From Bryobacteraceae bacterium (GTDB taxonomy: Bacteria; Acidobacteriota; Terriglobia; Bryobacterales; Bryobacteraceae): a stretch of 41,225 nucleotides of DNA. The stretch covers positions 1-41,225 of the forward strand of contig JAPWUP010000013.1 of the NCBI GenBank assembly GCA_028275505.1. Reading direction: 5' to 3'. A program made the position numbers and the translations under genes. Of the stretch, positions 1 through 41,225 are shown piece after piece. The notes under the pieces are model-generated. The model saw nothing but the letters and a program-made list of their open reading frames with translations, was not told the origin of the DNA and did no database searches. Position 1 is the first letter of the stretch, and each line of letters starts with the position of its first letter.

Positions 1-250
1 GCAGGTGCTTGATCATTAGCAGGAGCTCCAGATCCTTGCGCCGGTACATACGCTGGCCGCCGGGAGATTTTTTGGGCGCCAGCGAGGGAAACTCCGTTTC
101 CCAATAGCGAAGCACGTGCGGCGGCAGACCAAGCAGGCGGCTGGCTTCCCCGATCCGGAAATAAAGTTTGTCGGGCAGACTCGTCGCCTTGCCGGCTTCG
201 GTAGAAGCTTTGGCGGCAGCGCTCTTACTCATGCCCGGCTTCGTTCCCAT
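1..250 (-). CDS. MerR-family transcriptional regulator, N-terminal fragment (continues past the window start)
   Basis: Translating the minus strand from the ATG at 250 gives about 83 residues that run off the window. After a polar leader comes a clear MerR winged helix-turn-helix: LYFRIGEASRLLGLPP, then HVLRYWETEFPSLAP and GGQRMYRRKDLELL. Reading FRIGEASRL as the recognition helix region and the RYW..EFP and GGQR.Y stretches as the wing is family knowledge. An in-frame stop lies two codons upstream (254-256), so 250 is the earliest start; a second ATG at 232 is equally possible and neither has a strong ribosome site. MerR proteins bind spaced promoters as dimers, with a C-terminal effector or coiled-coil part that lies outside the window, so the ligand cannot be judged. 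It lies downstream of the nitrilase gene in the same direction, separated by 176 bases that hold a perfect hairpin. Confidence 0.85.
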   Translation of the reverse strand, partial: MGTKPGMSKSAAAKASTEAGKATSLPDKLYFRIGEASRLLGLPPHVLRYWETEFPSLAPKKSPGGQRMYRRKDLELLLMIKHL

Positions 251-380
251 CGCTCAGGCACACCGATGCCTGTCACTCGCGCTTGCGAGACGGGCCGGCC
301 TGCTCCCATTCGAGTATGGCGCAGCCCGGCTCACTCCCATTTTTCCCCAGTTTCGCCCGCGATTGGGCCGTCGGAATCCG

Positions 381-407
381 GTGGCGCGGGTCCCCACTCC
401 GCGCCAC
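381..407. repeat. Perfect 9-bp inverted repeat (hairpin) between the nitrilase and merR genes
   Basis: GTGGCGCGG at 381-389 pairs perfectly with CCGCGCCAC at 399-407 around a 9-base loop. The rest of 251-426 shows no gene. The hairpin lies 20 bases past the nitrilase stop codon and upstream of merR, both on the minus strand. No T-run follows on either strand, so a classic intrinsic terminator is not supported. It could be a processing or attenuation hairpin, or an operator. Confidence 0.5.
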
Positions 408-426
408 ACTGGATGCACGAGCGACC

Positions 427-1743
427 TCAAGGTTCGAAACCCGGCTGCGCGAGCGGCAGGTCGAGCCGCAGTTCTTTCATGAAGCGGCCCTTCATCCAAC
501 CCAGCCACTTGTCCACGAAACGCCGGTTCAAATCTAAAGTCGCGATGGCTGCCTGCCCAAGTTCCGGCGCCGTCGCCAGCGTGCGGCCCTCGGGATCCAG
601 AATATAAGTCGGATGGTTATAACCTGAAGCCGCTAGGTAAATTTGATTCTCGATGGCGCGGGCCTTCGGTAAAGCTTCGTTGCCTCCCCAAATCGGCAGC
701 AGAACCAGTTCGGCGCCTTTCAACGCCAGGTGCCGTGCGGGATCCGCATATTGCAAGTCCCAGCAGATCATAATGCCGATGCGGCCGAAGTCAGTCTGGA
801 ACACCGGGAAATCGTCTCCCGGACGCAAGCCTCCCTCGATTTCTTCGCGTGGCAGATAGACCTTCCGATACTTTCCGGCGAGGCGTCCCTGCCGGTCGAG
901 CAGGATCGCCGTGTTGTAAATGGCGGGCGCCTCCCGTTCGTAAATGCCGGCTACGATCCATGCATTCCGCCGACGCGCATACTCGCCGAGCCGCGTCGTT
1001 GTGGGACCCGGTACAGGCTCGGCCACATCCGCGTACTTCTTGCCGGTGCCTACGAGCGTGATCCCTTCCGGCAGCAGGATCAAGTCCACCTTGCCCGGCA
1101 CAGCCTTCTCGACCGCTTCGATAAAGCGCTCCACGTTCTCAGCGGGCGATTTACTGCCGGATGGCCGGTAATTGATCGCCGCCACGGTGACTTCGCGCGG
1201 GCCTGGCGGCGGGATGGGCTCCAGCGAAATGTCGTCCCACCAGACCGTGCCCAGGGGCGCGTGAGCCAGAAAGAGCTGGATCGCCACGGCGCTGGCTTGC
1301 TCGGGAGCAGGCGCTTCCAGCGTCACGCGTCGCCACGTGCCTGCTCGCTCGGTCCGGTATGCGTAGTCCGGCTGACCTGCGCGGCGACCGCTGCGATCGC
1401 GCCAGTCCAGGCGGGCGACGACCTGGCCGGGCTCGTAGCTGAGGCCTTCGGCGCGATACCACGCAGTCAGGCGATACCAGGACCCGGCCTCGATCCCGTC
1501 CACCACGTGTTCCCAGCCGCCGTAGACCGCTGCATTGCTGGCCCCGCTGATGACGAGCGATCCGGCCTCGCCGCGCGAGTGCACGTCGTCTACGTAAACC
1601 TTCGGCGCGATTTCGGGGCGCGCCGCCCACAGTCGCCATCCGGCAGGCAGTCCGCCTGCTTCTGCCCGGAAGCCGGATTGATGAAACGTCGCCGCCGGCG
1701 CCAGCGCTGCTGCGGTTAGCAGTCCCGCAAGTTTCCACATCAT
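427..1743 (-). CDS. Exported carbon-nitrogen hydrolase (nitrilase superfamily) with N-terminal jelly-roll-like domain
   Basis: This 438-residue protein has a short signal peptide (about 1-18, cut after APA). A domain of about 20-178 resembles carbohydrate-binding jelly rolls: WYRLTAWYRAEGL, then TWRRVTLEA and GTVWWDDISLEP. The nitrilase domain spans about 184-430. The catalytic triad is visible as Glu226 (LLPEG), Lys294 (KYRKVYLP) and Cys327 (IMICWDLQYAD). The family hydrolyses amides or nitriles through a cysteine thioester; the substrate here is unknown. The attached binding-type domain and export suggest an extracytoplasmic, possibly glycan-linked amide. The ATG at 1743 has no Shine-Dalgarno sequence. 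A TATACT hexamer at 1750-1755 would place the transcript start on the ATG itself, implying a leaderless mRNA. It is divergent from the Tat-exported isomerase. Confidence 0.85.
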   Translation of the reverse strand: MMWKLAGLLTAAALAPAATFHQSGFRAEAGGLPAGWRLWAARPEIAPKVYVDDVHSRGEAGSLVISGASNAAVYGGWEHVVDGIEAGSWYRLTAWYRAEGLSYEPGQVVARLDWRDRSGRRAGQPDYAYRTERAGTWRRVTLEAPAPEQASAVAIQLFLAHAPLGTVWWDDISLEPIPPPGPREVTVAAINYRPSGSKSPAENVERFIEAVEKAVPGKVDLILLPEGITLVGTGKKYADVAEPVPGPTTTRLGEYARRRNAWIVAGIYEREAPAIYNTAILLDRQGRLAGKYRKVYLPREEIEGGLRPGDDFPVFQTDFGRIGIMICWDLQYADPARHLALKGAELVLLPIWGGNEALPKARAIENQIYLAASGYNHPTYILDPEGRTLATAPELGQAAIATLDLNRRFVDKWLGWMKGRFMKELRLDLPLAQPGFEP

Positions 1744-1749
1744 GCGACG

Positions 1750-1755
1750 AGTATA
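1750..1755 (-). promoter_or_regulatory. -10 hexamer of the nitrilase gene (leaderless promoter)
   Basis: TATACT on the minus strand. With the usual seven-base step the transcript begins at 1743, the A of the start codon. There is no convincing -35 and no ribosome site. Confidence 0.45.
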
Positions 1756-1777
1756 ACCCCGGCGACGGAGCGCTCTC

Positions 1778-1786
1778 TGTTATACT
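1778..1786 (+). promoter_or_regulatory. Extended -10 promoter of the exported isomerase gene
   Basis: TGTTATACT, an extended -10 of the TGnTATAAT type. Predicted start is about 1793, leaving a leader of about four bases before the ATG at 1797. It lies back to back with the divergent -10 at 1750-1755; the 8-base palindrome GAGCGCTC at 1768-1775 sits between them. Confidence 0.5.
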
Positions 1787-1796
1787 GCCTTGTCTC

Positions 1797-2699
1797 ATGC
1801 GGAATTCTGATCCAGCGATCACGCGCCGCCGCGCCCTTTCGGTTCTTGCCGCATCCCCGTGGCTGGCTTCCTCCGCTTACCGCCCACGCCTGGCTGCCGG
1901 CATCTACGTGTGGACGCAGCAGTTCCGTTCCCAGAACAGGCCGCTCGCCGAGGGCATGCCGGAAGCGCTGGCGGCGACGCGACGCGCGGGCTTCCGGGCC
2001 GTGGAGCTGCTGGCGCAGTGCTTCGAGGCCGAAACGGCCGAGGTTACGCTCAAGGCTTTGCGCGAGAGTCGGCTGGAGGCGCCCAGCGTCTATTACGGAG
2101 GCCCCGTGCATACGGCGGCCGATGCCGAGAAGACCATCGCGGAAGCATTGCGCGTGGCCGCTACCGCAAAGAGTGCAGGCGCCAACTTGCTGAATTTCAA
2201 TCCGAGCCCCAAGCCCAACAAGGAGCGCAAGAGCGACGCAGAGCTGGACGCACAGGCTCGCCACGTCAACGCGCTGGGCGAAAAGCTGCGGCTGCAAGGC
2301 TTCCGCCTGCACCTGCACCACCACGATCCCGAGATGGCGGAGAACGCCCGCGAATGGCGTCACCTGCTGGAGAATACGGATCCCAAGCTGGTGGGATTCT
2401 GCATTGACGTGGACTGGGTCCATCGCGGCGGGCAGCGTCCGCTCGAGATTCTCGAGGCAGCCGGCCCGCGGCTGGTAAGCCTGCATTTGCGCAACAGCCG
2501 TAACGGCGTGTGGACCGAAGACTTTGGCGACGGCGACATTGACTATCGCCAGGTGGCCGCCTGCCTGAAGAAACTTGGCTTCCAGGGCTGGCTGATCGTC
2601 GAGCTGGCTTACGGAAAAGAAACGCGAGTCACGCGTTCGCTGGAAGAAAACTTGCGAGCAAGCCGCCGTTACGCCGAGCAGGTCTTCGGCGTGTCCTGA
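1797..2699 (+). CDS. Tat-exported sugar phosphate isomerase/epimerase-like TIM-barrel protein
   Basis: This 300-residue protein has a twin-arginine leader (TRRRALSVLAA, residues 10-20, cut near SSA), then a xylose-isomerase-like TIM barrel of the AP-endonuclease-2/IolE superfamily. Visible family landmarks are LHLHHHDPEM (173-182), FCIDVDWVHRGG (201-212, metal-binding Asp), VSLHLRNS (227-234, His) and LIVELAYG (266-273, Glu). The usual first metal-ligand Glu seems replaced in a His-rich strand, as in the YHNHD-type subfamily. Characterised relatives isomerise or dehydrate keto-sugars or inositols with a divalent metal. Export argues against a phosphorylated substrate, so the generic family name may mislead. 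The ATG has no ribosome site and is preceded by an extended -10. It converges on the isomerase gene of the pectin operon, 16 bases away. Confidence 0.82.
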   Translation: MRNSDPAITRRRALSVLAASPWLASSAYRPRLAAGIYVWTQQFRSQNRPLAEGMPEALAATRRAGFRAVELLAQCFEAETAEVTLKALRESRLEAPSVYYGGPVHTAADAEKTIAEALRVAATAKSAGANLLNFNPSPKPNKERKSDAELDAQARHVNALGEKLRLQGFRLHLHHHDPEMAENAREWRHLLENTDPKLVGFCIDVDWVHRGGQRPLEILEAAGPRLVSLHLRNSRNGVWTEDFGDGDIDYRQVAACLKKLGFQGWLIVELAYGKETRVTRSLEENLRASRRYAEQVFGVS

Positions 2700-2715
2700 G
2701 CCGTCGCGCGCAGGC

Positions 2716-3579
2716 TCAAGTCCCCACTCCCAGCTCCTGAAGCTGCGCTCGCAGCCAGGCCAGGCTCCGCTCGATCAGGGGGCCGCCCTGCCCTTCGCAC
2801 TCCATGCTCAGCACGCCGTCGTAGCCGGCATCGCGGAGCAGCCGAAGACACCGGCGGATGTTCTCCGCATTGACGCCATCTCCGATGGCGCAGTGGCTGA
2901 CTGCGATCCCGGTGAGCTCGCCGCGCAGGGCTCGCGCCAGCTCCGGACTGACGTCCTTGATGTGCACGTGATTGACGCGATTCAGAAAGCGCTCGAGGTA
3001 AGCTACCGGGTCCTGCCCCGCGATGTAAGTGTTGCCGGTGTCCATGTTGAGCCGCAGGTAAGGCGAATCGCAGAAGGACAGCATTTCCTCCATGAACTCC
3101 GGCTTGGTGGTGTAGTAGCCGTGCGGCTCAATGTTGACCGTGATCTGGTAGGCTTCGGCGACGCGCAGGATCTGCTCGTAAATCCGCTTCAGGTGCGCCA
3201 TGACCTCGCGGTCGCTCATGCCCGCCGGCTTGTGGCGATCGTCCGTCGTATCCACGCGCGGGCAGCCCGCGAGCTTGGCCCAGCGGATCGTGTGGAGCAC
3301 GTACTCGACGCCCAGGGTGGCGCCTTCCGGCAGTGACAGGGGAAAGGCGGCGTCGAGCTGGGAAAACTCCACCTCGTAGCGCTCCATCTTGCGCCGCAAC
3401 AAGACCGGGTCTTCCCACAACGCGACATGCGGCTGGTAGCCGAGGCCGTGAATCCAGCTCACTCCGTCAATGGCGCCGCACTCGATGTAGTGCACGCCGT
3501 TGCGCTGCGCCCACTGGAGGCATTGCTCGAAGTTCCAGTAGACGGAGTTGAAGGCATCAGTGTGAAAGCCGATTTTCAT
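2716..3579 (-). CDS. Cytoplasmic sugar isomerase/epimerase (TIM barrel, tagatose-epimerase/IolE superfamily)
   Basis: This 287-residue protein has no signal peptide. The four metal ligands typical of the D-tagatose 3-epimerase/hydroxypyruvate isomerase/IolE group can be placed at Glu151 (NIEPHG), Asp180 (RLNMDTGN), His206 (HVHIKD) and Glu260 (SMECEG). These enzymes isomerise, epimerise or dehydrate keto-sugars, or inosose. It is the last gene of a probable operon, 25 bases behind the corrinoid protein and downstream of a PL10 pectate lyase and a TonB receptor. A role on a sugar or sugar acid from plant polysaccharide is therefore likely, but the exact substrate cannot be read from the sequence. 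The other family member in the window (1797-2699) is exported and clearly diverged, so they are not a recent duplication. Confidence 0.85.
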   Translation of the reverse strand: MKIGFHTDAFNSVYWNFEQCLQWAQRNGVHYIECGAIDGVSWIHGLGYQPHVALWEDPVLLRRKMERYEVEFSQLDAAFPLSLPEGATLGVEYVLHTIRWAKLAGCPRVDTTDDRHKPAGMSDREVMAHLKRIYEQILRVAEAYQITVNIEPHGYYTTKPEFMEEMLSFCDSPYLRLNMDTGNTYIAGQDPVAYLERFLNRVNHVHIKDVSPELARALRGELTGIAVSHCAIGDGVNAENIRRCLRLLRDAGYDGVLSMECEGQGGPLIERSLAWLRAQLQELGVGT

Positions 3580-3604
3580 CTTTCACCGGCCTCTGGCGGC
3601 GCCG

Positions 3605-4249
3605 TCAAGCAGCTTGCGCGCCGATGAGGCGCCGGGCGAGCTGGACCGCCACGCTGGCGTTTTCGCCGTAGCCGTCCGCGCCGATCTCTTCCGCGTACTT
3701 GTGCGTGACCGGCGCGCCGCCCACCATGACCTTGACGCGATCGCGCAGGCCCGCAGCCTTCAGAGCTTCGATCGTCGTCTTCATGGCGGGCATGGTCACC
3801 GTCAGCAGCGCCGAAAGGGCCACGATCTGGGCATTCCGCTCGTGGACTGCTTCTACGAACTTCTCCGGAGGCACGTCGGCGCCCAAATCAATCACTTCGA
3901 AGCCGCCGCCCTCCAGCATCGAGGCCACGAGATTTTTTCCGATGTCGTGCAAGTCTCCTTTGACCGTACCGATCACCACGCGGCCGACCGGCTGGGCGCC
4001 GCGGGCCGCCAGCAGCGGCCGGATCAACTCCATGGCGCTCTTCATCGCCCGCGCAGAGAGCAGCAACTCGGGCACGAAGTATTCCTCGGCTTCGAACCGC
4101 CGCCCCACCTCGTTCATCGCCGGGATCATGTAGCGGGTCACCAGCTCCATGGGGTCGGCGTTTTCAGCCAGCGCCTCTTTGGTGATCGCTACCGCCGTTT
4201 TGGCGTCGCCATTGACTACCGCGTCATACAGTCGGGAAAGATCCACCAT
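3605..4249 (-). CDS. Corrinoid (B12)-binding protein of the methyltransferase-associated MtaC/MtbC type
   Basis: This 214-residue protein has the two-domain layout of corrinoid methyl carriers: a helical cap domain (about 1-88) and a Rossmann-like B12 domain (about 90-210). The cobalt-ligand motif DxHxxG is intact as D99-L-H101-D-I-G104 (GTVKGDLHDIGKN), followed by SALLTVTM (146-153) and VGGAPVT (176-182). This is the size of MtaC, MtbC and MttC, which carry a methyl group between a substrate-specific methyltransferase and a pterin or other acceptor. No MtaB-like or MtrH-like partner is in the window. GAGG five bases before the ATG is a fair ribosome site. It sits between the PL10 lyase (26-base gap) and the isomerase (25-base gap). 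Pectin is heavily methyl-esterified, so methanol or methyl-sugar metabolism is an attractive inference. Confidence 0.88.
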   Translation of the reverse strand: MVDLSRLYDAVVNGDAKTAVAITKEALAENADPMELVTRYMIPAMNEVGRRFEAEEYFVPELLLSARAMKSAMELIRPLLAARGAQPVGRVVIGTVKGDLHDIGKNLVASMLEGGGFEVIDLGADVPPEKFVEAVHERNAQIVALSALLTVTMPAMKTTIEALKAAGLRDRVKVMVGGAPVTHKYAEEIGADGYGENASVAVQLARRLIGAQAA

Positions 4250-4275
4250 ATCTGCCTCGCTCGGTGCAACGCGTT

Positions 4276-5988
4276 CTATTCTATCGGAGCCGGGTTCCCT
4301 TTGGCCCTGGCGTCCAGAGCTCTCACGTATTGGGCCAGGCGCGTCAGGTTGCGCGCGAAGTCACTGGATCGGATGATTCTTTCCACCGGAGGCTGCGCGC
4401 CGATGAATATCTCTACCGTGTCGTCCTCGCGCAGGGGGATCGTTTGCGAGCGGGCTTCGGACTCGCCGCCTGCCGAGCCATCGGACCGGCCACGCCCGAT
4501 CCGCAGCACCATGTCCCGGGCCGAGTACACGAACACCAGCCGGTTGGGCTTGCCAATCACGCCGCGGGTCACCCACGCGCCGCGCTCGTCCATGGTTGAG
4601 ATAAGGCGGCGCACTTCGTCGGCGGAAGGCGGCGCGCCGGGCTTTTCGCTGAAGCGCTCCAGAAAGGGCGACAGGCCGCGAAGCCTTTCCGGCCGTTTTA
4701 CGGTGGCGGCATCGGCGGCAGCAAGCCGCCGGTAATCTTCCTCGATGAAGGCCAGCTCGCGCCCGCTGACCAGAACGCTGTAATGGGTAATGACCGAGTC
4801 CGGCGAGTAACTGATCTGGTAGCCGTCCACGATCCGGCTGCCCAGTCCTGCGGCCTGAAGGCGTGTGCCCTTGGTGATGTAAAGCGGGCGGTTCGTTTTG
4901 AGCTCGTAAAAGCGAGCCAGGATCGGGCCTTCAGGGATTCGCCGGAAAACTTCCTGCGGCCCGCGAGGCACTTCGGACCGCTTGAGATACTCGAGCGCGC
5001 GGGGCACCGGATCCAGATACTTGCGATTGCCGGTTTCCCGGTAGAGGGTGAGCAACATTCGCATGATCCCCTGGGATTCACCGCCGGTCACGGAAGGAGG
5101 CTCAAAGACGCGCGCCCAGGCGGGGTGCATGTCCGCGTCGTACTGCTGGGCCCAGGCCGGCTGCGGATCCGGCATCTGCGCGAGCAGGATGAACTGCCCG
5201 CCTTTCTCGGCGGCCGCCCGGTAACGCGGGTCCTTGTAAATGCGCGCTGCTTCCAGCAGCATGTCAATTACGTCGCAGATCGTGTTGTCGTTGAAGGTGT
5301 AATGACCCTGGTAATCGGGGCCAGGCCAGGTTCGCGGCCAGTCGTCCGGATAACTGGCACGCTTGACCGGGTAGCGCGAGAAATCCGGCGGACGGCGGAA
5401 GCGCTGCGGCCAGGCGCCAATGGGATACTGGGCCGCGAGTAACTTGTCCAGCGCGTAACGGACGGCCTCGCCGATCTTCGCGTCAGAAAAATTCAGCGCC
5501 CGGTCAACGCGCATCAGCACACGCAGCGCTCCCTGCGTCACGTTGTCGTCCAGGTTGGTGACGCCGCGCTTGTCCTCGCCGCAATTGTTGTCCCAGCGAT
5601 ATTGGTAAGATTTGCGCTTTTCGGGATCGAATTCGATCAGGTAATCCCAGCCGCCACTACAGAGCTGCCCGCGCAACAGGGCGTAAGCTGCGTCCCGCGC
5701 GTAACCCAGAAATTCGCGTTCCCCGGTAGCTTCATAGGCTTCCAGGTAGGCGAGCGCGACGATGGGGGTCGCTTCCCGCTGGACCTCGATTTGAGTGGGA
5801 CCCTCGGCGGCTTCCGATCGTCCGTAACTGAGGTCCGCCGTGTAAAAGTAGTGGTAACCGCCCTCGGTGGAAACCTGCTGGCGGTAAAAGCGGGCCGCTT
5901 TGAGCATGGTGCGCACGACCTCCTCGCGAGACGGGGCCTGCGCCGCCAAAGCGAGGGGAAGGGCGAGCCAGAGCAGCTGTCGGACCAT
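4276..5988 (-). CDS. Secreted pectate (pectic acid) lyase, polysaccharide lyase family 10
   Basis: This 570-residue protein has a signal peptide (MVRQLLWLALPLALAAQA). PL10 landmarks occur in order: QIEVQREATPIVALAY (67-82), TNLDDNVTQGALRVL (144-158), YPIGAWPQRFRRP (188-200), HYTFNDNTICDVIDML (229-244), and an AWARVFEPPSVTGGES stretch (290-305). The (alpha/alpha)-toroid family cleaves polygalacturonate by beta-elimination, giving unsaturated oligogalacturonides. The C-terminal 220 residues go beyond the minimal catalytic module and are unassigned. The reading frame stays open far upstream to 6435, but that part overlaps the receptor gene. The ATG at 5988 starts the signal peptide and lies 11 bases after the receptor stop, so I chose it. 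It is second in a TonB receptor - lyase - corrinoid protein - isomerase operon. Confidence 0.85.
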   Translation of the reverse strand: MVRQLLWLALPLALAAQAPSREEVVRTMLKAARFYRQQVSTEGGYHYFYTADLSYGRSEAAEGPTQIEVQREATPIVALAYLEAYEATGEREFLGYARDAAYALLRGQLCSGGWDYLIEFDPEKRKSYQYRWDNNCGEDKRGVTNLDDNVTQGALRVLMRVDRALNFSDAKIGEAVRYALDKLLAAQYPIGAWPQRFRRPPDFSRYPVKRASYPDDWPRTWPGPDYQGHYTFNDNTICDVIDMLLEAARIYKDPRYRAAAEKGGQFILLAQMPDPQPAWAQQYDADMHPAWARVFEPPSVTGGESQGIMRMLLTLYRETGNRKYLDPVPRALEYLKRSEVPRGPQEVFRRIPEGPILARFYELKTNRPLYITKGTRLQAAGLGSRIVDGYQISYSPDSVITHYSVLVSGRELAFIEEDYRRLAAADAATVKRPERLRGLSPFLERFSEKPGAPPSADEVRRLISTMDERGAWVTRGVIGKPNRLVFVYSARDMVLRIGRGRSDGSAGGESEARSQTIPLREDDTVEIFIGAQPPVERIIRSSDFARNLTRLAQYVRALDARAKGNPAPIE

Positions 5989-5999
5989 AGCTGCCCAGG

Positions 6000-8900
6000 T
6001 TACCACTCCAGGCGCAAGCCGGTGCGGAAGGACCGGGGACCAGTGGTGTCCAGCGCTTGTTCGCCACCCGCACCCGTGATCACCCCCGCCGTGGCGAGAG
6101 ACGTAATGTTGGTTCCCGGATTGTTCCAGTTGGGATGATTGAACAAGTTGGTCGCAGTGATTTCCCAGCGCAGCCGGGCGCGTTCGCGGAAGGAGAAGTG
6201 TTTGGCGAGTCCGGCATTGAAGGCCCACGATCCAGGTCCTTTGATCACGCCTTTTGCGGAGGTGCCGAATCGCCCGAGAGGAGGTGGTGCGAAGGCCGAA
6301 ACATCGAACCAGCGGGCGGTGGATCGCTGGTCCTTGGGCAGGTTCGCGTTGCGCAAATGATCGGGCCGGATCGTCACCTGAGCGGGTGTGCGCGAAGAGG
6401 TGTAAGCCGTCCCGGTAGGATCCGGCCCCGTCCACTGCGGCGTCAGAAATTGCCCGGAGTAAAGGCTGTAAATGCCGCTCAACTCCCAGCCGTAAAGCAA
6501 GCCGCGCTTGAGGCCGCGCGCGCCCTTTCCGAAAGGCATTTCCCAGATGAAGTTACCGGTCACCCGATGGGTGGGGATATCCAGCCAGACGGCTCGCTCG
6601 CGCTTGCGATCGTAAGCGTTCTCGGGTGACTCGCCACGTTCGAGATCGCCGATATCCCGGGCCCAGGTCCACGAAAACTGGTACGCCAGCCCGCGGGCAA
6701 AGCGGCGCTCGATCTCGAGTTGCATGGAGTGGTACTGGTGACCGGCCCCGTTCGAGATATAAGTGATGCCCGGGTAGCGCGGGAAGGGTCGTGGTTTATC
6801 TACGTAAAGCCGATCGTCCGGGATAGGTTGGTTGATGTTATAGCCCCACTCGCCCTGACGCGTGTTTGTCCCGATGTAGGAAAGCCGGAAGCCGGTTTCC
6901 CAGCGCTGGTGCTCGATGGTCAGATTGTACTGCATGGAATAGGGCGTGCGCAGGTCCTTTCGAACGGCGCTGGGAAGCGAAATGGTCGTCGGACCGGCGA
7001 CGGAAGTCGGGAAGACCACGGGCAGCACGATCGCCGGTACCGGCGTGGGGTTGGTAAAAGTCGGTTCATTGATCACAAAGGGCGCTCCGCCGGCGGAGAC
7101 CGCTCGGGGTACTACGTCGTAGAAGATGCCGTAGCCGGCGCGCACGACTGTGTCCGGTCCCAGCGGTCGCCAGGCAACGCCGATGCGCGGCGCCAGATTG
7201 TTGTACTCGTTGGTCAGCAGCCGCGTGGGATGGAAGCCCAGCGTGGAGGCCTCGACGACCTCGACGTAGGCTTTGGGAAGCAGCGGGCTGACCTTTTGCA
7301 GGGACCCGTCCGGCACCACGATCTTGCCGGAATCCACGTCGAACAGGGCCTGGGCGCCCGAATTCTCGATCCAAGCGGGCTTCAGCTCGTACCGGAGGCC
7401 GATGTTCAGCGTCAGGTCGGGACGCACTTTCCATTCGTCCGTGACGAACATATCCCAGTTCCAGCGCAAGCGATCAATGTACAGGCTGGGCGCGGCGCGC
7501 GAGGACGAGGTGGGAATCCCCAGCAGGAAGTCCGCATAGGGATGGCCCGTGAAACGGTTGGAAAACGTCGCGGCGCCGAACAGGTTGCTCGGCATCTGCC
7601 AGTCTTCGAACTTGGTGCGCCCCGCGATCAGACCGGCCTTGAGGCTGTGGCGTCCGCGGAACCAGCTCAGGTGCTCCTGGAACTGCTGCGCGAAATTCTT
7701 GAAGCCGGGGTGGCGCCACTGCGTTTGGGAGATCCCGGTGATACCGATGCCTGAGAAGGATACCTGGAAAACGCCGTTCACGTCGGGCAGGTTGGGAACG
7801 AGTCCCGTCAGCCCCAGATACTGCACGACCTCGAGGCCCTTGAGTGGACCGTGCCGCGGATTGTCGTTCCAGGCATAACCCCAGCGAAACTCGTTCACCA
7901 GGTTGGGCCGCAGGCTCCAGGTGTAGGAAGCCTGTACTGCGCGGGTGTCACGCGTCTGCCAGCGACGTCCGATGCCGGGCAAGGCGCTGTCGTAATCGCG
8001 CGAGTGGGAGCGATTCCACGTGTAGCGCCCGAAAACGAAATGTTTCTCACTGAAGCGATGATCCAATCGGAGCGTCCAGTAAGTGTTCGGATCGAACGGC
8101 CGTAGCAGCTGGAGGCGGTGGTTCAGGGCGCGGAAAGTATCGGGATCGGGTTGATTGGGCAACGGGTAGAAACGGTCCTGGATTTTCAGGGCCACGGGAT
8201 TGAGGCGCGAGGCCGGAATGCGCCCGCCCGGGAAGGGTGCGTTTCCTGCGAACGGATCGCGGATGGGCGTCGTTTCGCGGCTGAAATCTCCCGCGCGCCA
8301 GGAAGGGATGGGTACGGTTGCGTTGAGATTGGAAAGCACCTGAGAGCCACGGCTCGTTTCGAAGGTATAGAAGAAGAAACTGCGGTTATGACCGTCGTAA
8401 ATTTTAGGCAGGTAAATGGGCCCGCCTACGGATCCCCCGGGATTGTGGCGCACGCCCGTACTGCGCTGCGCGGCGAATGGATTGCGCGCGCGGAACCACG
8501 GGGTAACGTAGTAATCGAAAAGCGACCCGTGCCATTCGTTGGATCCGCTCTTGGAAATGATCGTCACCTGCCCGATGCTGCCGTATTCGGCCGTATTGTT
8601 GGCCATGTCCACCCGCACTTCGGCAAAGGATTCGATGGCTGAAACCAGAGGCGAAATCTGCGTGCCGTCGTACTGGTTGGAGTGCGTGATCCCGTCAATG
8701 GAGGAATCGGATTGGTTTGCTCGCGAGCCCGCAAAGCGGCGCGTCGCCGAGCCGCCCCCGGCCTGAACTACGCCCGGCGACAGGCCGATGAAGCTCCACA
8801 GGGATCGCGTATTCAGAGGTAGACTTGCCAGGTAACGGTCCGTCTTGGAATCCCAGATCCGCGCCGTCTCGGTCTCGATGAGCGTTGCGCCCGCGGTGAC

Positions 8901-9254
8901 CTCGATGCGGGCCTCCACCGTGCCCACTTCCAGACGGGCATCGAGTCGCCGGATTTCCAGCGCCGAGAGCCGCACGTCCGTGGCGACGAATTCCTTGAAG
9001 CCGGGCGCCGTGATTCGCACCGTGTAAACGCCCTCGCGCAACTGGGCGAGCGTGTAATTGCCCACCTCGTTGGCCCTGGCGGTGTAACGGTAGTTGGTCC
9101 CTTGCTGAACGGCCTCGACGGCAGCGCCGGGAATGGCCGCGCCCGTGGCGTCCGTCACTGTCCCGGTGATGCTGGCGAACGTGGTCTGGCCGTAGCAGGA
9201 CAGAGAAACCACGCCCAGCGCAGCAACCAGCTTCAAGCGTGAGAACCCCTTCAT
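6000..9254 (-). CDS. TonB-dependent outer-membrane receptor, Oar-like, with carboxypeptidase-regulatory domain
   Basis: This 1084-residue protein has a signal peptide (about 1-22, ending SCYGQ). A carboxypeptidase-regulatory-like beta-sandwich (about 25-113: ASITGTVTDATGAAIPGA, then GNYTLAQLREGVYTVRI) is followed by a plug (about 120-245, with SSIDGITHSNQYDG and GQVTIISKSGSNEWHG) and a long beta-barrel ending in an aromatic residue (LEW). This architecture is typical of acidobacterial receptors. The substrate is not encoded in any motif, but the PL10 lyase begins 11 bases downstream, so uptake or binding of pectic oligosaccharides is likely. The ATG has an excellent ribosome site (AGGGAGGAAGG). 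A -35/extended -10 pair lies at 9305-9334. It is the first gene of the probable four-gene operon. Confidence 0.9.
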   Translation of the reverse strand: MKGFSRLKLVAALGVVSLSCYGQTTFASITGTVTDATGAAIPGAAVEAVQQGTNYRYTARANEVGNYTLAQLREGVYTVRITAPGFKEFVATDVRLSALEIRRLDARLEVGTVEARIEVTAGATLIETETARIWDSKTDRYLASLPLNTRSLWSFIGLSPGVVQAGGGSATRRFAGSRANQSDSSIDGITHSNQYDGTQISPLVSAIESFAEVRVDMANNTAEYGSIGQVTIISKSGSNEWHGSLFDYYVTPWFRARNPFAAQRSTGVRHNPGGSVGGPIYLPKIYDGHNRSFFFYTFETSRGSQVLSNLNATVPIPSWRAGDFSRETTPIRDPFAGNAPFPGGRIPASRLNPVALKIQDRFYPLPNQPDPDTFRALNHRLQLLRPFDPNTYWTLRLDHRFSEKHFVFGRYTWNRSHSRDYDSALPGIGRRWQTRDTRAVQASYTWSLRPNLVNEFRWGYAWNDNPRHGPLKGLEVVQYLGLTGLVPNLPDVNGVFQVSFSGIGITGISQTQWRHPGFKNFAQQFQEHLSWFRGRHSLKAGLIAGRTKFEDWQMPSNLFGAATFSNRFTGHPYADFLLGIPTSSSRAAPSLYIDRLRWNWDMFVTDEWKVRPDLTLNIGLRYELKPAWIENSGAQALFDVDSGKIVVPDGSLQKVSPLLPKAYVEVVEASTLGFHPTRLLTNEYNNLAPRIGVAWRPLGPDTVVRAGYGIFYDVVPRAVSAGGAPFVINEPTFTNPTPVPAIVLPVVFPTSVAGPTTISLPSAVRKDLRTPYSMQYNLTIEHQRWETGFRLSYIGTNTRQGEWGYNINQPIPDDRLYVDKPRPFPRYPGITYISNGAGHQYHSMQLEIERRFARGLAYQFSWTWARDIGDLERGESPENAYDRKRERAVWLDIPTHRVTGNFIWEMPFGKGARGLKRGLLYGWELSGIYSLYSGQFLTPQWTGPDPTGTAYTSSRTPAQVTIRPDHLRNANLPKDQRSTARWFDVSAFAPPPLGRFGTSAKGVIKGPGSWAFNAGLAKHFSFRERARLRWEITATNLFNHPNWNNPGTNITSLATAGVITGAGGEQALDTTGPRSFRTGLRLEW

Positions 9255-9304
9255 GGCCTTCCTCCCTGAACCGGCGGACCCCTATCCTCGCCGGCTCGTA
9301 AGCA

Positions 9305-9334
9305 AAGATATCAGGTCCCCGCCCGGGCAGGCAA
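9305..9334 (-). promoter_or_regulatory. Promoter of the TonB receptor-pectate lyase operon
   Basis: On the minus strand, TTGCCT (9329-9334) and the extended -10 TGATATCTT (9305-9313) are separated by an 18-base spacer. The predicted start is near 9298, giving a 44-base leader with a strong ribosome site. The rest of the 169-base gap 9255-9423 shows no gene. Confidence 0.42.
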
Positions 9335-9423
9335 GCCAATCCTTCGCCACTTCGACGCGCCGAAACCGGGACCACCGAGGCGAAGCCGCGGTTCCACTCT
9401 GCGTCACAATTTACAATTTTCGG

Positions 9424-10260
9424 TTATCGAAGCCACGGTCTCCGCAAAAGAGCCGGCTGCGGCTCGGACGTCTCCGGCAACAGTTCGAGGACCGCCAGGA
9501 TGGGGCGATGGTCGGAGGCCACAGCTTCGTCGAGTACGCGCACTTCCACCACGCGCCAGCGATGGGCCGGGCGGTAAAGAATGTAGTCAATCTGGCGGGT
9601 GGGGGCAGCTGAGGGAAACGTGGGCAAGACGTCGCCCGCCACCTGCCACGCCTCGGCCAGTTTGCGCAGGGGCGGGCTGTCGCGCAGGGCATTCAGGTCG
9701 CCTGCCAGCAAGCTGGGAAGGTCGGGTTCTTCCGCCGTGATGGCAAGCAGCGCCTCTGCGGCTTTTACACGGTCGGCTTCGCTGACGTCGAGATGCGTGG
9801 CGAAGAATCGAAAGATCGTATTGGCTGCCTCCGTATTACCCGTGTATACGTGCAACTGAACGACGCCCCGGGGTTCGCGACCGGGCGTGAAAGGCAAGGC
9901 CCAGTTGGCAAAGCCGTTGACCGGCAGGCGCGCAAGCGCGGCGTTGCCGTACATGCCGCCCTGGTAGTCTATCGTGCGTCCGAAGAAAAACTGCATGCCT
10001 GTCAGACACGCCAGTTGCTGTGCCTGATCAACATTACCCGTCCGGCGCGTGTAGCGATCTACTTCCTGCAAGGCGACCACGTCCGGCTCAGCGCTGCGGA
10101 TCACGGCTGCGATCCGCTCCAAGTCCACCTTGCCATCCGTACCCTCGCCATGATGAATGTTGTAGCTGAGAACCTTGATGACCCATGGCCCCTGCGCGGC
10201 CCGCACCACCGCAGATAGCCAGATCCACAGCCCCATTAAGATCAAGCGGCGCCTCATCAT
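9424..10260 (-). CDS. Exported endonuclease/exonuclease/phosphatase-family protein
   Basis: This 278-residue protein has an N-terminal signal peptide or anchor (about 1-22). All catalytic motifs of the DNase I/EEP superfamily are present: Asn34 (SYNIHHG), Glu66 (LQEVD), YGNAAL (104-109), His156 (THLD), Asp188 and Asn190 (AGDLNA), Asp225 (QIDYI) and Asp250-His251 (SDHRP). The family hydrolyses phosphodiester bonds in nucleic acids, phospholipids or inositol phosphates with a divalent metal. With export, scavenging of extracellular DNA or phosphate esters is plausible, but the substrate cannot be fixed. An AGAGGAG ribosome site precedes the ATG at 10260. The 107 bases to the next gene (10261-10367) are AT-richer but hold no gene or promoter I trust. 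Confidence 0.87.
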   Translation of the reverse strand: MMRRRLILMGLWIWLSAVVRAAQGPWVIKVLSYNIHHGEGTDGKVDLERIAAVIRSAEPDVVALQEVDRYTRRTGNVDQAQQLACLTGMQFFFGRTIDYQGGMYGNAALARLPVNGFANWALPFTPGREPRGVVQLHVYTGNTEAANTIFRFFATHLDVSEADRVKAAEALLAITAEEPDLPSLLAGDLNALRDSPPLRKLAEAWQVAGDVLPTFPSAAPTRQIDYILYRPAHRWRVVEVRVLDEAVASDHRPILAVLELLPETSEPQPALLRRPWLR

Positions 10261-10367
10261 TCGTCTCCTCTTTCAGGATTTCCGCCAGCCGGCGGGTCTT
10301 CGGTTCACAATTCAGTTATGGATCTATACTAACCTTACTTCGGCTTACGTTAGCTACCCTGGTTAGC

Positions 10368-11390
10368 TCAGTTACCGATGTAGCGTGCATAGACGCTTCG
10401 GGCGACGCCCGGATCGCCGGTACCTTTCACGATCACGCGGCCGTCCCCAAAGATGGTCAGCTCGTAAGGCGTGGTACGGAACCGCAGCGCGAAGGGCGTC
10501 AGCTTGACTTCCCCCAAGGGCGCGAGGCGGCGAGCCAGTTCCTCGAGATCCAGCGGGCCGGCGCGCTCGTGGATTTGGACTGCGTTGCGCCCGCACAGCG
10601 TGACCGGTCCCCGGGGACCAGCTTCAAGGTGAGCAAAGACGCGTCGAGCGCACGCAGGGCAGTCAGGCTGGGGGCCGGGTTGCTCGACCTCCCGGATGCG
10701 GCCTTCCCACAGGTCGAGCATGGTAATTCGCAGGCGTAAGGATGGACCGGCGCCGGTCAGGATCTTCAGGGCGTCCGCAACCTGGATGGACGCCACCGCT
10801 GCGGTGACTACGTTGAGGATTCCGGCCGTCTCGCAAGTAGGTTGCGGCGGCGCCGGTGGCTCGGGATAGAGGCACTTCAGGCATGCGCTGCGGCCCGGCA
10901 ATACCGGCATCGTAATCCCATAAGTGGCCAGGGCAGCTCCGTAAACCCAAGGAATCCCGTTCCGGATACAGTAATCGTTGATCAGGTAGCGCGTTTCGAA
11001 ATTATCGGTTCCGTCCAGAATCACATCTGCGCCGGCGAGAGTGTCGGCAATGTTCGCCGAGTTGAGGTCGGCTACCACCGGGCGTATTTCGATCGCCGAG
11101 TTGATCCGGGCCAGATGCCGCGCGGCCGCGATTGCTTTGGGCAGGTCTTCCTCCAGATCGGATTCGTCATACAGCCACTGGCGCTGAAGGTTACTCAGTT
11201 CGAGATAGTCGCGGTCCACGAGGATCAGCCGCCCGACCCCCGCCCTCGCCAGCGCAGCCGCCTGGAAACTGCCCAGCGCTCCGCAGCCGATGATGGCCGC
11301 CGCCGATTCGAGCAGCTTTTGCTGCCCTTGTTCGCCGATCACCGGCAGAACGATTTGCCGGAGGTAGCGCTCTCTCTGTCCGGGGTCCAT
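10368..11390 (-). CDS. E1-like adenylyltransferase of the MoeB/ThiF/HesA family
   Basis: This 340-residue protein activates the C-terminal Gly-Gly of a ubiquitin-like sulfur carrier (MoaD, ThiS or similar) with ATP. It shows RERYLRQIVLPVIG at the N-terminus, the nucleotide loop G35-C-G-A-L-G40, LVDRDYLELSNLQRQ (57-71), DGTDNFETRYLIND (126-139), catalytic-type Cys186 (TCETAG), and two zinc pairs, Cys170/Cys173 and Cys244/Cys247. An extra domain after about 260 (PVTLCGRNAVQI onward) replaces the rhodanese domain of some relatives. No sulfur-carrier gene is nearby. The frame opens at a TTG (11420), but an extended -10 (TGCTATGAT, 11400-11408) lies between that TTG and the ATG at 11390, so I chose the ATG. 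The mRNA would carry only about three leader bases. Confidence 0.87.
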   Translation of the reverse strand: MDPGQRERYLRQIVLPVIGEQGQQKLLESAAAIIGCGALGSFQAAALARAGVGRLILVDRDYLELSNLQRQWLYDESDLEEDLPKAIAAARHLARINSAIEIRPVVADLNSANIADTLAGADVILDGTDNFETRYLINDYCIRNGIPWVYGAALATYGITMPVLPGRSACLKCLYPEPPAPPQPTCETAGILNVVTAAVASIQVADALKILTGAGPSLRLRITMLDLWEGRIREVEQPGPQPDCPACARRVFAHLEAGPRGPVTLCGRNAVQIHERAGPLDLEELARRLAPLGEVKLTPFALRFRTTPYELTIFGDGRVIVKGTGDPGVARSVYARYIGN

Positions 11391-11399
11391 CCGGATCGT

Positions 11400-11408
11400 A
11401 TCATAGCA
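11400..11408 (-). promoter_or_regulatory. Extended -10 promoter of the E1-like gene
   Basis: TGCTATGAT on the minus strand. The predicted start is about 11393, three bases before the ATG at 11390. There is no Shine-Dalgarno sequence, consistent with a nearly leaderless mRNA. Confidence 0.45.
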
Positions 11409-11446
11409 GGGCGCCGCCAAAGTCCAGCTAATCTCTAGCCCTTAGA

Positions 11447-11455
11447 TGATAAAAT
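11447..11455 (+). promoter_or_regulatory. Extended -10 promoter of the coiled-coil protein gene
   Basis: TGATAAAAT, with a predicted start near 11462. The AAAGGAGG ribosome site at 11461-11468 lies at the very 5' end of the message. Confidence 0.4.
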
Positions 11456-11473
11456 CACCGAAAGGAGGACTTT

Positions 11474-12349
11474 ATGGGCAGCTTCGAGGCATCACCCCAG
11501 CCTGGCGGCGGAGGCGGGTCGCGGGTGGTCATCCCCCTGTTGTTCGGGGCAGTGATCGCGCTGGTGGCCGCCACGGTGATTCTGTTCGTACAGTTGGATG
11601 GTTTGCGCACGGACGTCGCCAAATTGCGCGAGTCCATGCAGGTAGAAATCGCCAACCTGAAGGAGGCGACCAAAATAACCAGTGCGGCAAGCCGCCGCCA
11701 CCTGGACGAGCTGCGCGATGAACTGGAAGCGGCGCGGCGGCAGGCCGCGGTAGCCGTCGGCCAGGCGCGGACGGAAGCCCTGGCCAAGGCCGAACAACTC
11801 GCCCGGCAGCTCGCCGAGGAACAGCGTCGCCAGCATCAGCAAGTGGCCAGCGAGCTTTCGGAGGTCAAGCAGGCGACGACCGCCACCAGCGCCAAGCTGG
11901 GTGAAGTCTCCAGCGAAGTGTCCAGCGTCAAGAGCGAGGTGGCGTCCACTAAGTCCGAGCTGGAAAAGACCATCGCCGAACTGAAGCGCATGACCGGCGA
12001 CATGGGCGTGATGAGCGGGCTGATCGCCACCAACGCCAAGGAGCTGGCTGCCCTGAAAGCTCTCGGGGATCGCAACTACTTCGAGTTCGATCTCAAGAAG
12101 ACCAAGAATCCCCAGCGTGTGGGCGACATCGCCATCCTGCTCAAGAGGACCGATCCCAAGCGCAACAAGTACACGATTGACGTGATCGCCGACGACAAAC
12201 GAGTGGAAAAGAAAGACCGCAACGTCAACGAGCCGGTCCAGTTCTACGTCTCCAAGGCGCGCCAGCCGTACGAAATCGTGGTCAACGAAGTCCGCAAGGA
12301 CCAGATCATCGGTTACCTGGCCACGCCCAAAGTCCAGAGCACGCGCTGA
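11474..12349 (+). CDS. Single-pass membrane protein with long coiled coil and C-terminal beta domain
   Basis: I do not recognise a named family. The 291-residue protein has a Gly-rich start, one membrane helix (about 18-42: VVIPLLFGAVIALVAATVI), then about 150 residues of heptad-rich coiled coil (45-195). Repeated units such as LGEVSSEVSSVKSEV and KSELEKTIAELK are visible. A compact basic domain rich in beta strands follows (about 200-285: YFEFDLKKTKNPQRVGDIAI, then YEIVVNEVRKDQIIGYL). The topology suggests the coil and terminal domain face the periplasm, although a cytoplasmic orientation is not excluded. The ribosome site is strong (AAAGGAGG five bases before the ATG). It is divergent from the E1-like gene and convergent with the VWFA gene (15-base gap). 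A scaffold or spacer role is only a guess. Confidence 0.7.
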   Translation: MGSFEASPQPGGGGGSRVVIPLLFGAVIALVAATVILFVQLDGLRTDVAKLRESMQVEIANLKEATKITSAASRRHLDELRDELEAARRQAAVAVGQARTEALAKAEQLARQLAEEQRRQHQQVASELSEVKQATTATSAKLGEVSSEVSSVKSEVASTKSELEKTIAELKRMTGDMGVMSGLIATNAKELAALKALGDRNYFEFDLKKTKNPQRVGDIAILLKRTDPKRNKYTIDVIADDKRVEKKDRNVNEPVQFYVSKARQPYEIVVNEVRKDQIIGYLATPKVQSTR

Positions 12350-12364
12350 GGAGCGGGATTCGGT

Positions 12365-13153
12365 TCACTCGAGAGCCAGGGCGCTGATCTGGTACCGTCC
12401 CGGCCTCTCGATTTCTACTTTCACCTTCTCGCCCAGGGAAAGATTGCCGCTCAGCGTGAGGATGTAGGGGGAGCGGATCACCTCAAAAATGCGCGGCCCG
12501 GGCGGACCGCCCATCCGTTTCAGCTCCCGGACAACAAACCAGGCGCCGCCTGTCTCGCGGGCGAGTGTTTCGAACAGGCTGCGGCCTGAACCGAGCACGT
12601 AGACCGGATAAATCGAGACGTTTCGGCGCCGCGCGAGTCGGAGAACTTCACGCTCGCTCATCCGGCTCGAGCCCTCCAAGCCGGCCGTCAGAAGGATCAA
12701 AACGCGCCGGAAACTCGACTCATGAAAGCCGTCCTCGATCGCCGCGTAAAGGGCGTCCAGTACGTTGGGCACGTTGCCGTATTTCACGCGCAGCAAGGCC
12801 CGCCTCAGCAGCTCTTTGCTGGAAGTGAAGTCCTGGATCAGATCGGCCGAGGAATGAAAGCTGACGATGGCCATCTGATCTTTGCTGTGCAGCTGCTCGA
12901 TGATGCTCTCGGCCACGGGCTGGACAATTGCGCCCACCAGGCTCGTGTCCAGCAGCATCATCACGTCCAGGAGGCCCTGGGCCGGTTCCGCCGCTTCCAC
13001 CTTCCGCAGCACGCCCTCGTCGTGAACGCGAAATTCGCCCGCTTTCAGGTCGGTCACCGGACGACCCGTGCGCTGGTCCACCACGGTCACCAGCAAGCGC
13101 GTGGAAGCTGAGGCCGTCATGCCCGCCAGGATCACTACCAGCAAACAGCGCAT
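12365..13153 (-). CDS. Exported VWFA-domain protein (acidobacterial VWFA-related type)
   Basis: This 262-residue protein has a short signal peptide (about 1-17). A preface strand typical of the acidobacterial VWFA-related family follows (LLVTVVDQRTGRPVTDLKAGEFRV, in pieces from 20), then a von Willebrand A fold from about 62. The MIDAS loop reads D69-T-S71-L-V73, so the second serine of the canonical DxSxS is missing and metal binding may be weak. Later landmarks are AIVSFHSSADLIQDF (95-109) and RVLILLTAGLEGSS (150-163). The C-terminus (about 190-262) contains a beta-rich tail. The family is usually involved in extracytoplasmic protein contacts. It starts 10 bases after the adaptor lipoprotein stop, so the two are probably co-translated. 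Confidence 0.8.
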   Translation of the reverse strand: MRCLLVVILAGMTASASTRLLVTVVDQRTGRPVTDLKAGEFRVHDEGVLRKVEAAEPAQGLLDVMMLLDTSLVGAIVQPVAESIIEQLHSKDQMAIVSFHSSADLIQDFTSSKELLRRALLRVKYGNVPNVLDALYAAIEDGFHESSFRRVLILLTAGLEGSSRMSEREVLRLARRRNVSIYPVYVLGSGRSLFETLARETGGAWFVVRELKRMGGPPGPRIFEVIRSPYILTLSGNLSLGEKVKVEIERPGRYQISALALE

Positions 13154-13163
13154 GCTTCTCAGC

Positions 13164-14384
13164 TTACTCCGAGCGCGTGCCCTCTTCCACGACGCGCACG
13201 CTCACGCCGCTTTCCAGGCGGTTCAGCTGGGTAATGGCGACCCGTTCGCCCGGTCGCACGCCCTCGACAATTTCAACCTCCTGGCCGAAACGGTCACCCA
13301 GCTTGACTTCCCGCGGTTCCACCGTGTTGCCGCGCACGGCGTACACCTTGTTCGTTCCCAGCACGTAATTCACTGCGCGCACGGGCACCAGGTAAACTTG
13401 CTCGAACTTGTTCGTTCGGATTCTGGCTTTGGCGTACGAGCCGGGCTTCAGCTCACCCCCGGGATTCTGAATGAGCGCCTCGACCAGGAAGGTTCGCTTG
13501 CTCTGATCCACTGTGGGCGAGATGCGCCAGACGCGGCCTTCGAACCGGCGATCCGGATATGCCTCCACGGAGACTTCCGCTGCCTGCCCGATCTGGATCC
13601 AGGGTGCCATCCGTTCCGGAACCTCGGCCCGCAGCCGGATGGGATTGATCTTGACCAGCGTAAACAGTGGCGTATTGACGCGAACGTACTGCCCCACCGT
13701 GACCTGGCGTTCCTTGACGTAAGCGGCGAAAGGCGCCCGCACCGTGGTGTCGCGCAGTCGCTTGCGCTGCAGCTGAAGGCTGGCCTTGTACTGCTCCACC
13801 TGCTGGATGAGGTTTCGCGTCTGGTTCAGCGTGGCGTCGTAGGCGGCCAGCATGGCTTTGTAACGCGCCTGCGCCGCATCCAGGTCCTGCTGCGAGCCGA
13901 TTCCCTGATCTACGAGTTGGCGCGCCCGTTTGTAGCGTTGTTCGGCGTCGAACAGATCGGCCTGGGCGCGGCGCACTTCCGGTGTCTCCCGAATGTCGTG
14001 TACGCGCTCTTCTTCGTTCTTCAGACCGAGTCGCTCGAGCGCCTGGCGAAGCTGGGCTTCCGTCTGGGCTACCAGATAGCGCTGTTCCTCCTCGGAAATT
14101 CTCGCCAGGACGTCGCCTTGCGCCACCGCGTCGCCCAGATCGAATCGAACCTCCTCAACACGGCCATCCACCTCGGCGCTGACAACGACCTCGTCGTAAG
14201 GGTACAGCGTGCCCACGGCTTCGACCACCCGCTGGATCTGCCGCGAAACCACGGGCGCCACTCGTATGGCGATCGGTCCGGCATCGCGCTTGGCTTGTGG
14301 GCTGGATTGGCGGTTGCAGGCGGGGACCGCGATCAGCCCCAGCAAGGCTATCCAGCAGCAGGCCGTTCTCCCGATCCACGTCAT
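13164..14384 (-). CDS. RND/MFP-type periplasmic adaptor lipoprotein
   Basis: This 406-residue protein is a membrane-fusion adaptor linking an inner-membrane pump to an outer-membrane channel. The lipobox VPAC places the lipidated Cys at 23. After it come a lipoyl/barrel-sandwich half (AEVDGRVEEVRFDLGDAVAQ), a long helical hairpin of heptads (about 95-190), the second lipoyl half (VRAPFAAYVKERQVTVGQYV), a beta barrel (PIRLRAEVPER), and a C-terminal membrane-proximal domain (QVYLVPVRAVN). The frame opens at an ATG at 14429, but its ribosome site abuts the codon. The ATG at 14384 has AAGGA nine bases upstream and gives a compact lipoprotein signal, so I chose it. No RND, ABC or TolC partner is in the window. 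VWFA follows by 10 bases. Confidence 0.87.
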   Translation of the reverse strand: MTWIGRTACCWIALLGLIAVPACNRQSSPQAKRDAGPIAIRVAPVVSRQIQRVVEAVGTLYPYDEVVVSAEVDGRVEEVRFDLGDAVAQGDVLARISEEEQRYLVAQTEAQLRQALERLGLKNEEERVHDIRETPEVRRAQADLFDAEQRYKRARQLVDQGIGSQQDLDAAQARYKAMLAAYDATLNQTRNLIQQVEQYKASLQLQRKRLRDTTVRAPFAAYVKERQVTVGQYVRVNTPLFTLVKINPIRLRAEVPERMAPWIQIGQAAEVSVEAYPDRRFEGRVWRISPTVDQSKRTFLVEALIQNPGGELKPGSYAKARIRTNKFEQVYLVPVRAVNYVLGTNKVYAVRGNTVEPREVKLGDRFGQEVEIVEGVRPGERVAITQLNRLESGVSVRVVEEGTRSE

Positions 14385-14451
14385 GCGGCCAGTTCCTTCA
14401 CTGACTAGCTTAACCGTATTCCGATGCATCCTTCCTCAGGTTGGGGCGGCT

Positions 14452-14480
14452 GGCGTCAGCCTGGGGTTACACCAGGCGCC
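14452..14480. repeat. Bulged inverted repeat downstream of the propeller gene
   Basis: CCTGG (14460-14464) pairs with CCAGG (14472-14476). Past a four-base bulge, GGCG (14452-14455) pairs with CGCC (14477-14480). It lies in the 118-base gap between the propeller stop and the adaptor start. It could slow transcription between the two genes, but no T-run follows. Confidence 0.25.
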
Positions 14481-14502
14481 CGGGCGGCCCACGCTCATGT
14501 CC

Positions 14503-15615
14503 TCACGGAACGGAGTCGGTCGGTTCCACGAGCCGCTCGACGTTCATGCGGTATAAGGCGGGCTTGCCTTCGCGGTCGCTCTGGAAATAGATGCGACGGC
14601 TGTCGGCGCTGAACGTGGGCCGCACCTGCCGCGCGTCGCGCGCGCCGTGCTCGCACAACGTGAGTTCCCGCCGCGTCACGCGAAGCAAAAGCAGCAGGTA
14701 GGGCGAGGCCACGCTGGCGCTTGCCCCCAGAAAAACCGATTCGTCGGCGTTGGCCGCGAAGCTGGCGAACTGGCTGGTCGTGGCCACCAGCCGATCCCGG
14801 TTCGAACTCAGCTCGTACTCCCGGATGGCGCTCAGCTTGCCCTTCTCGGCCGGCTGATGCAGGTAGAGCACCCGGCGCCCGTCGGCGGACCAATATGCTT
14901 GCAGTACGCGCCCTGGGGGGACCTGGAGTCTTTCGCTGGCCTGACCGCGTCGCCTGGCCAGCCAAAGGCTGTCTTCGTAGAGGTACAGGATTTGTTGCTC
15001 GCGCGGCCCCGGCGCCGGGTCGCGAATGGCCTCCGGCCGCTCCAACACGGTCATCGCGCTCCCGTTGCTGGTGCGGATGAGGCGCAAGCTCCAGCGTCCG
15101 GCGCGGGATTCGACCAACGCGATGTACTTGCCATCCGGTGACAGGCCAAAGCCGGCCTCGCGCTGCCATCCTTCGGGTACGCGGTAGATCGCTTTGGCCT
15201 TGAGATTGCCAAGCGACGCCCGGTACAGCGTGTCGCCATCGAAGTAGCAGAAGGCATCATCGTCGGCCGTCAGCGTGAAGGCATAGGGATCCAACGCCTT
15301 GGCTTCGGTCAACTGTTCGCTCTGACCGCTGCGTTCCTCCAGGCGAAAGAGCTGGAAGGTCCCCGCACGATCCGAGGCCACCAGCAGGAAACCTCCCTTT
15401 CGCGCCAGAGAGCGGGCATGCGGCGGCGCCAGAAAGCTGGAGTGCGAGGGATCAGTCAGGCGCTCGACCTGAAACTCCGTCGCGGGGTCAGCGTAAGGCA
15501 CGCGCTCTGCGGGCCAAAGGCGTCGTTTCTGGGCGGCGACCCGCGTTCCGGCAATCAGCCAGGCCAGCCAGGACCGGCGCGTCCAACCGCGGTCGCGCGG
15601 CCCGCGCGCGTTCAT
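14503..15615 (-). CDS. Tat-exported PD40 beta-propeller resembling oligogalacturonate lyase (PL22) but lacking its metal ligands
   Basis: This 370-residue protein has a twin-arginine leader (TRRSWLAWLIAG, 12-23). WD/PD40 blades follow: VERLTDPSHSSF, GGFLLVASDRAGTFQLFRL, FSADSRRIYFQSDREGKPALY. The order of VERLTDP, SDRAGTFQLFRL, YFDGDTLYRASL and IYRVPEGW closely follows PL22 oligogalacturonate lyases as I know them. PL22 enzymes bind metal through a QxxHPH motif just before a final SFSPDG blade. Here the matching stretch reads ARDARQVRPTFSADS, with no histidine, so lyase activity is doubtful. A general TolB-like propeller is the alternative. The ATG at 15615 has AGGA nine bases upstream; one at 15633 has no ribosome site. 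It follows the HYDIN-repeat gene by 50 bases. Confidence 0.72.
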   Translation of the reverse strand: MNARGPRDRGWTRRSWLAWLIAGTRVAAQKRRLWPAERVPYADPATEFQVERLTDPSHSSFLAPPHARSLARKGGFLLVASDRAGTFQLFRLEERSGQSEQLTEAKALDPYAFTLTADDDAFCYFDGDTLYRASLGNLKAKAIYRVPEGWQREAGFGLSPDGKYIALVESRAGRWSLRLIRTSNGSAMTVLERPEAIRDPAPGPREQQILYLYEDSLWLARRRGQASERLQVPPGRVLQAYWSADGRRVLYLHQPAEKGKLSAIREYELSSNRDRLVATTSQFASFAANADESVFLGASASVASPYLLLLLRVTRRELTLCEHGARDARQVRPTFSADSRRIYFQSDREGKPALYRMNVERLVEPTDSVP

Positions 15616-15665
15616 CACCCACGATCCTAGCATGCCGCCGGCGGCGCTTTCCCGATCCTGGCGGC

Positions 15666-17840
15666 TCAGCGCAGCGAAAGAGTGATCGCGTTCGAAGTCC
15701 CTAGCCGGTTCGCCAACGTGACCGACACGGATTCAATGGCGTCGGTGAGACTGGAAACATTCTTGACGTCACCTTGGAGCGTGAATGGCACCGTCGCGGT
15801 GAAGAGGCTCCCGTATTGCTGGGAGGTGCTGCTCTGGTACCAGGCCAGGAAGCTCGGCTCGGCATTCAGTGTAAGCTTGGTCGTGCCCAGATTCTCGCCC
15901 GCCACCGCCGTGAACTGGAACTCCATCTGCGTGATGGAGCGGCTGGTGGCGTAACCGCTGACCAGCAAGGTCAGGCTGTTGTTGGTCTTCGAAGAAAGCG
16001 CGACGCTCAACAGCCGCGGCGCGCTCTGAGGCACGTTGAGAGTGAGCGAGGGTGGATCACTGGGCGTCAGGTTAATGCCACCCTCGGTCGCAAACGATGG
16101 CGTCAGCACGATGCTGCCCGCCACGGTGCCGGTTTGCAGCCGGATCTCGGGCGCGTTGCCCGCGAACAGGGCCCGTTTGGTGTTGGCCGGGATAGTGAAG
16201 TTAGCCGTGCGCCCTCCGGTGGCGAACTGCACCGCAGGATCCGGGCTGAAGACCTCGGAGTTGAAGCTCAGCGTCAGGGTGCCGGTCAGCGTGAGGGGAT
16301 AGGGCGATTCCAGCTCCAGGCCCACCGAGATCTGCTGCATCGGCTGCTGGGGGCCGCTCGGCGCGATGAAACGGTAGGAAGGCAGCGGATCGGGGGGACC
16401 GCCCGCTCCCGACAGCGTGAAACTCTGCGTGTCAATCTTCAACGTTGCGGTGCTCGTACCCACAGCCGTCGGCGCGAACTGCACGCTGAAGCGCAGGCTG
16501 GCGCCCGGACTGATCGTCGCCGGCAAGGCAGGCACGTCAGCAAGCGAGAACGGGATGCCGGTGGCGCCCAGCGTGATGCTGTTGATCGTGGCGGGCGCCG
16601 TGCCCGTGTTGCTGACGATGAAATCCACACTGGTAGTGCGCCCCACGGCTACCGGCGTGAAGACTACCGTTCCGTTGGGCTGCACCGCCGTGACCGCCGA
16701 TCCGATCGCGTAGGCGTAAGTGAGGGTGGCGCCCAACCCCGTGCCGGTCAGATCAAAGCTATCGGCGCCGATACGCAAGCGCCCTGAGGTACGGCCCGGT
16801 TGCGTCGGGCTGAACGTCACGGTAAAGGTCGCCGAGGCGCCCGGCGCCAGCGTCAACGGCAGGAACGGCAGATCCGCCAGTGCGAAGCCCGTGCCCTGCA
16901 CGCTGATTGTGCTGATGGTCCCGTCGGCGTTGCCCGTGTTGCGCACGCGGATCGTGACGCTGCTCTTGTCCCCTACCAGCGCGTCGGGCAGCGTGATGAG
17001 CTGGGCGGGCGTGATGGCGGCCGCGCCAGCCGGCGAAATCACTTCGTAGGCATAGACCGCTCCCGAGCCGGATCCCTCGAGGCGAAAACTCACTTGCCGG
17101 TCCACCAGCTCGATCACCAGGCTCCCTTGGCTGGTGGCGAGCTGTTTGGGCGAAAACTGAATCGAGAAGCGAAGATCTTTGCCGGCATCCACGGAGACCG
17201 GCGGCAGGGGAAGGCCAGCTAACTGAAAGGCGTCGCCAGCGCCGCGGATGTTATTCACGGTCCCGGCGCCGCTGCCGCGGTTGGTGATGATGAACGTGGC
17301 GGTCGCAGTCGTGTTGAGCGCAGTGAGCGGGAAAGCCACGGTACCGCCCGGCGCCAGCGGGGTGGCGTTTCCTCCCGGCGGGATGTAACTAAAAGCGAAC
17401 TCCGGCGCCGTGCCAACCAGATTGATAGTCAAGGTCGCCGTGGTCCGGCCATCCACGTAGGTAACGGCGATCCGCGCGGAGGTACGCGTCCCGGAGGTGG
17501 GCAGGTAGCGCACGTAGAAGGTCAGGCTTTGGTTCCGCAGCAGGGAGACGGGGAGGTCCGGCAGTCCGCTGACCGAAAAATCGGCGTGGCCGCTGAGGTC
17601 CACAGTGTTGACGCTCACCGAGGTCCCCGTACCCACATAGGTCATCGTGATGGATGCGGAGGCGGGCAGTCCGATGGCGTCGGCCGGCAACGTGATCGTC
17701 CCGCCATCGGTGATCGTGAAGCGATTCGCCCCTTGCTGCACCTGCAAGGTGAACGGCGCTGTGGTCTGGGCGGGGGCCGTGAATGCAAAGATCAGTGCGA
17801 GCGCGAGGAAGGGCAAAACAGTCCGCTGCATCCGTCTCAT
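15666..17840 (-). CDS. Secreted protein with four HYDIN/ASH-like (choice-of-anchor D) Ig-fold repeats
   Basis: This 724-residue protein has a signal peptide (about 1-25, ending APAQ). Four related Ig-like units of about 105-115 residues span roughly 27-143, 146-257, 263-368 and 373-479. Each carries a core of the form F-x-L-x-x-[LV]-P-x-x-P, about ten residues, then SLTFYVRYLP, DLRFSIQFSP, SATFTVTFSP or SLRFSVQFAP. Units 3 and 4 are the closest to each other. The remaining 245 residues are a different beta-rich region ending in VTLANRLGTSNAITLSLR. ASH/HYDIN folds are protein-interaction modules; no enzyme motif is visible. Its ATG overlaps the stop of the upstream propeller-like gene (ATGA, 17837-17840), so translation is coupled. 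The composition, rich in Thr, Ser, Ala and Gly, fits a cell-surface protein. Confidence 0.82.
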   Translation of the reverse strand: MRRMQRTVLPFLALALIFAFTAPAQTTAPFTLQVQQGANRFTITDGGTITLPADAIGLPASASITMTYVGTGTSVSVNTVDLSGHADFSVSGLPDLPVSLLRNQSLTFYVRYLPTSGTRTSARIAVTYVDGRTTATLTINLVGTAPEFAFSYIPPGGNATPLAPGGTVAFPLTALNTTATATFIITNRGSGAGTVNNIRGAGDAFQLAGLPLPPVSVDAGKDLRFSIQFSPKQLATSQGSLVIELVDRQVSFRLEGSGSGAVYAYEVISPAGAAAITPAQLITLPDALVGDKSSVTIRVRNTGNADGTISTISVQGTGFALADLPFLPLTLAPGASATFTVTFSPTQPGRTSGRLRIGADSFDLTGTGLGATLTYAYAIGSAVTAVQPNGTVVFTPVAVGRTTSVDFIVSNTGTAPATINSITLGATGIPFSLADVPALPATISPGASLRFSVQFAPTAVGTSTATLKIDTQSFTLSGAGGPPDPLPSYRFIAPSGPQQPMQQISVGLELESPYPLTLTGTLTLSFNSEVFSPDPAVQFATGGRTANFTIPANTKRALFAGNAPEIRLQTGTVAGSIVLTPSFATEGGINLTPSDPPSLTLNVPQSAPRLLSVALSSKTNNSLTLLVSGYATSRSITQMEFQFTAVAGENLGTTKLTLNAEPSFLAWYQSSTSQQYGSLFTATVPFTLQGDVKNVSSLTDAIESVSVTLANRLGTSNAITLSLR

Positions 17841-18760
17841 TCTCCTTTCCCTGCAGGTACGAACCAGATTGCGGGCTCGGGCCTGATCTTCAGGACCAGC
17901 AAGGGATCCGAAGGCCCGCTGCTAGTGCGGACAAGCCAAAGATCAGCGTCGCCGAGCCGCGCCAGCGTGGTGGGTTCGGCATCCGCCACCAGCCGGGCCG
18001 CAACCGCGCGCGCCGCCAGTTCGTAGATCAACACGGCGCGCTCCGCACGGCCCGCCACCAGAAGGTACTTCTGATCCTGCGAGAGTGCGACGCCCACAGG
18101 ATCCTCCACCGCGGCCAGCAACTCCGCGGAGGCCTCGTCCGCGTAATCCCGGATGCGCCAGATTTCGCCGTTGCCGGCGGCTACCAGCAGATTCGTTCCC
18201 GTGACCGCCAGACTGATCGCACGCAAGCCGGGAAGCAGCGGACGGGGGCCTGACGGGTCAACGAGGAACACGCCGTCGCTCGTTCCCGCCACGATGCGCC
18301 CGTTTCGATCCACGGCGAGGGCGCTGGCATCCCCGAGTGGAATCGGGTCATCCGCCAGGGGCAGGTCGTTGAAACCGCGAACTCGCTGGACCGCGCCCGA
18401 GGCCGAGTTGTAAATCAGCGCAACGGAGCCGTCCTCCGCCCAGGCCGCGCGCTCGGGAGCGATCCGCACGCCCGCAACCGGGACCCAAGTCGGCTCAGGT
18501 CCTTTCAATCCGCACACCGAAAATAGTGCGCCATCCTTGAGCACGAGCGCGCGTTGCCCGTCGGGAGCCGCGCTGGCCCACGTCAGCTCGCTCACCACGG
18601 CATCGCCGAAGTACGCTGCGCCGGGCAAGCCCACGATTGGGCGCAACGCCCTCTGACTCTCGTCAAAGATGAACCCAGAAACGGGGCCCTCGATTTGCAA
18701 AGTTTGGGCGCCCAGGAATCCGGCAAGCAACAGGCCGACAAGAACCTTTCCGCTCTTCAT
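17837..18760 (-). CDS. Exported propeller-like protein of unknown function
   Basis: This 307-residue protein has a signal peptide (MKSGKVLVGLLLAGFLGAQ). The rest reads as repeated short beta strands with Asp-Gly turns: AWAEDGSVALIYNSASG, LAVDRNGRIVAGTSDGVFLVD, VALSQDQKYLLVAGRAERAVLIYEL. This resembles YVTN or NHL-type beta-propellers, but no blade signature is strong enough to name. No catalytic residues stand out. It is the middle gene of a coupled trio: 17 bases follow the Ig-like membrane protein, and its stop overlaps the start of the HYDIN-repeat protein by four bases. A structural or ligand-binding role in a surface assembly with its neighbours is inference only. Confidence 0.75.
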   Translation of the reverse strand: MKSGKVLVGLLLAGFLGAQTLQIEGPVSGFIFDESQRALRPIVGLPGAAYFGDAVVSELTWASAAPDGQRALVLKDGALFSVCGLKGPEPTWVPVAGVRIAPERAAWAEDGSVALIYNSASGAVQRVRGFNDLPLADDPIPLGDASALAVDRNGRIVAGTSDGVFLVDPSGPRPLLPGLRAISLAVTGTNLLVAAGNGEIWRIRDYADEASAELLAAVEDPVGVALSQDQKYLLVAGRAERAVLIYELAARAVAARLVADAEPTTLARLGDADLWLVRTSSGPSDPLLVLKIRPEPAIWFVPAGKGE

Positions 18761-18777
18761 GACCTCACCCCCATTGT

Positions 18778-19521
18778 TCAGCGCGGGCTACCCACGGTGA
18801 TGGGTCCCGGAGTGATCGTGATGGGCCTGGTTGTGGCGGCAGAGGCGGTTCCGTTTCCGCGAGTGGCGGCCACGGCTCCAATCACCGCTCCGGCGGCGCC
18901 AACGCCCACCAGCACCTTCCACAATCCGGAACGCCCGCTCGTCACGCCCGGGCCAGACCCGCCGCGATACGCGTTGGTCTGCGCAATCACAGCGCTCCCT
19001 GTTTTGTTGCCCAACGTGGCCGTCACCTTGATGTTGAACCGCCCGGCTTCGTCGTTAGGCGTATAGCCGCTCGCCCGAGCGCGACCCTGTTCATCGGTGC
19101 GCACGGTCTGCGTTCGCATCCAGCCGTGGAAGACGCCACCGGGTCCGGCGGGCGGCAATTGGAAGACGACTTCCGCCCCGGCTACCGGCTTGTCATTTTC
19201 GTCGCGCACTTCCACGACGGGCGCGGTCGCCGTGCGCGTGCGGATGTTGTTGACCGCGCCTTCTCCTTCGATCACCACCACCTTCAACACCCCGGGTGGC
19301 TCCGGCGGCTTGGCCGGTGCGGGCGCTGCCGGTTGTTGAGGTTGTGCCGGTTGGGGTTGGGCCGGCGTACCTGGTTGTGGCTTCTCTTGCGTCTGGAGCA
19401 TCGAGGGTCTGCCAGGCGGAGGTTGCGCCACCTGGGGACGGGGGCCCGTGGGCTGTTGGGCAGGCAAAGGCCACGCCAGCAACCCGGCGAGAACTGTGCT
19501 GAGAACCGCTCTGAGATCCAA
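18778..19521 (-). CDS. Ig-like domain protein with Pro/Gln-rich linker and C-terminal membrane helix (TTG start)
   Basis: This 247-residue protein has a signal peptide (about 1-21, ending PLPAQ) and a Pro/Gln/Ala-rich low-complexity linker (about 22-76). A bacterial Ig-like (Big_1-type) sandwich follows (about 78-185: VVEVRDENDKPVAGAEVVFQL, in pieces, TVRTDEQGRARASGYTPNDEAG, FNIKVTATLGNKTGSA). A Gly/Ala-rich hydrophobic helix (about 200-222: GLWKVLVGVGAAGAVIGAVAA) precedes a Thr-rich tail. The start is TTG at 19521, supported by an excellent AGGAGG about seven bases upstream and by the signal peptide beginning there. It is first in the exported gene run. The 195 bases upstream (19522-19716) show no gene. 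Function unknown; a surface anchor or linker to the cell wall is possible. Confidence 0.78.
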   Translation of the reverse strand: MDLRAVLSTVLAGLLAWPLPAQQPTGPRPQVAQPPPGRPSMLQTQEKPQPGTPAQPQPAQPQQPAAPAPAKPPEPPGVLKVVVIEGEGAVNNIRTRTATAPVVEVRDENDKPVAGAEVVFQLPPAGPGGVFHGWMRTQTVRTDEQGRARASGYTPNDEAGRFNIKVTATLGNKTGSAVIAQTNAYRGGSGPGVTSGRSGLWKVLVGVGAAGAVIGAVAATRGNGTASAATTRPITITPGPITVGSPR

Positions 19522-19716
19522 GCTCTACCTCCTGGGACGAGTCACCGTGTCGGAGTTGGAACTCCCGGCTAGTCTGACAGGATAGCGTATCTGGCAGGCC
19601 GCCACGCCTGAGGCTGTTGACGCCCCTGTTGGTGACGGCTGCCTAAGCCATTAAGACGATGGCCGGCGGGCTTTGTGTTACCCCCGAGGCTGCGCCGAGC
19701 GCCATTGCCCCGAGAC

Positions 19717-20976
19717 TCAGGTCAGCTCCACCCGCGAGGGCGGACCGTAGTGGATCTTTACCTCCCGGCCGCCGTTCAGGATCGAGAGCCGTGCTGCCTC
19801 GATCACCAGCTCGTTATAGCGAGAGTTGGCGGGGGTGGCCATGACGCCAGCCTGATCTACCTCGGCAAGGATTTCGCGACGCCTGCGCAGTGCCTGATCT
19901 GGCGGCATGCCCTCGGTCTGCTCTTCGAGGCGAATCGCGCTGCGCAGGATATATTCCACCGACCGGTATCCGTACCCCACGGGAACCAGGCCCGGTCCGC
20001 CCAGATCCACGTACTGGAAGTAATCAGGGCTGGGTTCGGCGTAAATGGTCGAGCCGGGACCGCCCGGCCGTCTCGTGTAGCAGTAGCGGACGCCCCGATA
20101 CTGATCGTCGTGCGCCAGCCAGGCGCCTGTGTCCGGCCCCGCGCAATACATGGTCAGGCCCTGAGTGTTCGTTCCCGGTCCTTCGTCCGGGAAGCCCAGC
20201 GCGTTTTGCACGTTCAGGCACGCGCCGTTGGACCAGATCACGCGCGCGTCCGTCCACAGGAATCCCTCGTTGCCGTTGGGATAGCGATCGCGGATGCCGT
20301 ACACGCTCACGGAAACCGGTAGCAGCCCGGTGATGAAATGCACCAGGTCCACGTAGTGGCAGCCGATGTAAGTGAAGGCATCCGAGTTTTCCACCGTACA
20401 CCAGTTCTGGAAGTTGGAGTGACGGTAGTACCATTTCTCGAGCAGCCACGCGGTCCCCAGCCGGAACTCGCCAAACAGGCCCTCGCGGTAACGACGGCGC
20501 GCGATGAGGGCGCGATCGTCAAATCGCTTGTGGTACTCGATCCCCACCAGCAAGCCGCGTTCGCGGGCCTCGTGCTCGATCTCTTCGGCGTGGCGCGCGT
20601 TCAGCACCAGCGGCTTGACGGTGAGCACGTGCTGGTTGGCGCGCAGCGCTTCCATGATCACCGGGTAGTGCAACTGATCGGGTACTGCGACCACCACGAT
20701 GTTGCGGGGCGGCATGCGCCGGATCAGTTCCCGGTAAAGCTCCGGCTGAGGGGCGTCGAGGTCGCCCGAAACATCCGGATAGGGGCGAAAAGTACTGCCC
20801 GGGAAGGCGCGGCGGAGCGTTTCCGACTCCATCAGCTCTTTAAGCGGGCGGGCGGTGAGCGCGCAGATGGAAATCTCACCCAGCAGCCCCTGCCGCTGCA
20901 TGTGCCAGATCGAGGGCAGCAACTGATCGTGCGTGATCATGCCGCCGCCGACGATGAGCACTTGCGGGGGATTCAT
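19717..20976 (-). CDS. Gfo/Idh/MocA-family NAD(P)-dependent dehydrogenase
   Basis: This 419-residue cytoplasmic protein begins with a Rossmann strand-turn (VLIVGGGMITHDQLL). The catalytic-lysine motif, usually EKP, reads V120-K121-P122 (LTVKPLVLN): the lysine is kept and the acidic residue lost. The second conserved site is GCHYVDLVHFITG (205-217), with His207, Asp210 and His213 in the places expected for the family. Members oxidise or reduce sugars, inositols or amino-sugars. Its ATG overlaps the aminotransferase stop by four bases (ATGA, 20973-20976), so the two are translationally coupled. This suggests that a ketone made by one is aminated by the other, or that an amino group is removed and the ketone reduced. 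The substrate is unknown. Confidence 0.85.
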   Translation of the reverse strand: MNPPQVLIVGGGMITHDQLLPSIWHMQRQGLLGEISICALTARPLKELMESETLRRAFPGSTFRPYPDVSGDLDAPQPELYRELIRRMPPRNIVVVAVPDQLHYPVIMEALRANQHVLTVKPLVLNARHAEEIEHEARERGLLVGIEYHKRFDDRALIARRRYREGLFGEFRLGTAWLLEKWYYRHSNFQNWCTVENSDAFTYIGCHYVDLVHFITGLLPVSVSVYGIRDRYPNGNEGFLWTDARVIWSNGACLNVQNALGFPDEGPGTNTQGLTMYCAGPDTGAWLAHDDQYRGVRYCYTRRPGGPGSTIYAEPSPDYFQYVDLGGPGLVPVGYGYRSVEYILRSAIRLEEQTEGMPPDQALRRRREILAEVDQAGVMATPANSRYNELVIEAARLSILNGGREVKIHYGPPSRVELT

Positions 20977-22358
20977 CGCACCATCGCCTCCTGCGCAGCC
21001 AGCGCTTCAGCGAAAGCCTCTGCGAAGCCGGCCACGCTGTCCTCCAGGGCGGCTTCGGTCAGCACCAGCGGAGGCGCGACCTTGATGGTCGAACCCAGAT
21101 AGCCCACGGGGCTGAACATCAACACGCCTTTCTCGACCGAACGCCGTACCACCTCCCAGGCCAGGTCCCCGTCCGGCTCTCCCGTCGCTGGGTTGATGCA
21201 AATGACCCCGGCTACCAGGCCCTTGCCCATCACGGCGCCGATCTGCGGGAACCTTCGGGCGAGTTCATTCAGTTTTTGGTGCATCAGAGCGCCGACGCGA
21301 CGGGCGTTTTCCACCAGGCCATCCCGCAGGATCGTTTCGATGGAGGCCAGGGCAGCGGCGCAGCAAACGGGGTTGCCGGTGTGGGTCGAGGTCATGGTGC
21401 CGGGCGCGAATTGGTCCATAACCTCCGGTCGCCCGGCCACGGCGGAAATGGGCAGCGAGCTCGAGATGCCCTTGCCGAAGCAAGCGATGTCGGGAACGAT
21501 GCCGTAGTGCTCGAACCCCCACAGCGTTCCCGTGCGACCGAAGCCGGCCTGAACCTCATCGCAGATCAATAAAGCCTTGTGACCGGTGCACCACTGGCGC
21601 AGCGCCTGCATGTATTCCACAGGGGCAAAGGCTGCGGTGCCTCCCTGGTAAGTCTCCAGCAATACCGCTGCAACGTTCTGCGGTTCGACGCCCCGCTCGT
21701 GGAGCGCCCTTTCGAAGCCCTCGAAAGACGTGTCCTCCGTCCACACGCCGTCAGGGAAGGGAACTTGAACGAAGCCCGGATCCAGGTTGATAATCCACTC
21801 TTTCAGCGCCGGGATGCCGCCCGCCTGCTGGGCACCCAGCGTGCGGCCGTGGAAAGCGTTTTCGTAAGAGACGATGATGTGTTTGCTGCGGCCGCCCTGT
21901 TTGACGCCCCACGATCGCGCCAGCTTGATGGCGCACTCGATCGTCTCAGAGCCGGTCGTCAGCAGGAAGACTTTCTTCAAGGGCTCGGGCAACAGCGAAG
22001 CCAGCCGCTCCACCAACCGCGCGCGAATTTCGCTGGGAAAGCAGTAATTGGTGAGCAAGCGGGAGCGGGCCTGGTTGACGATGGCGTCAATGACTTCCGG
22101 CCGCCCGTGGCCCGCGTTGGTAATAAGCACGCCGCTGGACCAGTCCACCCAGCAATTACCCCAGGCATCGTAGACCTGGAAGCCCTCCGCGCGGTGCCAC
22201 ACCACAGGCGGCTGCCCGCGCATGGCCAACGGCTCGAAGGCGGCCAGCCGCTCAAGAATGGGAATGGATTCGGGAACAGGAAACTCGGTGACGATCCTGC
22301 GGAAGGGCGTCTCCACGCGCGGCACACGCCGCGGCGTCAGCGGATACTCTCGTGCCAT
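20973..22358 (-). CDS. Class III (PLP-dependent) aminotransferase
   Basis: This 461-residue protein has all fold-type I class III landmarks: GSETIECAIKLAR (136-148), the PLP-stacking region ENAFHGRTLGA (166-176), D267-E-V-Q-A-G-F-G-R-T-G, and the Schiff-base Lys296 in ACFGKGISSSLP. STHTGNPVCCAAALA (324-338) completes the active site across the dimer. The closest familiar relatives are 4-aminobutyrate and ornithine-type aminotransferases, but in a coupled pair with a Gfo/Idh/MocA dehydrogenase an amino-sugar or aminocyclitol substrate is plausible. The ATG has no ribosome site. A TAGAAT hexamer at 22367-22372 would start the mRNA about two bases upstream of it. Little else lies in the 67-base gap to the next gene. 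Confidence 0.88.
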   Translation of the reverse strand: MAREYPLTPRRVPRVETPFRRIVTEFPVPESIPILERLAAFEPLAMRGQPPVVWHRAEGFQVYDAWGNCWVDWSSGVLITNAGHGRPEVIDAIVNQARSRLLTNYCFPSEIRARLVERLASLLPEPLKKVFLLTTGSETIECAIKLARSWGVKQGGRSKHIIVSYENAFHGRTLGAQQAGGIPALKEWIINLDPGFVQVPFPDGVWTEDTSFEGFERALHERGVEPQNVAAVLLETYQGGTAAFAPVEYMQALRQWCTGHKALLICDEVQAGFGRTGTLWGFEHYGIVPDIACFGKGISSSLPISAVAGRPEVMDQFAPGTMTSTHTGNPVCCAAALASIETILRDGLVENARRVGALMHQKLNELARRFPQIGAVMGKGLVAGVICINPATGEPDGDLAWEVVRRSVEKGVLMFSPVGYLGSTIKVAPPLVLTEAALEDSVAGFAEAFAEALAAQEAMVR

Positions 22359-22366
22359 ACCCCGCT

Positions 22367-22372
22367 ATTCTA
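22367..22372 (-). promoter_or_regulatory. -10 hexamer of the aminotransferase-dehydrogenase pair
   Basis: TAGAAT on the minus strand, predicted start about 22360 for an ATG at 22358. No -35 match and no Shine-Dalgarno sequence; nearly leaderless if used. Confidence 0.35.
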
Positions 22373-22425
22373 ACGCGCGTCGCCCGCTCCGCCGAGCCGC
22401 GGCGTAGGGATTTTGCCTTCCGTGC

Positions 22426-23739
22426 TCAGACCTTCTCCGGCACCACGTAGGGCTTGCGGTACTCGCGGGTCAGCATGCGGTTGGCTTCGTCATCGCCCAC
22501 GAACTTGATCGTTTTGGGATCGAAACGCAAGCCGCGCTTCAGGCGGTAGCTGATATTGGCCAGGTGGCACAAGGAAGCCGAAATGACGCCGATTTCAACG
22601 TCAGCGGTCAGGTCCTTATAGTTCCGGCTGCGCACCGCTTTGAAGAAATTCTCGATGTGCGGGATCGTGTCGCCGCCAGAGGCTTTCTCTTCCATGACCA
22701 GTTCGCGCTTTTCGCCCTTGTACACCTGGAAGCCGGCGCCGTCCACCGCCATGTAGCCTTCGGCCCCCAGGAACAGGTTGCCGATGGTGTTCTGCCCGCG
22801 GGGTTGCAGGCCGTCTTCGCCGCCGGTGATCAGACCGCGAACCTCGAAAACGATCTCGCAATCACCGTAGTCAAAGGTGGCCAGTTGCGTGTTGGGCGTC
22901 TCCTGGTCATCGTCATAGATGTACTTGCCGCCCGTGGAGACCACGTAGGTCGGCCAGGTGATGTCGCCCAGGCCCCAGCGCGCAATGTCCATCTCGTGCA
23001 CGCCCTGATTGCCGATGTCGCCGTTGCCCGTATCCCAGAACCAGTGCCAGTTGTAGCGGAAGCGGTTCTCGTTGAACGGGCGCATCGGCGCCGGACCGAG
23101 GAACAGATCCCAGTCCACGCCCGGAGGCACCGGCCCGTCCGGCTTCTTGCCGATCGAAGGCCGCCGCTTGAAGCACAGGCCTTTGGAGAGATACACCTTG
23201 CCGATCACGCCCTCACGGAGAAGCTGCATGGCGCGAATCTTGTGGGGTGCGCTGCGGCCCTGCGAACCGACCTGAACCATACGGTTGTATTTGCGCGCGG
23301 CCTCGATCATCTTCAGGCCTTCCCAAACGTTGTGGCAGGCGGGCTTTTCCACGTACACGTCCTTGCCCGCCTGGCAGGCCCAGATGGTTTGCAGGGCATG
23401 CCAGTGGTTGGGGGTGGCGATGGACACGGTGTGAATGTCCTTGTCCTCGAGCATCTTCCTCATGTCGGTGTAGACGCGCGGCTTCAGGCCAGTCTTCTTT
23501 TCCACCATCGCCACGGCGCGCTCCTGGGCCGCCTGATCCACGTCGCAGACCGCCACCACCTGCGCCGTCGGGATCGCCATGTAGTAGCCCAGGTGAGCGC
23601 GACCCCGCCCGCCCAAACCTACGACACCCACATGGATGCGGTCGTTCGCGCCCAGAATACGGCGTGCGCCAATGGAGAGCGCTGCCGCCCCTGCGCCGTA
23701 CAAGAACTCTCGCCGATTGCCTTCACTCATGCTTGCCAT
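22426..23739 (-). CDS. Tat-exported Gfo/Idh/MocA-family oxidoreductase
   Basis: The protein (437 residues from the ATG at 23739, or 434 from 23730) has a twin-arginine leader (NRREFLYGAGAAALSIG). A Rossmann motif follows (VGVVGLGGRGRAHLG), then an intact EKP site (VYVEKPACHNVWEG) and the second conserved region GDIGNQGVHEMDIARWGLG. The C-terminal domain is the usual open beta-sheet of the family. These exported members are common in Acidobacteria and Planctomycetes; Tat export implies folding with the cofactor before transport. Substrates are probably sugars or glycosides, not defined here. The ribosome site GAGGAGG sits very close to the first ATG and about ten bases before the second, so either start is possible. 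The frame stays open to 23853, but that upstream part has no leader character. It is divergent from the RidA-like fusion across 291 bases. Confidence 0.87.
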   Translation of the reverse strand: MASMSEGNRREFLYGAGAAALSIGARRILGANDRIHVGVVGLGGRGRAHLGYYMAIPTAQVVAVCDVDQAAQERAVAMVEKKTGLKPRVYTDMRKMLEDKDIHTVSIATPNHWHALQTIWACQAGKDVYVEKPACHNVWEGLKMIEAARKYNRMVQVGSQGRSAPHKIRAMQLLREGVIGKVYLSKGLCFKRRPSIGKKPDGPVPPGVDWDLFLGPAPMRPFNENRFRYNWHWFWDTGNGDIGNQGVHEMDIARWGLGDITWPTYVVSTGGKYIYDDDQETPNTQLATFDYGDCEIVFEVRGLITGGEDGLQPRGQNTIGNLFLGAEGYMAVDGAGFQVYKGEKRELVMEEKASGGDTIPHIENFFKAVRSRNYKDLTADVEIGVISASLCHLANISYRLKRGLRFDPKTIKFVGDDEANRMLTREYRKPYVVPEKV

Positions 23740-24006
23740 GACCTCCTCGAGCTGGTATGAAATCTCGTGCCGGACGGGTCGCCGCCGCGATCGGCCGTCC
23801 CGGGGCGCCGCCGGCTCGGCTGCTACCGGATACCATGCTAGCGCGGGACGCATCCCGGCGCGAGCACTTCACAGCTATGGCGTGCGCAGGGGCCGACCGG
23901 TTACTTTGGCGCACTGCGCGGCGGCCCTTGCTTCTGCCGAGGGATTCGCGGTCGAATTCGTTGCGGGAGTCGGCACTGTGCGGTGAGTCGGATTCGAGAA
24001 GCACTC

Positions 24007-24015
24007 TGCTACAAT
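24007..24015 (+). promoter_or_regulatory. Extended -10 promoter of the triple RidA-like gene
   Basis: TGCTACAAT, predicted start near 24022, nine bases before the ATG at 24031. It lies downstream of an in-frame GTG at 23983, arguing for the ATG. The rest of the 291-base divergent gap (23740-24030) shows no gene. Confidence 0.45.
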
Positions 24016-24030
24016 CGTGAGCGGGACCCG

Positions 24031-25248
24031 ATGCGAGGCGCACTCATCCTCGGGTTGGCGTTCGCTTGGGTCTGCGTGGACGCGACCCGCACATTCGCCG
24101 CTCAGCGCCCGCGCCAGCGCCAGGAATGGCCCCTGCCCGTGGCCGAACCCAAGAAAAAGGAACCCGAAGAGCCGACCCAGGTCCTCGAGCTGCCCAAGGA
24201 GCCACCGGCCAGCGTCGTCGCCGACAGCACGCGGCTCAGCTTCCATGTCTCCCCCCTGACCGGCCAGGGATTGCTTTCCCAACAAGCCCGTCAGACTTTG
24301 CGCGCCCTGATCGGGCAGGTGCGCAACGCCTCGGTGATCAAGCTCCGTGCTTTCGTGGCCGGCACGGGAGACTTGCGGCGCGTGCAGGCCGTGGTGAGCG
24401 AGACTTTCACGGAACGACGCTTGCCGCTGCCCGCGCTCACTGTGGTCCAGGTGGGCGCCCTTCCGCTCACCGGGGCGCAGGTGGTTTTCGAGGCGATCGC
24501 GCAGGAGCGCAGGCCCGTGAATCCGCACGGACTGGCCTTCATTTCCGGGCAGGCGGCGACTGCGCCCGACCCTTTGGCGCCTCCCGGGCCGCTGCTGGAG
24601 AAATCCCTGAGCGATCTGCGCACGGCAGTGCACGCCGCGGGGACCACCGAAGAAGACGTTCTTCGGGCGACTTGTTTCATTGCGTCCTTTGACGACTGGA
24701 CCCACCTGCGCCAGCAAATGGCCCGTGTGTTCCCCCGCGCCGCCCTGAATCTGCTGCAGCCACAGCGCGCGCCGACTCGCGCCCTGGTGGAATGCGAAGC
24801 TGTGGCACGGTTGCGTACGCCTCCCGACGCCCCGCTCAAGCTAATCAACCCGCCCGGTCTTCCCCAGTCGCCGTTCTATTCCCAGATCGCTTTGGTGGGG
24901 CCGGGACCGCTCGTGCTGACCGGCGCGCAGTTGGGCTTCCGCTTCAGCGAGGAAGATGCCCGGCTGGCTTTCCAGCGCTTGGGCCGCACGCTGAAAGAGG
25001 CGGGCGCTTCCTTCGACGCTGTGGCCATGTCGCACATCTATCCTCTTTCCGGCGCCATCGGGGAAATGGTGCGGCGCGTGCGCGGCGAATTCTACAATGG
25101 CAAAGCGCCTCCCGCCTCGACCATGCTGTCTTTCGAGGGGCTGCCGTCGCTCGATGCCTCCTTCGGCGTGGACGTGATCGCGGTGCGCAGCGCAGCATCG
25201 GCGCCGACGGGTTTGCCCGGGCCCACGGGTTCGGCGGGCCAGCGCTGA
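24031..25248 (+). CDS. Exported protein with three tandem RidA/YjgF-like domains
   Basis: This 405-residue protein has a signal peptide (MRGALILGLAFAWVCVDA onward, about 1-24), then a charged Pro/Glu/Lys linker (25-60). Three RidA-like units span about 66-158, 162-260 and 270-387. Unit 2 (LAFISGQAAT, DLRTAVHAAGTTEEDVLRATCFIASFDD in pieces, VECEAVA) and unit 3 (LVLTGAQLGF, GRTLKEAGASFDAVAMSHIY, VDVIAVRS) are clear; unit 1 (RQTLRALIGQV, VVFEAIA) is more diverged. RidA is a homotrimer that hydrolyses reactive enamines, with a substrate-binding Arg in a P-A-R-S context. The matching places here read LPALT, PRAAL and PPAST, so that Arg is missing or shifted in all three. The chain may fold as a one-polypeptide pseudo-trimer that binds rather than hydrolyses. 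The KDG kinase gene follows after 72 bases. Confidence 0.82.
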   Translation: MRGALILGLAFAWVCVDATRTFAAQRPRQRQEWPLPVAEPKKKEPEEPTQVLELPKEPPASVVADSTRLSFHVSPLTGQGLLSQQARQTLRALIGQVRNASVIKLRAFVAGTGDLRRVQAVVSETFTERRLPLPALTVVQVGALPLTGAQVVFEAIAQERRPVNPHGLAFISGQAATAPDPLAPPGPLLEKSLSDLRTAVHAAGTTEEDVLRATCFIASFDDWTHLRQQMARVFPRAALNLLQPQRAPTRALVECEAVARLRTPPDAPLKLINPPGLPQSPFYSQIALVGPGPLVLTGAQLGFRFSEEDARLAFQRLGRTLKEAGASFDAVAMSHIYPLSGAIGEMVRRVRGEFYNGKAPPASTMLSFEGLPSLDASFGVDVIAVRSAASAPTGLPGPTGSAGQR

Positions 25249-25320
25249 GTGTCGCCACGCCGCCGGGCATTTCCCCGCGCGCACGTCCCCTTGGGGTATT
25301 TTCAAGTAGGAGTTATTGCC

Positions 25321-26355
25321 ATGGCTCAAATGGTAGTGACGTTCGGTGAGATCATGTTGCGCCTGGCGCCGCCGGGCTTCGAGCGCTTTCTGCAATCGCC
25401 CATGTTCATGGCCACCTTTGGCGGCGGCGAAGCCAACGTCGCGGTCGCCCTGGCCGGGTTCGGAATTCCTGCGCGATACGTGACGGTCCTGCCGCCCAAG
25501 CATCCCATCGCGGATGCTGTGATCAGCCAGTTGCGCGGCTTCGGCGTGGATACCTCCAAGATCGTGCGCGCGCCCGGCCGGATGGGCGTTTATTACGTAG
25601 AAAGCGGCGCCAACCAGCGACCGTCCAAGGTGGTGTACGACCGCGATTACAGCGCCATCGCTCTGGCCAAGCCAGGCGTGATCAACTGGGACGATGCGCT
25701 GGAAGGCGCCGGCTGGTTCCACATCACGGGCATCACGCCGGCCATCAGTCAGGGTGCCGCGGACCTCGCGCTGGAGGCCGTGCAGCGGGCGCGCGAAAAA
25801 GGCCTCACCGTTTCCTGCGACCTGAACTTCCGCAAGAACCTTTGGAAATACGGCAAGTCCGCTCCCGAAGTCATGCGCGAGCTCTTCCGCTACGTTGACG
25901 TCGGCATCGCCAACGAAGAGGACGTGCAGATGGCGCTGGGAATCCCCGCCGACGTGGACGTGCACTCGGGCAAGCTCGACGTTTCCCAGTATCGCGGGCT
26001 GACCGAAAGGGTCATGGGCGAGTTCAAGAACCTGAAGCTCATGGCCATCACCTTGCGGGAGTCTTTCAGCGCCTCGCACAACGGCTGGTCCGCCTGCCTG
26101 AACAACGGCCGCGAATTTCTCACCAGTCGCCGGTACGACATCACGCATATCGTGGACCGCGTGGGCGCGGGCGACTGCTTCGCCGGCGGCCTGATTTACG
26201 GCCTGCTCACCTTGCCGACCCATCAGGAAGCGCTCGAGTTCGCCGTCGCCGCTTCCTGCCTCAAACACTCACTGCCCGGCGATTTCAACCGCTTCAGCGT
26301 GGAGGAAGTGCAGGCTCTGCTCAAGGGCGGTGGATCGGGCCGCGTGCAGCGCTGA
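25321..26355 (+). CDS. kdgK: PfkB-family 2-keto-3-deoxygluconate kinase
   Basis: This 344-residue cytoplasmic kinase phosphorylates KDG to KDPG, the last activation step in uronate and pectin breakdown. PfkB motif 1 is [18 protein letters not shown] (31-48). The catalytic Asp285 sits in the anion-hole motif [12 protein letters not shown] (279-290). Residues [20 protein letters not shown] match KDG-kinase-type substrate recognition, so I favour KDG over other PfkB substrates, though biochemistry would be needed to separate close homologues. The start ATG at 25321 has AGGAG nine bases upstream; the frame is open to 25249 but has no start signal there. A weak TATTTT hexamer lies at 25297-25302. 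Its 3' end faces murJ with three bases between stop codons. It fits the PL10 lyase operon 16 kb away. Confidence 0.85.
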
Positions 26356-26358
26356 TCT

Positions 26359-28059
26359 TCAGCCGCCCGGTCCGTTCACGGCGGCGATCCTGAGCAAGCG
26401 CGCCAGGGGCGCGGCCAGCGCCCGCGAAGCGGCGTCCACTTCCGGGACGCGGAGCAAGCGGCACAATGCGTAGTAAACACCGGCGCCCAGGGGAACGCCG
26501 ACAGCCAGCTCAGCAAGCCGCGCTGTCCGCCCGATCCCCAGGCGGGCCTCCAGCGGTGCGCAACAAGCCGCCACCAGAATCCCCATGGCCGCGGAGGCCA
26601 GCCCGATCTTGAGCACGCCGACCGCCAGGCGTCGCCCATACAACCCGCCTGTGCGGAGCCGCAGCCTCCAGAACAACGCTGCCGCAGAGAAGATCATGAC
26701 GGTGGAGGTGGCCAGCGCGAGTCCCGCGTGCCCCATCCCGGCGCGGCGGGTGAGAGTCCAGGCCGCCGCATAGTTCACCGCGATGGAGGCCAGGCTGACC
26801 ACCATGGGAGTGCGGGCGTCCCCCAGCGCGTAAAAGCCGGGCACCAGCACTTTGACCGCCGCGTAGCCCGCCAGACCGACGGCGTAGGCAGTCAGGGCGC
26901 TCGCCGTCTGCACGGTGTCGTAGGCTGCGAACTGGCCTCCTTCGTAGATGGCCCCGATCATCGCCTGCCCCAGAACGGCAAGCCCCACCGAGGAAGGCAG
27001 CGTGAGCAGAAAAACCAGGCCCAGGGAGCGCGACAAAGTGTCGCGAAATTGTTCCATGTCGCCGCAAGCTGCGCTGCGCGAAACCGCCGGCAGCGTCGCC
27101 GCGGCCACGGCTACGCCGAACAACCCGAGCGGGAGTTGCATGAACCGGAACGCGTAACTGAGCCAGCTCACGGGGCCGTTGGGGCCGCGCAGCGGATCTA
27201 CGATCGTAGAGGCGAAATTGGTGTTCACCATCACGTTGATCTGCACAGCGGCGCTGCCGATGATCGCCGGTCCCATGAGGCGAATGATCTGCTGCAAGCC
27301 GGGGTGCGACCACTGCCATTGCGGGCGGTAGCGGAAGCCTCGCTTCCACAGGCTCGGCAGTTGGCAGCCCAGTTGTAATGCTCCGCCCAGTACGACGCCC
27401 CACGCCATGCCTTCGATGGGGAGCAGCCCGAGTTTCGTTCCCAGGCCAAAGCCGATCAGCAGGCCGAATCCGAGCGATCCCAGATTGAAAAAAGTCGAAG
27501 CCGAAGCCGGCAACCCGAACTGCTGGCAGGCATTGAGGATCCCCATCGCCTGGGCGGCCAGCGCCACCAGCAGCAGGAAGGGGAACATGATCCGCGTCAT
27601 CTTCACCGCCAGCGCGAACTTGGCCGCCTCGCCCGCCCAGCCCGGCGCGAGCAACCACACCAGTGCGGGACTGAAAATGATGCCGAGCAGGCAAAGCGTG
27701 CCGACCAGAACGATCAGGGCGGTGGCGACCAGGTTGGCCAGCTCCGCGGCCGCGGCCTTGCCCTTGCGAGTCAGGTATTCCGTGAAGGTCGGTACGAAGG
27801 CTGAGGACAGCGCGCCTTCGGCGAACAGATCGCGCGTGAGGTTGGGGATGCGGAAGGCGAGCAGAAAGGCGTCGTAGGACATGCCGGCGCCGAACAGCCG
27901 CGCCATCGCGATCTCCCGCAGCAGCCCGGTGAGACGACTGCCCAGCACGGCCAGCGAGACAACGCCGGCCGAGCGGATGATCTGGCGGTGAGTCAGCTCG
28001 CCCGCAGTGGTTTCCGAGGGCGGCGAGGGGTCGGCGGAGCGCTGCAGGTCCCCCTTCAT
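26359..28059 (-). CDS. murJ: Lipid II flippase MurJ (MviN)
   Basis: This 566-residue polytopic protein of the MOP superfamily, with about 14 membrane helices, moves lipid II across the inner membrane for peptidoglycan synthesis. Landmarks are SRLTGLLREIAMARLFGAG (41-59) with the conserved Arg residues of helix 1, AFRIPNLTRDLFAEGALSSAFVP (68-90, in pieces) and the late FYALGDARTPM loop. The N-terminal 25 residues are polar (PSPPSETTAGELTHRQ) and the C-terminus is slightly longer than in E. coli. The ATG overlaps the hpt stop by four bases (28056-28059), so it is coupled to hpt and to the kinase-like/nuclease-like gene before it. It is an essential housekeeping gene with no sign of damage. Confidence 0.93.
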   Translation of the reverse strand: MKGDLQRSADPSPPSETTAGELTHRQIIRSAGVVSLAVLGSRLTGLLREIAMARLFGAGMSYDAFLLAFRIPNLTRDLFAEGALSSAFVPTFTEYLTRKGKAAAAELANLVATALIVLVGTLCLLGIIFSPALVWLLAPGWAGEAAKFALAVKMTRIMFPFLLLVALAAQAMGILNACQQFGLPASASTFFNLGSLGFGLLIGFGLGTKLGLLPIEGMAWGVVLGGALQLGCQLPSLWKRGFRYRPQWQWSHPGLQQIIRLMGPAIIGSAAVQINVMVNTNFASTIVDPLRGPNGPVSWLSYAFRFMQLPLGLFGVAVAAATLPAVSRSAACGDMEQFRDTLSRSLGLVFLLTLPSSVGLAVLGQAMIGAIYEGGQFAAYDTVQTASALTAYAVGLAGYAAVKVLVPGFYALGDARTPMVVSLASIAVNYAAAWTLTRRAGMGHAGLALATSTVMIFSAAALFWRLRLRTGGLYGRRLAVGVLKIGLASAAMGILVAACCAPLEARLGIGRTARLAELAVGVPLGAGVYYALCRLLRVPEVDAASRALAAPLARLLRIAAVNGPGG

Positions 28060-28619
28060 AGATTGAAACCGCGCTGTTCCCAGTCCGGCTTGATCACCGC
28101 GATATAGCCCAGATTGCGATAGAACTGCTTGTAGTCGAGCCCGAAGCCGATCACGAAACGGTCGGGAATTTCGAAGCAGCGGAATTCCACCGGCACCTGC
28201 ACGATGCGGCGGGGCGTGCGATCCAGCAGGGTGCAGATCGCGAGCGAATTGGGACCGCGGGCGGCCAGCGTCTGCAACAGATAGCGCGCGGTGAAGCCGG
28301 TATCCACGATATCTTCGACCAGAAGGACGTCCTCGCCTTCGATACTTTCGTCCAGATCCTTGGCGATGCGCACGACGCCGGGCGCGGCGGGCCGGGTCGA
28401 AAAACTGGATATGGAAAGGAAATCAATCTTGACGGGAATGCGAATGGCCCGTGCCAGCGCGGTCAAGAAGAACACAGCACCCTTGAGAACGCCTATCAGC
28501 TTGAGGTCGCCGTGACGGTATCGTTCGGAGATCTCGTCGGCGACTTCGCGGATCCGGCGCTCGATCTGTTCCTCGGTGAACAGGATGCGTTCGATTTCGG
28601 GGACCGGGGGAGCGCTCAT
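28056..28619 (-). CDS. hpt: Hypoxanthine phosphoribosyltransferase
   Basis: This 187-residue protein salvages hypoxanthine (and often guanine) to the nucleotide using PRPP. The PRPP loop is intact: VLLVEDIVDTGFT (98-110) with Glu102, Asp103 and Asp106. LKGAVFFLTALAR (45-57) and the base-contacting region FVIGFGLDYKQFYRNLGY are also typical. The length is normal for the family. Its ATG overlaps the stop of the kinase-like/nuclease-like fusion by four bases (28616-28619), and its stop overlaps murJ by four bases. It is therefore the middle gene of a tightly coupled trio. Confidence 0.93.
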   Translation of the reverse strand: MSAPPVPEIERILFTEEQIERRIREVADEISERYRHGDLKLIGVLKGAVFFLTALARAIRIPVKIDFLSISSFSTRPAAPGVVRIAKDLDESIEGEDVLLVEDIVDTGFTARYLLQTLAARGPNSLAICTLLDRTPRRIVQVPVEFRCFEIPDRFVIGFGLDYKQFYRNLGYIAVIKPDWEQRGFNL

Positions 28620-29635
28620 CGGGTAGTGGAAGCGGCCGGTTCAGGAGTGCTCGAACGCGCGCCGCCGGAGGCCGGACGGGAAGGCGGGTTGGCGGGCGGG
28701 CGCGTGAGCCCGTATTTGAAGATCAGGTTTTCGAAATCTTTCTGATAGAAAACCTGTATGTTGATGTCAGGATAGATCTGTCGCAGTAACTTGATTTTCC
28801 GGTTTTTCTTGGTGACCAGCGATTGCTTCATGGTGGTAAGTTCGACGTACAGGTCGAACTGGGGCAGGTAAAAGTCGGGCGTGAAGGATTCGATCACGTT
28901 GCCATGCTTGTCCCATTGCAAGGGAAAAGTTCGCGGTTCGTACTCCCAGGCGACGCGATAGAAGTCCAGCAGATTGGCGAAGATCTCTTCGCTGGGGTGC
29001 GAGAAGCGCCGCGGCTTGAGCGTAAGTTTGCCCGCGGGTGCAATGCCGTAGCGGGACAGCTTGAGGCGGACCTGGAACTGCAGATGGGCTTCCGCGGCCG
29101 GCGACAGCAGTCCCTGCTCGATGATGCGGCGGTTCGTGGCCGCGGCCGCCACGATTTCCGCGGCCTCTTCCGGCTCCAGGCGCTCCGTATTGATGACCAG
29201 ATCGAAGTTCTCCATGCGCCGCAGGCCGCGCCCGAAACGCCGCCGGCGACGGAGCTTCTCTTCGGCCTCCAGCTTGTGGAGCAGCTCGCGCGCGGCGGGG
29301 CGGTCCAGCCGGTGCTCGACCATGAGCACGCCCACGCGGCGGGATTCCGGCGCCACGATGTAGACGCGCAGCAACCCCGGGAACTCCGGCAGCGCCTGCT
29401 CCGCGCCGTCCGCCGAGACCACGAGATGGTGCTGGGTGGCGAGCCGCGCCACGATCGAGGTCATCAATTCCGGATAGACCCGCTCGGGGAGCGAACCGGC
29501 CGGTGCGAACTCCTCCTCGATCAGGGCGGCCAGCCGCGTCTCGCTGATCAGCTCGAAGCCCAGGCGCTGCGCAATCAGGCGAGCGGTTTCCTCATGCCGC
29601 GCGCCGGGCGCTCCGGTAACAGTGATCAGACCCAT
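28616..29635 (-). CDS. Fusion of a cytidylate-kinase-like domain with a PD-(D/E)XK-like nuclease domain
   Basis: In this 339-residue protein, residues 1-180 resemble the cytidylate-kinase-like P-loop family, but the Walker A loop reads GAPGARHEETA and lacks the GK[ST] of an active kinase. Residues 205-315 look like a restriction-endonuclease fold: an acidic helix HPSEEIFANLLDFY (213-226), then TPDFYLP with Asp254, and YVELTTMKQ with Glu265 and Lys270. This resembles the PD...ExK core, with Thr at the usual Lys position. KKNRKIKLLRQIYPDINIQVFY continues the fold in pieces. The C-terminal 30 residues are Pro/Ser-rich. I cannot assign a function; RNA or DNA cleavage or regulated nucleotide metabolism are both possible. 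It is the first gene of a trio with hpt and murJ (four-base overlap). The 109-base divergent gap upstream has no firm promoter. Confidence 0.75.
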   Translation of the reverse strand: MGLITVTGAPGARHEETARLIAQRLGFELISETRLAALIEEEFAPAGSLPERVYPELMTSIVARLATQHHLVVSADGAEQALPEFPGLLRVYIVAPESRRVGVLMVEHRLDRPAARELLHKLEAEEKLRRRRRFGRGLRRMENFDLVINTERLEPEEAAEIVAAAATNRRIIEQGLLSPAAEAHLQFQVRLKLSRYGIAPAGKLTLKPRRFSHPSEEIFANLLDFYRVAWEYEPRTFPLQWDKHGNVIESFTPDFYLPQFDLYVELTTMKQSLVTKKNRKIKLLRQIYPDINIQVFYQKDFENLIFKYGLTRPPANPPSRPASGGARSSTPEPAASTTR

Positions 29636-29744
29636 GGTCCGCTGGGAGGCGCCACACGTGCCCTCCGCACGGGCGACCCCCGGTCACCGACCATCATAAC
29701 TTAGGCGCTTGCGTCACGCACGCCTCCTTGGTCATCATGCGTGT

Positions 29745-31421
29745 ATGCAAATCACCCGGCGTACCCTGCTGGCGCAATTGACGGCTCCGCTACTGGCCGC
29801 TGCCGGGCGCGAGCTCCGCTGTGACGTGGCCATCATTGGAGGCGGCACGGGAGGCTGCGCGGCGGCCCTGGCCGCCCTGCGCAACGGGCTGAAGGTAATC
29901 ATGAGCGAGGAGACGGACTGGATCGGCGGACAGCTTACGGCCCAGGCCGTCCCGCCCGACGAGCACCCCTGGATCGAGTCGTTCGGCTGCACCCGCGCCT
30001 ACCGCGCTTACCGCAACGCGGTGCGGGATTATTACCGGGCGCACTATCCGCTCACTGCCGAGGCTCGCGCTCGCTGGAACCTCAATCCGGGCGATGGCAG
30101 CGTCTCGCGGCTGACCCACGAACCCAGGGTTTCCCTGGCCGTGCTGGAGGCCATGCTGGCCCCTTACGTGAGCGGCGGGCGGCTCCTGGTGCTGCTCAAG
30201 CACGTGCCCGTGGCCGCGGATACCGAGGGCGACCGCGTCCGCGCCGTGCGCTTGCGCAGCCTCGAAGACGGTCGTGAACGCATCGTCCACGCGCCGTACT
30301 TCCTGGACGCTACCGAGCAGGGCGACCTGCTTCCCCTGAGCCGTACCGAATACGTCACCGGCTTCGAATCCCGCAAGCAGACGGGCGAGCCTCACGCGCC
30401 CGAGGAGGCTCAGCCCGCTAACATCCAGGCCTTCACGGTCTGCTTCGCCATGGACTATCTCCCTGGCGAGGACCACACCATTGACAAGCCCGAAGAGTAT
30501 GAGTTCTGGCGCGATTACGTGCCCCAGCTCCGACCGCCGTGGCCGGGAAAGCTGCTGAGCTGGAGCATGTCGGATCCGATCACCCTGAAAGTTCGTTCCG
30601 TGACCTTCGATCCCCTCGCCGCCGGGCCCACTCCCGGCAAGCTGAATCTCTGGATTTACCGGCGCATCGCCAACAAGCGGAATTTCGAGCCGGGGACTTA
30701 CCTGAGTGACATTACTTTGGTGAACTGGCCGCAAAACGATTACTGGCTGGGTAACCTGCACGAAGTAAGTCCGGAAGAGGCCGCGCGCCATCTCAAGCGG
30801 GCCAAACAACTGAGCCTTTCCTTGCTGTACTGGATGCAGACCGAGGCGCCGCGACCGGACGGCGGGCTAGGGTGGCGAGGACTGCGCCTCAGGCACGACA
30901 TCGTGGGAACCTCCGACGGCCTGGCGAAGTACCCCTATATCCGCGAGTCTCGCCGCATCCTGGCCGAGTTCACGGTACTCGAGCAGCACGTGGGGACGGA
31001 AGCCCGGGCGCAACTAACGGGCAAGAAACCCGAGGAGTTGACCGCGGAGCCGTTCTTCGACTCGGTCGGTGTGGGCAGTTACCGCATTGACCTGCATCCG
31101 AGTTCGGGCGGCGACAATTACATCGACATCAGCTCCCTGCCCTTTCAGATCCCGCTGGGCGCCCTGATACCGAGGCGCGTGGAGAACTTGCTGGCGGCGG
31201 CCAAAAATCTGGGCGTGACTCACATCACGAACGGCTGTTACCGGCTGCATCCGGTGGAGTGGAATATCGGCGAGGCCGCGGGCATGACCGTGGCGCAGGC
31301 GCTGGCCACGGGCCATCCGCCGCGCAAGATCCGCAACGACAAGAAGCTTCTGACCGACTTTCAGGCAAAGTTGGTGGCCCAAGGCATCGAAATTGCCTGG
31401 CCGCGGCTGACTCCGCGCTGA
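29745..31421 (+). CDS. Tat-exported FAD-dependent oxidoreductase (FAD_oxidored family)
   Basis: This 558-residue protein has a twin-arginine leader (MQITRRTLLAQLTAPLLAAAG). The FAD Rossmann loop is CDVAIIGGGTGGCAAALAAL (26-45, GxGxxG at 32-37), then SEETDWIGGQLTAQ, a conserved flavin-contacting turn. PFQIPLGALIPRRVENLLAA and NGCYRLHPVEWNIGEAAG near the end close the flavin site, as in glucose-inhibited-division/thiazole-type and sugar-oxidising relatives. No partner cytochrome is nearby and the substrate is unknown. The frame opens at a TTG (29709), but the ATG at 29745 starts exactly at the Tat leader, so I chose it. There is no strong ribosome site. The PEP-CTERM gene starts 112 bases downstream. 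Confidence 0.85.
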   Translation: MQITRRTLLAQLTAPLLAAAGRELRCDVAIIGGGTGGCAAALAALRNGLKVIMSEETDWIGGQLTAQAVPPDEHPWIESFGCTRAYRAYRNAVRDYYRAHYPLTAEARARWNLNPGDGSVSRLTHEPRVSLAVLEAMLAPYVSGGRLLVLLKHVPVAADTEGDRVRAVRLRSLEDGRERIVHAPYFLDATEQGDLLPLSRTEYVTGFESRKQTGEPHAPEEAQPANIQAFTVCFAMDYLPGEDHTIDKPEEYEFWRDYVPQLRPPWPGKLLSWSMSDPITLKVRSVTFDPLAAGPTPGKLNLWIYRRIANKRNFEPGTYLSDITLVNWPQNDYWLGNLHEVSPEEAARHLKRAKQLSLSLLYWMQTEAPRPDGGLGWRGLRLRHDIVGTSDGLAKYPYIRESRRILAEFTVLEQHVGTEARAQLTGKKPEELTAEPFFDSVGVGSYRIDLHPSSGGDNYIDISSLPFQIPLGALIPRRVENLLAAAKNLGVTHITNGCYRLHPVEWNIGEAAGMTVAQALATGHPPRKIRNDKKLLTDFQAKLVAQGIEIAWPRLTPR

Positions 31422-31453
31422 AGGGGTTCTAGTACTCCCAAAACCGGCCCTTT

Positions 31454-31466
31454 GCGACCAGGTCGC
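31454..31466. promoter_or_regulatory. Palindrome upstream of the PEP-CTERM promoter (possible operator)
   Basis: GCGACC and GGTCGC flank a single A. Relative to the predicted start near 31500 it covers about -46 to -34, where an activator or repressor would contact the -35 region. Confidence 0.35.
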
Positions 31467-31484
31467 CTATTTGTAGAACAACCG

Positions 31485-31493
31485 TGTTATAAT
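31485..31493 (+). promoter_or_regulatory. Extended -10 promoter of the PEP-CTERM gene
   Basis: TGTTATAAT, a near-consensus extended -10 with no clear -35. Predicted start about 31500, so an upstream in-frame ATG at 31492 falls inside the promoter and cannot be the start. Confidence 0.55.
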
Positions 31494-31533
31494 GCGGTTT
31501 GAGTTTCGCCAGCACAAGCTTCAGGCACGTTCC

Positions 31534-32379
31534 ATGCGTTGCGGGTACTTGGTAACAGCGGCTTTGCTCACTTGCTTTTCACTAAAAGCCAGTCTGATTG
31601 TCGTGTCCAATAACAGCCCCGGGGACGACTTCTTCACGAACCCCGGCCCGGTGAACCAGGGCCAGGCCGTCGGCAGTTCGGGCTGGTTTTACAATAACGT
31701 CCGCAACAACGGGGGCGTAGGCATTTCCGGCAACTTGCCGTGGAGCACGACGGGTTCGGCGTACTTCGTGAGTCCGAGCAGCGCCGCCAAAGCGGATATC
31801 GAGTACCTGGCGGGAGGCGTCAACTTTGGCGGGAACTATCTGGCCACGGCGAGCCTGGGAAGATTCGCCGATTTGCAGTCCTTTTCTTACCGTTGGTATC
31901 GCGCCGGGAGCAGCACGGCGCCCGCACACCTGCATCCGGTGATCCGCGTCTTGCTGGATGCGGATGGGAATCTGGCCACGATCGGCGACCGCGGCGGCCT
32001 GGTCTTCGAGAGAGTGTATGTCGGCCTGCCGACGCCGACGGACCAGTGGGTAAGCGACGTGATCACTTCTTCGACCTGGCTCTGGAATTTCGGCCTGGGC
32101 ATCGGATTTGCCGCAAACATCAACGGTACTCCATACGCTTACGATGCGAGTCTGGCCGAGTGGCAGGCGTACTTCCCGAACGCTGTGATTCTTGGCTTCA
32201 GCGCTGGGGTCGGCAGTGGCTGGAACGGCGTCTTCACGGGCGCGGTGGACGATATCTCGTGGACCATCGCAGGACGCACGACCACTTGGAACTTCGAGGT
32301 GATGCAACCCGTACCCGAGCCCGGCCTGGGGTGGCTGGTGGGAGCGGTGCTCGTGGCGCTTTGGCGGCGCCGGCCCTGA
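31534..32379 (+). CDS. Secreted PEP-CTERM anchor-domain protein
   Basis: This 281-residue protein has a signal peptide (MRCGYLVTAALLTCFSLKA). A beta-rich middle follows, with many Gly/Asn/Ser, aromatic clusters (WFYNNVRNNG, SFSYRWYRAG) and no catalytic motif. The C-terminus is a textbook sorting signal: VPEP, a hydrophobic stretch (GLGWLVGAVLVALW) and a basic end (RRRP). Such proteins are processed by an exosortase (EpsH/XrtA type) and are tied to exopolysaccharide or surface display; no exosortase gene is in the window. The ATG at 31534 fits the signal peptide and the promoter at 31485-31493, although its ribosome site is weak. The second TonB receptor starts 125 bases downstream with its own promoter. 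Confidence 0.85.
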   Translation: MRCGYLVTAALLTCFSLKASLIVVSNNSPGDDFFTNPGPVNQGQAVGSSGWFYNNVRNNGGVGISGNLPWSTTGSAYFVSPSSAAKADIEYLAGGVNFGGNYLATASLGRFADLQSFSYRWYRAGSSTAPAHLHPVIRVLLDADGNLATIGDRGGLVFERVYVGLPTPTDQWVSDVITSSTWLWNFGLGIGFAANINGTPYAYDASLAEWQAYFPNAVILGFSAGVGSGWNGVFTGAVDDISWTIAGRTTTWNFEVMQPVPEPGLGWLVGAVLVALWRRRP

Positions 32380-32471
32380 AAACTGGACTGAAGCTCTGAT
32401 CTCCCTGCCTGGATTTACTCCGGAACCGAGTCGTCGGTCTGTCTTTGCGCGGCCCTGATCCTCCGACGCCG

Positions 32472-32480
32472 TGATATAAT
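32472..32480 (+). promoter_or_regulatory. Extended -10 promoter of the second TonB receptor gene
   Basis: TGATATAAT, predicted start near 32487, leaving an 18-base leader that holds GGAGGAG. The rest of 32380-32504 shows no gene and no convincing terminator. Confidence 0.5.
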
Positions 32481-32504
32481 CGCGCCGTCTTGCGGAGGAG
32501 AACC

Positions 32505-35500
32505 ATGGTGTCGCCCTGCCGAACGGCCCTCGCAGCCCTCGTCCTTTTCGTTTCCGTGGCTCCCAGCCAGGAAACGCGCGGCATGATCTATGGGCGTGTT
32601 ACCGACCCCCAAGGGGCGGTCGTACCTGGTGTGCGCGTCACGGTCACCAACGTGGACACGAATACGTCCATCGGGACCCAGACCAACGCCAGCGGATATT
32701 ACGAGGCAAACCTCCTGCTTCACGGCAACTACCAGGTGAGTTTCGAAGCGGCCGGATTCCGGCGGCTGGTGCGCCGCGGCATCGTGCTGCCTATGAGCAG
32801 CCGTGTCGAAGTGAGTGTCACGCTGGAGCTGGGGCCGGTGGCGGAATCGGTTACCGTAGAGGCAGCCGCGCCGCTGATTGACGCGGTCTCGGCTTCCTCC
32901 GGGCGGGTACTCGACAACCGCACGCAGCAGGCTTTGCCCACCTCGTTTAATAACGTGACGATCCTGGCGCGTTTCACGCCCGGGGTGCAGACCAATGGCG
33001 AGGTCCGCATTCTGGACGCCAACGATCAGGGGTCCTCTTCGGACTATCGCATTGCCGGCAGCGTGGGCGGCAACGAGTGGGCCATTGACGGCGCGCCCAA
33101 TCAAGGCATTGCTCGCCAAGTCGGCTTCCTGCCGCACACGGATGTGGTGGCGGAAATGAAAATCGAAACCGGCGGCTTCGAAGCTTCCGTGGGCCACACC
33201 ACGGGCGCGGTGGTCTCGCTGGTCTCCAAGGCCGGCACCAACGAATTCCATGGCAGCGCCAGCTTCCAGCACATCCAGAACCGTTGGAACGCAGCCAATT
33301 TCTTTACCGCTCAGCTCTGGCACCGGCAGATTGCCGAGGCTGAGGCGAAAGGCGACTACGCGCTGGCCGAGCAGCTTCGCAAGACTCCCAAGCAGCCGGG
33401 CGGCCTGAAAAATTACTGGGCTGGCACGCTTGGAGGGCCGGTCTGGATCCCCAAGGTCTTCAACGGCAAAGACCGCCTGTTCTTTTTCTTCAGTTACTAT
33501 GGCAAGCGCTGGTCGGAAACCACTTCTTCGCAGTATCTGAACCATACCTTCCCCACTTTGGCTGACCGTGAGGGAAACTTCGCGCCGCACTTGCTGGTGG
33601 ATGCCGTGCGCTACCAGATCCACGATCCCCTCAGCGTCCGCCCCGACCCGGCGCGCCCGACCCAGTACATCCGCGACCCCTTTCCGGGCAACATTCTGCC
33701 CAAGTCCCGGATCAACAATCCCGCCTACTCGTTCTACTCCAAGATCATCCCGCTTCCCAACAATAACCCGACCGATCCGAAAAAGGAGCCGCTCAATAAC
33801 TGGCTCGCAGTGGCCATGCCCTGGACCGCCGACTACATCGCGCTGACTAACAGGATTGACTACCACCACTCGTCGCGACACCGCTTCTACGGCCGCTGGC
33901 TGTGGGACAACTATGATTTCGATCGCGGCGATTATACTTTCGAAACCATGCCCGGGCTGATGAACAGCCGCGCGATTCGCGACAATCTGAACTGGATCGG
34001 AGACTGGGTCTGGACGCCAACTCCCACCACGCTTGCTGACGTCTCCCTTTCCATGCATCGCTACCGGGTGAGCAACAGCATTCCCACGGGCGTGCGGCGG
34101 TTCAAACCGTCGGACCTGGGGTTGCCTGCCTATCTCGACGAAAAGGCTGGCGATTGGGCCATGATTCCCACCATGGCCGCCTCGGGATACTCCTGCGCCA
34201 TCGGGGGTTGCTTTGGTTGGGCGGCGCCAGTGATCGAGCATTACCGGCAGAGCTCGCTCAAGGCCGATATCTCCAACGTCCGTGGGCGCCATACCGTCCG
34301 GGGCGGCGCCGACATCCGCCTGCATTCCCGGGCCGGGGGAGGCGGCGGCTACGTAGCCGGATATTTCTCCTTCGACAACTACTTCACGCGCCGTAACAGT
34401 GATACGCTGACGCCGGCCGGTTCGATCGCCCATTCCTGGGCCGCACTGATGATGGGAATTCCCTCGGGGATGAGCATCGCCACCAACGATACTTACTACA
34501 TGTCCTCGCCTTATGCCGGCTGGTATGTGCAGGATACCTGGCGGGTGACGCCGCGACTCACGCTCACCTACGGGCTGCGCATCGAATACGAAATCGGGCC
34601 CCGCGAGCGCTTCGATCGCATGCTTCTGCGGTTCGATCCCACGCTCAAGCTCCCCATTTCCGACCCGGCCCAGGCGGCCTATGCGGCGCGACCGCTGGCC
34701 GAGAGGCCCGCGTCTGACTTCCTCGTTCGGGGCGGCACGATTTACGCCGGCAAGATGGGCGGCCGGAACTGGTGGGACAGCGAGCTGATGTGGCTGCCGC
34801 GCGTCGGCGTAGCCTGGCAGTTCGCTCCCAAGACCGTGCTGCGCGCCGGCTACGGCCTGTTTTTCGACACGCTGAACGCCATGCTCAATGCTCCCAACCA
34901 GCAGAACTTCAGCCGCTCCACTTCGACCGTTCTGACTACGGATTTCGGCTATAACTGGCTGGTCGGTGATCCGAGAAAGGGGATTTCGCCGTTGACGGAT
35001 CCCTTCCCGGTCCGGGCCGATGGTACTCGGTTCGACGTGCCTTTGCGCGACGCCCTGGGTGAGATGGCGCTGGCCGGACGCAGTTATACGTGGTTTCCCG
35101 GCAGCCTGCGGCATGCGCGGCAGCAGCGGTGGCGGATCGGCGTGCAGCGGCAATTGGGCCAGACCATCGTGATCGAAGCTGCCTACGCCGGCTCCTACTC
35201 GGATCGCAACTACCTCGGCCGGCCGATGAATCCCCTGCCGGAAAAATACTGGGCCAGCGGCCTCGTGCGCAACAACGCGATCGCTTCCGATTTGAGCCAG
35301 AACGTGCCGAATCCTTTCCAGCTGACTTACTTTTCGAGCCTGCAAACTACGCACCCGCTGGTTTACCAGGACATGAGCACGCTGAGTTTCTTCCGCTCGG
35401 CTACTATCGGCAAGGCTCAGTTGTTGCGGCCTTATCCGCACATGGGTACGCTCACACTGAACGGCAATGACGGGGAGGTCCGCACCGACGAGCTCCTGCT

Positions 35501-36158
35501 CAGCTTCGAACGGCGCTTCGCGCAGGGCTTCAACGTGTACATCGCTTACACGCGGAACCGCAATCGTGAGGCAGATTACTTCCACGACGAGTTCGATCCC
35601 TCGCCGACGTGGCGCGACAGTAACGACAGCCGGCCGCATCGCCTGATCGGCACGTCGGTGATCGAACTGCCTTTCGGCAAAGGCAAGCCTCTGGCGCGGC
35701 AGGGCGTTTCGGCCGCGCTGCTGGGAGGCTTCCAGCTTGGCATTACTTACGAGTTCCAGTCCGGCGCCCTGCTCGATTTCGGCAACCTCTTTTTCTACGG
35801 TGACCTCAAAGACATTCCGCTCAAAGGCAAGAAGACATTCAGTCGCTGGTTCAACACCGAGAACTTCGAGCGCAACGCCGCCCGCGCTCCCGCGGCTTAT
35901 CACCGCCGGGTATTCCCCACGCGGGTGCCCGACGTTCGGGCCGACTGGACGAACCATTGGAACGGCAGCCTCCAGCGCGAATTCCGGTTCGTCGAGCGCT
36001 TCGGGTTGCAATTCCGTATGGACGTACTGAACCTGCTCAACCGCACGCAAATGGCAGCGCCGGTGACTAACCCGTTGGCCACGAACTTCGCCGAGTGCAC
36101 GCAACAGGCGTGGACGACCAAGCGCTTCCTTCAGTTCCAGTTGCGCCTGGCCTTCTGA
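32505..36158 (+). CDS. TonB-dependent outer-membrane receptor, Oar-like, 1217 residues
   Basis: The protein has a signal peptide (MVSPCRTALAALVLFVSVAPSQ), then a carboxypeptidase-regulatory-like domain (about 25-110: GMIYGRVTDPQGAVVPGVRV). The plug spans about 120-250 (NEWAIDGAPNQGIAR, EASVGHTTGAVVSLVSKAGTNEFHGS in pieces), followed by a long barrel closing with QLRLAF. It shares the domain layout of the 6000-9254 receptor but little close identity by eye. The substrate cannot be read from sequence. Neighbours (PEP-CTERM protein and FAD oxidoreductase upstream) give no clear clue. The frame opens at a TTG (32490) just inside the predicted mRNA start. The ATG at 32505 has GGAGGAG at the right distance and the signal peptide begins there. 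It converges on the ABC permease gene. Confidence 0.9.
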   Translation: MVSPCRTALAALVLFVSVAPSQETRGMIYGRVTDPQGAVVPGVRVTVTNVDTNTSIGTQTNASGYYEANLLLHGNYQVSFEAAGFRRLVRRGIVLPMSSRVEVSVTLELGPVAESVTVEAAAPLIDAVSASSGRVLDNRTQQALPTSFNNVTILARFTPGVQTNGEVRILDANDQGSSSDYRIAGSVGGNEWAIDGAPNQGIARQVGFLPHTDVVAEMKIETGGFEASVGHTTGAVVSLVSKAGTNEFHGSASFQHIQNRWNAANFFTAQLWHRQIAEAEAKGDYALAEQLRKTPKQPGGLKNYWAGTLGGPVWIPKVFNGKDRLFFFFSYYGKRWSETTSSQYLNHTFPTLADREGNFAPHLLVDAVRYQIHDPLSVRPDPARPTQYIRDPFPGNILPKSRINNPAYSFYSKIIPLPNNNPTDPKKEPLNNWLAVAMPWTADYIALTNRIDYHHSSRHRFYGRWLWDNYDFDRGDYTFETMPGLMNSRAIRDNLNWIGDWVWTPTPTTLADVSLSMHRYRVSNSIPTGVRRFKPSDLGLPAYLDEKAGDWAMIPTMAASGYSCAIGGCFGWAAPVIEHYRQSSLKADISNVRGRHTVRGGADIRLHSRAGGGGGYVAGYFSFDNYFTRRNSDTLTPAGSIAHSWAALMMGIPSGMSIATNDTYYMSSPYAGWYVQDTWRVTPRLTLTYGLRIEYEIGPRERFDRMLLRFDPTLKLPISDPAQAAYAARPLAERPASDFLVRGGTIYAGKMGGRNWWDSELMWLPRVGVAWQFAPKTVLRAGYGLFFDTLNAMLNAPNQQNFSRSTSTVLTTDFGYNWLVGDPRKGISPLTDPFPVRADGTRFDVPLRDALGEMALAGRSYTWFPGSLRHARQQRWRIGVQRQLGQTIVIEAAYAGSYSDRNYLGRPMNPLPEKYWASGLVRNNAIASDLSQNVPNPFQLTYFSSLQTTHPLVYQDMSTLSFFRSATIGKAQLLRPYPHMGTLTLNGNDGEVRTDELLLSFERRFAQGFNVYIAYTRNRNREADYFHDEFDPSPTWRDSNDSRPHRLIGTSVIELPFGKGKPLARQGVSAALLGGFQLGITYEFQSGALLDFGNLFFYGDLKDIPLKGKKTFSRWFNTENFERNAARAPAAYHRRVFPTRVPDVRADWTNHWNGSLQREFRFVERFGLQFRMDVLNLLNRTQMAAPVTNPLATNFAECTQQAWTTKRFLQFQLRLAF

Positions 36159-36159
36159 G

Positions 36160-36172
36160 CGCCGCTACGGCG
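36160..36172. terminator. Short hairpin between convergent genes
   Basis: CGCCG (36160-36164) pairs with CGGCG (36168-36172) around CTA in the 22-base gap between the TonB receptor and the ABC permease. There is no T-run, so it is a weak candidate for a shared terminator. Confidence 0.25.
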
Positions 36173-36180
36173 GGTTCGCT

Positions 36181-37101
36181 TCAGCCCAGCTTGCGCTTGC
36201 GCAGCTCGTCTACCGCCACGGCGAGGATGATCACGCCGCCGATAATAGCCTGTTGCAAGTAGGGCGAAATGCCCAGGAGGTCGCTGCCGTTGGCCAGCAG
36301 ACCCATGATGAAGGCCCCCACGAGTGTACCGATCACGGATCCCTCTCCGCCCCTGAGACTTCCGCCGCCGATGACGACCGCAGCGATGACTTGCAGCTCG
36401 TAACCCTGGCCGGCGGTGGGCTGGCCGGTCATCAGGCGCGAAGCCTCGATCATTCCCGCCAGGCCGCAAAGCAGGCCGCTGTAAGCGTAAACCGCTGTGG
36501 TGTGAAAGCCGACCGGAATCCCCGTATAGTAAGCCGCCTCCGGGTTGCTTCCGATGGCGAAGGCGTAACGGCCCATGCGCGTGTGTTCCAGGATCACGTG
36601 GGTGAGGGCGGCGCAGAACACCAGCACCCACAACACAAACGGGACGCCCAGAAGATTTCCTTCACCCAGAAACGAAAATTCCTTGGGAATCCGATGAACC
36701 GGCAGGCCGTTCGAGATAATGAGAGTAACTCCGCGGGCTATTCCCAGCGTACCCAAAGTTACAATGAAGGGATTGATCTTGAGCTGGGTGATCAGCAGGC
36801 CATTGGTCAGGCCCCAGAACAAGCCGCATAGCAGGCCCACCAGCACTCCCACCGGAATGGACCAGCCGGCTTCCATGGCCATCGTGCCCAGCAGGCCGCT
36901 GAAGGCCAGCACCGCGCCCACCGAGAGATCAATCCCGCCGGCAATGATAATCAGCGTCATGCCCAGGGCCATGATGTTGATCACCGCCGTCTGGCGCACC
37001 ACGCTGGAAAGGTTCGTGTAAGTCAGGAAGTACGGGGAGGCAATGGAGAGCGCTACGAACAGGGTCACTAATGTGAGAAAGGGTAACAGACGCTGGATCA
37101 T
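36181..37101 (-). CDS. Ribose-type sugar ABC transporter permease (RbsC family)
   Basis: This 306-residue membrane protein has about eight to ten helices. Family landmarks are ALGMTLIIIAGGIDLSVGAVLAFSGLLG (45-72, in pieces), with the IDLSVG stretch, and GSNPEAAYYTGIPV (the EAA-like cytoplasmic loop). VIAAVVIGGGSLRGGEGSVIGTLVGA, near the end, is diagnostic of the RbsC/XylH/AraH group. It forms the channel for a pentose or hexose importer. Its ATG overlaps the ATPase stop by four bases (37098-37101). The periplasmic binding protein that normally determines the sugar is not found on either side. Confidence 0.9.
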   Translation of the reverse strand: MIQRLLPFLTLVTLFVALSIASPYFLTYTNLSSVVRQTAVINIMALGMTLIIIAGGIDLSVGAVLAFSGLLGTMAMEAGWSIPVGVLVGLLCGLFWGLTNGLLITQLKINPFIVTLGTLGIARGVTLIISNGLPVHRIPKEFSFLGEGNLLGVPFVLWVLVFCAALTHVILEHTRMGRYAFAIGSNPEAAYYTGIPVGFHTTAVYAYSGLLCGLAGMIEASRLMTGQPTAGQGYELQVIAAVVIGGGSLRGGEGSVIGTLVGAFIMGLLANGSDLLGISPYLQQAIIGGVIILAVAVDELRKRKLG

Positions 37102-38627
37102 TTCCCGTCACCCTCCGCGTTCTCGGTGGCGGCGTCCCTCAGGGCAGGCTGTGTATCCACCGTGGCGTAACGCATGACCTCCTCCTGCGAGGCGCCGTGG
37201 GGCAGTTCGGCAGTAAGGCGGCCCTGGCGCATGACCAGAATGCGGTCCGCTACCTGTACTAGTTCCGGCAGCTCGGAGCTGACCATGAGCAAGGCGGCCC
37301 CCTCGCGCGCCAGCTCGTCCATCAACTGGAACACTTCCGCCTTGGCGCCCACGTCAATGCCCCGCGTCGGTTCATCGAAGAGGAAAACTCGCGCCCGGGC
37401 CAGCAGCCACTTGGCGATGACCACCTTCTGCTGGGTGCCGCCGCTCAACCGCCCCGCGAGCTGGCGGGGAGATTCCGCCCGGATTCTCAGGCGCTGGATG
37501 TACTCTTCGCAAAGGCGGCGCTCTCGATCGGCCAGCAGGAAGCCCAGCCGGCTCACCTGGGGCAGGCTGGCCAGCGTGAGATTCCAGGCCAGCGGCAATC
37601 GCACGGCAAGACCGCTGCGCTGGCGATCCTCGGGGATCAGCGCCAGTCCCAGCCGCAGCGCGTCTCGCGGATGCCGGATGCGCACCTCGCGTCCCTGGAG
37701 CCAGACCCGTCCCGAGTCCACACGATCCACACCGAACAAGGCGCGGCAGAGTTCGGTCCGCCCGGCGCCCACCAGACCCGCCAGACCCACGATCTCGCCG
37801 GCGCGCAACGAGAAACTGATCGAGTGGAGGACGGGCTTTCGCGTCAGGCCTTCCACGCGCAGCAGCTCATCGCCCGGCGTTTGCGGCGTCCGGCGGTAAA
37901 TTGTAGTCACCTCTCGTCCCACCATGTGACGGATGATCTCGTCCGTGGTGATCTCTGCGAGCAACCCGCTGTAGACCGTTTCGCCGTCGCGCAACACGGT
38001 GATGCGATCGCCGATGGCGCGCAGTTCTTCCAGCCGGTGGGTGATGTAGAGCACGCCCATGCCCTGCTCGCGCAAGCGACGCACGATGCGGAAGACTTCC
38101 TGCGTTTCCGCTTCCGACAAAGCTGAGGTAGGCTCGTCGAAGATCAGCAGGCTCGAGCCGTGCTGGATGGCGCGGCAGATTTCCACCAGTTGGCGCCCGG
38201 CGGGATTGAGCCGTTCCACGCGCCACTCCGGCTGGAGCGGAAAACGATGTTCTTCGATGAGCCGCCGCGCTGCTTCGTACAGCCTCTGGCGTTGCACCCA
38301 TCCCAGAGGGAGGCGCGGCTCGCGGCCCAGGAAGATGTTTTCGGCCACCGAGAGATGGGGCGCGAGGAGCGACTCCTGATGCACCATGGCGATGCCCTGG
38401 GCGGCGGCATCCGCCGGGCGTTCGAAGCGGACCAGCTGGCCGCGCCAGATCACCTCCCCGCCATCCGGCGAGATCATGCCCGCTACGATCTTCGCCAAGG
38501 TGGACTTGCCGGCCCCGTTTTCGCCCACCAGCGCGTGAACCTCGCCAGGCAACACGGTCAGGGAGCCGTTCCGCAGGGCGACGATGCCGCCGAAACGCTT
38601 GCGAATCCCGCGCAGCTCGAGCAGCAT
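37098..38627 (-). CDS. Ribose-type sugar ABC transporter ATP-binding protein (RbsA family, double cassette)
   Basis: This 509-residue protein has two ABC cassettes in tandem. The first has an intact Walker A (VGENGAGKST, about 34-43), a signature region diverged to LNPAGRQLVEICRAI (140-154) and a Walker B (LLIFDEPTSAL). The second has a degenerate Walker A (GLVGAGRTEL) but a good signature (LSGGTQQKVVIAKWLL) and Walker B (VFLFDEPTRGIDVG). Such an asymmetric pair is normal for RbsA, XylG and MglA. It powers import with the permease encoded by the overlapping downstream gene. AAGGG lies six bases before the ATG. argJ ends 62 bases upstream in the same direction, so read-through from the def-fmt-argJ cluster is possible. 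Confidence 0.92.
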   Translation of the reverse strand: MLLELRGIRKRFGGIVALRNGSLTVLPGEVHALVGENGAGKSTLAKIVAGMISPDGGEVIWRGQLVRFERPADAAAQGIAMVHQESLLAPHLSVAENIFLGREPRLPLGWVQRQRLYEAARRLIEEHRFPLQPEWRVERLNPAGRQLVEICRAIQHGSSLLIFDEPTSALSEAETQEVFRIVRRLREQGMGVLYITHRLEELRAIGDRITVLRDGETVYSGLLAEITTDEIIRHMVGREVTTIYRRTPQTPGDELLRVEGLTRKPVLHSISFSLRAGEIVGLAGLVGAGRTELCRALFGVDRVDSGRVWLQGREVRIRHPRDALRLGLALIPEDRQRSGLAVRLPLAWNLTLASLPQVSRLGFLLADRERRLCEEYIQRLRIRAESPRQLAGRLSGGTQQKVVIAKWLLARARVFLFDEPTRGIDVGAKAEVFQLMDELAREGAALLMVSSELPELVQVADRILVMRQGRLTAELPHGASQEEVMRYATVDTQPALRDAATENAEGDGK

Positions 38628-38689
38628 GGAAACCCTTCAGTGTACGCAAAGGTCCCCGCTCCTCGCTGCGCAAGCGCTTCGCGCGGGTC

Positions 38690-39868
38690 TCAGGTCCGGT
38701 AGCTGCCGTTGATGCGGACGTAGTCCTCGGTGAGGTCGCAGGTCCAGAAGCGGGCGCGGCCCTGACCGCGGCCGCGGAGGCGGAACCGGATGATCACTTC
38801 CCGCGCGTCGAGCTTCTGCTTGAGCTCATGCTCGCAGAAAGGCTCAGCCACGCCGTTGCGGCACACGCAGACTCCTTGCAGGTAAATCTCGACCTTGGTG
38901 GGATCGAACTCCACCCCGGCGTTGCCGGCCGCCGAGAGGATGCGGCCCCAGTTCGGGTCGCAGCCGGCAATCGCCGTCTTGACCAGGGCCGAGCTGGCGA
39001 TGGCGCGCGCCAGTCGCGCCGCCTGGTCATCGTCGCGCGCGCCGGTAACGTACACGCTGATCAGCTTGCGTGCTCCTTCCCCGTCGCGCGCGATCTTCTC
39101 GGCCAGATCCTCCAGCACCCAGGCGAGGACCTCTCCGAACACGAGTTGCTCTTTGGGATCGGGCCGCACGCCGGAGGCCCCATTGGCCAGCACTAGGATG
39201 GTGTCGTTGGTCGAGGTGTCCCCGTCCACGGTCAGCCTGTGATAGCTGCGCTCGACCGCAGGCAACAGCAACGCGCGCAGTCGTGTGGGCGGGATGGCCG
39301 CATCCGTCATCACGAACGCCAGCGTGGTGGCGAGATTGGGATGGATCATTCCCGCGCCCTTCGTCATCCCGGCGATGTGCACGGTGCCCTCCAGCAGCGG
39401 CACTTCGCCGAAGGCCATCTTGGGCACGGTGTCCGTCGTCATGATGGCGCGAGCCGCATCGGCGAAGGCATCCTCGGAGAGCCGACTGCACAAACGCGGC
39501 AGGGCCCGCAAGATCAGCTCCGCATCCAGCTCCACGCCGATCACGCCGGTGGAGGCAGGGACCACCTGCTCGACCGGCGCGTCCAGCAAACGGGCGGTGG
39601 CCCGGCAACAGGCCAGCGCTACTTTCTCGCCGGTGCGCGTGGCGCAATTGGCGTTGCCCGCGTTCACCAGCACCGCTCGCACCAGCCCGCCCGAGGCCCT
39701 GAGGTGTCGCTTGGCCACCTTCACGGGAGCCGCCTGTACCGTATTGCGAGTAAAGACCGCCGCCGCCGATGCGGGCCGATCCGATACGATCAGCGCGAGA
39801 TCATCCTTGTTTTCTTTCCGGATTCCTGCGTAAGTGGCGGCGTAGCGAAAGCCGAGCGGAGTCTTCAC
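38690..39868 (-). CDS. argJ: Bifunctional glutamate N-acetyltransferase/amino-acid acetyltransferase ArgJ (GTG start)
   Basis: This 392-residue protein recycles acetyl groups in arginine biosynthesis, taking the acetyl from N-acetylornithine to glutamate. The precursor cleaves itself before the nucleophilic threonine. The site is visible as A180-T181 inside GAGMIHPNLATTLAFVMTDA, giving alpha and beta chains of ordinary size. VNAGNANCATRTG (68-80) and SGxxP-type residues fit the substrate pocket. CDPNWGRILSAAGNAG and the C-terminal RINGSYRT are also conserved. The start is GTG at 39868, overlapping the fmt stop by four bases (GTGA). No other arginine gene is in the window. Whether it uses acetyl-CoA as well cannot be told from sequence. 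Confidence 0.93.
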   Translation of the reverse strand: MKTPLGFRYAATYAGIRKENKDDLALIVSDRPASAAAVFTRNTVQAAPVKVAKRHLRASGGLVRAVLVNAGNANCATRTGEKVALACCRATARLLDAPVEQVVPASTGVIGVELDAELILRALPRLCSRLSEDAFADAARAIMTTDTVPKMAFGEVPLLEGTVHIAGMTKGAGMIHPNLATTLAFVMTDAAIPPTRLRALLLPAVERSYHRLTVDGDTSTNDTILVLANGASGVRPDPKEQLVFGEVLAWVLEDLAEKIARDGEGARKLISVYVTGARDDDQAARLARAIASSALVKTAIAGCDPNWGRILSAAGNAGVEFDPTKVEIYLQGVCVCRNGVAEPFCEHELKQKLDAREVIIRFRLRGRGQGRARFWTCDLTEDYVRINGSYRT

Positions 39869-40806
39869 CGGGTTATCTCTCCAAATTTCTCATTTTCCGT
39901 CAAACGGAAGCCGCGCAGGAACTCGGCGGCAGGCATCCGTCTGCGTCCTTCCTGTTGAAGCTCGAGGATTTCCAATACGGTACCCTCGCCGCAGCTTGCC
40001 CACAGATGCCCGTCAGCGACCTCCAGTGAGCCTGGCGGACCTGCCGGCGGGCGTTCGACCGGGCGCGCCTTCCAGATGTGCACGAGCTTGCCGCGCAGCC
40101 AGGTGTACGCGCCGGGCCAGGGCACGAAAGCACGCACGCGATTGGCGATCTGCGGCGCGGGCAAGTTCCAGTCAATACGGCCATCTTCCTTGCGCAACAT
40201 GGGCGCCAGCGTGGCCTGGGTGTGGTCTTGCGGCCGCGGCGTGACCGTGCCGGCTTCCAGCCCTCGCAGCGTTTCGATGAGGAGGCGAGCTCCCATCTCG
40301 GCCAGCCGGACGCGCAGTTGGTCCGCAGTTTCCTCCGGCCCGATCTCGGTCTCCTCCTGCAACAGGATGTCGCCCGTGTCCAGGCCGGCGTCAATGCGTA
40401 TCGTGGTCACCCCGGTGCGCGTTTCGCCGTTGGCGATGGCCCACTCGATAGGCGCCGCGCCGCGATAGCGTGGCAGCAGCGAGGCATGGACGTTGATGAA
40501 ACCATGCGGCGGCAGCTCGAAGATCGCGGGCGGGAGAATCTTTCCGTAGCCCACCACCACGCCGGCTTCGGGCGCCAGGCTCTGAAGCCAGGCGATGAAC
40601 TCGGGATCGCGGATTCGCTCCGGCTGCCGCACTTCCAGTCCGAGCCGTTGCGCGCATTGCTTGACCGGAGGGGGCGTCAGGGTTCGTCCCCGTCCTGCCG
40701 GACGATCGGGCTGCGTGATGACGGCCAGCACGGGAAAGCCCTCGCGCACCAGCGCCTCCAGGCTGGGCACTGCAAACTCGGGCGTTCCGAAAAACACCAC
40801 CCGCAT
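39865..40806 (-). CDS. fmt: Methionyl-tRNA formyltransferase
   Basis: This 313-residue protein formylates initiator Met-tRNA using 10-formyl-tetrahydrofolate. The catalytic residues Asn105, His107 and Asp143 are in place (FINVHASLLPRYRGAAPIEWA and GLDTGD). The N-terminal formyltransferase core (VFFGTPEFAVPSLEAL) and the C-terminal tRNA-binding domain (about 205-300: IDWNLPAPQIANRVRAFVPWPGA) are both present. Length is standard. It starts 12 bases after the deformylase stop and overlaps argJ by four bases, so the three genes are probably one transcript. Confidence 0.95.
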   Translation of the reverse strand: MRVVFFGTPEFAVPSLEALVREGFPVLAVITQPDRPAGRGRTLTPPPVKQCAQRLGLEVRQPERIRDPEFIAWLQSLAPEAGVVVGYGKILPPAIFELPPHGFINVHASLLPRYRGAAPIEWAIANGETRTGVTTIRIDAGLDTGDILLQEETEIGPEETADQLRVRLAEMGARLLIETLRGLEAGTVTPRPQDHTQATLAPMLRKEDGRIDWNLPAPQIANRVRAFVPWPGAYTWLRGKLVHIWKARPVERPPAGPPGSLEVADGHLWASCGEGTVLEILELQQEGRRRMPAAEFLRGFRLTENEKFGEITR

Positions 40807-40818
40807 GCGCGACCCGAC

Positions 40819-41225
40819 TCAGGCCCACTCGCCTGCTTTCATGAGCTTGCGGATCTTGCGGCGAATCAAGTCCCGTTTGAGCGGGCTCAGGTGGGACAGG
40901 AACAGGCGGCCATTGAGATGGTCGGTTTCGTGCTGGAAGGCGCGCGCCAGCAAATCCTCGCCCGTCATCTCGAAAAATTCGCCCCGCGCGTTCTGAGCGC
41001 GCACGGTCACCCGCTTGCCCCGGCGCACCGGTTCGTGGAAGCCGGGAACGCTCAGACAGCCTTCCTCGGCGACTTGCACGCCCTCCACCGCCACGATTTC
41101 CGGATTGATCAGGACGATCCGGCGGGAGGGATCCTCGCCTCCGCTGGGATCCACCACGGCAATGCGGCGCGAAATGCCGATCTGCGGCGCCGCCAGGCCC
41201 ACTCCGTGAGCTGCGTACATGGATT
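40819..41225 (-). CDS. def: Peptide deformylase, N-terminus beyond the window end
   Basis: About 135 residues are visible, missing roughly the first 40 of a normal deformylase. Motifs I (GVGLAAPQIG), II (EEGCLSVPG) and III (QHETDHLNG) are all intact, so the Cys-His-His metal site and catalytic Glu are complete. The enzyme removes the formyl group from new proteins. An ATG occurs at 41220, but the frame continues to the edge as ...S-M-Y-A-A-H-G, as in full-length family members, so it is an internal Met. It is the first visible gene of the def-fmt-argJ cluster. Confidence 0.93.
   Translation of the reverse strand, partial: SMYAAHGVGLAAPQIGISRRIAVVDPSGGEDPSRRIVLINPEIVAVEGVQVAEEGCLSVPGFHEPVRRGKRVTVRAQNARGEFFEMTGEDLLARAFQHETDHLNGRLFLSHLSPLKRDLIRRKIRKLMKAGEWA

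Follow-up and report, generated by a model that had tools for sequence, protein, structure and literature searches.

What does a protein do that strings three Rid units together in one chain, starts like an exported protein and lacks the arginine that RidA catalysis uses? This question is raised by a gene in the stretch of DNA analyzed here (hereafter the window), which comprises 41,225 nucleotides of contig JAPWUP010000013.1 from a Bryobacteraceae bacterium (GCA_028275505.1). A preliminary description of the gene, made from the letters alone, knew of no such arrangement. That statement is partly wrong, since 3x-RidA proteins and the Arg-less Rid4-Rid7 proteins are already described in passages of Niehaus et al. 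2015 (PMC4433059), and AtzD in passages of Peat et al. 2013 (PMC3758960).

Gene Structure and Domain Composition

The focal gene occupies positions 24031..25248 of the plus strand, with an ATG at 24031 and a stop codon at 25246-25248, and encodes a probably exported triple-Rid protein of 405 amino acids (homologue alignments A1 and A2). The preliminary description had the coordinates and the reading frame correct, and its count of three RidA-like units in one chain agrees with both the domain matches and the predicted fold. PF01042 (Ribonuc_L-PSP), the sole Pfam family above cut-off, was found in three stretches of the protein (E 5.7e-26), the best of them at residues 164-259, and the matches to NCBIfam Rid models all lay below their cut-offs. 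The solved chains similar to the protein were of the RidA type, and in the alignment with the best of them (2csl, on unit 2, E 3.5e-6) L239 stood opposite the catalytic Arg. Because homologues reach down to 35% identity, the reading frame is not a chance pattern.

The product begins with a signal-peptide-like N-terminus (residues 1-24; 24031..24102), whose cleavage site was placed by eye and whose hydrophobic segment recurs in homologues. A linker rich in Lys, Glu and Pro follows at 24103..24210 and ends in a TQxLExPxxPP motif, in which Q50 is present in 97% and P59 in 100% of 73 sequences. The three Rid units, with borders of our own choosing, come next in tandem, all on the plus strand: unit 1 at residues 61-160 (24211..24510), with L136 at the catalytic Arg position and invariant R106, D114, R116, R117, Q150 and E154; unit 2 at residues 161-262 (24511..24816), with L239 at the Arg position and conserved C215, C255 and R246; and unit 3 at residues 263-388 (24817..25194), with S363 at the Arg position and conserved R316, Y337, E369 and D375. 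The protein belongs to the Rid superfamily (PF01042) by its profile matches as well as by its fold, with all three units superposing on solved Rid chains, and its three tandem Rid domains per chain correspond to the 3x-RidA architecture.

Predicted Fold and Packing of the Units

Three sets of homologues were aligned: A1 comprised the window protein and 29 homologues; A2 the window protein and 62 of the 74 named proteins, with L057, L083, eight non-ATG starts and two near-duplicates omitted; and A5, further thinned, the window fragment and 46 named proteins. An AlphaFold2 model of the mature protein (62 homologues) was compact, with a pLDDT of 93.2 and a pTM of 0.88, and displayed the pattern (strand)-helix-strand-helix-strand-strand three times, and a fragment model limited to units 1 and 2 (47-row alignment) reached a pLDDT of 93.2 and a pTM of 0.84. 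In VIA searches, unit 1 (fragment-model residues 32..137) superposed on the Rid protein 9bka over 106 aligned residues at 2.0 Å (Z 13.0), unit 2 (fragment-model residues 142..238) on 7cd2_E over 93 residues at 2.3 Å (Z 11.8), and unit 3 (full-model residues 243..362) on 5v4f_A over 119 residues at 1.8 Å (Z 10.0). Solved Rid subunits thus match every one of the three units, which makes all of them Rid folds, and the structure prediction contains the full set of three rather than fewer.

The preliminary description had further proposed a trimer-like packing of these units. In the full model, 46 of the 50 VIA rows matched a single Rid subunit to a range joining residues ~31 to ~363 (1.4-2.5 Å), and strand 61-65, which is present in this model, was absent from the fragment model without unit 3; from these two observations units 1 and 3 probably touch. 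A joined range alone is no proof of contact, because the fragment without unit 3 also gave joined rows: 13 of 50 linked its N-terminus with its last unit, although they fitted less well (3.6-5.7 Å). The VIA ranges, the pTM and the loss of strand 61-65 fit a trimer-like closed ring without proving it, and they lend the proposed packing a support that is indirect.

The top Foldseek matches of the full model were Toblerone enzymes, over the full length (5hy2, E 2.3e-9), and their poor superposition (TM ~0.24, rmsd ~20 Å) speaks against the focal protein simply repeating the Toblerone layout. Taken together, the low TM and the full-length match suggest that the order of units around the predicted ring may differ from that of AtzD, and strand exchange would look alike. 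AtzD-type chains were absent from the 50 VIA rows listed, and the best global superposition by VIA was that on the chorismatase 4bps (187 residues, 3.0 Å, Z 13.1). Chorismatase is Rid-related, and the likeness of the chorismatases (4bps, 5a3k, 5ag3) to the focal protein, at an identity of ~15%, is one of fold.

Decay of the Catalytic Positions and Constraint on Unit 1

Conservation was assessed in an alignment of 73 rows, comprising the window protein and 72 named homologues, with L057 (contig end) and L083 (open C-end) omitted. At the position of the catalytic Arg (Ec105), R was present in 0, 3 and 1 of the 73 sequences for units 1, 2 and 3, respectively; in other words, the residue was absent from unit 1 in 73/73, from unit 2 in 70/73 (one gap) and from unit 3 in 72/73, which bears out the loss of Arg from every unit read in the preliminary description. 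The position is occupied by L/V/I/F in unit 1, mostly by L/A/F/V in unit 2 and mostly by S/G in unit 3, where Ser accounts for 31 of 73. The same description had taken the Arg of unit 2 to be shifted (PRAAL), a point on which it was mistaken: R236 is unaligned with the catalytic Arg and variable (R in 14/73), and was ruled out as a displaced catalytic residue. At the position of the catalytic Glu (Ec120), the residues are mostly V/Q/L/I in unit 1 and A/G in unit 3, Glu not being among the four commonest of either unit in the 73 sequences; in unit 2, E is found in 36 of 73. The protein therefore falls outside the RidA subfamily by its catalytic Arg and by its catalytic Glu. Because Arg and mostly Glu are missing at the catalytic positions, RidA imine chemistry has very likely been lost.

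The conserved positions are unevenly spread over the chain. Of the 100 positions of unit 1, 19 were at least 95% conserved, compared with 5 such positions among the 102 of unit 2 and 6 among the 126 of unit 3 (unit 1 versus the other units, Fisher p = 1.1e-4), and seven charged residues, R106, D114, R116, R117, E154, R246 and D375, were invariant in 73/73. From this unit-1-centered conservation and the invariant charged residues we infer one functional site around unit 1, probably for an anion. Alternatively, what keeps these residues conserved may be folding and not the binding of a ligand.

Evidence for Export

Among the matches listed, 73 of 74 named homologues had a hydrophobic N-terminal segment (Kyte-Doolittle 10-mer mean ≥1.9 near the start); L088 only just reached 1.9, and the sole failing homologue, L057, is clipped by a contig end. 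The rule used for picking starts favors hydrophobic ones, and neighboring genes were consequently run as controls. The Kyte-Doolittle test was passed by 3/24 kdgK-like kinases, 3/20 PdxS, 2/17 PdxR-like and 3/13 S24-like proteins, and by 6/17 PdxT, 12/15 LMW phosphatases and 17/19 VWA proteins; the whole cluster of triple-Rid ORFs, extra ORFs included, passed in 69 of 79 cases. Under a second, stricter rule (a basic residue, then 10 uncharged), 68 of 74 triple-Rid proteins passed; among the controls, which could use any start, those passing were 10/24 kinases, 4/20 PdxS, 1/17 PdxR-like proteins, 3/13 S24-like proteins, 8/17 PdxT, 9/15 LMW phosphatases and 17/19 VWA proteins. The VWA protein may itself be exported, and the LMW phosphatase, which often passes both tests, is probably cytosolic. 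The hydrophobicity statistic, which lies above that of most control genes yet is non-specific, is thus supportive of export. Export gains extra weight because the signal-like segment is not part of the Rid fold and leads into the Lys/Glu-rich linker and the TQxLExPxxPP motif. The protein is likely exported, as predicted from its N-terminus, and its location would be periplasmic. The signal peptide claimed in the preliminary description holds at the level of an export-like N-terminus, and the homologues have kept it.

The mature part contains exactly two Cys residues in 61 of 73 sequences. Both conserved positions belong to unit 2, C215 (24673-24675) being found in 73/73 and C255 (24793-24795) in 71/73. 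The order of strands in the Rid sheet puts the C215 and C255 strands side by side, and a C215-C255 disulphide is possible, as would suit an exported protein.

Distribution and Related Triple-Rid Families

In the family sample, 186 of 200 genomes (93%), and 130 of the 140 of good quality, matched at E ≤1e-20, usually with one match per genome; one of the 186, G457 (E 1.8e-21), was no stronger than weak matches outside the family. A first sample of 61 relatives had given matches at E <1e-35 in 36 of 37 same-family genomes and in 0 of 24 outside the family, where weaker Rid matches were seen. Across the phylum, 13 of 396 genomes matched at E ≤1e-12, and three of these, from the same family, scored far higher; this outside-family distribution is a lower bound, the best 5 (396-genome sample) or 9 candidates per genome having been scored. 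The scan of named genomes yielded at least 77 loci, and 74 named proteins were read among the matches listed, with the partial L105-L107 left out. The listed loci came nearly all from Acidobacteria, mostly labelled Bryobacterales, Bryobacteraceae, Solibacter or Sulfopaludibacter, and judging by these labels the sampled family, one of soil bacteria, would be the Bryobacteraceae. Two listed loci were labelled otherwise, L038 as Acidimicrobiia and L100 as Bordetella. The latter, from a metagenome bin labelled Bordetella parapertussis, has an Acidobacteria-type gene at 35% identity, and its label is probably misassigned.

The source genome also has a canonical RidA (L121), and two more triple-Rid types, families B and C, were found with signal-like starts by eye. 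Family B (L111, L112, L113, L114, L115, L118, L124 and L125) has three Rid units behind a signal-like N-terminus, and the source genome's own copy lies at L111:455-1702 (G000:C25) on the minus strand. Family B and the focal family have the triple-Rid chain and the signal-like start in common, whereas the Arg lost in the focal family is kept in B: a catalytic-type Arg is present in 23 of the 24 units of the eight sequences, the exception being unit 1 of L111, with Cys. By hhalign, the best match between the two families scored 99, less than that of family C, and apparently placed focal units 2-3 on B units 1-2, compared with 80 for the apparently in-register match, the registers being judged from the alignment ranges. 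From its residues, family B is a candidate extracytoplasmic imine hydrolase. In one member of family B (L115:1-1785, minus strand), the frame runs past the third Rid unit into an SMP-30/gluconolactonase-like domain (by eye).

Family C, which comes from the sister family and others, comprises L108-L110, L112, L116, L117 and L119. Family C is Arg-less by eye and aligns with the focal family in register and over nearly the full length (hhalign local 176 versus 71 in the next register), which points to a probable shared triple ancestor, and the conserved residues of the two families are distinct. At E 1e-25 it turned up in 3 of 199 genomes from the phylum, nine candidates per genome being scored.

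Promoter-Like Element and Neighboring Genes

An extended -10-like element, TGCTACAAT, lies at 24007..24015 on the plus strand, 15 nt 5' of the ATG. In 53 of 74 loci (window included) the 60 bp 5' of the start contain the motif TANAAT, often with TGN before it, compared with a shuffle expectation of 1.95, and in 42 of these 53 it ended 8-21 nt 5' of the start codon; an AGGA-type ribosome site was found in just 1 of 74 loci. From this arrangement, the triple-Rid gene is probably transcribed from a promoter of its own, with a 5' leader that is very short or missing. A generic two-box sigma-70 scan of 23850-24100 returned nothing, the element at 24007-24015 included.

The next gene on the plus strand codes for a PfkB-family sugar kinase, 2-keto-3-deoxygluconate-kinase-like, at 25321..26355 (PF00294, E 2.1e-27); its ORF is listed from a GTG at 25249, the ATG at 25321 being the likelier start by eye, and its matches to the NCBIfam kinase models were all below cut-off. 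Among the matches listed, 25 of 72 loci (window included) have a same-strand PfkB kinase <500 bp downstream, and it is possibly co-transcribed with the triple-Rid gene. PdxS lies <3.7 kb upstream on the opposite strand in 18 of 63 loci and a divergent PdxR-like regulator <400 bp away in 8 of 63, again among the matches listed, and PdxS upstream and the kinase downstream occur together in four loci. The identity of the kinase was tested in L032 and the window, and those of PdxR, PdxS, PdxT, LMW phosphatase, VWA and S24-like proteins at one locus each (L054 or L032), neighbors at the other loci being assigned by BLAST clustering. In L054, PdxS and PdxT scored above the NCBIfam cut-offs and PdxR reached 315.9 bits against a cut-off of 320; Pfam identified GntR with aminotransferase, SOR/SNZ, SNO and LMW phosphatase in L054, and VWA and S24-like in L032. 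At L054:2831-5862, L089, L094 and L077, the PdxR-like, PdxS and PdxT genes (vitamin B6 synthesis) are transcribed away from the triple-Rid gene. An extra ORF that clusters with the triple-Rid genes (L032:608-1420) had no Pfam match. Upstream of the focal gene, on the minus strand of the window, are Ig-like domain genes at 15666-17840 and 18778-19521 (ASH/HYDIN-type; Big_1 below cut-off).

Rid proteins protect PLP enzymes, and a PLP link is suggestive for this reason; in the window the kinase is present and PLP genes are absent. The PfkB kinase is cytosolic by family, so its adjacency leaves an exported partner unexplained, which counts against the explanation that we prefer. At the frequencies given above, and with a window devoid of PLP genes, the gene neighborhood was rejected as proof of function. 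The neighbors look like a slowly eroding ancestral gene order, and such an order could be inherited without function.

Comparison With Known Systems

The 3x-RidA proteins, such as EF_0115, are assigned to the RidA subfamily and presumed to be trimer units joined covalently in passages of Niehaus et al. 2015 (PMC4433059), a paper in which the terms "signal peptide" and "periplasm" have 0 occurrences. Compared with the published description of the EF_0115 class, rather than with its sequence, the focal protein has the tandem triple-Rid chain in common but adds an export-like N-terminus, a near-total loss of Arg and an Acidobacteria lineage. Passages of the same paper present Rid4-Rid7 as Arg-less, presumed non-hydrolases of imines, calling them mysterious and their functions completely unknown; they keep the Glu, and the Arg site is Trp in Rid4 and Rid7 and variable in Rid5 and Rid6 (PMC4433059). 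The loss of Arg is common to Rid4-Rid7 and the focal protein, whereas the latter also lacks the Glu in units 1 and 3 and has three units fused. With Glu gone from these units and no Trp majority at the Arg site, it stands outside Rid4-Rid7 by residues.

The Toblerone fold of AtzD is described in passages of Peat et al. 2013 (PMC3758960) as concatenated YjgF monomers with an internal pseudo-threefold, with which YjgF trimers align poorly; Lys and Ser residues are conserved throughout the Toblerone proteins, which have Ser-Lys sites and a metal site (PMC3758960). AtzD, TrzD and barbiturase resemble the focal protein as single chains of three YjgF-like units, but the focal protein is without matching conserved Ser/Lys: in window-aligned columns of 73 sequences, the top Ser reached 88% and the top Lys 81%. 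Passages of another paper (PMC9537276) place both OngD, a RidA family protein, and KdgK in the cytoplasmic part of a chitin-oxidation cluster and neither call OngD exported nor demonstrate which reaction it carries out itself; the likeness of this cluster to the focal locus would be at most analogy. In the accessible part of the open-access PMC literature, no description came up of a triple-Rid protein that is exported or comes from Acidobacteria. Triple fusion and loss of Arg are singly known, and what is new is the combination of predicted export, loss of Arg in all units, unit-1-centered constraint and lineage-wide retention.

Competing Explanations

We prefer, with moderate confidence, the explanation that the focal protein is a probably exported periplasmic Rid pseudo-trimer that is dead as an imine hydrolase and would possess one asymmetric anion-binding site. 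Within this explanation, a real, conserved and probably exported Rid pseudo-trimer is the probable core. Direct support comes from the three Rid folds in a confident model, the export-like N-terminus, the loss of Arg and mostly of Glu, the constraint on unit 1 and the retention across the family; ring closure, periplasmic location, the single site and the anionic ligand are what we infer. The single-chain pseudo-trimer outside the cytoplasm suggested in the preliminary description accordingly stands in its three folds and its export-like start, with its ring and its location as conditional parts. Its suggested turn to ligand binding or a new reaction agrees with the loss of Arg and Glu, the new role itself being conjectural.

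Decayed catalytic positions, a charged Lys/Glu linker behind the signal-like segment and retention across one family would also suit a cell-envelope scaffold that has lost catalysis, has a structural or protein-binding role and lacks any small-molecule site, which we regard as possible though rather unlikely; the invariance of R106, D114, R116, R117, R246 and D375 in 73/73 sequences is more typical of a functional pocket. It is improbable, in our judgment, that the protein is a working exported imine/enamine deaminase in which other residues replace the catalytic Arg, in spite of the Rid fold of all three units and the Glu120 equivalent retained by unit 2 in 36/73. The upstream PdxS in 18/63 loci would fit such an activity, as passages of PMC4433059 report that Rid genes cluster with PLP-enzyme genes, and so would the Ser of unit 3 in 31/73, as ~10% of RidA proteins have Ser in place of Arg according to that source. 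However, the Arg equivalent is missing nearly everywhere, the four commonest residues where Glu120 would lie in units 1 and 3 include no Glu, and the source genome already has its canonical RidA; moreover, the same source reports the catalytic Arg as essential and an Arg-less Rid7 as showing no imine hydrolysis. A Toblerone-type cyclic amide hydrolase of the AtzD or barbiturase kind, with a central Ser-Lys site, would explain why the top Foldseek matches extend over the full length, and yet it is very unlikely: the TM-score is only ~0.24, no cyclic-amide-hydrolase family is among the Pfam matches, and the best-conserved Ser and Lys of the window-aligned columns reach just 88% and 81% of the 73 sequences, in contrast to the conserved Lys/Ser described in passages of PMC3758960. 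With no conserved Ser/Lys, a cyclic amide hydrolase by homology was rejected.

Proposed Mechanism and Implications

Under the exported pseudo-trimer explanation, the three Rid units of one chain would fold into a ring resembling the RidA homotrimer, and the N-terminal strand would pair with unit 3 and close this ring. Gene fusion would have left the three inter-unit clefts free to diverge, so that the RidA imine-hydrolase machinery (Arg105, Glu120) could decay and one cleft around unit 1 be rebuilt as a putative polar site, formed by R106, D114, R116 and R117 with conserved residues of units 2 and 3. Outside the cytoplasm, the predicted site may bind a single small anion, either a carboxylate or a phosphate, and this binding might serve sensing or scavenging, or a reaction without the RidA mechanism. 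A bolder reading, which we consider doubtful, is that of a family-wide extracytoplasmic one-site Rid machine, in which the Arg/Asp cluster of unit 1 would support chemistry or sensing new to the Rid superfamily, beside an Arg-bearing sister type that is maybe an extracytoplasmic imine hydrolase.

The roles of Arg-less Rid proteins are a blank in passages of PMC4433059, and the focal family offers a clean test case: because the constraint is concentrated in a single one of its fused units, there should be just one functional site, and it should be possible to locate it. If true, the preferred explanation would make this family an instance of fusion followed by asymmetric specialization of a symmetric enzyme, and the family raises the possibility of Rid chemistry beyond the cytoplasm.
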